Assembly (NCBI GenBank): GCA_022509065.1
Contig: JAFLTY010000025.1
Span: 1 to 34,319, forward strand
Direction: 5' to 3'
Origin: Muribaculaceae bacterium
GTDB lineage: Bacteria > Bacteroidota > Bacteroidia > Bacteroidales > Muribaculaceae
DNA: 34,319 nucleotides
Under the pieces are notes generated by a model that was not told the origin of the DNA, made no database searches, and saw only the letters and a program-made list of their open reading frames with translations. Shown here piece after piece: positions 1-34,319 of the stretch. The number at the start of each line of letters is the position of its first letter. Positions within the stretch are counted from its first letter, which is position 1. The position numbers and the translations under genes are program-made.

Positions 1-420
1 TAACAATTTGTCTTCCGACAATTTTCCGACTCAGGCAACCGGTATCATAGACGAACTCTTCGAGAAAGTCGCTTATTGTGTACACACCATCGACGAACTC
101 TGTCTGGTTGTGCGTGACAGACGGGTCTTCTATCGCGGGCAGCGCAGTTGCGCCGTTCTCGTGGAGGCGGCGGCAACGGTGTTGGATGCGCAGCCACAAA
201 AACCGAAAGGGATAGCCTCGATATCAGGGAACGCTCCAACCTCAATAAGCACTCCAACCTCAAAAAGCACGTCAACCTCAAAAAGGATGCTAACTTCAGA
301 ACACGCGCCAACATCCTCGATAACCCCGCTCCGTCTCAAGGTGTCAGATCTGGCGCGTCCCTCTCCGGTCGTTAATCTCAAAATTCCGGCTAATCCATGG
401 ATCGACGTACTGGCACGCTT
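1..420. other. Non-coding or decayed stretch upstream of argS
   Basis: No recognisable gene is visible here. A + frame stays open through this stretch into argS, but its translation is low-complexity Ser/Thr/Pro, matches nothing I know, and lies upstream of a consensus promoter inside the same frame. Overlapping minus frames are also open, as expected from the lack of stops in repetitive DNA. The stretch contains an 18-bp tandem repeat. It could be the remnant of a gene whose rest lies before the window. Confidence 0.5.
233..322. repeat. 18-bp degenerate tandem repeat, about 5 units
   Basis: Units start at 233, 251, 269, 287 and 305. The first three are close copies (core CTCCAACCTCAAaAAGC) and the last two are degenerate. 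The 18-bp period keeps every frame open and gives hexapeptide repeats in several of them, for example NLKKHV-like on + and EVGVLI-like on -. I cannot tell whether any frame is translated. Confidence 0.7.
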
Positions 421-451
421 TTTGCTGTTTCATGAAAAGTTAGTAATTTTG
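421..451 (+). promoter_or_regulatory. Bacteroidetes-type promoter for argS
   Basis: A perfect -33 TTTG (421-424) is followed after 19 bp by a perfect -7 box TAATTTTG (444-451), matching the Bacteroidetes sigma-ABfr consensus TTTG-N19-21-TAnnTTTG. Transcription would start near 457, about 30 nt before the ATG at 488. This decides the argS start: codons upstream of 457 would not be in the mRNA. Confidence 0.8.
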
Positions 452-487
452 AAAGCTAAAACAATCAAATACGAAATAGAAGAAAAA

Positions 488-2278
488 ATGTCTCTGTTAA
501 CCAACTTAATCTCACCGGCCGTATCCCGGGCGGTAAAGACGCTTTATGGCGTGGAAACCCCCGCTGCCGACATAGTGCCGCAGGCTACCAACCGTAATTA
601 CGAGGGGGACCTTACTATAGTGGTGTTCCCGTGGGTGAAAGCAGCGCGAAAATCCCCCGAAGCCGTCGCCAACGAAATAGGTGCGTGGCTGGTGGAAAAC
701 TGTCCTCAGGTGGCTCGATACAACGTCGTGAAAGGGTTTTTGAACATAGTGCTCAAACCTACATTCTGGAACAGTGTCTTGGTTGACATTGCTGCTGACC
801 CACATCCCGGCGAGAAAGAGGCTACGGCCGATTCTCCGCTCTACATGGTCGAATACTCTTCGCCTAACACCAATAAGCCTCTCCATTTAGGTCATGTGCG
901 TAACAATCTGCTTGGCTACAGCCTGTCGCAGATTCTCAAAGCGTGTGGGTACCGAGTGGTCAAAACCAACATAGTGAACGACCGCGGAATCCATATCTGC
1001 AAGTCGATGCTCGCATGGCAGAAATGGGGCGACGGTGCTACACCACAATCGACTGGAAAAAAAGGCGATCACCTTATCGGCGATTTCTATGTCACTTTCG
1101 ACAAGCACTATAAAGAGGAACTGTCTGCCCTCGAGGCTCAGGGCATGACCGCTGAAGAGGCTGAAAAAGCTTCGACTCTCATGGCCGAGGCTCGTGAGAT
1201 GTTACGTCGTTGGGAAGCCGGCGACCCCGAAATCCGCGGTCTGTGGCAAACCATGAACACATGGGTGTACGACGGTTTTGACAAGACATACAAGCGTATG
1301 GGGGTGGACTTCGATAAGATATATTACGAATCGGAAACCTACCTCGAAGGTAAGGAAAAAGTGCTCGAAGGTCTCGAAAAAGGCATTATGTACCGCAAGG
1401 ACGACGGCTCGGTATGGGCTGACCTTACTGCTGACGGTCTCGATCATAAACTGCTTTTGCGTTCAGACGGCACTTCCGTTTACATGACCCAGGATATTGG
1501 CACAGCCAAACTCCGTTATCGCGACTATCCCATCGACAAGATGATTTATGTGGTGGGTAACGAACAGGACTATCATTTCAAAGTGTTGTCGCTCCTTCTG
1601 GACAAACTCGGCTTCGAGTGGGGCAAAGACCTCGTGCATTTCTCGTACGGCATGGTCGAATTGCCATCCGGTAAGATGAAGAGCCGCGAAGGCACCGTTG
1701 TCGATGCTGACGACCTTATGGACGAAATGGTGAACGGAGCGCTTGAAGTGGCTCGAAGCGCCGGCAAACTCGATGGCTTGACAGAACAGGAGATAGCCGA
1801 CATAGCCGAAACCGTCGGCATGGGCGCACTTAAGTATTTTCTGCTTAAAGTCGACCCAAAAAAGAACATGATGTTCAACCCCGCCGAGTCTATTGACTTT
1901 AACGGCAACACCGGGCCATTCATTCAGTACACATACGCCCGCATACGCTCGGTACTGCGTCGCGCCGAAGCCGACGGATTCACCGATAGCGACTTCTCGG
2001 GAGTGGAGCCCAACGAAAAGGAAACCACCATTATACGCATGCTCAGCGAGTATGGCGATGTAGTAGCCGAAGCCGGCCGTACATACTCGCCGGCGCTCAT
2101 CGCAAACTACGCTTACGACCTGGTCAAAGAGTACAACTCATTCTATCACGACTGCCCGATTCTCAAAGAGCCGGATGCCGCCGTGCGTAGCCTGCGCTTG
2201 GAGATAAGCCGTCAGACCGCGCGTATCATCAAGTCCGCTATGGCTTTGCTGGGCATCAAAGTGCCTGAACGTATGTAA
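488..2278 (+). CDS. argS: Arginyl-tRNA synthetase
   Basis: This enzyme charges tRNA-Arg with arginine in the cytoplasm (class I synthetase). The product is 596 aa, the usual family length. An N-terminal tRNA-recognition (Add-1) domain carries the NYEGDLTIVVFPWVK block. The class I HIGH signature appears as HLGH in SSPNTNKPLHLGHVRNN. The KMSKS loop is the relaxed SGKMKSREGTVV form typical of ArgS. The C-terminal anticodon-binding (DALR) domain ends in ALLGIKVPERM. A longer frame runs 160 codons upstream, but a consensus promoter at 421-451 and the family length support ATG 488. The stop codon lies inside a 12-bp inverted repeat. It appears to be monocistronic. Confidence 0.97.
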   Translation: MSLLTNLISPAVSRAVKTLYGVETPAADIVPQATNRNYEGDLTIVVFPWVKAARKSPEAVANEIGAWLVENCPQVARYNVVKGFLNIVLKPTFWNSVLVDIAADPHPGEKEATADSPLYMVEYSSPNTNKPLHLGHVRNNLLGYSLSQILKACGYRVVKTNIVNDRGIHICKSMLAWQKWGDGATPQSTGKKGDHLIGDFYVTFDKHYKEELSALEAQGMTAEEAEKASTLMAEAREMLRRWEAGDPEIRGLWQTMNTWVYDGFDKTYKRMGVDFDKIYYESETYLEGKEKVLEGLEKGIMYRKDDGSVWADLTADGLDHKLLLRSDGTSVYMTQDIGTAKLRYRDYPIDKMIYVVGNEQDYHFKVLSLLLDKLGFEWGKDLVHFSYGMVELPSGKMKSREGTVVDADDLMDEMVNGALEVARSAGKLDGLTEQEIADIAETVGMGALKYFLLKVDPKKNMMFNPAESIDFNGNTGPFIQYTYARIRSVLRRAEADGFTDSDFSGVEPNEKETTIIRMLSEYGDVVAEAGRTYSPALIANYAYDLVKEYNSFYHDCPILKEPDAAVRSLRLEISRQTARIIKSAMALLGIKVPERM

Positions 2279-2316
2279 TATATCACTTTTCAGAACGTTA
2301 TTAAATATATTACATA
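2272..2316. other. Perfect 12-bp inverted repeat over the argS stop
   Basis: TATGTAATATAT (2272-2283) and ATATATTACATA (2305-2316) are exact reverse complements separated by 21 nt. The left arm contains the argS TAA. No T-tract follows, so it is not a classical intrinsic terminator. It could be an mRNA 3' stem or a protein-binding site. Confidence 0.7.
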
Positions 2317-2439
2317 AGGCTGACAACAAAAACGATTGTTAATATGTTTAGAAACTGTTTAGTAAGATAGACATTTTAAAACTGTTTCTTAAAAAGTTAG
2401 CCACCGACTACGAAATACTAATCTAACAAATTTAAAATT

Positions 2440-3162
2440 ATGAGTACATACCCTCCTCAGTTCAACCAACAGGCGTATGATTACGCCACCCACGCGTCGA
2501 CCTCCTCGCGCATCAGCCTCATCATGAAGCGTGTCTACGCCAACATGACCCTGGCTCTGATTGTAACTGCATTTATCAGCCTTTTCTGCTCGAACAGCGA
2601 GGCCTACCTGACCTTTATGGTTCAGAACTCATGGTTCCAGTGGGTGCTTGTCATCGCATTGTTCGGAATAGTCATCGGTGTTTCCGCCGGTATAAACAAA
2701 CTGTCCACCGCCACGGCGTTATTGCTCTTCTATGCGTTTTCCGCCGTCATGGGCATGTGGCTAAGTCCTATATTTGTGGTTTATACCGGAGCATCAATCA
2801 CAAAGACATTCTTCATCACCGCAGGCACATTTGCAGGAATGAGCGTGTACGGGTTCTGCACAAATCGCGACCTGTCACGCATAGGCAATTTCCTCATCAT
2901 GGCGCTTTGGGGTCTTATCATTGCCTCCCTGGTGAATATCTTCACCAAGAGCGACACCCTCAGCTGGATAATATCGATTGTGGGAGTGTTCATTTTTATA
3001 GGCCTTACGGCTTGGGACACCCAGCAGATCAAACGCCTCGCTGCCATTGCACCCTCTGATACGGTAGGCCGTCTGGCTGTGCTCGGTGCTTTGAATCTCT
3101 ATATGGACTTCATCAACTTGTTCCTCTTCCTGCTGCGCTTCTTCGGTGCGAGCCGCGACTGA
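2440..3162 (+). CDS. Bax inhibitor-1/YccA family inner-membrane protein
   Basis: This is a 240-aa polytopic membrane protein of the BI-1 (TMBIM/YetJ) family, whose members are proposed pH-sensitive Ca2+ leak channels. About seven hydrophobic helices follow a polar N-terminus of roughly 28 residues. Family landmarks are ITAGTFAGMSVYGF, GLTAWDTQQIKR and the C-terminal NLYMDFINLFLFLLRFFG; the Asp residues in the last two correspond to the YetJ di-aspartyl pH sensor. ATG 2440 gives a family-like start. The next gene's first possible start codon abuts this stop, so the two are probably cotranscribed. The spacer before it has a 9-bp direct repeat AAACTGTTT at 2352 and 2379, but I found no good -7 box. 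The physiological role in Bacteroidales is unknown. Confidence 0.93.
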   Translation: MSTYPPQFNQQAYDYATHASTSSRISLIMKRVYANMTLALIVTAFISLFCSNSEAYLTFMVQNSWFQWVLVIALFGIVIGVSAGINKLSTATALLLFYAFSAVMGMWLSPIFVVYTGASITKTFFITAGTFAGMSVYGFCTNRDLSRIGNFLIMALWGLIIASLVNIFTKSDTLSWIISIVGVFIFIGLTAWDTQQIKRLAAIAPSDTVGRLAVLGALNLYMDFINLFLFLLRFFGASRD

Positions 3163-3186
3163 TTGAGAAAACAGTTTTTGCCCCCT

Positions 3187-4257
3187 ATGACATTATTACA
3201 ACGGAACGTCATACTCTTTTTGGCTTCGGTTACGGGACTCAGCTCTTACGCCGGAGCCAAAATTGAATGGAGCAACCTGCGCCATGACTTCGGCGCTTTT
3301 GACGAGTCGATGGGTATCGCCACCGCCGAATTCACCTACACCAACACCGGTGACGAACCGTTGGTGATTACCGGTGCGCGCGCCAACTGCGGATGCACCA
3401 CCCCCGTCTATTCCACCGACATTGTGCAACCCGGCGACAGCGGAACGTTGACAGTCTCGTACGATGCAGGCGGCCGTCCCGGTCGTTTCGAAAAGAAAGT
3501 CTATGTTGACGCCAACACCGAGCCTTCCCGGTCGGTGCTTACCATAGCCGGGGTGGTGATAGGGACTCCGTCGACAATCGGCGGCCGATATCCCGTTTCG
3601 GTAGGACCGCTGAGACTGGCGCACTCCGCGGCGTTGCTTGGAACTGTCAAGTCCGGACAACTTAAATCGACTTTCGAAAGCGGCTATAACGCATCGGCCG
3701 ACACTTTGTCGCCCGTGGTAGAAAACCTGCCTAAATGGCTAAGTGTCAACCCCGTTCCGGAAAGGGTGTCTCCCGGCGAGCAGGTGTCGTTCAGTTTTTT
3801 GGTCAATTCAAACAAAATCTCCGACTGGGATATTGTGACCGATACCATAACGATACGTCCTTTTGAAGGAAGTCAGGATGTCTTTAAGATGCCTGTTGTC
3901 GTCACTGTGAACGAAGACTTCTCCGACCTGACCGACAAGGAACTTGCCAACGCTCCGGTGGTAGCCGTCGAAGTCTCAACGCAAACAAACCCTGTCGCAG
4001 GAGGACGGTCTAACGACATCACGGTGAGCAACACCGGAAAAGATCCGCTTGTGCTCCATAAGCTATATACGCGCACTGAAAGAGTAACCACCAACCTCAA
4101 GGCTGAACAAAAAGTCAAAGGAGGCAAGTCAATCCGTGTCAACGTCTTTGTCCCGGACGAGGTGGCGAAATCCAACCCCGTGGTAATTTTCAACCTGATT
4201 ACCAACGACCCGTTGAACCCACGCTCCACCATAAAGATACCCGTAGTGCGCGACTGA
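3187..4257 (+). CDS. Exported DUF1573 protein
   Basis: The product is about 356 aa. A hydrophobic N-terminus (LLQRNVILFLASVTGLSSYAGA) looks like a Sec signal peptide cleaved near residue 24. A DUF1573 (Ig-like/ASPM-SPD-2-Hydin type) module follows: HDFGAFDES, then TYTNTGDEPLVITGARANCGCTTP with the hallmark CGCT, and an Ig-like region to about residue 120. The rest is predicted beta-rich and ends in another Ig-like stretch (SNTGKDPLVLHKL, FNLITNDPLNP). The function of DUF1573 proteins is not established; they are common exported proteins in Bacteroidetes. A TTG at 3163, directly after the upstream stop, is possible, but ATG 3187 puts the signal peptide at the N-terminus and is preferred. Likely coupled to the BI-1 gene. 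Confidence 0.88.
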   Translation: MTLLQRNVILFLASVTGLSSYAGAKIEWSNLRHDFGAFDESMGIATAEFTYTNTGDEPLVITGARANCGCTTPVYSTDIVQPGDSGTLTVSYDAGGRPGRFEKKVYVDANTEPSRSVLTIAGVVIGTPSTIGGRYPVSVGPLRLAHSAALLGTVKSGQLKSTFESGYNASADTLSPVVENLPKWLSVNPVPERVSPGEQVSFSFLVNSNKISDWDIVTDTITIRPFEGSQDVFKMPVVVTVNEDFSDLTDKELANAPVVAVEVSTQTNPVAGGRSNDITVSNTGKDPLVLHKLYTRTERVTTNLKAEQKVKGGKSIRVNVFVPDEVAKSNPVVIFNLITNDPLNPRSTIKIPVVRD

Positions 4258-4269
4258 CTCGCAGTGTGC

Positions 4270-4334
4270 GACTGAAAGCGTTATGCCTGACCGAAACCCT
4301 TATGCGCGACTGAAACCGTTATGCCCGACCAAGG
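4270..4334. repeat. 19-bp tandem repeat spanning the DUF4271 start codon
   Basis: Three 19-bp units, GACTGAAAGCGTTATGCCT-like, start at 4270, 4289 and 4308, and a fourth partial unit (GACCAAGG) starts at 4327. Each full unit contains an ATG. Because 19 is not a multiple of 3, the three ATGs (4283, 4302, 4321) lie in three different frames. Only the last opens the downstream gene. Confidence 0.85.
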
Positions 4335-5127
4335 AGTGTTAATAGCTGATAGTGTTCAGCCGGAGTTTATGAGCGTCATAAACCCGGTGACATCGCTCGA
4401 TGACAACTCCAACATCGACATGACCGTCTTGACATCGCAACCGCCGGCATGGATTAATGGCCTTGAACCCGTTGAGCGGCCGGGCTATTCTGCCAACGAA
4501 CAAGGTATAGCGGTCTTTATAATCGTTCTGTTATTAGCTCTGTGTCTGTGTTTTAAGAGTGTGTGCCGCGTTTGGGCAGAACTCACCCACAGACTATTCG
4601 CCAGCAATCCCTTACAGACTGTCGAACACGCCACTTCGGCCGAAAAACGTACTATAGGCTTGTTGCTTGCCACTGCCGTTGTGTTTATAACCATACCCTT
4701 GATGGGGGCACTATCTACCTTTTCCAACGGATTGTATGCCTTCACTTTCGAAAACATTGTTATGACGGCACTCGCGGTCGGCGCTTATTTTGTTTTTCAA
4801 TACGCTGTGTACAACGTGGTAGGGCTAACCTTCACCACATCGGAAGGTTGTGCCTTGTGGACACGGAGCTTCACTGCGTCGATGTCTATACTCGGCATTG
4901 TACTTATCCTCCCCGCACTTACTATCATTTTTTATCCTGTCATTACTCTGCCAATGGTATTTGTAGCGGCGATATTTTATATCATTGCGCGTATTTTGTT
5001 CATTTATAAGGGTTTTAGAATTTTTTACACTAATTTTGGCTCTCTTGTCTATTTTATTTTGTACCTTTGCACGCTGGAAATAGTTCCAATATTTATTTTA
5101 TTTCATATAGTGCTGTCTTTTGTTTAA
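4321..5127 (+). CDS. DUF4271 integral membrane protein
   Basis: This 268-aa protein has a polar N-terminus of about 60 residues, then roughly six hydrophobic segments: IAVFIIVLLLALCLCF near 63-78, one at about 112-132, FENIVMTALAVGAYFVF, the SILGIVLILPALTIIF / LPMVFVAAIFYIIARILF pair, and the C-terminal SLVYFILYLCTLEIVPIFILF. The YLCTLEIxP block and the position just before uroporphyrinogen-III synthase are characteristic of the Bacteroidetes family DUF4271, whose function is unknown. The start ATG lies in the third unit of a 19-bp repeat, with decoy ATGs in the other frames 19 and 38 bp upstream. The end of the gene holds a -7-like box that may serve hemD. Confidence 0.88.
   Translation: MPDQGVLIADSVQPEFMSVINPVTSLDDNSNIDMTVLTSQPPAWINGLEPVERPGYSANEQGIAVFIIVLLLALCLCFKSVCRVWAELTHRLFASNPLQTVEHATSAEKRTIGLLLATAVVFITIPLMGALSTFSNGLYAFTFENIVMTALAVGAYFVFQYAVYNVVGLTFTTSEGCALWTRSFTASMSILGIVLILPALTIIFYPVITLPMVFVAAIFYIIARILFIYKGFRIFYTNFGSLVYFILYLCTLEIVPIFILFHIVLSFV
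5062..5069 (+). promoter_or_regulatory. -7 box (TACCTTTG) inside the end of the DUF4271 gene
   Basis: TACCTTTG matches TAnnTTTG exactly. The nearest upstream TTTG (5035-5038) is 23 bp away, slightly beyond the usual 19-21. If used, it would give hemD a leader of about 95 nt and partly uncouple it from DUF4271. Confidence 0.4.
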
Positions 5128-5169
5128 CTTTTGTGGCTTTTGGCACTTAAAATCTAATTATTTTAATTG

Positions 5170-5922
5170 GTGAGTATTAAAAAAATATTGGTTTCTCAAC
5201 CAAAACCTGCATCGGACAAGTCTCCTTATTTTGATGTAGCTCGCAAACATAATGTCGAAATAGTTTTTCGGCCATTTATAAAGATAGAAGGGCTCAGCTC
5301 GCGTGATTTTCGCAAACAACGTATTAATATAAGCGATTTTACCGCCATCATTTTTACCGCTCGGACAGCGGTCGATAATTTTTTCCGTCTCTGCGAGGAG
5401 ATGCGTGTCACCATGCCCGACACGACAAAGTATTTCTGTACCAACGAGGCAGTAGCTTTGTATCTACAGAAGTACATTGTTTATCGCAAACGCAAGATAT
5501 TCGTGGGCACTACTGGTAAACTCGCCGATTTGATGCCATATTTCACACGTCACAAAAACGAAAACTATCTCCTGGTGGTCAGCGATGTGAGCCATTCGGA
5601 GGATGTCAAGATACTTCAGGATGCCAAACTGAAGGTGACACGCGCTGTTATGTATCGTACAGTGAGCAACGATTTTACCGAAGACGAACCGTTTGACTAT
5701 GACATGTTGGTGTTCTTCAGCCCCCAGGGTATAGAATCGCTGTTGAAAAACTTCCCCACTTTCGACCAGAAGGATATAGCCATAGCAGCCTTCGGGGTGA
5801 ACTCGTGCAAAGCGGTTACCGATGCCGGTTTGCGGCTGGATATCAACGCCCCTAACGAGAAGGCGCGCTCAATGGCTGAGGCCATCGATATATATCTTAC
5901 CGAGACAAATACCGCCAAATAA
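5170..5922 (+). CDS. hemD: Uroporphyrinogen-III synthase, Bacteroidetes type
   Basis: HemD closes hydroxymethylbilane to uroporphyrinogen III in tetrapyrrole/heme synthesis, in the cytoplasm. About 250 aa. The start KKILVSQPKP, the DFTAIIFTARTAVDNFF block and the C-terminal VFFSPQGIESLLKNFPTF...IAAFGVNSCKAVTDAGLRLDINAPNEKA region follow the two-lobed HemD fold, with SPQGI as the usual S-P-x-(G/S) substrate-binding turn. The start is uncertain: TTG 5167 and GTG 5170 are adjacent and in frame. GTG gives MSIKKILVSQPKP, which resembles relatives. No other hem gene is nearby. The association with DUF4271, rnpA and yidD is conserved in the phylum, as I recall it. After the stop, CTGTCCAA (5935) and TTGGACAG (5986) can pair around a 43-nt loop. 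Confidence 0.9.
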   Translation: MSIKKILVSQPKPASDKSPYFDVARKHNVEIVFRPFIKIEGLSSRDFRKQRINISDFTAIIFTARTAVDNFFRLCEEMRVTMPDTTKYFCTNEAVALYLQKYIVYRKRKIFVGTTGKLADLMPYFTRHKNENYLLVVSDVSHSEDVKILQDAKLKVTRAVMYRTVSNDFTEDEPFDYDMLVFFSPQGIESLLKNFPTFDQKDIAIAAFGVNSCKAVTDAGLRLDINAPNEKARSMAEAIDIYLTETNTAK

Positions 5923-6013
5923 GCAATTTCGTTTCTGTCCAAGTCAACCGGAAGCGATATACCGGGACGCCTCAAGAAAATCTTTTTGGACAGGTGTAAT
6001 AAACCAAAAACGG

Positions 6014-6021
6014 TATTTTTG
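6014..6021 (+). promoter_or_regulatory. -7 box TATTTTTG upstream of rnpA
   Basis: TATTTTTG is an exact TAnnTTTG match about 93 nt before the rnpA ATG at 6115. The closest TTTG upstream (5985-5988) is 25 bp away, longer than the consensus spacing. Plausible promoter for rnpA-yidD. Confidence 0.45.
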
Positions 6022-6114
6022 CAGTCGGTGACTTTTTGTCGGTGTTAAAGTACAGCGCAACACATTCTTTTGAGTCGGTTCTCCCATGTAAATCTTTCTG
6101 TCTTAGTGTCTTGT

Positions 6115-6558
6115 ATGTTAGGCAAAGGTCTACGACTATATAAACGCGAGAAGCTGTGTTCGGTGACAGCCATTGACCGACTGTTTGCCGTGCGTGGCAA
6201 TCGAGGTTTGACGGTAGAGGACAAGTGGGGTAAGATAAGCTCGGCTCTTGTCTATCCCCTCCGTATGGTGTATGGCAGCAACGACGGACGCCAAGGGCCT
6301 CCGGTCAAATTTCTTATCTCGGTTCCCAAGAAAAAATTGAGACACGCCACCGATCGCGTCACCATGAGGCGACGCATTCGCGAGGCCTATCGTCATGTCC
6401 GCGGCGATATTGCCGATGTGTCAGCGGAGTCACCAAAGATAGATGTGGCTTTTATTTATGTGGCCGACCGACTCACCGATTACCGTATGGTTGAGAAAGC
6501 CATGTGGCGACTTCTGCCCATGCTTAAGTCTTTTACCGAAACGCCCGTTGACAAATGA
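6115..6558 (+). CDS. rnpA: Ribonuclease P protein component
   Basis: RnpA is the protein subunit that helps RNase P RNA bind pre-tRNA 5' leaders. The product is 147 aa from ATG 6115. A TTG at 6070 would add 15 residues with no family resemblance and is rejected. The N-terminal [17 protein letters not shown] matches the K-x-x-R-L-x-x...F region, and [30 protein letters not shown] is the central basic helix. The usual RNRxKRxxRE signature is here [11 protein letters not shown], so several of its basic positions differ. I recall similar forms in other Bacteroidetes but cannot verify this. The gene overlaps yidD by ATGA, indicating translational coupling. It is not next to rpmH. Confidence 0.93.
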
Positions 6559-6806
6559 TTTGTTGGGATAGTCTATACAGAGGTGTGTGCAAAGTCGGTG
6601 TCTTTGTGCTTTGTATTCCGATAAGGTTTTATCAGCTGGCCATCTCTCCGGTATTGCCCAAGTCATGCCGCTTTTCGCCCACATGTTCGGCCTATGCCCT
6701 CGAGGCAATAAAAAAGCACGGTCCGATAAAAGGCCTGTGGCTTGCTGTCAAGCGCATAGGTCGGTGTCACCCATGGGGAGGTTCGGGTTACGACCCCGTA
6801 CCCTAA
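6555..6806 (+). CDS. yidD: Membrane protein insertion efficiency factor YidD
   Basis: This 83-aa small protein carries the family signature: [22 protein letters not shown] with its conserved Cys residues, then [10 protein letters not shown] and [24 protein letters not shown]. YidD is a membrane-associated factor thought to assist YidC-dependent insertion. An N-terminal amphipathic or hydrophobic stretch ([17 protein letters not shown]) is visible. Its start codon overlaps the rnpA stop (ATGA), so the two are translated together, as in many bacteria. yidC itself is not in the window. Confidence 0.95.
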
Positions 6807-6853
6807 TGGCAGTGAGCTTGTTAATAAATGCATTTAAGAACTCATATTGAGAC

Positions 6854-7498
6854 ATGATACGAAATTTGCTATTTGACCTTGGAGGTGTCATAATGGATAT
6901 AGAGCGCATGCGTGCGGTACGCGCGTTGCAGGCGTTGGGCATGAAACAAGCTGATAAGGTTTTGGGCGAATATGCCCAAAGCGGACCTTTCGGAGACCTT
7001 GAAAGCGGTCTCATTACGCCTGACGAGTTCCACAAGCGAATGGCTTCGATGATTGACAGTAACGTGTCGTATGATGAGATAGACCGAGCTTTTGTTAAAT
7101 TTCTTGTGGGCATACCGCGGCATCGTCTTGAGAGTCTGAGGCATTGGCGTACAAAGTATAAGGTCTATCTTCTGTCCAATACCAACATTATCATGTGGGA
7201 AAGCGAGATTAAGCGACAGTTCACCCAGGAGGGATTCACCATAAACGATTATTTTGACGGTATAGTAACGTCGTTCGAGGCTAAGGTGATGAAACCTGAC
7301 CCCGCGATATTCAAATATGCTGAGAGACAGCTGGGTATTGTACCTGAGGAGACGCTTTTTCTTGATGACTCGGAGGCCAACTGCGAGGCGGCACGTCGCT
7401 TGGGGTGGCATGCGGAGTGCGTGCATCCAGGGGTGGAGTTTAATGATATACTGCTTCGTTATTTTGATAAAGAAAGCTGCCGTCATAATGATGACTAA
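6854..7498 (+). CDS. HAD-superfamily phosphatase (YihX-like)
   Basis: 214 aa, predicted cytoplasmic. HAD motifs run in order. Motif I is LLFDLGGVIMD near residues 5-15: the nucleophile Asp is present, but the usual Asp two residues later is Gly, as in many YihX/IA-type 'DLGGV' proteins. An alpha-helical cap follows. Motif II is YLLSNTN, motif III Lys lies in KVMKPDPAIF, and motif IV is LFLDDSEANCEAA. This fits subfamily IA hydrolases such as E. coli YihX (alpha-D-glucose-1-phosphate phosphatase), but the true substrate cannot be told from sequence. It lies 47 bp after yidD and about 60 bp before ribF; a role as the missing riboflavin-pathway phosphatase is speculative. Confidence 0.85.
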   Translation: MIRNLLFDLGGVIMDIERMRAVRALQALGMKQADKVLGEYAQSGPFGDLESGLITPDEFHKRMASMIDSNVSYDEIDRAFVKFLVGIPRHRLESLRHWRTKYKVYLLSNTNIIMWESEIKRQFTQEGFTINDYFDGIVTSFEAKVMKPDPAIFKYAERQLGIVPEETLFLDDSEANCEAARRLGWHAECVHPGVEFNDILLRYFDKESCRHNDD

Positions 7499-7558
7499 TG
7501 ATTACAGCCGGCAGGTGTCTATAACCGATTACTAACCAAGCTTTTGCTAATAAGTGCC

Positions 7559-8572
7559 ATGCGAGATGCCAAGAATGACGAATCATTAACCGTAAGTTGT
7601 GTAGGGAGTAACCCCGCAACCGGCCTCATTGCGGCTATAGGTATGTTTGACGGAGTTCATGTGGGTCATCGCTGTCTGTTAGACCAGTTGCAGGCGAAGG
7701 CCAATACACTTGGATTGAAACCTTGCGTGGTTACCTTTGTCAATCACCCTATGGAGGTGATTGACTCCAAACGGAAGCCCGGACTTATTACGGCGATAGA
7801 GCATAAAAAGGAATTATTAGCCGCATCGGGTATAGAGGAAATCATTATTCTTGAATTTGACGAGCAGTTGCGTGGCTTAACGGCGTTGGAGTTTGCCAAA
7901 CGGGTATTGAAGCCGGCAGGTGTTGAAGCTGTTATGCTGGGATTCAATAATAGCTTTGGATCGGATTGTATAAAGAGTGCCGAAGTCATGGCGAAGGTTC
8001 TTGAACCGGCAGGTATCAAGGTGTTCTCAGCCGAAGCTTTCGATGCTTGCGTTGTGAGTTCATCGCTTATAAGGTCGCACATAAAAGACGGAGATATTCC
8101 GGCGGCCAACAGGTTGCTTGGACGTCGGCATGTCGTGTCGGGAACAGTGGTGCATGGGCGACACATTGGGCACACTCTCGGTTTCCCCACGGCCAATATT
8201 GAGCCTGATTGCCCGTCGTTGCTGCCACGTCCCGGAGTATATGCCGCTGTTATGCTTGAACCCGGGATTGTCGCGGGCAAGCCGGCAATGCTTAATATAG
8301 GCACAGCTCCGACAATAACCGATGCGGCCAACGCTCCCCTCACGGTGGAATGCCACATAATAATCGATGCCAATGATGATTCGAAAACTAAGGTCAAAGC
8401 GGACTCCGGCGGTCATGATTTGAATCTCTATGGAAAGAAGATGAGGGTAGAATTGCTTGAAAGGTTGCGAGATGAAAAGCGGTTTGCCGGACTTGACGAG
8501 TTAAAAGCGGGACTTAACCGTGACAAAATGCGTTCGCTCGAGATTTGGGAGAGAGAAAAAAGCATATTATAA
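7559..8572 (+). CDS. ribF: Bifunctional riboflavin kinase / FAD synthetase
   Basis: RibF phosphorylates riboflavin to FMN and adenylates FMN to FAD. About 337 aa. The N-terminal nucleotidyltransferase lobe shows AIGMFDGVHVGHRCLL (GxFDGxHxGH, nucleotide binding) and SSSLIRSHIKDGDI. The C-terminal riboflavin kinase lobe shows GTVVHGRHIGHTLGFPTANI (PTAN metal/ATP site), RPGVYAA, MLNIGTAPTI, the VECHI strand with the catalytic Glu, and YGKKMRVELLERLRDEKRF. An insert of about 14 residues rich in Asp/Lys follows the catalytic strand. A TTG at 7544 could start five codons earlier, but ATG 7559 is preferred. Confidence 0.95.
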   Translation: MRDAKNDESLTVSCVGSNPATGLIAAIGMFDGVHVGHRCLLDQLQAKANTLGLKPCVVTFVNHPMEVIDSKRKPGLITAIEHKKELLAASGIEEIIILEFDEQLRGLTALEFAKRVLKPAGVEAVMLGFNNSFGSDCIKSAEVMAKVLEPAGIKVFSAEAFDACVVSSSLIRSHIKDGDIPAANRLLGRRHVVSGTVVHGRHIGHTLGFPTANIEPDCPSLLPRPGVYAAVMLEPGIVAGKPAMLNIGTAPTITDAANAPLTVECHIIIDANDDSKTKVKADSGGHDLNLYGKKMRVELLERLRDEKRFAGLDELKAGLNRDKMRSLEIWEREKSIL

Positions 8573-8656
8573 AGCAAAAAGAGTGATTTTATGTTTAAAT
8601 AATGTTAATAAGGCAATATTTGTAACATAAAGTTATGAAAACTTAGAAAAATATTA

Positions 8657-8664
8657 TAAATTTG
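8657..8664 (+). promoter_or_regulatory. -7 box TAAATTTG of a short transcription unit
   Basis: This is an exact TAnnTTTG match in AT-rich DNA after ribF. The -33 region about 20 bp upstream is only TTATG-like. An intrinsic terminator lies about 40 bp downstream, so this promoter would drive only a short RNA. Confidence 0.5.
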
Positions 8665-8668
8665 CACC

Positions 8669-8737
8669 GTGTTTTTCATGGTATTAGATTTAAGGTTAAA
8701 AGGATTACCCGTCGTGATGACGAGTAATTTTTTTTTT
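8669..8737 (+). ncRNA. Candidate small RNA of about 65-70 nt
   Basis: Between the -7 box at 8657-8664 and a strong terminator at 8704-8737 there is no start codon with a useful reading frame. Predicted ends are about 8669 and 8737. The unpaired 5' part includes GGTATTAGATTTAAGG. I have an unverified impression of seeing similar strings between genes in Bacteroidales. Comparison with Rfam, including the Bacteroidales-1 motif, would test this. Confidence 0.4.
8704..8737 (+). terminator. Intrinsic terminator
   Basis: The stem ATTACCCGTC (8704-8713) pairs with GACGAGTAAT (8719-8728), with one C-A mismatch and the loop GTGAT. A run of 10 T (8728-8737) follows. It can end both ribF read-through and the candidate small RNA. 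Confidence 0.85.
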
Positions 8738-8769
8738 GCTAATTTAGTTCAGTGCAGAATGGGGTGAGT

Positions 8770-8845
8770 GTCGGACGCAAGCGTCCGACCGCTATGACAA
8801 AGCAGGCAGCTTTGCTGCCGTAGGGTTGGTGCCGTAGGGTTGGTG
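8770..8845. repeat. REP-like palindromes plus a 14-bp tandem repeat
   Basis: GTCGGACG-CAAG-CGTCCGAC (8770-8789) and GGCAGC-TTT-GCTGCC (8805-8819) are perfect short hairpins. Two exact copies of CCGTAGGGTTGGTG (8818-8831 and 8832-8845) follow, and then a G-run. They lie just past the 3' end of the polyprenyl synthase gene on the minus strand, so they could protect or terminate that mRNA. GC-rich palindromes between genes also resemble REP elements. Confidence 0.6.
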
Positions 8846-8854
8846 CCGGGGGGG

Positions 8855-9823
8855 TTAGTTTTTGCGGGAGATGACGTAGTCGAAGAGTTCGATGAGGTTG
8901 TCGCGCGCTTCGCTTTCGGGGAAGTTGGCAGTGAGGAGGCCGACTGCTTCCCGGCGCATGGCGTTCATGCGGTCGTAGGCATAGTCGATGCCACCGTTTG
9001 TGCATGTGTAACGCACAAGTCGGTCAATATCCTGGTCGGTGAGGGTTTCGGCTTGCGAAAGTCGTATCATCTCCTCGTCCTGAAGTTTAAGGAGGACATG
9101 AAGGAGCGGTAGGGTAATCTTGCCTTCGCGGAGGTCGTTGCCGGTAGGTTTTCCTATTTTCTCGTCATCGAAATAGTCGAAAATGTCGTCACGTATCTGA
9201 AAACACATTCCGAGGAGCTCTGCGAATCGGCTGAGAGTTTCAACGCGATGGTCTCCAATACCGCAAGCGTAGCATCCCATACGGGCGCAAGCAACGAAGA
9301 GCGAAGCTGTCTTGTAATTAATGATGCGGTAATAAGCCTCTTCGGTAAGTGTGTGATATCGTGCATTATATATCTGGTCGAGTTCGCCAAGTGAGAGTAG
9401 TTTTCCCAGATGACAAAGCGCCTCGATGATGCGCACATCGTCTGTGCTAATTGCCTGCTGCATTGACGATGTGACGAAATAATCGCCTACGAGGACAGCT
9501 ATGTGGTTGTCCCACACGGCGTTAACGGTGGGTCTTCCTCGTCTTGTAGGGGACTGGTCGACGATGTCGTCATGGATGAGCGAGGCGTTATGAAGCAACT
9601 CAACCGATGCAGCTGCAGCAAGCACTTTGCTGTCGACGCCACTGAACAGTTTGGCGGTGAGGATGACTATGATTGGGCGTATGAGCTTGCCTTTGGCCTG
9701 CAGGTAATTGTCTATGACCTTATCCATTAGCGGATTGCTGGTGGCTAGTTGTTTCCTCATCACTTCGTCCAGAAGTGCGAGTTCGTGCGCTATGGATTGT
9801 TGTATAGTCTGTAGGGTGGTCAT
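8855..9823 (-). CDS. Long-chain trans-polyprenyl diphosphate synthase
   Basis: This enzyme condenses IPP units onto an allylic primer to give a long-chain all-trans polyprenyl diphosphate, probably for the menaquinone side chain. 322 aa. The first Asp-rich motif is HDDIVD (D85, D86, D89). The second is QIRDDIFDYFDDEKIGKP (D212, D213, D216). GKLIRPIIV carries the basic IPP-binding residues. The residue five positions before the first Asp is Ala (ASLIHDD), which in this family goes with long-chain products rather than FPP/GGPP. The start is 39 bp from the divergent polA start, and a -7 box ends only 7 nt before the ATG, so the mRNA may be nearly leaderless. It resembles IspB-type enzymes; chain length is not predictable. 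Confidence 0.93.
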   Translation of the reverse strand: MTTLQTIQQSIAHELALLDEVMRKQLATSNPLMDKVIDNYLQAKGKLIRPIIVILTAKLFSGVDSKVLAAAASVELLHNASLIHDDIVDQSPTRRGRPTVNAVWDNHIAVLVGDYFVTSSMQQAISTDDVRIIEALCHLGKLLSLGELDQIYNARYHTLTEEAYYRIINYKTASLFVACARMGCYACGIGDHRVETLSRFAELLGMCFQIRDDIFDYFDDEKIGKPTGNDLREGKITLPLLHVLLKLQDEEMIRLSQAETLTDQDIDRLVRYTCTNGGIDYAYDRMNAMRREAVGLLTANFPESEARDNLIELFDYVISRKN

Positions 9824-9830
9824 TTGACCA

Positions 9831-9838
9831 CAAAATTA
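9831..9838 (-). promoter_or_regulatory. -7 box TAATTTTG for the polyprenyl synthase
   Basis: On the minus strand TAATTTTG (9838 down to 9831) is an exact -7 match, 7 nt before the ATG at 9823. No clear TTTG lies at the -33 distance. The predicted leader is only a few nucleotides. Confidence 0.6.
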
Positions 9839-9850
9839 CAAAAAAAATCG

Positions 9851-9858
9851 TAACTTTG
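9851..9858 (+). promoter_or_regulatory. -7 box TAACTTTG for polA
   Basis: TAACTTTG is an exact match only 4 nt before the polA ATG at 9863, so transcription should begin at or next to the start codon. The nearest TTTG upstream (9823-9826) is 24 bp away. Back to back with the minus-strand -7 box at 9831-9838. Confidence 0.6.
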
Positions 9859-9862
9859 TGAT

Positions 9863-12631
9863 ATGGAAGAAAAGAAACTGTTTCTGTTGGATGCTTATGC
9901 GCTGATTTATCGCGCGTATTATGCATTGATAAGGTCACCTCGTGTTACCAGTGACGGACGCAACACATCGGCGATATTCGGTTTTTGCAACACTCTCGAC
10001 GACTTGTTGCGGAAGGAGAATCCGCCTTATATGGCAGTCTGTTTCGACCCACCTCACGGACAGACTTTTCGCCACGAAGAATACGCTGACTATAAGGCAC
10101 AACGCGATAAACAGCCCGAAGACATCACTTTTGCCATTCCCTATATAAAAGACATCATCGAGGCGTATGGCATACGAGTTATCGAGGTTGAACGCTATGA
10201 GGCCGACGATGTCATAGGTACCTTGGCCGGAGAGGCCGACCGAGACGGTTCTTTCATCACCTACATGATGACACCGGATAAGGATTACGGCCAGTTGGTC
10301 ACCGACCGCGTCCTTATGTACCGCCCGGCACTTAAAGGAAAGGACTTTGAGATACGCGGTCCCAAGGAGGTATGTGCCCGGTACGGTATTGACAATCCAC
10401 GTCAGGTTATCGACTTGCTGGCGCTTGAAGGAGACACCAGCGATAATATACCGGGATGTCCCGGGGTTGGAGAGAAAACCGCCGCCAAGCTTGTGAGCGA
10501 GTGGGGCAGTGTAGAAAACCTTCTCGACCATGTTTCGGATCTAAAGGGGGCATTACGTACAAAAGTTGAGGAGAACGCCGAACAGATTCGTTTTTCTAAA
10601 AAACTTGTTACGATAAAAACCGATGTGCCTTTAAATATAGGTCCTTCGGATTTGGTTCGTCGAGAACCCGATGTCGAGAAGTTGCGCGCCATTTTCAGCG
10701 ACCTGGAGTTCAAGAGTTTTCTCAGTCGCCTTCGCCCGACCGACGCGACACCGGCTACTGTATCCGGTAATAGCGGCCAGCCGTCACTCTTTGGCGATTC
10801 CGATCAGCCCAACCTTTTCGATGACGGCGGACTGTTTGCTGTTCCCGAGGAGGGAGAGACAACGGCAATCGTGCCCGTTATCAGCGATAATCCTGAGGTC
10901 ATAGCCTCGTTCATGACCGATATCATTAAAGGTGGTTATAGCCCCGCCATTTCGTTTTATGCAGAGGGTGACGAGGCCATGACAGCACGTCCGAGGATGC
11001 TGGCGATAAGTCGAGATGACGAGAAATGTCTTGTTATACAATCGTTCACACCGGAAATCGCCGAATTGCTTGTTCCGTTGTTCAATACTCCGGGACTATG
11101 TGTGGCCAGTCACGACGTGAAGCGCGACACATTGTTGTTGCGGCGTATGGGCGTAGAATGGAGCGGCTCTTATTTTGACACAGGAATAGCGCATTATCTA
11201 TTAAAGCCCGAAAGCAGCCATTCGCTTGAGGATGTTGCACTCCAGGTCGTCCGTGTATCGTTGCCCGAGGCTACGATGACACCGACAGAACGTCGTAAAC
11301 CCTTGACGGGTGATGTCGAGCAGGTAGCAACGCGCGTGGCATCACGAGCCGATGCAGTTCGTCGCCTTGTCGAACCGCTGAGGTCGTCTATCCGTCAAGA
11401 CGGCCTTGAGCAGTTGCTTGATGAGATAGAGTTGCCTTTGGTACAAGTTCTTGCCGATATGGAATGGCACGGAGTACGCATCGATACTACTGTCCTTGAC
11501 GAGATGTCCGGCCAGTTGGGCGCCAAACTCCGTCAACTGGAACACGAGTGTTGGGATTTGGCCGGGGTAGAATTCAACGTAGGGTCGCCCTCGCAGGTTG
11601 GCGAAGTGCTCTTCGAACGCCTGAAGATTGACCCAAAGGCAAAGCGTACCAAGACCGGCGCTTGGTCGACAACAGAGGAGATACTCGAGGGATATCGAAA
11701 CACCAACCCGATAGTAGGTCTTATTCTGGAGATACGCGGGTTGAAAAAACTGTTGGCAACATACATTGACGCGCTGCCTAAGCTGGTCAATCCAAATACC
11801 GGTAAGATACACACGACATTTAACCAGACTGTGACCGCAACAGGACGTATATCGTCGACCAATCCAAATTTGCAGAACATACCTATCCGCACCGATGAAG
11901 GTCGCGAAATACGACGCGCTTTTATACCTGATTCGGGTAATTTGCTGATGAGCGCGGATTACAGTCAGATAGAGTTGCGGCTGATGGCCGATATGAGCGG
12001 AGATCCGACAATGGTTGAGGCTTTCCTGTCCGGCGAGGATATCCACCGTTCGACAGCCGCCAAAATATATCATAAGAGCCTATCGGAAGTCAGCGACAAC
12101 GAACGCCGCAACGCCAAAACAGCTAATTTCGGCATTATATACGGCATATCGGCATTCGGACTGAGCCAGCGTCTGGGCATACCGCGCGGTGAAGCCAAGG
12201 AGCTGATAAACGGTTATCTTTCCACCTATCCTCGTGTTAAGGAATATATGGACGAGTCTATCGCCACAGCGCGCGATCACGGTTTCGTGAGTACAGTGAT
12301 GGGACGACGCCGTTTCCTGCCGGAGATAAATTCTCGTAACGCCGTTGTGCGCGGCTATGCTGAGCGCAATGCTATCAACGCTCCGTTGCAGGGGTCAGCC
12401 GCCGATATCATAAAGAAAGCAATGATTGATATCTCGCGAGAGATGCACCGCAACAACATGCGTTCGGCTATGATACTGCAAGTGCACGACGAACTTGTGT
12501 TTGATGTGGTTCCTGACGAGCTTCCGACCCTCACGGATTTGGTTACGTCGTGCATGGAGAAAGCCTACCGCGGGCGAGTGCCTCTCAGTGTGGGAGTAGG
12601 TGTTGGTGCCAACTGGCTTGAGGCTCATTGA
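9863..12631 (+). CDS. polA: DNA polymerase I, proofreading domain probably inactive
   Basis: Pol I removes RNA primers and fills repair gaps. 922 aa, three domains. Residues 1-290 form the 5' nuclease (LLDAYALIYRAYYA, RYEADDVIGTLA, TPDKDYGQLV, GVGEKTAAKL). About 330-520 is the 3'-5' exonuclease fold. About 545-922 is the polymerase, with DYSQIELR, RRNAKTANFGIIYG and QVHDELVFD intact. In the exonuclease region, motif I, normally DTE, reads SFYAEG. Motif II keeps Asp (VKRDTLLL). Motif III, normally YxxxD, reads VASRADA, with neither the Tyr nor the Asp in register. It is therefore probably a Pol I without proofreading, as in Taq and Bst; this is inferred from a by-eye alignment. The start follows a -7 box by 4 nt. 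Confidence 0.96.
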   Translation: MEEKKLFLLDAYALIYRAYYALIRSPRVTSDGRNTSAIFGFCNTLDDLLRKENPPYMAVCFDPPHGQTFRHEEYADYKAQRDKQPEDITFAIPYIKDIIEAYGIRVIEVERYEADDVIGTLAGEADRDGSFITYMMTPDKDYGQLVTDRVLMYRPALKGKDFEIRGPKEVCARYGIDNPRQVIDLLALEGDTSDNIPGCPGVGEKTAAKLVSEWGSVENLLDHVSDLKGALRTKVEENAEQIRFSKKLVTIKTDVPLNIGPSDLVRREPDVEKLRAIFSDLEFKSFLSRLRPTDATPATVSGNSGQPSLFGDSDQPNLFDDGGLFAVPEEGETTAIVPVISDNPEVIASFMTDIIKGGYSPAISFYAEGDEAMTARPRMLAISRDDEKCLVIQSFTPEIAELLVPLFNTPGLCVASHDVKRDTLLLRRMGVEWSGSYFDTGIAHYLLKPESSHSLEDVALQVVRVSLPEATMTPTERRKPLTGDVEQVATRVASRADAVRRLVEPLRSSIRQDGLEQLLDEIELPLVQVLADMEWHGVRIDTTVLDEMSGQLGAKLRQLEHECWDLAGVEFNVGSPSQVGEVLFERLKIDPKAKRTKTGAWSTTEEILEGYRNTNPIVGLILEIRGLKKLLATYIDALPKLVNPNTGKIHTTFNQTVTATGRISSTNPNLQNIPIRTDEGREIRRAFIPDSGNLLMSADYSQIELRLMADMSGDPTMVEAFLSGEDIHRSTAAKIYHKSLSEVSDNERRNAKTANFGIIYGISAFGLSQRLGIPRGEAKELINGYLSTYPRVKEYMDESIATARDHGFVSTVMGRRRFLPEINSRNAVVRGYAERNAINAPLQGSAADIIKKAMIDISREMHRNNMRSAMILQVHDELVFDVVPDELPTLTDLVTSCMEKAYRGRVPLSVGVGVGANWLEAH

Positions 12632-12672
12632 ACTCAATACCATGAATTGAATAAACGTAAATACGCCGGCCA

Positions 12673-14220
12673 ATGATTGACTTTACCCCCATAGCGCGCC
12701 TCGCCATGAAGCATCGAGTGAAAGCGGCTCGACGTTGGCGCGGAAGCGGTATCGAGGCAACGCAACGCAAAGAACTCGAACGACTCACTCGTGCCGGGTC
12801 ACGTACACGCTATGGAGCTAAAGACGGGGTGGAACGTGAAGGCGGTCGTTTGCCGATTACCGACGATTACGTTGTTTTCAGCCACGCTTTGCCTCTCTCT
12901 CCCTATCCTACTATCCGCGAAGCAGCCATGCGCATGGTAAGAGGAGAAAGAGATGTTTTATGGCCCGGGCAATGTCGCCGTTTCGCCCAGTCGTCGGGTA
13001 CCTCTGACGGTAAAAGCAAATACATCCCAGTCACCAACGATTCGCTCAAGTTTAATCATTATGTGGGTGCCGGTGACGCTGTGGCTCATTATCTGTGTCA
13101 GTATCCCGACTCGAGGATGTTTGGGGGCAAAGGTTTTATTCTGGGAGGCTCTTTCGCCAACGAACTGACCCTTCCGCCCGGGGTGTGTGTGGGCGATTTG
13201 TCCGCCAATCTTATAGACGCTGTAAATCCGTTGGTCAATCTGTTCCGAGTGCCGTCGAAAAAAGTTGCGCTCATGGAATCGTGGGACGCGAAACTGCCAG
13301 CCCTTGTAGAGGGTTCGCGACGAGTCAACGTTACCAATATATCAGGAGTTCCATCATGGTTCATGACCGTTCTACGCCGCGTCATAGAAGCGGAGGGAGC
13401 TCGCACTATACACGATGTGTGGCCTAACCTGGAGGTGTTTTTTCATGGCGGCATAGCCATGGATCCTTATCGACACGCATACGCAGAGCTCACAGACCCG
13501 GGACGGCCGATGCGTTATCGCGAGACATACAATGCCAGTGAAGGGTTCTTTGCCGTGCAGGACACTATAGAGCCGGAGGGAATGCTTTTATTGCTTGATG
13601 CCGGGGTTTTTTACGAATTTATTCCCTTGGAAAGTTATGACGAGGGGGAAGTGTGGCCAGAGGCTGTTCCTGCGTGGCAGGTCGAGAAGGGAAAGATTTA
13701 CGCGTTGGTTATCACAGCGATGAACGGGCTGTGGCGTTATCCTATAGGGGATACGGTGCGCATAGAGAGCACAGATCCTCTCCGTATCACCATAGCGGGG
13801 CGCACAAAGCATTTCATCAATGCGTTCGGCGAGGAAGTGATGGTGTATAATACCGACCGGGCTGTGATGAAGGCATGCGAGAAGACAGGCGCCCGGGTTG
13901 ACAACTATACCGTAGCTCCGGTGTTCGCCGAGGGCAAGCGCCACGGACGCCATCAGTGGTTGATAGAGTGGGGAGTAGCCCCCAATGACAGTGAATATTT
14001 CGCCGATATACTCGACGCGGCGTTACAGAGCGAAAACAGCGACTATCAGGCCAAACGCGCCGGTTCGATATTTCTTGACCGACTGGAGATAGTAACGGCC
14101 AAAAAAGGGCTGTTCGACCGCTGGCTTGCCACTACTGGCAAACTTGGAGGCCAGCGTAAGGTTCCTCGCCTTGCCAACAACCGTGACAATATGGACAGCC
14201 TTCTGTCCATGAATGGGTGA
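12673..14220 (+). CDS. GH3 family acyl-adenylate/amide synthetase-like protein
   Basis: 515 aa. It belongs to the GH3 branch of adenylate-forming enzymes, known in plants for joining amino acids to auxin or jasmonate; bacterial substrates are unknown. The ATP-binding P-loop is FAQSSGTSDGKSKYIPV (about 116-132), the second motif YRETYNASEGFFAVQ, and the third YPIGDTVRI. GRTKHFINAFGEEVMVYN precedes the mobile C-terminal domain, whose EIVTAKKGLFDRWL and GGQRKVPRL also look conserved. ATG 12673 is 41 bp after polA, so cotranscription is likely. GH3 proteins are common in Bacteroidetes. No amino-acid or aromatic-acid gene is near to suggest a substrate. Confidence 0.88.
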   Translation: MIDFTPIARLAMKHRVKAARRWRGSGIEATQRKELERLTRAGSRTRYGAKDGVEREGGRLPITDDYVVFSHALPLSPYPTIREAAMRMVRGERDVLWPGQCRRFAQSSGTSDGKSKYIPVTNDSLKFNHYVGAGDAVAHYLCQYPDSRMFGGKGFILGGSFANELTLPPGVCVGDLSANLIDAVNPLVNLFRVPSKKVALMESWDAKLPALVEGSRRVNVTNISGVPSWFMTVLRRVIEAEGARTIHDVWPNLEVFFHGGIAMDPYRHAYAELTDPGRPMRYRETYNASEGFFAVQDTIEPEGMLLLLDAGVFYEFIPLESYDEGEVWPEAVPAWQVEKGKIYALVITAMNGLWRYPIGDTVRIESTDPLRITIAGRTKHFINAFGEEVMVYNTDRAVMKACEKTGARVDNYTVAPVFAEGKRHGRHQWLIEWGVAPNDSEYFADILDAALQSENSDYQAKRAGSIFLDRLEIVTAKKGLFDRWLATTGKLGGQRKVPRLANNRDNMDSLLSMNG

Positions 14221-14275
14221 CATGAGAGAAGTGACCGGCAAGAGGAAGACGACGGTCTGTGATTAGGTCGATTTA

Positions 14276-15020
14276 GAGCCGGTTCGACAATAAATGTTAA
14301 ATGCAGGGACGCATATCGCGGAGAGATTTTTGCGGTGGAGCGAAGGAGCAATGCCGAGCCATTGTGACTGAGCGACAGCGCGAAAAGCTCCCGCGAGATG
14401 CGGAAGGTCGGTAACTCATACAGCATTTGTAATAGAAATGAAAATATTGACAATCCTTTGTGTTATAATAAAATAACGACTCTAATATTAGAAAAGATGA
14501 CTATAAGGTTTAACAAAATCAACGCCATAAGATACGGAAGTTTCTTGCCTCGTTTCACGGCAAGGAACATACCGACCTTTATGATGTCTTTCGTGCGATT
14601 GCCTACCTTGTCTACACCGGTTGTCAGTTGTTGAATGTGTTAAGTCAAATTCCGGCACATCAGAGTTTCGACCAATCTCGGGACGTTGGGTTGTTGAACG
14701 CACCAATGCATGGCTTGAATGTTACCGTCGTCTATGCCGAAATTATGAACGTTATCTCTCTACAGCTCGAGCGATGACTTATTTTGCTTCGATACTCTTT
14801 ATGCTTCGTTATGGATAAACTCTCTTACCCTCACATTATGCAAAAATACACTAACAATAACCAACTTCTAAACGAGCAATCTACGGTTGCTCGGCCACTC
14901 GTCGGTGCTTTTCTTCGTCCTTTTCGGTCACGATGGAGTCCCCATCGCTCCCTCAAAGGCCAAAGAAAATCCCTCGACGATTGACAGCCCTGCAATTAAC
15001 ATTTATTGTCGAACCGGCTC
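14276..15020 (+). mobile_element. Internally deleted IS5-family-like element
   Basis: Two ends of about 34 bp are inverted copies with one mismatch: GAGCCGGTTCGACAATAAAT at the left and its complement at the right. Weaker similarity continues inward for about 130 bp. A TTA directly flanks each end (14273-14275 and 15021-15023), as expected for a 3-bp target duplication of IS5-type elements. Inside are only fragments of a DDE transposase, with the N-terminal and C-terminal parts in different frames and no catalytic core. At 745 bp it cannot move itself, but it might be moved in trans by an intact relative. Its right end forms the last codons of rnhB. Confidence 0.8.
14562..14818 (+). pseudogene. 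Transposase remnant (IS5-like DDE)
   Basis: One + frame from about 14562 reads KEHTDLYDVFRAIAYLVYTGCQ, like the N-terminal helix-turn-helix region of IS5-family transposases. A second + frame, from about 14671 to 14818, reads RWVVERTNAWLECYRRLCRN and then YERYLSTARAMTYFASILFM, the C-terminal block holding the catalytic Glu (VVERTNAWL). The central DD part is missing and the two pieces are out of frame. Dead copy. Confidence 0.8.
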
Positions 15021-15616
15021 TTAAGGAGACGGAAAGTGAGACGGTGGTAGGGAGACGGGCCATGCTCGGCTATGGCTTGGCGGTGATCGCGCGTAGGATA
15101 GCCTTTATTGACGGCCCAATTATATTGAGGATATTCTTCGGCTATTTTACGCATGAATTCGTCCCTGTGAGTCTTTGCGAGTACGGAAGCTGCAGCAATG
15201 TTGCCGTATTTGCTGTCTCCCTTAATGACAGTGCGGTGTTCGACGCCGTTCCAAGGAAAGAAACGGTTACCGTCGACAAGAACGGCGCCGGGTACCGGTG
15301 ACAAAGCGTCAAGGGCGCGATGCATGGCCAGTATTGAGGCTCGAAGGATATTAATGCTGTCAATTTCGGCTGCCGTCACAATGCCAACGCCCCAAGCAAC
15401 AGCTTCAGCCTCGATGACCGGACGGAGCATATCGCGGTTGCGCTCGGTCATTTGTTTGGAATCATTTAACAGCGGATGGTGGAAATCGTCGGGAAGAATG
15501 ACGGCCGCAGCAAATACGGGTCCAGCCAGACATCCGCGGCCTGCTTCGTCGGTACCGGCTTCATTACGCCCGGTGATAAAGCATGTGGGAAGGCTGACGG
15601 CTGTTGAGGGTTTCAT
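14996..15616 (-). CDS. rnhB: Ribonuclease HII, C-terminus rewritten by an IS end
   Basis: RNase HII cuts RNA in RNA-DNA hybrids and single ribonucleotides in DNA. 206 aa. Catalytic motifs are [19 protein letters not shown] (D23, E24), [11 protein letters not shown] and VDGNRFFPW (D115), with later landmarks [18 protein letters not shown] and [24 protein letters not shown]. The fold is complete through YHRLTFRLL. The final SRFDNKC and the TAA stop are encoded by the right inverted repeat of the mobile element (up to 15020), so the native C-terminal residues have been replaced. Activity is probably kept, because the last residues of RNase HII are variable. It lies 38 bp after the response regulator gene and is probably cotranscribed with it. 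Confidence 0.94.
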
Positions 15617-15654
15617 TGATGACGCTTTTGACTGTTTGCGCAGGTCAAGGCAGT

Positions 15655-16380
15655 TTAATCCTGAATAGCGTATCCGAGGCCGGATTTGTTGATGATGATG
15701 GACGAATCATCGCCGAGTTTTTTGCGGAGACGGCTTATGTTGGTGTCGACTATGCGGTCATTGTCGTTGCGTTCACCTTCTGCCCAAACTTCGTGGTATA
15801 TTTGTCGGCGGCTGAAAAACGTGTTCTTGTTCTTTGCCAACAGGGCAAGAATGGCAAATTCGGTCTTTGTAAGTGGCAACGGCGATGTGAGAGTGCGTAC
15901 AGTTCGGGTGCTCAGGTCGATATCAAGGTTACCGGCTTTGATGATTGCAGTGTGTGCACCCCCGGCGGCCACTATTGGATTTCGCCGCAACACGCTGCGT
16001 ACTCGAGCAATGAGTTCTCGAAGCGAAAAGGGTTTGAGAATATAGTCGTCGGCTCCGTCGTTAAAGGCCGCGATGATGTCGTCTTCGCTGTCCGAGTACG
16101 ACAGTATAATGACGGGGATATGGGCTGTTAGTGGGTTGGCTTTTACGGCTTTAAGTAAATCACGTCCTGTAAACGCCCGATTCATAGCATCGGCGAGTAT
16201 TATACGAAATTTAGGCAGGTCGGCGTGAGAGGCTGCCGCGGCATCGTTCATAGTTTCGACACAATAGCCTTCGTTTTCGAGATTGTATTTAAGCAGAGAA
16301 CTTATATGTTCCTCTTCATCGACAACAAGTATTGAACCTATGCCGTCGTTGCTGCTTGAAGTAATTCCGTTCGACATCAT
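15655..16380 (-). CDS. OmpR/PhoB-type response regulator, orphan
   Basis: 241 aa, predicted cytoplasmic transcription factor. The receiver domain lies at about 16-135: acidic pocket D21-E22, phospho-acceptor D64 in ILADAMNR, S94 in [10 protein letters not shown] (switch Ser/Thr) and K116 in YILKPFS. A winged-helix DNA-binding domain follows at about 148-240 ([49 protein letters not shown]). A polar N-terminal tail of about 15 residues precedes the receiver. No histidine kinase is in the window, so its partner and target are unknown. Two tandem ATGs (16380, 16377) can start it. Upstream is an AT-rich 200-bp gap without a clear promoter match. Confidence 0.93.
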
Positions 16381-16581
16381 AGCGTAATGTCAATTAAAGA
16401 AATATAATCTATGCCAAAAGATGCTGAATTCGATTGGTTGGTGATGAATTTATCCTAAAATCGCTTAACGCATTGTCAAGTGTTCAGCAAAACAAAAGTA
16501 TTAAATAAAACATTTTCATGCAATAAAGTAACACCATTGTAGTGTATTTGCAATAAAAAATTAACTTAAAATGTTAAAGGG
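16381..16581. other. AT-rich intergenic region
   Basis: About 200 bp between the start of the response regulator (-) and a doubtful small + reading frame. It is AT-rich, with no exact TAnnTTTG box on either strand that I could find; the closest is TGTATTTG near 16540. It presumably holds the response regulator promoter. Confidence 0.4.
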
Positions 16582-16794
16582 ATGGTGATGGACAACAGAT
16601 TACAAGATTTATTGTCGAAGCGGCTTTATGAAAGTAGACAAAGAATGAGGCAGGTAGAGGCGACGAATAACTTTATTAGACTGCTAATCCGCGTGTGGCC
16701 AAAGCAAGGCGTTGACGAGCGACAGCCGGTGAGAGGGGACAGTCCGGCATATACAACGAAGTGTCGACCAACCGCATTCCAAACTCCGAGGTAG
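16582..16794 (+). CDS. Doubtful small protein, antisense to the end of the glycerate kinase gene
   Basis: This is a 70-codon frame. The first 34 residues (QDLLSKRLYESRQRMRQVEA...) are strongly helical and charged, and lie in otherwise empty DNA after an AAAGGGATGGTG stretch that could act as a ribosome site. The last 40 residues run antisense through the glycerate kinase coding sequence and look random. It may be a truncated gene start, a small real protein, or chance. I do not recognise it. Confidence 0.2.
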   Translation: MVMDNRLQDLLSKRLYESRQRMRQVEATNNFIRLLIRVWPKQGVDERQPVRGDSPAYTTKCRPTAFQTPR

Positions 16795-17626
16795 CGTATT
16801 TATCAACTTTACCGGCAATGCACACGCATGGAATGTTGTGTGAAGCAGCGGTTCGACCGAGCGTGTACACTGCCTTGCCCAGAGCAGAGAGACGGTCGTA
16901 ACAGCCTTCGCCGGTTATTATCATTGTGATGTCGTTCCAGGGGATTACAGCGCGGTCGAGCATCCATTGCGCACCGAGAAAACAGCGTGCGCCAATGACG
17001 CTTGCGAGTGCATATCCTATGCCACCACCAGCTCCGTCAAAAAGGCTTTTAGGGGCACCGTAACGCTTAATAACGCGTGCGAAGGTCTCTTTTATGATTT
17101 CTATGTCAGATACGGAGAAGCCTTTCTGAGGACAGAAAGATAAGGCGGAGAGTTGGCCTGCATAGGTAGGCAACAACGGAGCCTGTACATCAATCAATCC
17201 GATAATCAGCGAGTTCCACGGAATGTTAGGGTTCAAGGCGTCAAGCATGCCTCGGCCGGCATCGCAGGTAGCTGTTCCTCCAACACCAAGGTATATCTCG
17301 CGAGGATTGAAACGGGAGACAATATCGTTAAGAGAAAAGCCCAAAGCAGCTGACGACCGATCGAGAGGACTCATTGAGTCGGGGAAACAGCCGTAGCCTA
17401 TTATCGAAGAGGAATCCAACGCCATTTGACGTGTAATAGGATTGAAATAGCACCCTTTGGCAACGTATTCCCACCCGACTGCATTAGCGATGCAATGGGC
17501 TGTCCCTTCACCACCGTCAGCCATGGGGAGAGAAATAGACGGGGAATGGATGTTGTCAGCTATTATGCGCGTCGCTTCGATTGACGACATGGTGCCACGA
17601 TATTTGTCGGGAGCGATAAGTATCAT
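16676..17626 (-). CDS. Glycerate kinase (GlxK/GarK family)
   Basis: This enzyme phosphorylates D-glycerate. 316 aa from ATG 17626, somewhat shorter than the usual 370-380. The N-terminal MILIAPDKYRGTMSSIEAT matches the family's (I)APDSFKGSLSA block. PMADGGEGTAHCIA, GVGGTATCDAGRGMLDAL, DGAGGGIGYAL and TGEGCYDRLSALGKA are further family signatures. An in-frame upstream extension to 17731 lies inside the methyltransferase gene and has no family match. The ATG overlaps the methyltransferase stop (ATGA), so the two are translationally coupled. No glyoxylate or serine genes are nearby, so the pathway is unclear. Confidence 0.9.
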   Translation of the reverse strand: MILIAPDKYRGTMSSIEATRIIADNIHSPSISLPMADGGEGTAHCIANAVGWEYVAKGCYFNPITRQMALDSSSIIGYGCFPDSMSPLDRSSAALGFSLNDIVSRFNPREIYLGVGGTATCDAGRGMLDALNPNIPWNSLIIGLIDVQAPLLPTYAGQLSALSFCPQKGFSVSDIEIIKETFARVIKRYGAPKSLFDGAGGGIGYALASVIGARCFLGAQWMLDRAVIPWNDITMIITGEGCYDRLSALGKAVYTLGRTAASHNIPCVCIAGKVDKYATSEFGMRLVDTSLYMPDCPLSPAVARQRLALATRGLAV

Positions 17627-18996
17627 GTTTCGGCGAATAATACGGGTATGCTTTCGGGAATATATGACGAGCGGATTCGACGTGAAGGCGGCACGAGGTT
17701 GTTGGCACGAGAACCCACATTTTTGACCCAACCCAATCGATGACCGTTGTTTGAAACGAGGATATAGCCACGAGGCGTGTCTGTCTCAAGACGCAGAGCC
17801 TCGCCGCGTAAAAAAGCCATAGCCGTACGATAATCGACATCGATGACCGGAAAAGAGCCATCCTTGAGTAATAATGAAGAAGCAAGAGCAGGCGCCGGTC
17901 TGAAGTCTGAGCCCTTAGAGGAGAAAATATGGACACCGGGCGTAACAATGTTTATTTTGGATGCGAGAAGAGATAGCATGTCCAGATGAGACCGGTTAAG
18001 TGCGTATATATCGCCGTTTTTGTCAGTGACGCCAACGTATCCTTCAGCAAGGATTGGAGGAATGGCTACCGTTTTTAACGGCCGATGTTTTGGTGAAGAA
18101 ACGGCCGGAGAGTCCGAAGGTTTGCGAAACACAGCTACAAATTGACCTTCGCCGCGTATATTTCCGGGCACGAAGCGAGCGCAAGGGATAGTAGTGTCAA
18201 CACCGGGGGTAACACCTGGTAAGTCGCTTAAACCTAAATCGACAGGTATGGCGTCGAGGCTGTCACGAATCCATTCGGCGTTCAGTTCGTTTTCTATGCG
18301 GTTGAAGGTGCAAGTCGAATAAATGAGGTACCCACCCGGGCGCAACGTTTGCCACACGGCTTCCACAATGTTGCGTTGCAATTCGGCGCAACTTTCAACC
18401 AATCCCGGCGACCATTGAGAAAGGGCGATAGAGTTTTTGCGCATCATCCCTTCACCCGAACACGGTACATCGGCGGATACAATGTCGAAAACAGATCCGA
18501 GGCAAGCAAGATCTCGTGCATCGGCGCGGCTCACCGCATAGCCCGGGATGCCCCAACGTTCGAGATTCTCGATGAGCGCTGTCACACGGTCGAGGGCATA
18601 TTCGTTTGCAAGGACGAACGATCCCGGAGGCAACACAGCCATCGCCGAGGTGGTTTTACCGCCCGGAGCAGCGCAGGCGTCAAGATAGTTGACGGGAACA
18701 GTACTATCGCCGACAATGCGCCGCAATACTTCGCCGGTAATCATTGCCGACGGATCCTGGACATAGAAACTGCCGTCGTACAGCCCGGGGTGAAATGTAA
18801 ACCGTGGTCTTTGCGGCAGATAATAGCCGTTAGGTTCCCAAGGTACCTTAGTCGAAAAGGAGTCCGGAGTAAGGAGCGGTTTATAGGGGTTGAGCCTGAT
18901 AGCCACGGGCGACTCTTCGTCGGCCAGCGCCTTAAGGACAACAGCGTGACCCGGGAGGCTCATCATCATGTCTGCGAACTGCGTGGGGAATTCCAT
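17623..18996 (-). CDS. rRNA cytosine-C5 methyltransferase (RsmF/NOL1-NOP2-sun type)
   Basis: This S-adenosylmethionine enzyme makes m5C in RNA, probably 16S rRNA. 457 aa. The SAM site DACAAPGGKTT is at 106-116. Motif IV ADVPCSGEG contains C179, and motif VI YSTCTF contains catalytic C229. The FYVQDPSAM block before the SAM motif is also typical. The region from about 300 to the end has the PUA-like features of RsmF (LKDGSFPVIDVDYRTAMAFLRGE, GYILVSNNGHRLGWVKNV). Target position (E. coli RsmF makes m5C1407) is inferred only from the family. It starts 18 bp after the glgB stop and overlaps glycerate kinase by ATGA. Confidence 0.93.
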   Translation of the reverse strand: MEFPTQFADMMMSLPGHAVVLKALADEESPVAIRLNPYKPLLTPDSFSTKVPWEPNGYYLPQRPRFTFHPGLYDGSFYVQDPSAMITGEVLRRIVGDSTVPVNYLDACAAPGGKTTSAMAVLPPGSFVLANEYALDRVTALIENLERWGIPGYAVSRADARDLACLGSVFDIVSADVPCSGEGMMRKNSIALSQWSPGLVESCAELQRNIVEAVWQTLRPGGYLIYSTCTFNRIENELNAEWIRDSLDAIPVDLGLSDLPGVTPGVDTTIPCARFVPGNIRGEGQFVAVFRKPSDSPAVSSPKHRPLKTVAIPPILAEGYVGVTDKNGDIYALNRSHLDMLSLLASKINIVTPGVHIFSSKGSDFRPAPALASSLLLKDGSFPVIDVDYRTAMAFLRGEALRLETDTPRGYILVSNNGHRLGWVKNVGSRANNLVPPSRRIRSSYIPESIPVLFAET

Positions 18997-19014
18997 AGGA
19001 CGAGGTCAGACGGG

Positions 19015-21171
19015 TCAAGGCATATTATCGTTGTGGCGACGTAAGATGATAGCTGTTCGAGAAGGTATATAGAGTTTGAGCCACTCTACGCCGGCCGGAG
19101 CATAAAGGCGGTCGGGCATGGTGAGGTGTGGTACGGAGTGGTAGACGTTGCCGAAACCGCCGAAACGTAAATCGTCGGATGACAGTACAACGTCATAACG
19201 CCCGGCAGGGATAAGGATGCCGTAATCGGTGAACGAGTGTGTGGGATTGAAATTGAACACAAATACCAAGTCACCACGCATGAAGGCTAATATCTGATCG
19301 TCGTCTTTCTCCCAAAGTTTTCTGATGGGTAAAGCCTGAAAATCGTATTGATGGCTGACGACTTCAATCATAGCGTTGTCGAAGGCGTTAAGATACTGAT
19401 ACTTTAAGTCGGGGTTGTCGACAAGGCTCCATTGTCTGCGTGCGTATTTGTGGCTCCAACCATTGCCCTCGCGCGGAAAGTCTATCCATTCGGGGTGACC
19501 GAACTCGTTTCCCATGAAATTGAGATAACCACCGTTGATGGTTGCGAGAGTAACCAGACGTATCATTTTATGGAGGGCAATGCCTCGATTGACAACGTCG
19601 TCGTTGTCGTCTCGCGACATGTGCCAATACATGTGGTCGTCGATGAGCCGGAAAATGACTGTTTTGTCGCCAACGAGTGCCTGGTCGTGACTCTCGACGT
19701 ACGAGATAGTTTTTTCGTCAGCGCGTCGGTTTGTAAGTTCCCAAAATATCGAGGTGGGATGCCAGTCCTCGTCTTTCTTTTCCTTTAGAGTCTTTATCCA
19801 ATAGTCCGGAATGCCCATGGCCATACGGTAATCAAATCCCATACCGCCGTCTTTGATGGGAGTGGCCAACCCCGGCATTCCGCTCATCTCTTCGGCTATA
19901 GTTATGGCATTAGGATTGATGGAATGAATGAGTTTGTTGGCCAGTGTGAGATAAACTATGGCGTCGGTATCCTGATTGCCGTTGTAATAGTCCTCATAGC
20001 CGCCGAATGCCTGACCGAGGCCGTGATTATAATATAACATCGAGGTGACACCGTCAAACCTGAACCCGTCGAAGCGGAATTCCTCCAGCCAATACTTGCA
20101 GTTCGAGAGTAGGAAGTGTAGGACTTCCGTTTTGCCGTAATCGAAGCACAACGAATCCCAAGCGGGATGTTCGCGACGCGATGGGTCTTTATGAAAATAC
20201 AGGTCGCAAGAGCCGTCAAGACGCGCAATGCCTTCGGCTTCGTTTTTGACGGCGTGACTGTGCACTATATCCATAATGACGGCAATGCCCAGACCATGTG
20301 CCTCGTCGATAAGTCTTTTGAGTTCGTTGGCAGTACCAAATCGGCTTGAAGGAGCAAAGAAATTGGACACATGATAGCCGAACGAACCGTAATAAGGATG
20401 CTCCTGTATGGCCATTATCTGAATGGCGTTGTAACCGTCGGCGGCGATACGCGGTAACACGTTTGTTCGGAATTCGTCGTAAGTGCCGACATCTTCTCTG
20501 TCCTGTGCCATGCCGATATGGCATTCGTATATAAGCAATGGTTTGGTATCTGGAATGAAACCTGTCGATTGCCACTTATATTCATGGTCGTCGGGTACCT
20601 GGGCTGAGAAGATATGGGTTATGTTATCCTGGACAACGCGTGTGGCATAAGCCGGGATGCGTTCACCGCTTCCTCCGTCCCACTCCACAAACATTTTATA
20701 AAGATTGTTTGGGTGTATAGCATCATGCGGAAACGTACCTTGCCATACACCACCGTCCAGACGCTGAAGCTTGAAAGCATCGGTGCGCTGCCATCCGCTG
20801 AAATCTCCGATAAGCCATATTGCGCGCGCACCGGGAGCCCACTCCCTAAACACCCATTCGCCGTTTTCGTTGCGGTGCAACCCGAAATATAGATGGGCGT
20901 TGGCGAATTCGGACAGTGAACGATTGGATTCACCAAGGATTTGTTTTTCGCGGCTGATGGCATCCTGATGGCGCCCTTCGATAGCCTCGGCAAATGGCAT
21001 CAGCCACGGGTCGTTACGCAGGATGTTGAGACGCGGCTTACGCGGTCGACGTGTAGTTTTACGCTCTGCCGAGGTGCTACTTCTTGTTGTCGGCTTTGTG
21101 GTTGGAGTCTGTGTCTTTAGTTTTTTTGAGGACGCAGATTTATTGTCTGATTTCTTTGACCCCTTATTCAT
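19015..21171 (-). CDS. glgB: 1,4-alpha-glucan branching enzyme with basic N-terminal tail
   Basis: It makes alpha-1,6 branches in glycogen. 718 aa, of the shorter GH13 branching-enzyme type related to eukaryotic GBE1. A CBM48-like domain lies at about 90-200 (LYFGLHR, FREWAPGARAIWLIGDFSGW). The GH13 barrel follows: MDIVHSH, nucleophile D373 in GFRFDGVTSM, acid/base E427 in ITIAEEMSG, and D496 in YVESHDQAL. The C-terminal beta domain ends near 715. Residues 1-47 are an added Lys/Arg/Ser/Thr-rich, low-complexity tail (SKKSDNKSASSKK, RKTTRRPRKPR) with no alternative ATG after it. It lies 15 bp after the dnaX tail. No glgA or glgC is in the window. Confidence 0.95.
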   Translation of the reverse strand: MNKGSKKSDNKSASSKKLKTQTPTTKPTTRSSTSAERKTTRRPRKPRLNILRNDPWLMPFAEAIEGRHQDAISREKQILGESNRSLSEFANAHLYFGLHRNENGEWVFREWAPGARAIWLIGDFSGWQRTDAFKLQRLDGGVWQGTFPHDAIHPNNLYKMFVEWDGGSGERIPAYATRVVQDNITHIFSAQVPDDHEYKWQSTGFIPDTKPLLIYECHIGMAQDREDVGTYDEFRTNVLPRIAADGYNAIQIMAIQEHPYYGSFGYHVSNFFAPSSRFGTANELKRLIDEAHGLGIAVIMDIVHSHAVKNEAEGIARLDGSCDLYFHKDPSRREHPAWDSLCFDYGKTEVLHFLLSNCKYWLEEFRFDGFRFDGVTSMLYYNHGLGQAFGGYEDYYNGNQDTDAIVYLTLANKLIHSINPNAITIAEEMSGMPGLATPIKDGGMGFDYRMAMGIPDYWIKTLKEKKDEDWHPTSIFWELTNRRADEKTISYVESHDQALVGDKTVIFRLIDDHMYWHMSRDDNDDVVNRGIALHKMIRLVTLATINGGYLNFMGNEFGHPEWIDFPREGNGWSHKYARRQWSLVDNPDLKYQYLNAFDNAMIEVVSHQYDFQALPIRKLWEKDDDQILAFMRGDLVFVFNFNPTHSFTDYGILIPAGRYDVVLSSDDLRFGGFGNVYHSVPHLTMPDRLYAPAGVEWLKLYIPSRTAIILRRHNDNMP

Positions 21172-21186
21172 GATTCTTCGGGTATT

Positions 21187-21885
21187 TTATAACTTAAGTT
21201 TGAGGTGCCGGATAAAATCGGCGAGAGTGGGATTTGCTTTTATCATATTGGCGACGAGTTCTCTTTCGTTCCATACAAGAGGGCTTTCCTCGCTTACTTC
21301 TTCGAGAGTGAAAGTGACTTTTGAGTTTCGTATCTGACTATGTATGAAGGAAGTGATACGGCTCAGATTTTCGCTGATATAGTCAAGATGCACTTTGCTT
21401 TGTGCTATACGAAAGACATCGTCGCTGACGCGTACCGGGGTTGCCATGCGCATTGCGTTGACCAGGACATGTTCGGAAGCGAACTGTTGGATAAAAGCGT
21501 TCCACGCTTTCATAATATCCGCGTCGGTGTATGGCTCGTTGAGATTGTCAGAGTGTTTTGATGTTGAAGAGAATGTTGTGGACGATGGCTGACCGGTTGC
21601 TCCGGGTTTTTTACCGGAAAGGCTTATGCCCGGAGTGTTTAAGCCGGTAGGTTTGAAAGAACCGCGTGGTGGTTGGGGTGCTGTTTGATTGTGACTTGAC
21701 GAGACGGTATCACGACTTGGGACGGAAGGAGGTTGCGTGTAGACTGCGGTTGAGTTGGCAGGTTGACGAGTATCACCGCCGGCAACCTGTCCGGTGACGG
21801 GCTGAGTGAATGCGGCGATTGGTTTAAGCGGCCCCCCGGCAATATCACCTATACTGTCTTCGTCGAGGGGCTGAGTAGTTGGCAC
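21187..21885 (-). CDS. dnaX: dnaX 3' part: linker and tau C-terminal domain (-1 frame)
   Basis: This frame overlaps the end of the ATPase part and lies in its -1 frame. The first 115 residues are a Pro/Thr/Gly/Gln-rich linker (TTQPLDEDSIGD...). The last about 110 are a compact domain (ADIMKAWNAFIQQFASEHVLVNAM, DFIRHLKLKL) like the tau C-terminal region of Bacteroidetes DnaX. GTG 21885 is the first start codon, but the frame is open back to a TAA at 21973-21975, so joining could occur anywhere in 21972-21849. Joined, the two parts give roughly 595-600 aa, the expected full tau length. I cannot tell whether this is programmed frameshifting, independent initiation, mutation, or a one-base sequence error. 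Confidence 0.75.
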   Translation of the reverse strand: MPTTQPLDEDSIGDIAGGPLKPIAAFTQPVTGQVAGGDTRQPANSTAVYTQPPSVPSRDTVSSSHNQTAPQPPRGSFKPTGLNTPGISLSGKKPGATGQPSSTTFSSTSKHSDNLNEPYTDADIMKAWNAFIQQFASEHVLVNAMRMATPVRVSDDVFRIAQSKVHLDYISENLSRITSFIHSQIRNSKVTFTLEEVSEESPLVWNERELVANMIKANPTLADFIRHLKLKL

Positions 21886-22961
21886 AGCCTGATTAGGGTG
21901 AGTTCGGTAAGGAACTGCTTGTTCGAGGCCGTTCGGAAATTGAGGTCGGCATCGTTTATGATGCGCATTGCCTTATAGAAAAAATCCGGAGGCAGACCGG
22001 CGGCACGTTCGGCTTTAGCTCTTCGTACATCGTCGGGAGCCTCAAGCAATGATACCGTAGCGGGGTTTTGAGCCACCATGAGGTCGCGTAAGTATCCACC
22101 CAGGCCGTTGATGAAAAACAGAGCATCGAAACCTTTATCGCGAACCTCTTTATATACGTTTAGAGCGGCTGGAACGTCCTCCTGTCTGAAAGCGTCCAAG
22201 AGGCGGTCGAAATAGCTGTCGTCAAGAACGTTAAGATTGTCAATTGTCGACTGATAGGTGATGTTACCACGCGAAGAAGCGGCCACCTGATCGAAGATGG
22301 AGAGGGCGTCGCGCATGGCACCGTCGGCATGGCGTGCAATGACGCCAAGAGAGGATTTTTCGGCTGTTATACCCTCGCTGTCAGCCACATACTGCAGGTG
22401 ATCAATCATATCGTTGATGGTGATACGGTTGAAATCGTAAATCTGGCAGCGAGACAGAATGGTGGGAATGATTTTATGTTTTTCGGTGGTGGCAAGGATA
22501 AACACTACGTACGAAGGCGGTTCTTCGAGCGTCTTAAGGAAAGCGTTGAATGCCTGTGCGGACAGCATGTGAACCTCGTCTATGATAAACACGCGGTACT
22601 TTCCGTCAGTTGGAGGGATAAGAACCTGGTCGATTAGACCCTTTATGTCGTCGACACCGTTATGGGATGCGGCGTCGAGTTCTATGATGTTCATCGACCT
22701 GTTGTCGTTGAACGCTTTGCACGAATCACACTCGTTACATGCCTCACCGTCGGGTGTCGGGTTGGTACAGTTTATTGTTTTTGCGAAAATACGGGCACAT
22801 GATGTTTTGCCTACACCACGGCTACCACAAAACAGATACGCGTGAGCGAGGCGGTCGGAGGCGATAGCGTTTTTGAGAGTCGCTGTTAGGGCTTTCTGAC
22901 CAACGACGGTATTGAATGTCGAGGGTCTGTATTTTCGGGCGGAGACTATATATTGGTCCAT
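21849..22961 (-). CDS. dnaX: DNA polymerase III gamma/tau, clamp-loader ATPase part
   Basis: This is the motor subunit of the clamp loader. 370 aa from ATG 22961. It contains RKYRPSTFNTVVGQ, Walker A in CGSRGVGKTSCA, a zinc site CTNPTPDGEACNECDSC, Walker B IIDEVHML, the LKTLEEPPSYVVFILATTE sensor and arginine-finger SRC (ILSRCQIYDF). The AAA+ domains and the collar-like domain III (to LTELTLIRLCQ) are complete. It then ends after SPSTKTV, just past domain III, where the tau linker should begin; the rest lies in the -1 frame (21187-21885). The start overlaps the preceding dehydrogenase stop (TGATG), so translation is coupled. A GTG at 22964 is an alternative start. Confidence 0.92.
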   Translation of the reverse strand: MDQYIVSARKYRPSTFNTVVGQKALTATLKNAIASDRLAHAYLFCGSRGVGKTSCARIFAKTINCTNPTPDGEACNECDSCKAFNDNRSMNIIELDAASHNGVDDIKGLIDQVLIPPTDGKYRVFIIDEVHMLSAQAFNAFLKTLEEPPSYVVFILATTEKHKIIPTILSRCQIYDFNRITINDMIDHLQYVADSEGITAEKSSLGVIARHADGAMRDALSIFDQVAASSRGNITYQSTIDNLNVLDDSYFDRLLDAFRQEDVPAALNVYKEVRDKGFDALFFINGLGGYLRDLMVAQNPATVSLLEAPDDVRRAKAERAAGLPPDFFYKAMRIINDADLNFRTASNKQFLTELTLIRLCQLLSPSTKTV

Positions 22962-24157
22962 CACATTTCAAGATCGGCGTTGATTACTTCGTGCCATGGC
23001 AATCCTTGGACGGGAAGTTGCTCCATGAACGGATCGGGGTCAAACTCTTCTACGTTGTGTACTCCTGGTTTCACCCATTTACCGGTCAGGAACATCATGG
23101 CTCCTATCATAGCAGGCACCCCTGTGGTGAAACTTACAGCCTGCGTGCCGGTCTGGCGGTACGCTTCCTGGTGGCTGCAGTTGTTATAGATATAATAAGT
23201 CAGGGGGTTGCCTTCTTTGTCTTTACCGGCTATACGGCAACCTATCGATGTTTCGCCAACATAGTTTTCTCCCAGATCGCCGGGGTTAGGCAGAACGGCT
23301 TTGAGGAACTGTAGCGGGACGATTTTTTGTCCATTGAAGTCGACCTCGTCTATACGCGCCATGCCAATGTTCTGTATGACACGAAGATGGGTGAGATACT
23401 CCTGGCCGAAAGTCATCCAGAAACGCGCGCGTTTTATAGAAGGGAAGTTCAGGACGAGAGACTCCAGTTCCTCATGGTACAGGAGATAGCTTTCGCGCGG
23501 CCCTATGTTGGGATAAGTCAGGGTGCGGTGTATTTCAAGAGGACCGGTTGTTATCCAATTGCCTTCCTTATAATAGCGGCCGTTCTGAGTTATTTCGCGG
23601 ATATTTATTTCAGGATTGAAGTTTGTTGCAAATGCTTTGCCGTGATCACCACCGTTACAATCAACGATATCGAGGGTCTCCATGTCGCTGAAATAGTGTT
23701 TGGCTGCGTAAGCGGTGAACACTCCTGATACACCCGGGTCGAAACCGCATCCCAGGATTGCCGTCAGACCGGCTTTCTCAAAGCGTTCACGGTAAGCCCA
23801 CTGCCATGAATATTCGAAATGAGCGACATCCTTAGGCTCGTAATTGGCCGTATCAAGATAGTTTACCCCTGTTTTGAGGCATGCCTCCATGATGGTGAGA
23901 TCCTGATAAGGGAGGGCGACGTTGATTACCAACTGCGGCTTGTGTCGATTGAATAACTCTACCAACTGGTCTACATCGTCGGCATCTACACTGTCGGTCG
24001 TGAACCAGGGTTTATTGATGCGAGCCGCTATGGCGTCGCATTTCGATTTGGTGCGGGATGCAAGAACGACTTCGCTAAAAACATCATGGTTTTCGGCACA
24101 TTTACAGGCCACTACAGTTCCGACGCCACCAGCGCCGATGATAATAACTTTTGCCAT
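22961..24157 (-). CDS. Carboxynorspermidine/carboxyspermidine dehydrogenase
   Basis: 398 aa of the saccharopine-dehydrogenase-like family. The N-terminal Rossmann motif KVIIIGAGGVGTVVACKCA binds NAD(P)H; VINVALPYQDLTIMEACLKTGVNYLDTANYEP and AILGCGFDPGVSGVF are family blocks, and the C-terminal half carries the substrate domain (ESYLLYHEELESL, GVPAMIGAMMFLTGKW). In Bacteroidetes such proteins make carboxy(nor)spermidine from a diamine and aspartate semialdehyde for polyamine synthesis. The partner decarboxylase (nspC-like) is not in the window. A lysine-pathway saccharopine dehydrogenase is the other possibility but fits less well. First gene of the leftward cluster; the stop overlaps the dnaX start. 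Confidence 0.85.
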   Translation of the reverse strand: MAKVIIIGAGGVGTVVACKCAENHDVFSEVVLASRTKSKCDAIAARINKPWFTTDSVDADDVDQLVELFNRHKPQLVINVALPYQDLTIMEACLKTGVNYLDTANYEPKDVAHFEYSWQWAYRERFEKAGLTAILGCGFDPGVSGVFTAYAAKHYFSDMETLDIVDCNGGDHGKAFATNFNPEINIREITQNGRYYKEGNWITTGPLEIHRTLTYPNIGPRESYLLYHEELESLVLNFPSIKRARFWMTFGQEYLTHLRVIQNIGMARIDEVDFNGQKIVPLQFLKAVLPNPGDLGENYVGETSIGCRIAGKDKEGNPLTYYIYNNCSHQEAYRQTGTQAVSFTTGVPAMIGAMMFLTGKWVKPGVHNVEEFDPDPFMEQLPVQGLPWHEVINADLEM

Positions 24158-24305
24158 CTTAGGATTTATCTTGTTTTGGAAAGTTAATTGATTAGCAGTT
24201 TATTAACCTATAGAACGGGAGGAAGTCCCCTTCGAGGAAGCCTTCTATCCCAATTTTCAACCGCTAATTTCGGCAAAAATCCCATTATATCCAAACAATA
24301 TGTCC

Positions 24306-24358
24306 AAAAAGGGAGTAACTCCGGTTCCAATCGGTTTAAACGAGAAGGAAACGGAGTT
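24306..24358 (-). terminator. Long hairpin, possible leftward terminator
   Basis: AACTCCG (24317-24323) pairs with CGGAGTT (24352-24358), extended by TTCC/GGAA after one mismatch and by an inner TCG/CGA. On the minus strand the hairpin is followed after 6 nt by five T (24310-24306). The gap before the T-run makes it a weak terminator for the gene ending at 24529; it could also be a structured leader. Confidence 0.4.
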
Positions 24359-24462
24359 GCATTTTGTCTCGACCGAGGGAAATGGTTAGGTTCGGGACAG
24401 AAATGAGTGGAAGAGAAAAAGAATGAGTAGTGTGTGCGGATGGTTATAGTGATACAACGAAC

Positions 24463-24521
24463 TTTTATATCATGACTTCAAATTTTTACGTCATGACTTG
24501 GTGGTTTTTCTGTCATGGGTT
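24463..24521. repeat. Three short repeats with 21-22 bp period
   Basis: ATCATGACTT (24469), GTCATGACTT (24490) and GTCATGGGTT (24512), each preceded by a T-rich stretch. They lie directly after the stop of the leftward repeat-protein gene. Meaning unknown. Confidence 0.5.
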
Positions 24522-24528
24522 GATGTTG

Positions 24529-26688
24529 TTAAAGCCATGACCACCAGTTGTCGCACGATTTGCGGATTGTGGCTGCGGTTGGTGTGTCGGGGTAACGTTT
24601 TATTACTGTTTTCACGTTGCCGAAGATATATTCGGCTATTGCTTTGGCCTCATCGGTGACAAGCATGGCCATACCTTTCTCTACCTCTTCATCGAAAATA
24701 CGTTGAGTATTTTGATAGTCTTCGTAGGAAGAATAGTCATAGAGGAAGTCGTATTTGTCAAAACCGTCCGTGGGCCAGATATAGTAAAGGTGCGGGTAAA
24801 AGAGGTTACAATTCTCACCTCGCCAATACTGGGTGAGAGCCCAACAGTTCTCATAAGAGTTCCAGCGACCGATGGCATACATAATGCGGGCTAATCCGCG
24901 CTCGTCGGCGGTTTTTCCGTATATCATGGCTGTCTTGTATTGTTGCATGCGTTTGGCAAAGTTGTATTTTGCGTTGTCGGGCGATTCGTAATACTGTTGG
25001 GGTGATGTAAAATCAAACTTATATTTGGTTGGGACGATGTCATCCGAGGGAAATTCCCACAGGCATGGATGATAGTAGAAAGGATCTTTTTTGAGGTAGT
25101 CGTAGATGTTGGTGGTTTGTTGATAATGGACAGGAACCTTTTCAAGGTATTTCATGGCGAGGGAATAGTTCTCTTCGCGCAAAGCGAGGGTGCCAATAAG
25201 TTCGTCAAAATAAGGCTCGTCGGTTCGCGCGTATTTACGCAAGATGGTGTATAGAGGAGTGTTGGCTTTCAGTTCTCTTTGCACCTTGATGAGCTGTGAC
25301 GCGGTCAGGGTGTTCATCAGTTGGAAAGACAGGGAACCGTAGTCGATAAAGTTAGATGCTTTCTTTACACTGCGCACCTCGTCCAGCGAAAGATGCTCAA
25401 AAAAACTTGGATCAGGCAAATTCGGGTCGTAGGAAAACCACCCGGTGTTAAAATATTGGGATGAACGGAGAAAATTTTCTACGTATCCGCACAAAAGAAT
25501 GGCTGTTGTGTATTGTCGTTTTTCCCATAATGTCGGTATCCAGTTTTCGTAGACAATATTTTGAAGGCGGCGAGACCATTTATCAGCATCAGGGTTGAGT
25601 AGATCCATTTTTTTCTCAAACCATTGTAAATCCCTTACCAGATGAGACATGTTCCCGTTGATGGCGTCTATTTTGGTTTGATAGGCACGCGCAAGTTCAA
25701 GGGTATATGGGTCGGAGAATTTTGATTGCATTGCGCGGCGAATATGCTTGGCGGCAGCCTTATAGTCTTTATGATATTTCCCTTTCATATAAGCCAAGGC
25801 GTACTCCCATTCACCGCGACATTTCACATTTTTATTGTTAAGAATCTGTTCGACAGCTGGTTGAAGTCTACAGAAGATAAGCGAGTCCTTGGAGCAATAC
25901 CGGACGTAGTCCCACAACAGAGGGCTATCGGGGTATCTATCCGCAATATGTTGAAAAGCGTTGGGAGACGAAGTTTCCCAAAAATAGCCGGCTCTTATAT
26001 ATAGCTCGTCCGCTTTTTCTTTCTCTCCGAGTCGTTCCCAGCAGCCGGCGACGTACTTCATGGACATGCGTTTGAAAAGATTCGTGTCCGGGAAGTTGAC
26101 AAAATACTCATCGAAAAATTTGATGCATTTGTCGTAATTCCTGTTGGCGAAATGTGCGCGAACTGCCTGAAGACCGTAGCGGTCTTTCAGCCTTGCACCC
26201 CTGTATGATTTACACCAGTTAAAGACATATTGGAAGTTGTTGTCGCTATTGTCGTAGTTGTATTTTTCAGGATAGTACCACGGTGAAGCGATAGTCTTGC
26301 GGTGATTCTCAAGTCTTTTTGCCAGAAGCAGGAAGTCTTTTATCTCATCATCGCGTTTGTTAAGGATATAAGTGTAAAAAAGATTGTCGGTCGGTATGCC
26401 CGGCCATTCAAGAATGGAATAAACTTTATCAAGAGAGTTAGTGTATACGGCTTCTTCAATATCTGACAAAGGGATATCCGGCGATGTCAGTTGTTGCCAC
26501 AAGAGGAGGTTCTCTTCCCTATCGTAATCGCGTTCAGGAAAAACTCGGTCGAACGATGATGGAGTGAAGAAATCGGGCGTTGGAATCAACGGCCGGAACG
26601 GCCCACACGCTTTAGAGGTGCAAGGAGTGAGAAAGAAAGAGAAGAGAAAGCTAATCGCGGCGATTGAGGATACTGTAGATTTGCCCAT
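24529..26688 (-). CDS. Large exported repeat protein, unknown function
   Basis: 719 aa. The N-terminus (GKSTVSSIAAISFLFSFFLTPCTSKA) is a signal peptide; CGPF follows the likely cut site near residue 27, but there is no good lipobox. The rest is alpha-helical with TPR-like units: NRNYDKCIKFFDEYFVNFPD, LGEKEKADELYIRAGYFW, DYKAAAKHIRRAMQSKFSDPYTLELARAY, REENYSLAMKYLEKVPVHY. It is rich in Tyr, Trp and Asp. I do not recognise a named family; similar large exported proteins beginning ACGP/ACGW occur in Bacteroidetes. It overlaps the upstream lipoprotein gene by 38 bp, so the two are one operon and likely act together in the periplasm or at the outer membrane. It may be a scaffold; no enzyme motif is visible. 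Confidence 0.75.
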   Translation of the reverse strand: MGKSTVSSIAAISFLFSFFLTPCTSKACGPFRPLIPTPDFFTPSSFDRVFPERDYDREENLLLWQQLTSPDIPLSDIEEAVYTNSLDKVYSILEWPGIPTDNLFYTYILNKRDDEIKDFLLLAKRLENHRKTIASPWYYPEKYNYDNSDNNFQYVFNWCKSYRGARLKDRYGLQAVRAHFANRNYDKCIKFFDEYFVNFPDTNLFKRMSMKYVAGCWERLGEKEKADELYIRAGYFWETSSPNAFQHIADRYPDSPLLWDYVRYCSKDSLIFCRLQPAVEQILNNKNVKCRGEWEYALAYMKGKYHKDYKAAAKHIRRAMQSKFSDPYTLELARAYQTKIDAINGNMSHLVRDLQWFEKKMDLLNPDADKWSRRLQNIVYENWIPTLWEKRQYTTAILLCGYVENFLRSSQYFNTGWFSYDPNLPDPSFFEHLSLDEVRSVKKASNFIDYGSLSFQLMNTLTASQLIKVQRELKANTPLYTILRKYARTDEPYFDELIGTLALREENYSLAMKYLEKVPVHYQQTTNIYDYLKKDPFYYHPCLWEFPSDDIVPTKYKFDFTSPQQYYESPDNAKYNFAKRMQQYKTAMIYGKTADERGLARIMYAIGRWNSYENCWALTQYWRGENCNLFYPHLYYIWPTDGFDKYDFLYDYSSYEDYQNTQRIFDEEVEKGMAMLVTDEAKAIAEYIFGNVKTVIKRYPDTPTAATIRKSCDNWWSWL

Positions 26689-27721
26689 TGGTGTATGTTG
26701 AGAAGTTGTTTAAGTCAAAATGGTAAAGAATGTTGCTGTGAGGTTCCGATCCAAGAATTTGTTCAATCTTATCTTGAATGGAGCGGATATCGTCGATTGA
26801 TGAGTTTTCTTGTCGAATCATGTCACCTTTGTAAATCAAGGTGTTGTTGTAGGGAACGGTCTTTTTAGCGATATAGACGGAGTTGTCCTTTTTTGTGAAA
26901 CACTCTTCATCGCTCAAATCAACACCATTCATGAGACCGACAAATGTGCGGTCGCGGAAAAGAAGTTGCCAAGAATAAGTCGGGTAGGCGATGTCAAGAT
27001 GTAAGGGGTAAGAGGCAAGGTGTCTGAGGTATGGAGCGACGTTTTTTTCGCTGATTATGGAGTTTGGTTCGTCAGGGTCGTTGAATTTGCCGGTGTTATA
27101 GACCATGAGGACACCGTAATCAACAGGCGGCGGAGAGGAACTCAACTGATGAAGTCGGATGGTCGAGCTCAGATTCCATGGAAGATTATATCTGCCAAAC
27201 TGAGCTTTCACCGAATCGCACAAGGCGAAAAACGATTTACGCGTAGACGGTGTCCAGTCGCAGTCAAGTTGCAAGCCTTCCACATTGGGTATCTCGTTAT
27301 ATGACACCATGTTTTTTACTCGTTCAACAATTCTCGAGGCAAGTATACCCTCTTTACCACGGGATTCTCTAATTGCTTCCAGCGTGATATATACCACTGG
27401 AACAAAAACGGTTGTGGCCAACTTTTCTTCCATGAGATATCGCGGATGGCTGCCAAAAGACAATGTAGCGTTAGGTATGACCCGGTAATCATAGTCGTTG
27501 GTCATGTTATCGACCGACACATCGAACATGCGCAGAAAGATTTTTTTGATGCTGAATTTCTTCAAGAAATCAAGATCTGCCGAATCGGGCTCGAAGGTTG
27601 TTTTCCAGAAATAAACGGAGTTGGCTTCGGTATGGCGATCGTCCGTGCTTTTGTTTGTATGACAACAGATTAGTGAGAATGTCGTCAAGAGGGCTGTAAG
27701 TATTACGGTGAGCTTTTTCAT
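26651..27721 (-). CDS. Lipoprotein, possible TIM-barrel glycosidase-like
   Basis: 356 aa from ATG 27721. MKKLTVILTALLTTFSLICCH is a signal peptide with a lipoprotein-like LICC end, and a polar linker follows. Segments look like alternating strands and helices of a TIM barrel: VYFWKTTFEPDSADLDFLKKF, KIFLRMFDV, TTVFVPVVYI, VEGLQLDCDWTPSTRKSFFALCDSV, GVLMVYNTGKFN, HLDIAYPTYSW. The GLQLDCDW strand end and the overall order remind me of DUF3142/glycoside-hydrolase-like barrels, but this is a weak call. An upstream extension to 27748 lies before the -7 box and is rejected. First gene of an operon with the repeat protein; two 21-bp-spaced repeats matching those before the LytTR gene lie upstream. 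Confidence 0.7.
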   Translation of the reverse strand: MKKLTVILTALLTTFSLICCHTNKSTDDRHTEANSVYFWKTTFEPDSADLDFLKKFSIKKIFLRMFDVSVDNMTNDYDYRVIPNATLSFGSHPRYLMEEKLATTVFVPVVYITLEAIRESRGKEGILASRIVERVKNMVSYNEIPNVEGLQLDCDWTPSTRKSFFALCDSVKAQFGRYNLPWNLSSTIRLHQLSSSPPPVDYGVLMVYNTGKFNDPDEPNSIISEKNVAPYLRHLASYPLHLDIAYPTYSWQLLFRDRTFVGLMNGVDLSDEECFTKKDNSVYIAKKTVPYNNTLIYKGDMIRQENSSIDDIRSIQDKIEQILGSEPHSNILYHFDLNNFSTYTNGQIYSILNRRD

Positions 27722-27725
27722 ACCG

Positions 27726-27756
27726 CAAAGATGTGAGAAAAAAAACACCCAACCAA
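27726..27756 (-). promoter_or_regulatory. Weak promoter of the lipoprotein operon
   Basis: Minus strand: TTGG (27756-27753), 19 bp, CATCTTTG (27733-27726), each one mismatch from TTTG / TAnnTTTG. Only 4 nt separate the box from the ATG at 27721. Weak core elements plus upstream repeats suggest an activated promoter. Confidence 0.5.
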
Positions 27757-27773
27757 GTGTTTTGGCGGGTGTT
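27738..27773 (-). terminator. Intrinsic terminator of the LytTR operon
   Basis: Minus strand: AACACCC (27773-27767) pairs with GGGTGTT (27750-27744), with an inner CCAA/TTGG pairing, followed by eight T (27745-27738). It ends transcripts coming from the glycosidase-like gene and overlaps both the -33 region of the next operon and the proximal direct repeat. Confidence 0.85.
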
Positions 27774-27803
27774 GTATGAAATATGGGGTAGGTTGTACGA
27801 AAT
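27771..27803 (-). promoter_or_regulatory. Direct-repeat pair A, candidate LytTR site
   Basis: On the + strand GTTGTATGAAAT (27771-27782) and GTTGTACGAAAT (27792-27803) differ at one base and start 21 bp apart. LytTR-domain proteins typically bind paired short direct repeats spaced by two helical turns. The TGTA core lies 40 bp upstream of the -7 box of the lipoprotein operon, exactly as in pair B before the LytTR gene. Confidence 0.6.
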
Positions 27804-27849
27804 GAGGGTACAGGTCAAAAACGATAAAACTTCAAGTAGGTTCTTAAAA

Positions 27850-27861
27850 CCGGTTCGACAA
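27850..27861 (+). repeat. Isolated match to the end of the IS5-like element
   Basis: CCGGTTCGACAA is identical to 12 bp in the terminal repeats of the element at 14276-15020. It also follows a CTTAAAA stretch, like the flank there. No second end or transposase is visible nearby. It could be a solo relic of the same element, or chance. Confidence 0.3.
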
Positions 27862-27886
27862 CTATCATGGATTGTATAATCGTTTC

Positions 27887-28798
27887 TTATTTCCAGACTA
27901 AATAATTTACATTGGCGAAATTATTATCTGTCTCGCGGCCGAACTCCAATTTATTGCCTTCTTCATCGACGGCAAAACCATGTGATGTAGACCCAACAAG
28001 ATAGATGGCGTTAGACACGCCCAGGTCGGCCAGCACGTCGGCAAACTCGTTGAGTGTCATCTTCCTGTGACCCAAGATGACAACTATGTCGCCGTTTAAT
28101 TCGGCCAGTGCCTTACGCAATGAAGCCGATTTCAGTTTGTTTTCCACAACCTGACCACCTACCACCAAAGGATATTGTCGAAAAAAGTAACCGCCGTTTT
28201 CAATTGCCTGTTCAAAATAGGGTGTTGAGTCGGCGACGCCAACAGTCATTTTGCCGTTAATTATGGCGCAGAATCCCGATTTAGAGGAGCCACGGCTCAC
28301 CAATTCACCATCGATGACACAAGCTCCTACAATACCACCATTGTCACGGCGTACGTCGGCGGCTTGAACCACAAGTGTGGCTGTGGTGTCTTTAAGAGCG
28401 TCAGCGCCAATTTGTAAGCGAGGTGTAGCGTTTTGCGGTTTAAGTATGGTTAGAGCACAGTCGTTGATAACGGTATCGGTGAAAATAGTATGTGAAATAA
28501 TAGGTACTTCCTGTAGAGGCGGTATGCTGTCGTGATTTTTATTTGTATCGTAAGCTAACCTTGAAACGCGGTTTGTCATAAAGTTATCCGAGTCTATGTC
28601 GGCGTTTGATACCGGCCATACCAAATAAACAATCAAACCGATTAATAATAAAACGAAAAAAACAAGACAAAATGTGACGATTTGTCTTATGCGGCGCCTC
28701 CTCTTGAGATACTTCGCCCTGCCGATATCGAGAGATTTGGCTTCGGAGCCAATTATGCGGATTTCGTCGTCGTTGATATCGTGGAACATATTATTCAT
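27887..28798 (-). CDS. Membrane-anchored phosphodiester-glycosidase-like protein
   Basis: 303 aa. Cytoplasmic N-terminus with a basic patch (KYLKRRRRIRQ), then one membrane helix at about 40-62 (VTFCLVFFVLLLIGLIVYLVW) and a large periplasmic domain. That domain resembles the NAGPA/DUF2233 phosphodiester glycosidase family: QAADVRRDNGGIVGACVIDGELV, GFCAIINGKMTVGVAD, QYPLVVGGQVV, a region before DIVVILGHRKMTLNEFADVLADLGVSNAIYLVG, and a Ser-rich turn where the family usually has D-G-G-x-S. The canonical NGG/DGG motifs are partly changed (ENGGYFF kept, LVGSTSHG in place of the last), so activity is uncertain. It overlaps the LytTR gene by 8 bp. Periplasmic cell-wall or glycan work is inferred. 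Confidence 0.72.
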   Translation of the reverse strand: MNNMFHDINDDEIRIIGSEAKSLDIGRAKYLKRRRRIRQIVTFCLVFFVLLLIGLIVYLVWPVSNADIDSDNFMTNRVSRLAYDTNKNHDSIPPLQEVPIISHTIFTDTVINDCALTILKPQNATPRLQIGADALKDTTATLVVQAADVRRDNGGIVGACVIDGELVSRGSSKSGFCAIINGKMTVGVADSTPYFEQAIENGGYFFRQYPLVVGGQVVENKLKSASLRKALAELNGDIVVILGHRKMTLNEFADVLADLGVSNAIYLVGSTSHGFAVDEEGNKLEFGRETDNNFANVNYLVWK

Positions 28799-29162
28799 TT
28801 GTGAACCTCCTTTTTTCTATATATTCTTTCAGAGTCTTCAACGCCTCTTTCGATGCTGAAAGCTCATAACGAAAAGTGCTTCCGTCGGACAAAATGATTT
28901 TTTGTTTGGCCGGGTTTATATATGATATGAAATCGTTATTGACAATGAGGCTTTTACCGATTCGTATAAAACTATTAGCCTCAAGTCCGGGCGTTTCGGC
29001 TATAAGATTCTCTACGTGTCCTAACTGTAAGGTCTGGATATACTCTGTGCCATTCACAAGCTTGAAAGTGGAGTAATTGCCGCCGGCGGCAACATAAACC
29101 AACGCTTTCGGGCTTATCCGGATCAGCTCGGATGCTGTGCTAAAAATGAGTAAATTGTCCAT
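28791..29162 (-). CDS. Stand-alone LytTR DNA-binding protein
   Basis: 123 aa consisting almost only of a LytTR domain (about 15-118): RISPKALVYVAAGGNYSTFKLVNG, TLQLGHVENLIAE, FIRIGKSLIVNNDFISYINPAKQKIILSDGSTFRYELSASKEALKTL. The RIGKS-LIVN segment is the signature DNA-contact region. No receiver, sensor or membrane segment is present, so it cannot be a classical two-component regulator; it may respond to the membrane protein encoded next to it (8-bp overlap, ATGAATAA). Its own promoter carries a direct-repeat pair (29216-29248) shared with the neighbouring lipoprotein operon, suggesting autoregulation. Confidence 0.92.
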   Translation of the reverse strand: MDNLLIFSTASELIRISPKALVYVAAGGNYSTFKLVNGTEYIQTLQLGHVENLIAETPGLEANSFIRIGKSLIVNNDFISYINPAKQKIILSDGSTFRYELSASKEALKTLKEYIEKRRFTNE

Positions 29163-29170
29163 ATACGATG

Positions 29171-29178
29171 CAAAAATA
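29171..29178 (-). promoter_or_regulatory. -7 box TATTTTTG of the LytTR operon
   Basis: Exact -7 match on the minus strand, 8 nt before the ATG at 29162, so a nearly leaderless mRNA. The -33 position reads AAGG, a poor match, which fits an activator-dependent promoter. Confidence 0.6.
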
Positions 29179-29215
29179 CAATTTTTCAGACATATAACCT
29201 TCCTCCTACCTCTTT

Positions 29216-29248
29216 TATGTACGAAATGTTTGTCCGGTTGTACAAGTT
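29216..29248 (-). promoter_or_regulatory. Direct-repeat pair B, candidate LytTR site
   Basis: On the + strand TATGTACGAAAT (29216-29227) and GTTGTACAAGTT (29237-29248), TGTAC cores 21 bp apart. The first shares the 11-mer TGTACGAAATG with pair A (27794-27804), and the second shares GGTTGTAC. The proximal TGTA lies 40 bp upstream of the -7 box, identical to pair A. Confidence 0.6.
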
Positions 29249-29312
29249 ACCATCAATTAGTATGATTTATTTTTCATAATAACTGAAAATACAGTTTATG
29301 CGAAAAAATTTG

Positions 29313-29320
29313 TACATTTG
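29313..29320 (+). promoter_or_regulatory. -7 box TACATTTG for the SDR gene
   Basis: Exact TAnnTTTG match 24 nt before GTG 29344. No clear -33 TTTG at the right distance. It overlaps a TTGTACA string resembling the LytTR-site core. Confidence 0.5.
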
Positions 29321-29343
29321 GGTCGTAACTAAAAGAAACAGTC

Positions 29344-30099
29344 GTGAAAGAGATAAAGGCAAACGAAATGCGCCGTCGCGTATTTGTGACCGGAGGCGCA
29401 CATGGTATTGGAAAAAGTATAGTGGAAGGTTTTATCAGCCGGGGTGACTTGGTGGCTTTTTGTGATATAGATAGTGACAACGGGACGAAGTTGTCCAAAA
29501 ATACCGGTGCCGTCTACCATGAGGTAGATGTAACTGATGCAGGAAAGCTCGAAGAGTGCATAGGCAGTGTTTTCGAGGCGTGGGGAGATATTGATGTGCT
29601 GATCAATAACATCGGTATAGGTGTTTTTAAGCCTTTGACAGAGTTGACGTTGGCTGAGTTTGACCGCGTCATCGACACTAATTTGCGTTCTGTTTTTGTG
29701 ACGGCGCGAATGTTGGCGCGCCATAGACAGGCGAACGGCAATAATGGCTATGGCCGCATTGTCAATCTGTGTTCCACACGCTATTTGCAAAGCGAGGCCG
29801 GAACGGAAGCGTATTCAGCTTCGAAAGGCGGAGTTTATTCGATGACACACTCGCTCGCCATGTCATTGGCTCCTATGGGTGTGACGGTGAACGCAATTGC
29901 TCCGGGATGGATTCACGTTCGTGAAGAGGAGGATTTAAGAGCCATTGACCACGAGTTTCACCCCTCGCGTCGTGTTGGCACTCCCGACGATGTGGCGCGG
30001 CTTGCTTTGTTTCTTTGTGAACCCGAAAATAACTTTATTAATGGTCAGACTCTGGTTGTGGACGGCGGAGCTACCATTAAGATGATATACCCGGAATAA
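29344..30099 (+). CDS. Short-chain dehydrogenase/reductase
   Basis: 251 aa, classical SDR with an NAD(P)-binding Rossmann fold. The TGGAHGIG cofactor loop follows the first strand. DIDSD at the end of strand 2 suggests NAD preference. The structural motif is NNIGIG. The catalytic triad is Ser in NLCSTRYL with Tyr and Lys in AYSASKGG, and APGW is the turn after strand 6. The C-terminal INGQTLVVDGG closes the fold. The substrate is unknown. GTG 29344 follows a -7 box by 23 nt; ATG 29368 (MRRRVFVTGG) is an equally sound start and eight residues shorter. It is transcribed divergently from the LytTR operon and is monocistronic. Confidence 0.92.
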   Translation: MKEIKANEMRRRVFVTGGAHGIGKSIVEGFISRGDLVAFCDIDSDNGTKLSKNTGAVYHEVDVTDAGKLEECIGSVFEAWGDIDVLINNIGIGVFKPLTELTLAEFDRVIDTNLRSVFVTARMLARHRQANGNNGYGRIVNLCSTRYLQSEAGTEAYSASKGGVYSMTHSLAMSLAPMGVTVNAIAPGWIHVREEEDLRAIDHEFHPSRRVGTPDDVARLALFLCEPENNFINGQTLVVDGGATIKMIYPE

Positions 30100-30525
30100 A
30101 TTGGCAAATAAAGCAACTTTAGAGATTTTTTAATCCGTCACATTGTTAAACACCCCAGCCCGTATTGAATCGATTTCAAAAGCCAGCAATTTTAAATTTC
30201 CAACAAGATGGTGTGAAAGAAAAAGTGCTAAATGTTTGGTAGTTTGGAAGTTTATTGCTAATTTTGTGGCGAAAAATAGTGGGTGCTTGCGGCATTGCTG
30301 TGTTAACATTCTGTCTGTCAGGGTGTTGGCTGGCAATGTGAGGGTGTCTGAAAGCCTGAACAAAAGTGTGCTTTTGAGGCGGTAGGATGGCCTGCGAGGG
30401 TTAATGACCCTCGAATTTGACAAGGTGCGAAGCTATTTTTCACTAAAACGAGATTAAATTTTCAACAGGAAAATATTTTTAATAAAAAGTTATAATTAAA
30501 GTTAAGTTAAACCAAACAAACTAAG
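30100..30525 (+). promoter_or_regulatory. Intergenic region and rpsL leader
   Basis: The first about 130 bp after the SDR gene show no gene or clear terminator. A near-ideal promoter (30235-30266) starts an rpsL leader of about 254 nt. In it lie two perfect hairpins: CAAAAG-TGTG-CTTTTG (30361-30376) and CGAGGGT-TAATG-ACCCTCG (30395-30413). Neither has a T-run, so they are not terminators. A role in autoregulation by a ribosomal protein is possible. Confidence 0.6.
30235..30266 (+). promoter_or_regulatory. Consensus promoter of the ribosomal operon
   Basis: TTTG (30235-30238), 20 bp, TAATTTTG (30259-30266): both boxes and the spacing match the Bacteroidetes consensus exactly. Expected start near 30272, giving a long leader before rpsL. 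Confidence 0.75.
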
Positions 30526-30912
30526 ATGCCTACAATTCAGCAATTAGTAAGAAAGGGACGCGTAGCGCTCGAAGACAAGAGCAAATCGCCTGCACTTGAT
30601 TCGTGCCCTCAGCGCCGAGGTGTCTGTGTTCGCGTATACACGACCACACCCAAGAAGCCTAATTCGGCCATCCGTAAAGTGGCACGTGTACGACTCACCA
30701 ACGGTAAGGAAGTTAACAGCTACATACCCGGTGAAGGTCACAACCTGCAGGAACACTCGATAGTTCTTGTACGTGGCGGTCGTGTAAAAGACCTGCCCGG
30801 TGTACGTTACCACATTGTACGCGGCACTCTCGACACAAGCGGTGTTAAAGACCGTACGCAGCGTCGCAGCAAATATGGCGCAAAACGTCCTAAAGCCGGT
30901 GCAAAGAAATAA
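30526..30912 (+). CDS. rpsL: 30S ribosomal protein S12 (uS12)
   Basis: 128 aa, decoding-site protein of the small subunit. [10 protein letters not shown] at the start, [61 protein letters not shown] and [10 protein letters not shown] at the end are all conserved. Lys43 (TTPKKPN) and Lys88 (GRVKDLPG), the positions where streptomycin-resistance changes occur, are wild type. First gene of the str operon, behind a leader of about 254 nt. Confidence 0.99.
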
Positions 30913-30978
30913 GAGAGCACCGCGAGATTAAATCAAACCAATTAATTTAAACTCGTTTTTGAATTCTTGAAAAGCTGA

Positions 30979-31065
30979 AGCCGGAACACAATATATAATA
31001 TATGTAAAGGCCGGCTACCACGATAAACCGCGGTATGGTTGAGTAAGAGGCGAAGAGACGCCTCT
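30979..31065 (+). promoter_or_regulatory. Structured rpsL-rpsG spacer
   Basis: In the 206-bp spacer, AGCCGG (30979-30984) pairs with CCGGCT (31011-31016) around an AT-only inner stem. Further on, AGAGGCG-AAGAGA-CGCCTCT (31046-31065) is a perfect 7-bp hairpin. In E. coli the S12-S7 spacer is bound by S7 to control translation; a similar role here is inference by position. Confidence 0.5.
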
Positions 31066-31118
31066 GAAGAGCAAAGCAGCAAGCAACCAAGCAGTCAAAA
31101 ACACATTTTTGTAAAACA

Positions 31119-31595
31119 ATGAGAAAGGCAAAGCCAAAAAAACGGATTGTACTACCCGATCCTGTTTTTCATGATGTTCGCGTTTCGAAATTCGTGAATC
31201 ATCTGATGTATGACGGCAAGAAAAACACGTCGTACACAATTTTCTACAGCGCTCTTGACATTGTGAAGACTAAACTCCCCAACGAGGAGATGAGCGCGCT
31301 CGACATCTGGAAAAAAGCGTTGGATAACGTAACCCCCCAGGTCGAGGTTAAATCGCGTCGTGTAGGTGGTGCCACATTCCAGGTTCCCACTGAGATACGC
31401 GCAGACCGTAAAGAGTCTATATCCATGAAGAATCTTATACTTTACGCACGCAAGCGCGGCGGCAAGACAATGGCCGACAAGCTGGCTGCTGAAATAGTTG
31501 ACGCATTCAACGATCAGGGCGGCGCTTTCAAGCGTAAAGAGGATATGCATAAAATGGCAGAAGCTAACCGTGCATTCGCACACTTCCGTTTTTGA
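31119..31595 (+). CDS. rpsG: 30S ribosomal protein S7 (uS7)
   Basis: 158 aa, primary 16S rRNA 3'-domain binder. [17 protein letters not shown] start, [97 protein letters not shown] end. Length matches relatives. It follows rpsL in the same operon across a spacer of about 200 nt with hairpins. Confidence 0.99.
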
Positions 31596-31760
31596 TATCC
31601 AGTCCGTAAAATCATATAGCGTAGCAAGTAAGAAACTCATCGCAAATAAGGTTTTACAGGTCGTGGCGGCCTGATGGCACCGCGGTTGTTGGATACAAAC
31701 AAGACGCGTGTCGAAACGCCAGGACAAAAACAGGTTCTTAATGCATATAAGCTCAAACTG

Positions 31761-33887
31761 ATGACAACTAAAGACGAACAGTTAAAGTACACACGTAATA
31801 TCGGCATCATGGCTCACATCGATGCCGGCAAGACCACTACGTCCGAACGTATCCTTTTCTATACGGGTCTTACCCATAAGATAGGCGAGGTTCATGACGG
31901 AGCAGCCACTATGGACTGGATGGAACAAGAGCAGGAACGCGGTATCACTATCACGTCGGCTGCCACCACGACATATTGGAAATATGATGATGAAAAATAT
32001 AAAATCAACCTGATAGACACTCCGGGACACGTTGACTTTACCGTTGAGGTAGAGCGTTCGTTACGTGTTCTTGACGGCGCCGTAGCCACATTCTGTGCTG
32101 TTGGCGGTGTCGAGCCCCAGTCGGAAACAGTGTGGCGTCAGGCTGACAAATACAATGTTCCCCGTATAGGCTATGTGAACAAGATGGACCGCTCGGGCGC
32201 CAACTTCTTTGAGGTTGTCCGCCAGTTGCGTGACGTTCTTGGCGCCAATCCGTGCCCCATACAGATACCTATCGGTGCCGAAGAAACCTTCAAGGGGGTT
32301 GTCGATCTGATAACCATGAAGGCTATATTCTGGCACGACGAAACGATGGGTGCCGATTATTCGATAGAGGATATCCCGGCCAATCTGCTCGACGAGGCGC
32401 AGGAATATCGCGACAAGATGCTTGAGAAGATAGCCGAATACGATGACACCCTGATGGAGAAATACTTCGATGACCCGTCCAAAATCGAGGTTCCGGAAAT
32501 AAAACGCGCGTTGCGCAAAGCCACGCTGTCGATGGATTTGGTACCTATGATTTGTGGTTCGTCGTTCAAAAACAAAGGTGTTCAGTGTCTTCTTGACGCA
32601 GTATGCGCCTATCTTCCCAGTCCCCTTGACAGTGGCGCAGTGGAAGGTCACGCCGTGGGTAACCCCGACGAGATACTTTTCCGCGAGCCGTCGTCCGAGG
32701 CTCCGATGTGCGCGTTGGCGTTTAAGATAGCCACCGACCCCTATGTCGGTCGTCTGTGCTTCTTCCGTGTCTATTCGGGCGAGGTTAATGCCGGCAGTTA
32801 TGTTCTGAACAGCCGTTCGGGCAAGAAGGAGCGTATCTCGCGTCTTTTCCAGATGCACTCAAACAAACAGAATGCCAAGGAACAGATAGGTTGCGGCGAT
32901 ATAGGCGCAGGTGTCGGATTTAAGGATATCCGTACCGGTGATACTCTGTGTGCCGAAGACGCTCCCATAGTCCTCGAAGCCATGGACTTCCCCGATCCCG
33001 TTATCGGTATAGCTGTCGAACCTTTGACACAGAAAGATCTCGACAAGCTGGGAGTAGGTCTGCAGAAACTGGCCGAAGAGGATCCCACATTCCGTGTCCA
33101 GACAAACGAAGAGACCGGCCAGACCGTCATTTCTGGTATGGGCGAGCTTCACCTCGACATCATTATCGACCGACTCAAACGCGAGTTCAAGGTTGAATGC
33201 AAGCAGGGTCGTCCTCAGGTTACATACAAAGAAGCCATCACCCAACCCGTCGAACTTCGCGAAGTATTCAAGAAGCAGACCGGTGGCCGTGGTAAGTTTG
33301 CGGACATCATCGTTCGTGTCGAACCCGCCGACGAAGGCTTCGAAGGCAATCTTCAGTTTGTGGACGAGGTCAAGGGCGGTAATATTCCCAAGGAATATAT
33401 CCCGGCCATACAGAAAGGTTTCCTGACGGCGATGAAGAATGGCGTACTTGCCGGATTCCCCGTCGAACAGCTTAAGGTTACTGTTATTGACGGTAGCTAC
33501 CACCCCGTTGACTCTGACCAGCTTTCGTTCGAACTGTGTGCTATCCAGGCCTTTAAGAAAGCGTCCGAGAAAGCGCGTCCAGTGCTGTTGGAACCTATCA
33601 TGAAGATAGAGGTTGTTACCCCCGAGGAAAGTATGGGTGACGTCATATCCGACCTTAACAAACGTCGCGGACAAGTTGAAGGCATGGAGTCGAGCCGTTC
33701 CGGCGCACGTGTAGTCAAAGCCAAGGCACCGCTGGCCGAAATGTTCGGTTATGTAACCGCATTGCGTACCATAACATCTGGTCGTGCCACATCGACCATG
33801 TCGTTCAGCCACTATAACGAAGTGTCCAGCTCCATAGCACGCAACGTACTCACAGAGTGCCAGGGTCGCGTTGACCTTATCAAATAA
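31761..33887 (+). CDS. fusA: Elongation factor G
   Basis: GTPase that moves tRNAs and mRNA through the ribosome. 708 aa from ATG 31761. A further in-frame 29 codons up to 31674 have no counterpart in relatives. P-loop AHIDAGKTT at 18-26, switch region [20 protein letters not shown] (G3), [10 protein letters not shown] (G4); then domain II, domain III with [18 protein letters not shown], domain IV with [15 protein letters not shown] and [14 protein letters not shown], and domain V ending in FSHYNEV. Spacer of 165 bp after rpsG, 24 bp before rpsJ. It is a standard EF-G; a second EF-G2 copy is not in the window. Confidence 0.98.
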
Positions 33888-33911
33888 GATTAATAATAAA
33901 CAAACAATATC

Positions 33912-34217
33912 ATGAGCCAAAAAATTCGCATCAAACTTAAATCTTACGACCATAATCTGGTCGATAAGTCGGCGGAGAAAATCGTGAAGACGGTCAAGGC
34001 TACCGGTGCCAGCATAAGCGGTCCCATACCTCTGCCCACACACAAACGCATCTTCACCGTCAACCGTTCGACTTTTGTCAACAAAAAGTCGCGCGAACAG
34101 TTCCAACTGTCGTCTTACAAACGTCTCATCGACATCTACAACAGCACAGCCAAGACTGTAGACGCATTGATGAAACTCGAACTGCCCAGCGGCGTTGAAG
34201 TTGAAATCAAGGTGTAA
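33912..34217 (+). CDS. rpsJ: 30S ribosomal protein S10 (uS10)
   Basis: 101 aa. [71 protein letters not shown] and the C-terminal [13 protein letters not shown] are conserved. It is also the NusB/NusE partner in antitermination. First gene of the S10 operon, here joined straight to the str operon with only 24 bp after fusA and no tuf between, as in other Bacteroidetes. Confidence 0.99.
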
Positions 34218-34274
34218 GACTACCGTAAACAGAAAAACAATTTTTTAGTTATTTAATTATAAACCAACACAGAA

Positions 34275-34319
34275 ATGCCAGGATTATTAGGAAAAAAAAT
34301 CGGAATGACATCCGTTTTC
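34275..34319 (+). CDS. rplC: 50S ribosomal protein L3 (uL3), 5' end only
   Basis: Fifteen codons before the window ends: MPGLLGKKIGMTSVF, the standard uL3 N-terminus. ATG 34275 is 57 bp after rpsJ. Truncated by the window edge. Confidence 0.95.
   Translation, partial: MPGLLGKKIGMTSVF

Follow-up and report, generated by a model that had tools for sequence, protein, structure and literature searches.

According to excerpts of two reports (PMC4847170; PMC6193735), LytTR proteins recognise direct repeats of 9-11 nt separated by spacers of 11-13 nt, which agrees with the statement of an earlier, sequence-only reading of the locus described here that these proteins bind such paired repeats. In 2018 the LytTR Regulatory Systems (LRS) of Streptococcus mutans were the only characterised ones according to the authors' abstract (PMC6193735). 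As far as described in the excerpts of that paper, four of the five S. mutans membrane partners contain DUF3021 or DUF2154, the partner inhibits its regulator, and the Bacteroidetes are represented by a different, 'LRS-like' operon type.

The window, i.e. the whole stretch of 34,319 nt that was analysed, contains a LytTR gene, the gene of a NAGPA-domain protein and an envelope operon (Table 1). By analogy, the system resembles the streptococcal LRS, with a different partner and a different operator. Taken as a whole, the data are best explained, with a probability of roughly 0.85, if repeat pairs A and B are operators of a kinase-less LytTR activator for which the NAGPA partner would be the likely input.

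Table 1. Features of the LytTR locus, with positions counted in the window.
Feature	Position	Strand	Description
Operator B	29218..29247	(-)	distal repeat ACTTGTACA, 12-bp spacer, proximal repeat TTTCGTACA
-7 box B	29171..29178	(-)	TATTTTTG, 6/6 fixed letters; ATG 8 nt downstream
LytTR-only DNA-binding protein, 123 aa	28791..29162	(-)	PF04397, E 3.8e-8
NAGPA-domain (phosphodiester glycosidase) protein, 303 aa	27887..28798	(-)	PF09992, E 4.5e-8
Tail codons, DINDDEIRII	28751..28780	(-)	residues 7-16 of NAGPA-domain protein; conserved in orthologues
Operator A	27773..27802	(-)	distal repeat TTTCGTACA (27802-27794), 12-bp spacer, proximal repeat TTTCATACA (27781-27773)
Intrinsic terminator of LytTR-glycosidase operon	27736..27773	(-)	hairpin 27744-27773, T run 27736-27743 (8 T)
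-7 box A	27726..27733	(-)	CATCTTTG, 5/6 fixed letters; ATG 4 nt downstream
Lipoprotein, 356 aa	26651..27721	(-)	GH18-like barrel fold (fold match)
Secreted repeat protein, 719 aa	24529..26688	(-)	overlaps lipoprotein gene by 38 bp

PF04397 was the only Pfam family in the LytTR protein (33.9 bits, cut-off 22.6). A Pfam scan of this protein found no receiver domain, unlike in LytTR-type two-component response regulators, and none of five neighbouring proteins matched a kinase; two of these five lacked any Pfam family. The locus shares with the S. mutans LRS (HdrRM, BrsRM), as excerpted from PMC6193735, a soluble LytTR-only regulator encoded first and a membrane protein encoded directly downstream, and, as far as the neighbouring proteins scanned here show, the lack of a kinase. 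Direct repeats of 9 bp with a 12-bp spacer upstream of the promoter, and a predicted autoregulation combined with other targets, are further parallels to the systems in these excerpts, although such repeats are not general before the LytTR operon itself. Compared with the same source, the partner here probably crosses the membrane once and carries a NAGPA domain and a conserved tail instead of DUF3021 or DUF2154, and the repeat, TTTCRTACA, differs from sequences such as ACCACTTAT. The site for autoregulation can be missing here, unlike in the LRS excerpts, whereas the lipoprotein site is nearly universal where lipoprotein gene and LytTR co-occur. The inhibitory role ascribed there to the partner is hinted at here only indirectly, by the conserved tail.

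In the excerpts of PMC6193735, Bacteroides thetaiotaomicron and B. ovatus have 'LRS-like' operons (Btheta7330_RS19915/RS19920), which are likewise LytTR systems of Bacteroidales, with direct repeats before a TATCTTTG-type -7 box, 19 bp from a -33-like box. However, their LytTR protein is itself described as spanning the membrane with several segments, the first gene is the one for the membrane protein, with NfeD and DUF2154 domains, and the repeats have a length of 11 bp, an 11-bp spacer and another sequence (TCCGGTATTCA). The Escherichia coli YpdB site at yhjX, a direct repeat GGCATTTCAT in the excerpts of PMC4847170, has a core resembling ATTTCRTAC and is regarded as a lead only; unlike the regulator here, YpdB is described there as a LytTR response regulator with a kinase, YpdA.

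On the (-) strand, which carries the genes, the two repeats start 21 bp apart in both pairs, and the start of the proximal repeat lies exactly 48 bp before the -7 box at A and at B, in line with the identical distance claimed earlier. When the window was scored with the composite pattern TTTCRTACA-N12-TTTCRTACA-N39-TAnnTTTG (maximum 24), A (23) and B (21) were the two best matches and the next reached 18; these are the pairs that the sequence-only reading had singled out by their 21-bp spacing. The reversed window gave no match of 18 or more, and 773 kb of reversed sequence gave none of 20 or more. The pairs are equal in geometry, as that reading held, but not in sequence, the distal half of B being weak (6/9 letters). 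The 11-mer said to be common to both, TGTACGAAATG, indeed occurs three times in the 2.28-Mb genome, twice within the window (reversed control: once). At the third copy (G000:C2:10594, L001) no composite score reaches 18, and this copy is attributed to chance.

A repeat pair with zero mismatches occurs once in the genome, as pair A. With up to three mismatches, the window's own genome yielded 41 pair matches and the reversed control 40, so that weak pairs elsewhere in this genome are indistinguishable from chance. Composite rescoring with the -7 box was applied to 20 of the 41 places, the other 21 not being rescored as such, and gave nothing above 18 except A and B; therefore, the regulon is not extended to other genes of this genome.

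The gene starts lie 4 to 8 nt after the -7 boxes, as had been noted (Table 1). The -33 position reads TTGG at A, where relatives tend toward TTTG, and the box is poor at B; the earlier description of both as poor thus applies to B only. Both operator sites stop 16 bp short of the -33 position and do not overlap the promoter core. A sigma-70 style promoter and terminator scan was uninformative, the promoters being of another type and the bulged hairpin not being listed by it. The terminator, which the earlier reading did not mention, is strong (-15.3 kcal/mol, z -4.76) and lies within the stretch that separates operator A from its -7 box.

Whether the repeats are conserved before orthologous operons had been proposed as a check, and such conservation was found widely. 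Pair A is kept in all ten same-genus genomes with the LytTR gene (9/9 same-genus orthologues), with a spacing of 21 bp in eight and 20 bp in two. Among scorable loci, 46 of 50 lipoprotein upstream regions reach 21/24, and none of 5000 shuffles of such regions reached 20. As to the four rows without a match, L164 and L188 have the pair more than 300 bp upstream, L180 has it before a different lipoprotein gene, and in L185, the row of which was mis-sliced, no pair was found. Pair B, the autoregulatory site, is less conserved than A and is kept in a minority of relatives: 28 of 75 LytTR upstream regions, window included, score at least 19/24, and 47 score lower. This scoring skipped 6 of 81 LytTR loci and 31 of 81 lipoprotein loci for lack of a hit or short upstream DNA. 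Within the genus, composite scores at B are 21 (window), 20 (G018), 19 (G023) and 18 (G016); both repeats of G018 match at only 7/9, the distal half of G023 at 4/9, and G016 has a good pair but its -7 box at 60.

The geometry is rigid throughout. In 80 named Bacteroidales loci, 97 pairs were found on the coding strand and 6 on the opposite one; with spacings of 15-30 allowed, 85 pairs lie at 21 bp, 9 at 20 and at most 3 at any other value. A pool of 114 distinct sites was chosen on the repeats alone (score 16 of 18, at a spacing of 20 or 21); a -7 box matching at least 5 of 6 letters stands at offset 47-49 in 100 of them, and at any single offset from 50 to 99 in at most 4. A rise in TAnnTTTG-like octamers is also seen at offsets 20-21 (10 and 28 of 114) and 37-39 (19, 4 and 8), which is ascribed to the -33 and terminator stretch being rich in TTTG. 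A good -7 box is missing at L264, which has three tandem repeats, and at L268 and L272. A site logo was built on sites chosen by repeats and box, and its informative columns are the spacer, the -33 region and the flank only.

The operator moves with its target: it accompanies the lipoprotein operon at eight loci where this operon is located elsewhere (L151, L158, L168-L170, L174, L189, L194). In a pattern-only search of 393 genomes of the order, sites were again found before lipoprotein (four) and LytTR (four) homologues; of the 19 sites that were scored, 15 have the box at 47-49. One site precedes an aromatic amino acid lyase gene and hence does not fit an envelope regulon. A perfect pair in G018:C20 (L073), located between gene ends without a -7 box at 48, is probably a chance or dead site. 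The four-gene LytTR envelope regulon put forward earlier is supported in that the operator tracks LytTR, but the regulon is larger in some lineages and few relatives have kept B.

The operator tends to be present where LytTR is. It stands before the lipoprotein gene at 33 of 36 places with a LytTR orthologue, compared with 2 of 49 for which no LytTR is listed, 1 of 11 where the only LytTR is a distant paralogue and 1 of 4 intermediate cases. Operator and regulator are also missing together within genera (LytTR-positive versus LytTR-negative: g1, 8/8 versus 0/2; g8, 5/5 versus 0/2; g30, 6/8 versus 0/3) in a table limited to selected genera, with g17 left out. An exact pair occurs in 27 of 59 LytTR-positive family genomes versus 3 of 338 without LytTR; the p-values overstate independence since the species are related. 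G103 and G357 have LytTR and no operator before their lipoprotein gene. Lipoprotein matches were obtained in 116 genomes, six of them with two matches, and 100 upstream regions entered the count. Omitted were eight same-genus genomes counted separately, all with the operator; contig-cut or short regions (G024, G112, G356, G359, G376, second pieces of G324 and G357); and G177, G231, G252, G304 and G384. G321 was entered as 'no operator' on 205 bp of upstream DNA.

It seems improbable that a different regulator binds the repeats and that LytTR and operator are inherited together for some unrelated reason. In G079 (99% complete) a perfect operator precedes the lipoprotein gene and there is no LytTR match even at E 0.001, G150 and G237 (89% and 87% complete) have the operator without a LytTR orthologue, and exact pairs occur in G218 and G374 with only distant LytTR paralogues. 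Yet the joint loss within g1, g8 and g30, the presence of the operator before the LytTR gene itself at 28 of 75 loci, and the architecture of two direct repeats of about 9 nt with a 12-nt spacer, as described for LytTR proteins in the excerpts cited above, argue for LytTR. A and B might also be operators through which this LytTR represses, or through which it activates at some sites and represses at others. This is unlikely, though less so: the sign of regulation is unreadable from sequence and the -7 boxes are close to consensus, but the sites stay clear of the promoter core and B has no -33 box, as for activated promoters; furthermore, S. mutans LytTR regulators with such repeats activate according to the excerpts of PMC6193735.

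Pair A could alternatively be an RNA element, either belonging to the 3' end and terminator of the NAGPA transcript or attenuating the lipoprotein operon. It directly follows the stop codon of the NAGPA gene, a strong hairpin abuts it in 9 of 10 genus loci, and 36 of 53 lipoprotein sites have a hairpin of -9 kcal/mol or better. However, where the lipoprotein operon is located elsewhere, the pair and the -7 distance stay while a strong hairpin is found in only 2 of 8 loci, both without a T run; only 2 of 21 pairs before LytTR have one; and the fixed 21-bp spacing fits DNA helical phase. With hairpin or T run absent at these relocated operons, the RNA reading was rejected as very improbable. A chance resemblance of two AT-rich upstream regions has practically no probability left; loose pairs are as common in the genome as in its reversed control, but the window scan, the shuffles and the 773-kb control oppose it and the orthologues had already refuted it.

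If A and B are operators of a LytTR activator, two LytTR monomers would bind the TTTCRTACA repeats on one face of the DNA, 21 bp or two turns apart, and would recruit RNA polymerase from 39 bp upstream of the Bacteroidales -7 box where the -33 box is weak or missing. At A this would turn on the envelope operon (GH18-like lipoprotein and repeat protein), and at B it would exert positive feedback on the LytTR-NAGPA operon. The most likely input would be the co-encoded NAGPA-domain membrane protein; its sugar-phosphodiester-type domain would face outwards, and its conserved tail, short and presumably cytoplasmic, may hold or release LytTR. This protein, instead of a sensor kinase, probably holds LytTR in check; control through the tail falls just short of an even bet. 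A co-encoded membrane protein as input was not proposed in the earlier reading.

NAGPA is the only Pfam family in the 303-aa protein, with no DUF3021 or DUF2154, and it is preceded by a short tail and one predicted membrane helix. In the structure model, helix 25-60 includes the hydrophobic stretch read as membrane segment, and an Arg/Lys-rich stretch preceding the helix suggests a cytoplasmic tail. Pfam and fold match (E 2.6e-9 with 6pky, 4.3e-8 with 3ohg) place the protein with NAGPA/DUF2233 phosphodiester glycosidases such as BACOVA_00430 (PDB 3ohg), unlike which it has a membrane helix and a conserved tail before the domain; its glycosidase activity is putative. A PDB sequence search with the NAGPA profile gave no hit at 0.01. 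The DGG-type motif, which we take to be typical of the family, is replaced by VGS or VGG in most of these proteins. Tail residues I8, E12, I13, R14 and I16 are invariant in ten genus orthologues, in which most of the 80 residues after the tail show no consensus. The motif DIxDDEIRII is found in 75 of 81 proteins, and seven of eight matches to its DNA pattern in the genus lie inside NAGPA-domain genes. One later alignment (A5) was picked with the tail motif, and its invariant tail was not counted as evidence. LytTR lies directly upstream of the NAGPA gene in 77 of the 80 named loci, the other three being cut by contig ends. A PDB search with the LytTR profile returned only designed beta-propellers ('Pizza', summed weak repeat scores), which were taken as spurious.

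More tentatively, the system may be a Bacteroidales-wide kinase-less transmembrane module in which an amino-sugar-phosphate compound of the envelope is sensed or cleaved by the outer phosphodiester-glycosidase-like domain and the tail relays this to LytTR, which would switch on the GH18-like lipoprotein, the repeat protein and, in some lineages, an alpha-2-macroglobulin. If so, this would be a hitherto undescribed kind of module, serving a regulon for envelope stress or self-glycan sensing without kinase, sigma factor or second messenger. The finding itself adds a second, widespread LytTR-system architecture, found in gut commensals, in which the operator is defined, the promoter geometry fixed and the core regulon small, and in which the membrane partner, with its conserved tail, can be tested. 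The composite pattern would also provide a clean activator-dependent Bacteroidales promoter, and the function of two conserved, nameless envelope proteins would become directly testable. No account of a pairing of LytTR with a phosphodiester glycosidase or of this Bacteroidales LytTR operator regulon was found in the open-access literature, most subscription journals being outside this scope.

The repeat-protein gene adjoins the lipoprotein gene in seven of nine same-genus orthologous loci. A PDB sequence search with the lipoprotein profile gave weak hits only, and with Pfam (E up to 1) no family matched more than 2 of 29 lipoproteins; DUF3142, with 1 of 29 at E 0.0023, was not used. The catalytic motif of GH18 enzymes is DxxDxDxE. 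Compared with this motif by eye, the lipoprotein reads LQLDCDWT and would thus have Thr where the catalytic Glu is usual in the GH18 chitinase fold, and Q151, D153, C154, D155, W156 and T157 are invariant in 29 sequences.

The sequence-only reading had placed paired direct repeats with identical geometry before two adjacent operons, and this was confirmed. On the gene strand, pair A, which precedes the lipoprotein gene, reads TTTCGTACA-N12-TTTCATACA, and pair B, which precedes the LytTR gene, reads ACTTGTACA-N12-TTTCGTACA. In both pairs the repeats are 21 bp apart from start to start, and a TAnnTTTG-like -7 box follows 48 bp after the start of the proximal repeat. When the window was scanned with the composite TTTCRTACA-N12-TTTCRTACA-N39-TAnnTTTG (two 9-mers plus the -7 box; maximum score 24), pairs A and B were the top two matches with scores of 23 and 21. 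The next best match scored 18, and no composite match at 18 was found in a reversed-sequence control. In the window's own genome, loose pairs numbered 41 versus 40 in the reversed control, and nothing further stood out. The start codons (ATG) follow the -7 box at a distance of only 4 and 8 nt (window 27719-27733 and 29160-29178), which makes it probable that the lipoprotein and LytTR mRNAs have no leader or almost none; the lipoprotein genes of many relatives begin further from the box. A short-chain dehydrogenase gene (29344-30099, plus strand) is divergent from the LytTR gene, and the 181-bp region between them holds pair B. No match to this dehydrogenase was found in the stretches around nine LytTR orthologues of the genus.

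Genes of the two operons preceded by paired repeats
Gene	Position	Strand	Operon
LytTR	28791-29162	minus	first operon
NAGPA-domain protein	27887-28798	minus	LytTR operon
Lipoprotein	26651-27721	minus	second operon
Repeat protein	24529-26688	minus	second operon, after lipoprotein

The interpretation of these operons as a LytTR-controlled regulon was supported and extended by comparison with relatives, in which the operator is conserved and tracks the presence of LytTR. Named GTDB genomes were scanned with a profile of NAGPA, the presumed membrane protein with a phosphodiester-glycosidase domain that is encoded downstream of LytTR, and the best 80 of 254 relatives were kept as loci. By record title they are from Muribaculaceae, Barnesiella, Parabacteroides, Alistipes, Paludibacteraceae, Bacteroides, Prevotella, other Bacteroidales and a few MAGs labelled Clostridium. 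LytTR is encoded directly upstream of NAGPA in 77 of these best 80 loci, the remaining three being cut by contig ends. Pairs with at least 16 of 18 matching bases and spacings of 18-24 were found 97 times on the coding strand and six times on the opposite strand. With spacing left free between 15 and 30, 85 coding-strand pairs were spaced 21 bp, nine were spaced 20 bp, and no other spacing occurred more than three times.

Sites at spacings 20 and 21 from the window, genus, named and family loci were then pooled (130 sites, 114 distinct). The -7 box (5 or 6 of 6 bases), which played no part in choosing these sites, was located at offset 47-49 in 100 of the 114 and occurred at most four times at any single offset from 50 to 99; lesser rises at offsets 20-21 (10 and 28) and 37-39 (19, 4 and 8) fall within the TTTG-rich -33/terminator stretch. 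Alignment of 82 sites on repeats and box revealed a TTTG-like -33 element 19 bp ahead of the box and a 12-bp spacer with 0.03-0.5 bit per base, except for its last base (A, 1.0 bit). A score of 21/24 was reached by 46 of 50 lipoprotein upstream regions versus none of 5000 dinucleotide shuffles, and a score of 19/24 by 28 of 75 LytTR upstream regions versus a fraction of 0.0001 of 7500 such shuffles. A search of 393 genomes of the order with the 30-bp pattern alone, blind to genes, yielded 18 sites in 15 genomes (control: five matches in three genomes). Of 19 sites scored in the regions retrieved, 15 had the box at 47-49, four preceded a lipoprotein gene and four a LytTR homologue. One locus, L264 (G534:C34:14473-14523), holds three tandem repeats in 21-bp steps with no -7 box at 48.

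Within the genus, LytTR with at least 53% identity to the window's protein was present in 10 of 49 genomes (window included), and the NAGPA gene in exactly the same ten. The lipoprotein and repeat-protein genes are located downstream in seven of nine orthologous loci. A counterpart of pair A directly follows the NAGPA stop codon in all ten, with a spacing of 21 bp in eight and 20 bp in two. The pair pattern (at most one mismatch, spacing 21) was found in 8 of the 10 LytTR-positive genomes and in 3 of the other 39, with two matches in the reversed control; the match in genome G018 is at a place other than its pair A, which is spaced 20. In G016 and G018 the pair is kept though the lipoprotein gene is absent from the locus. 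The gene downstream clusters by BLAST with that of locus L148, an alpha-2-macroglobulin according to Pfam in the one representative scanned. In G016 an extra site precedes a VWA-domain gene, and here too a hairpin and a -7 box at 49 come after the site. Pair B is less conserved than pair A: against a composite score of 21 in the window, G018 reaches 20 (each repeat 7 of 9) and G023 reaches 19, its distal half matching at 4 of 9; the score of G016 is 18, with both repeats good and the box at 60.

Of 397 family genomes, 116 contain the lipoprotein family, and many of these are without a window-type LytTR, which allowed a natural comparison of 100 lipoprotein upstream regions, with an operator counted from 20/24 and an orthologue from 130 bits upwards. 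An operator precedes the lipoprotein gene in 33 of 36 cases where the genome has a LytTR orthologue, in 1 of 4 with an intermediate LytTR, in 1 of 11 with a distant paralogue, and in 2 of 49 where no LytTR was listed at E 1e-20. The intermediate positive comes from G340, whose lipoprotein copy on the contig carrying LytTR has the operator; a second copy on another contig is without operator. The exact pair occurs in 27 of 59 LytTR-positive versus 3 of 338 other genomes, a contrast whose p-value over all 397 is too small because the genomes are related. Three contrasts within genera point the same way (LytTR-positive versus LytTR-negative: g1, 8/8 versus 0/2; g8, 5/5 versus 0/2; g30, 6/8 versus 0/3). 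Genera g15 (1/1 without LytTR), g6 (1/1), g5 (1/2) and g14 (0/1 with LytTR) run counter to the trend. Genomes G150 and G237, whose completeness is 89% and 87%, respectively, carry an operator with no LytTR orthologue. G079 (99% complete) is an exception to the trend, with a perfect operator and -7 box before its lipoprotein gene (G079:C29:20166-20195; L236, L363) and, even at a cut-off of E 0.001, no match to LytTR. Such exceptions in both directions and the low conservation of pair B are among the weakest points of the regulon reading.

Pair A is separated from its -7 box by a strong intrinsic terminator. Downstream of the operator, a hairpin with a folding energy of -9 kcal/mol or better is present at 36 of the 53 lipoprotein sites, at 16 of the 40 other sites and at 2 of the 21 LytTR sites. 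Six of eight loci whose lipoprotein operon is away from NAGPA lack such a hairpin; in L168 and L189, likewise away from NAGPA, the hairpin is present and the T run absent. Eleven further lipoprotein sites are also without it. Operator and terminator are separable, and the hairpin is read here as the LytTR-NAGPA operon's own terminator, crowded into the promoter region of the next operon and distinct from the operator.

The NAGPA-domain protein consists of a short tail, a helix (25-60) containing a hydrophobic stretch that presumably spans the membrane, a variable linker, and the domain itself, with a fold match to NAGPA structures and BACOVA_00430. An Arg/Lys-rich stretch before the helix suggests that the tail is cytoplasmic. 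Tail residues I8, E12, I13, R14 and I16 are invariant among the ten genus orthologues, and linker and membrane region show little consensus. The tail motif (DIxDDEIRII) was found in 75 of 81 proteins, the six misses being three variants (DQIR or NDIR), two cut sequences and one read in the wrong frame. At the DNA level the tail pattern had eight matches in the genus, seven of them inside NAGPA genes (7 of 10 such genes), versus one in the reversed control. If it faces the cytoplasm, such a conserved peptide would require a partner there. The co-encoded LytTR would be the obvious candidate, and the NAGPA-domain protein may act through its tail as the likely input to LytTR.

As outlined in PMC6193735, the LytTR Regulatory Systems (LRS) of Streptococcus mutans encode a LytTR-only regulator first and a membrane inhibitor second, with no kinase, and carry, upstream of the promoter, direct repeats of 9 bp that are mostly separated by 12 bp. 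The Bacteroidales LytTR-NAGPA system follows the same plan and may be called LRS-like. It is not filed as an LRS because, relative to that outline, partner domain and repeat sequence differ, the site for autoregulation is optional, and the partner is only a putative inhibitor. The LRS-like operon of B. thetaiotaomicron, as presented in the same source, has another gene order, other domains and a different repeat.

By BLAST, the genes that follow the 130 sites fall into clusters of lipoproteins (63), LytTR (23) and one cluster of 11 that includes nine alpha-2-macroglobulin-like rows from seven genomes; the remainder were single or in small groups, and at six sites no ORF was found. The 114 distinct sites comprise 53 before lipoprotein genes, 21 before LytTR and 40 before other genes or none. 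Pfam analysis of 19 other downstream genes identified alpha-2-macroglobulin, TPR, VWA and WG-repeat proteins, many being without family; a few were not envelope-like (aromatic amino acid lyase, RhuM, AAA/DUF4143). A large protein, read as ~1450-1680 aa and placed in the L148 group by BLAST, is encoded behind the operator in seven loci without the lipoprotein gene: L148:5957-10867, L122 (=L052), L134 (=L056), L144, L153, L173 and L200. Three additional, similar pairs that have good -7 boxes (L179:7783, L179:9348 and L184:3275) are possible later recruits of the regulon; of the two in L179, one lies before an AAA/DUF4143 gene and the other before a RhuM-family gene, and that in L184 is at a contig end. 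On one contig, the same 30-bp operator occurs twice, 25 kb apart (G264:C33:35994 and 60643; L230 and L231), each with a -7 box at 48 and different small genes downstream. The fold of the window's target lipoprotein is a GH18-like barrel in which, judged by motif, Thr occupies the position of the chitinase catalytic Glu. This residue (T157) is invariant among 29 sequences, and the protein is possibly an inactive or altered glycosidase.
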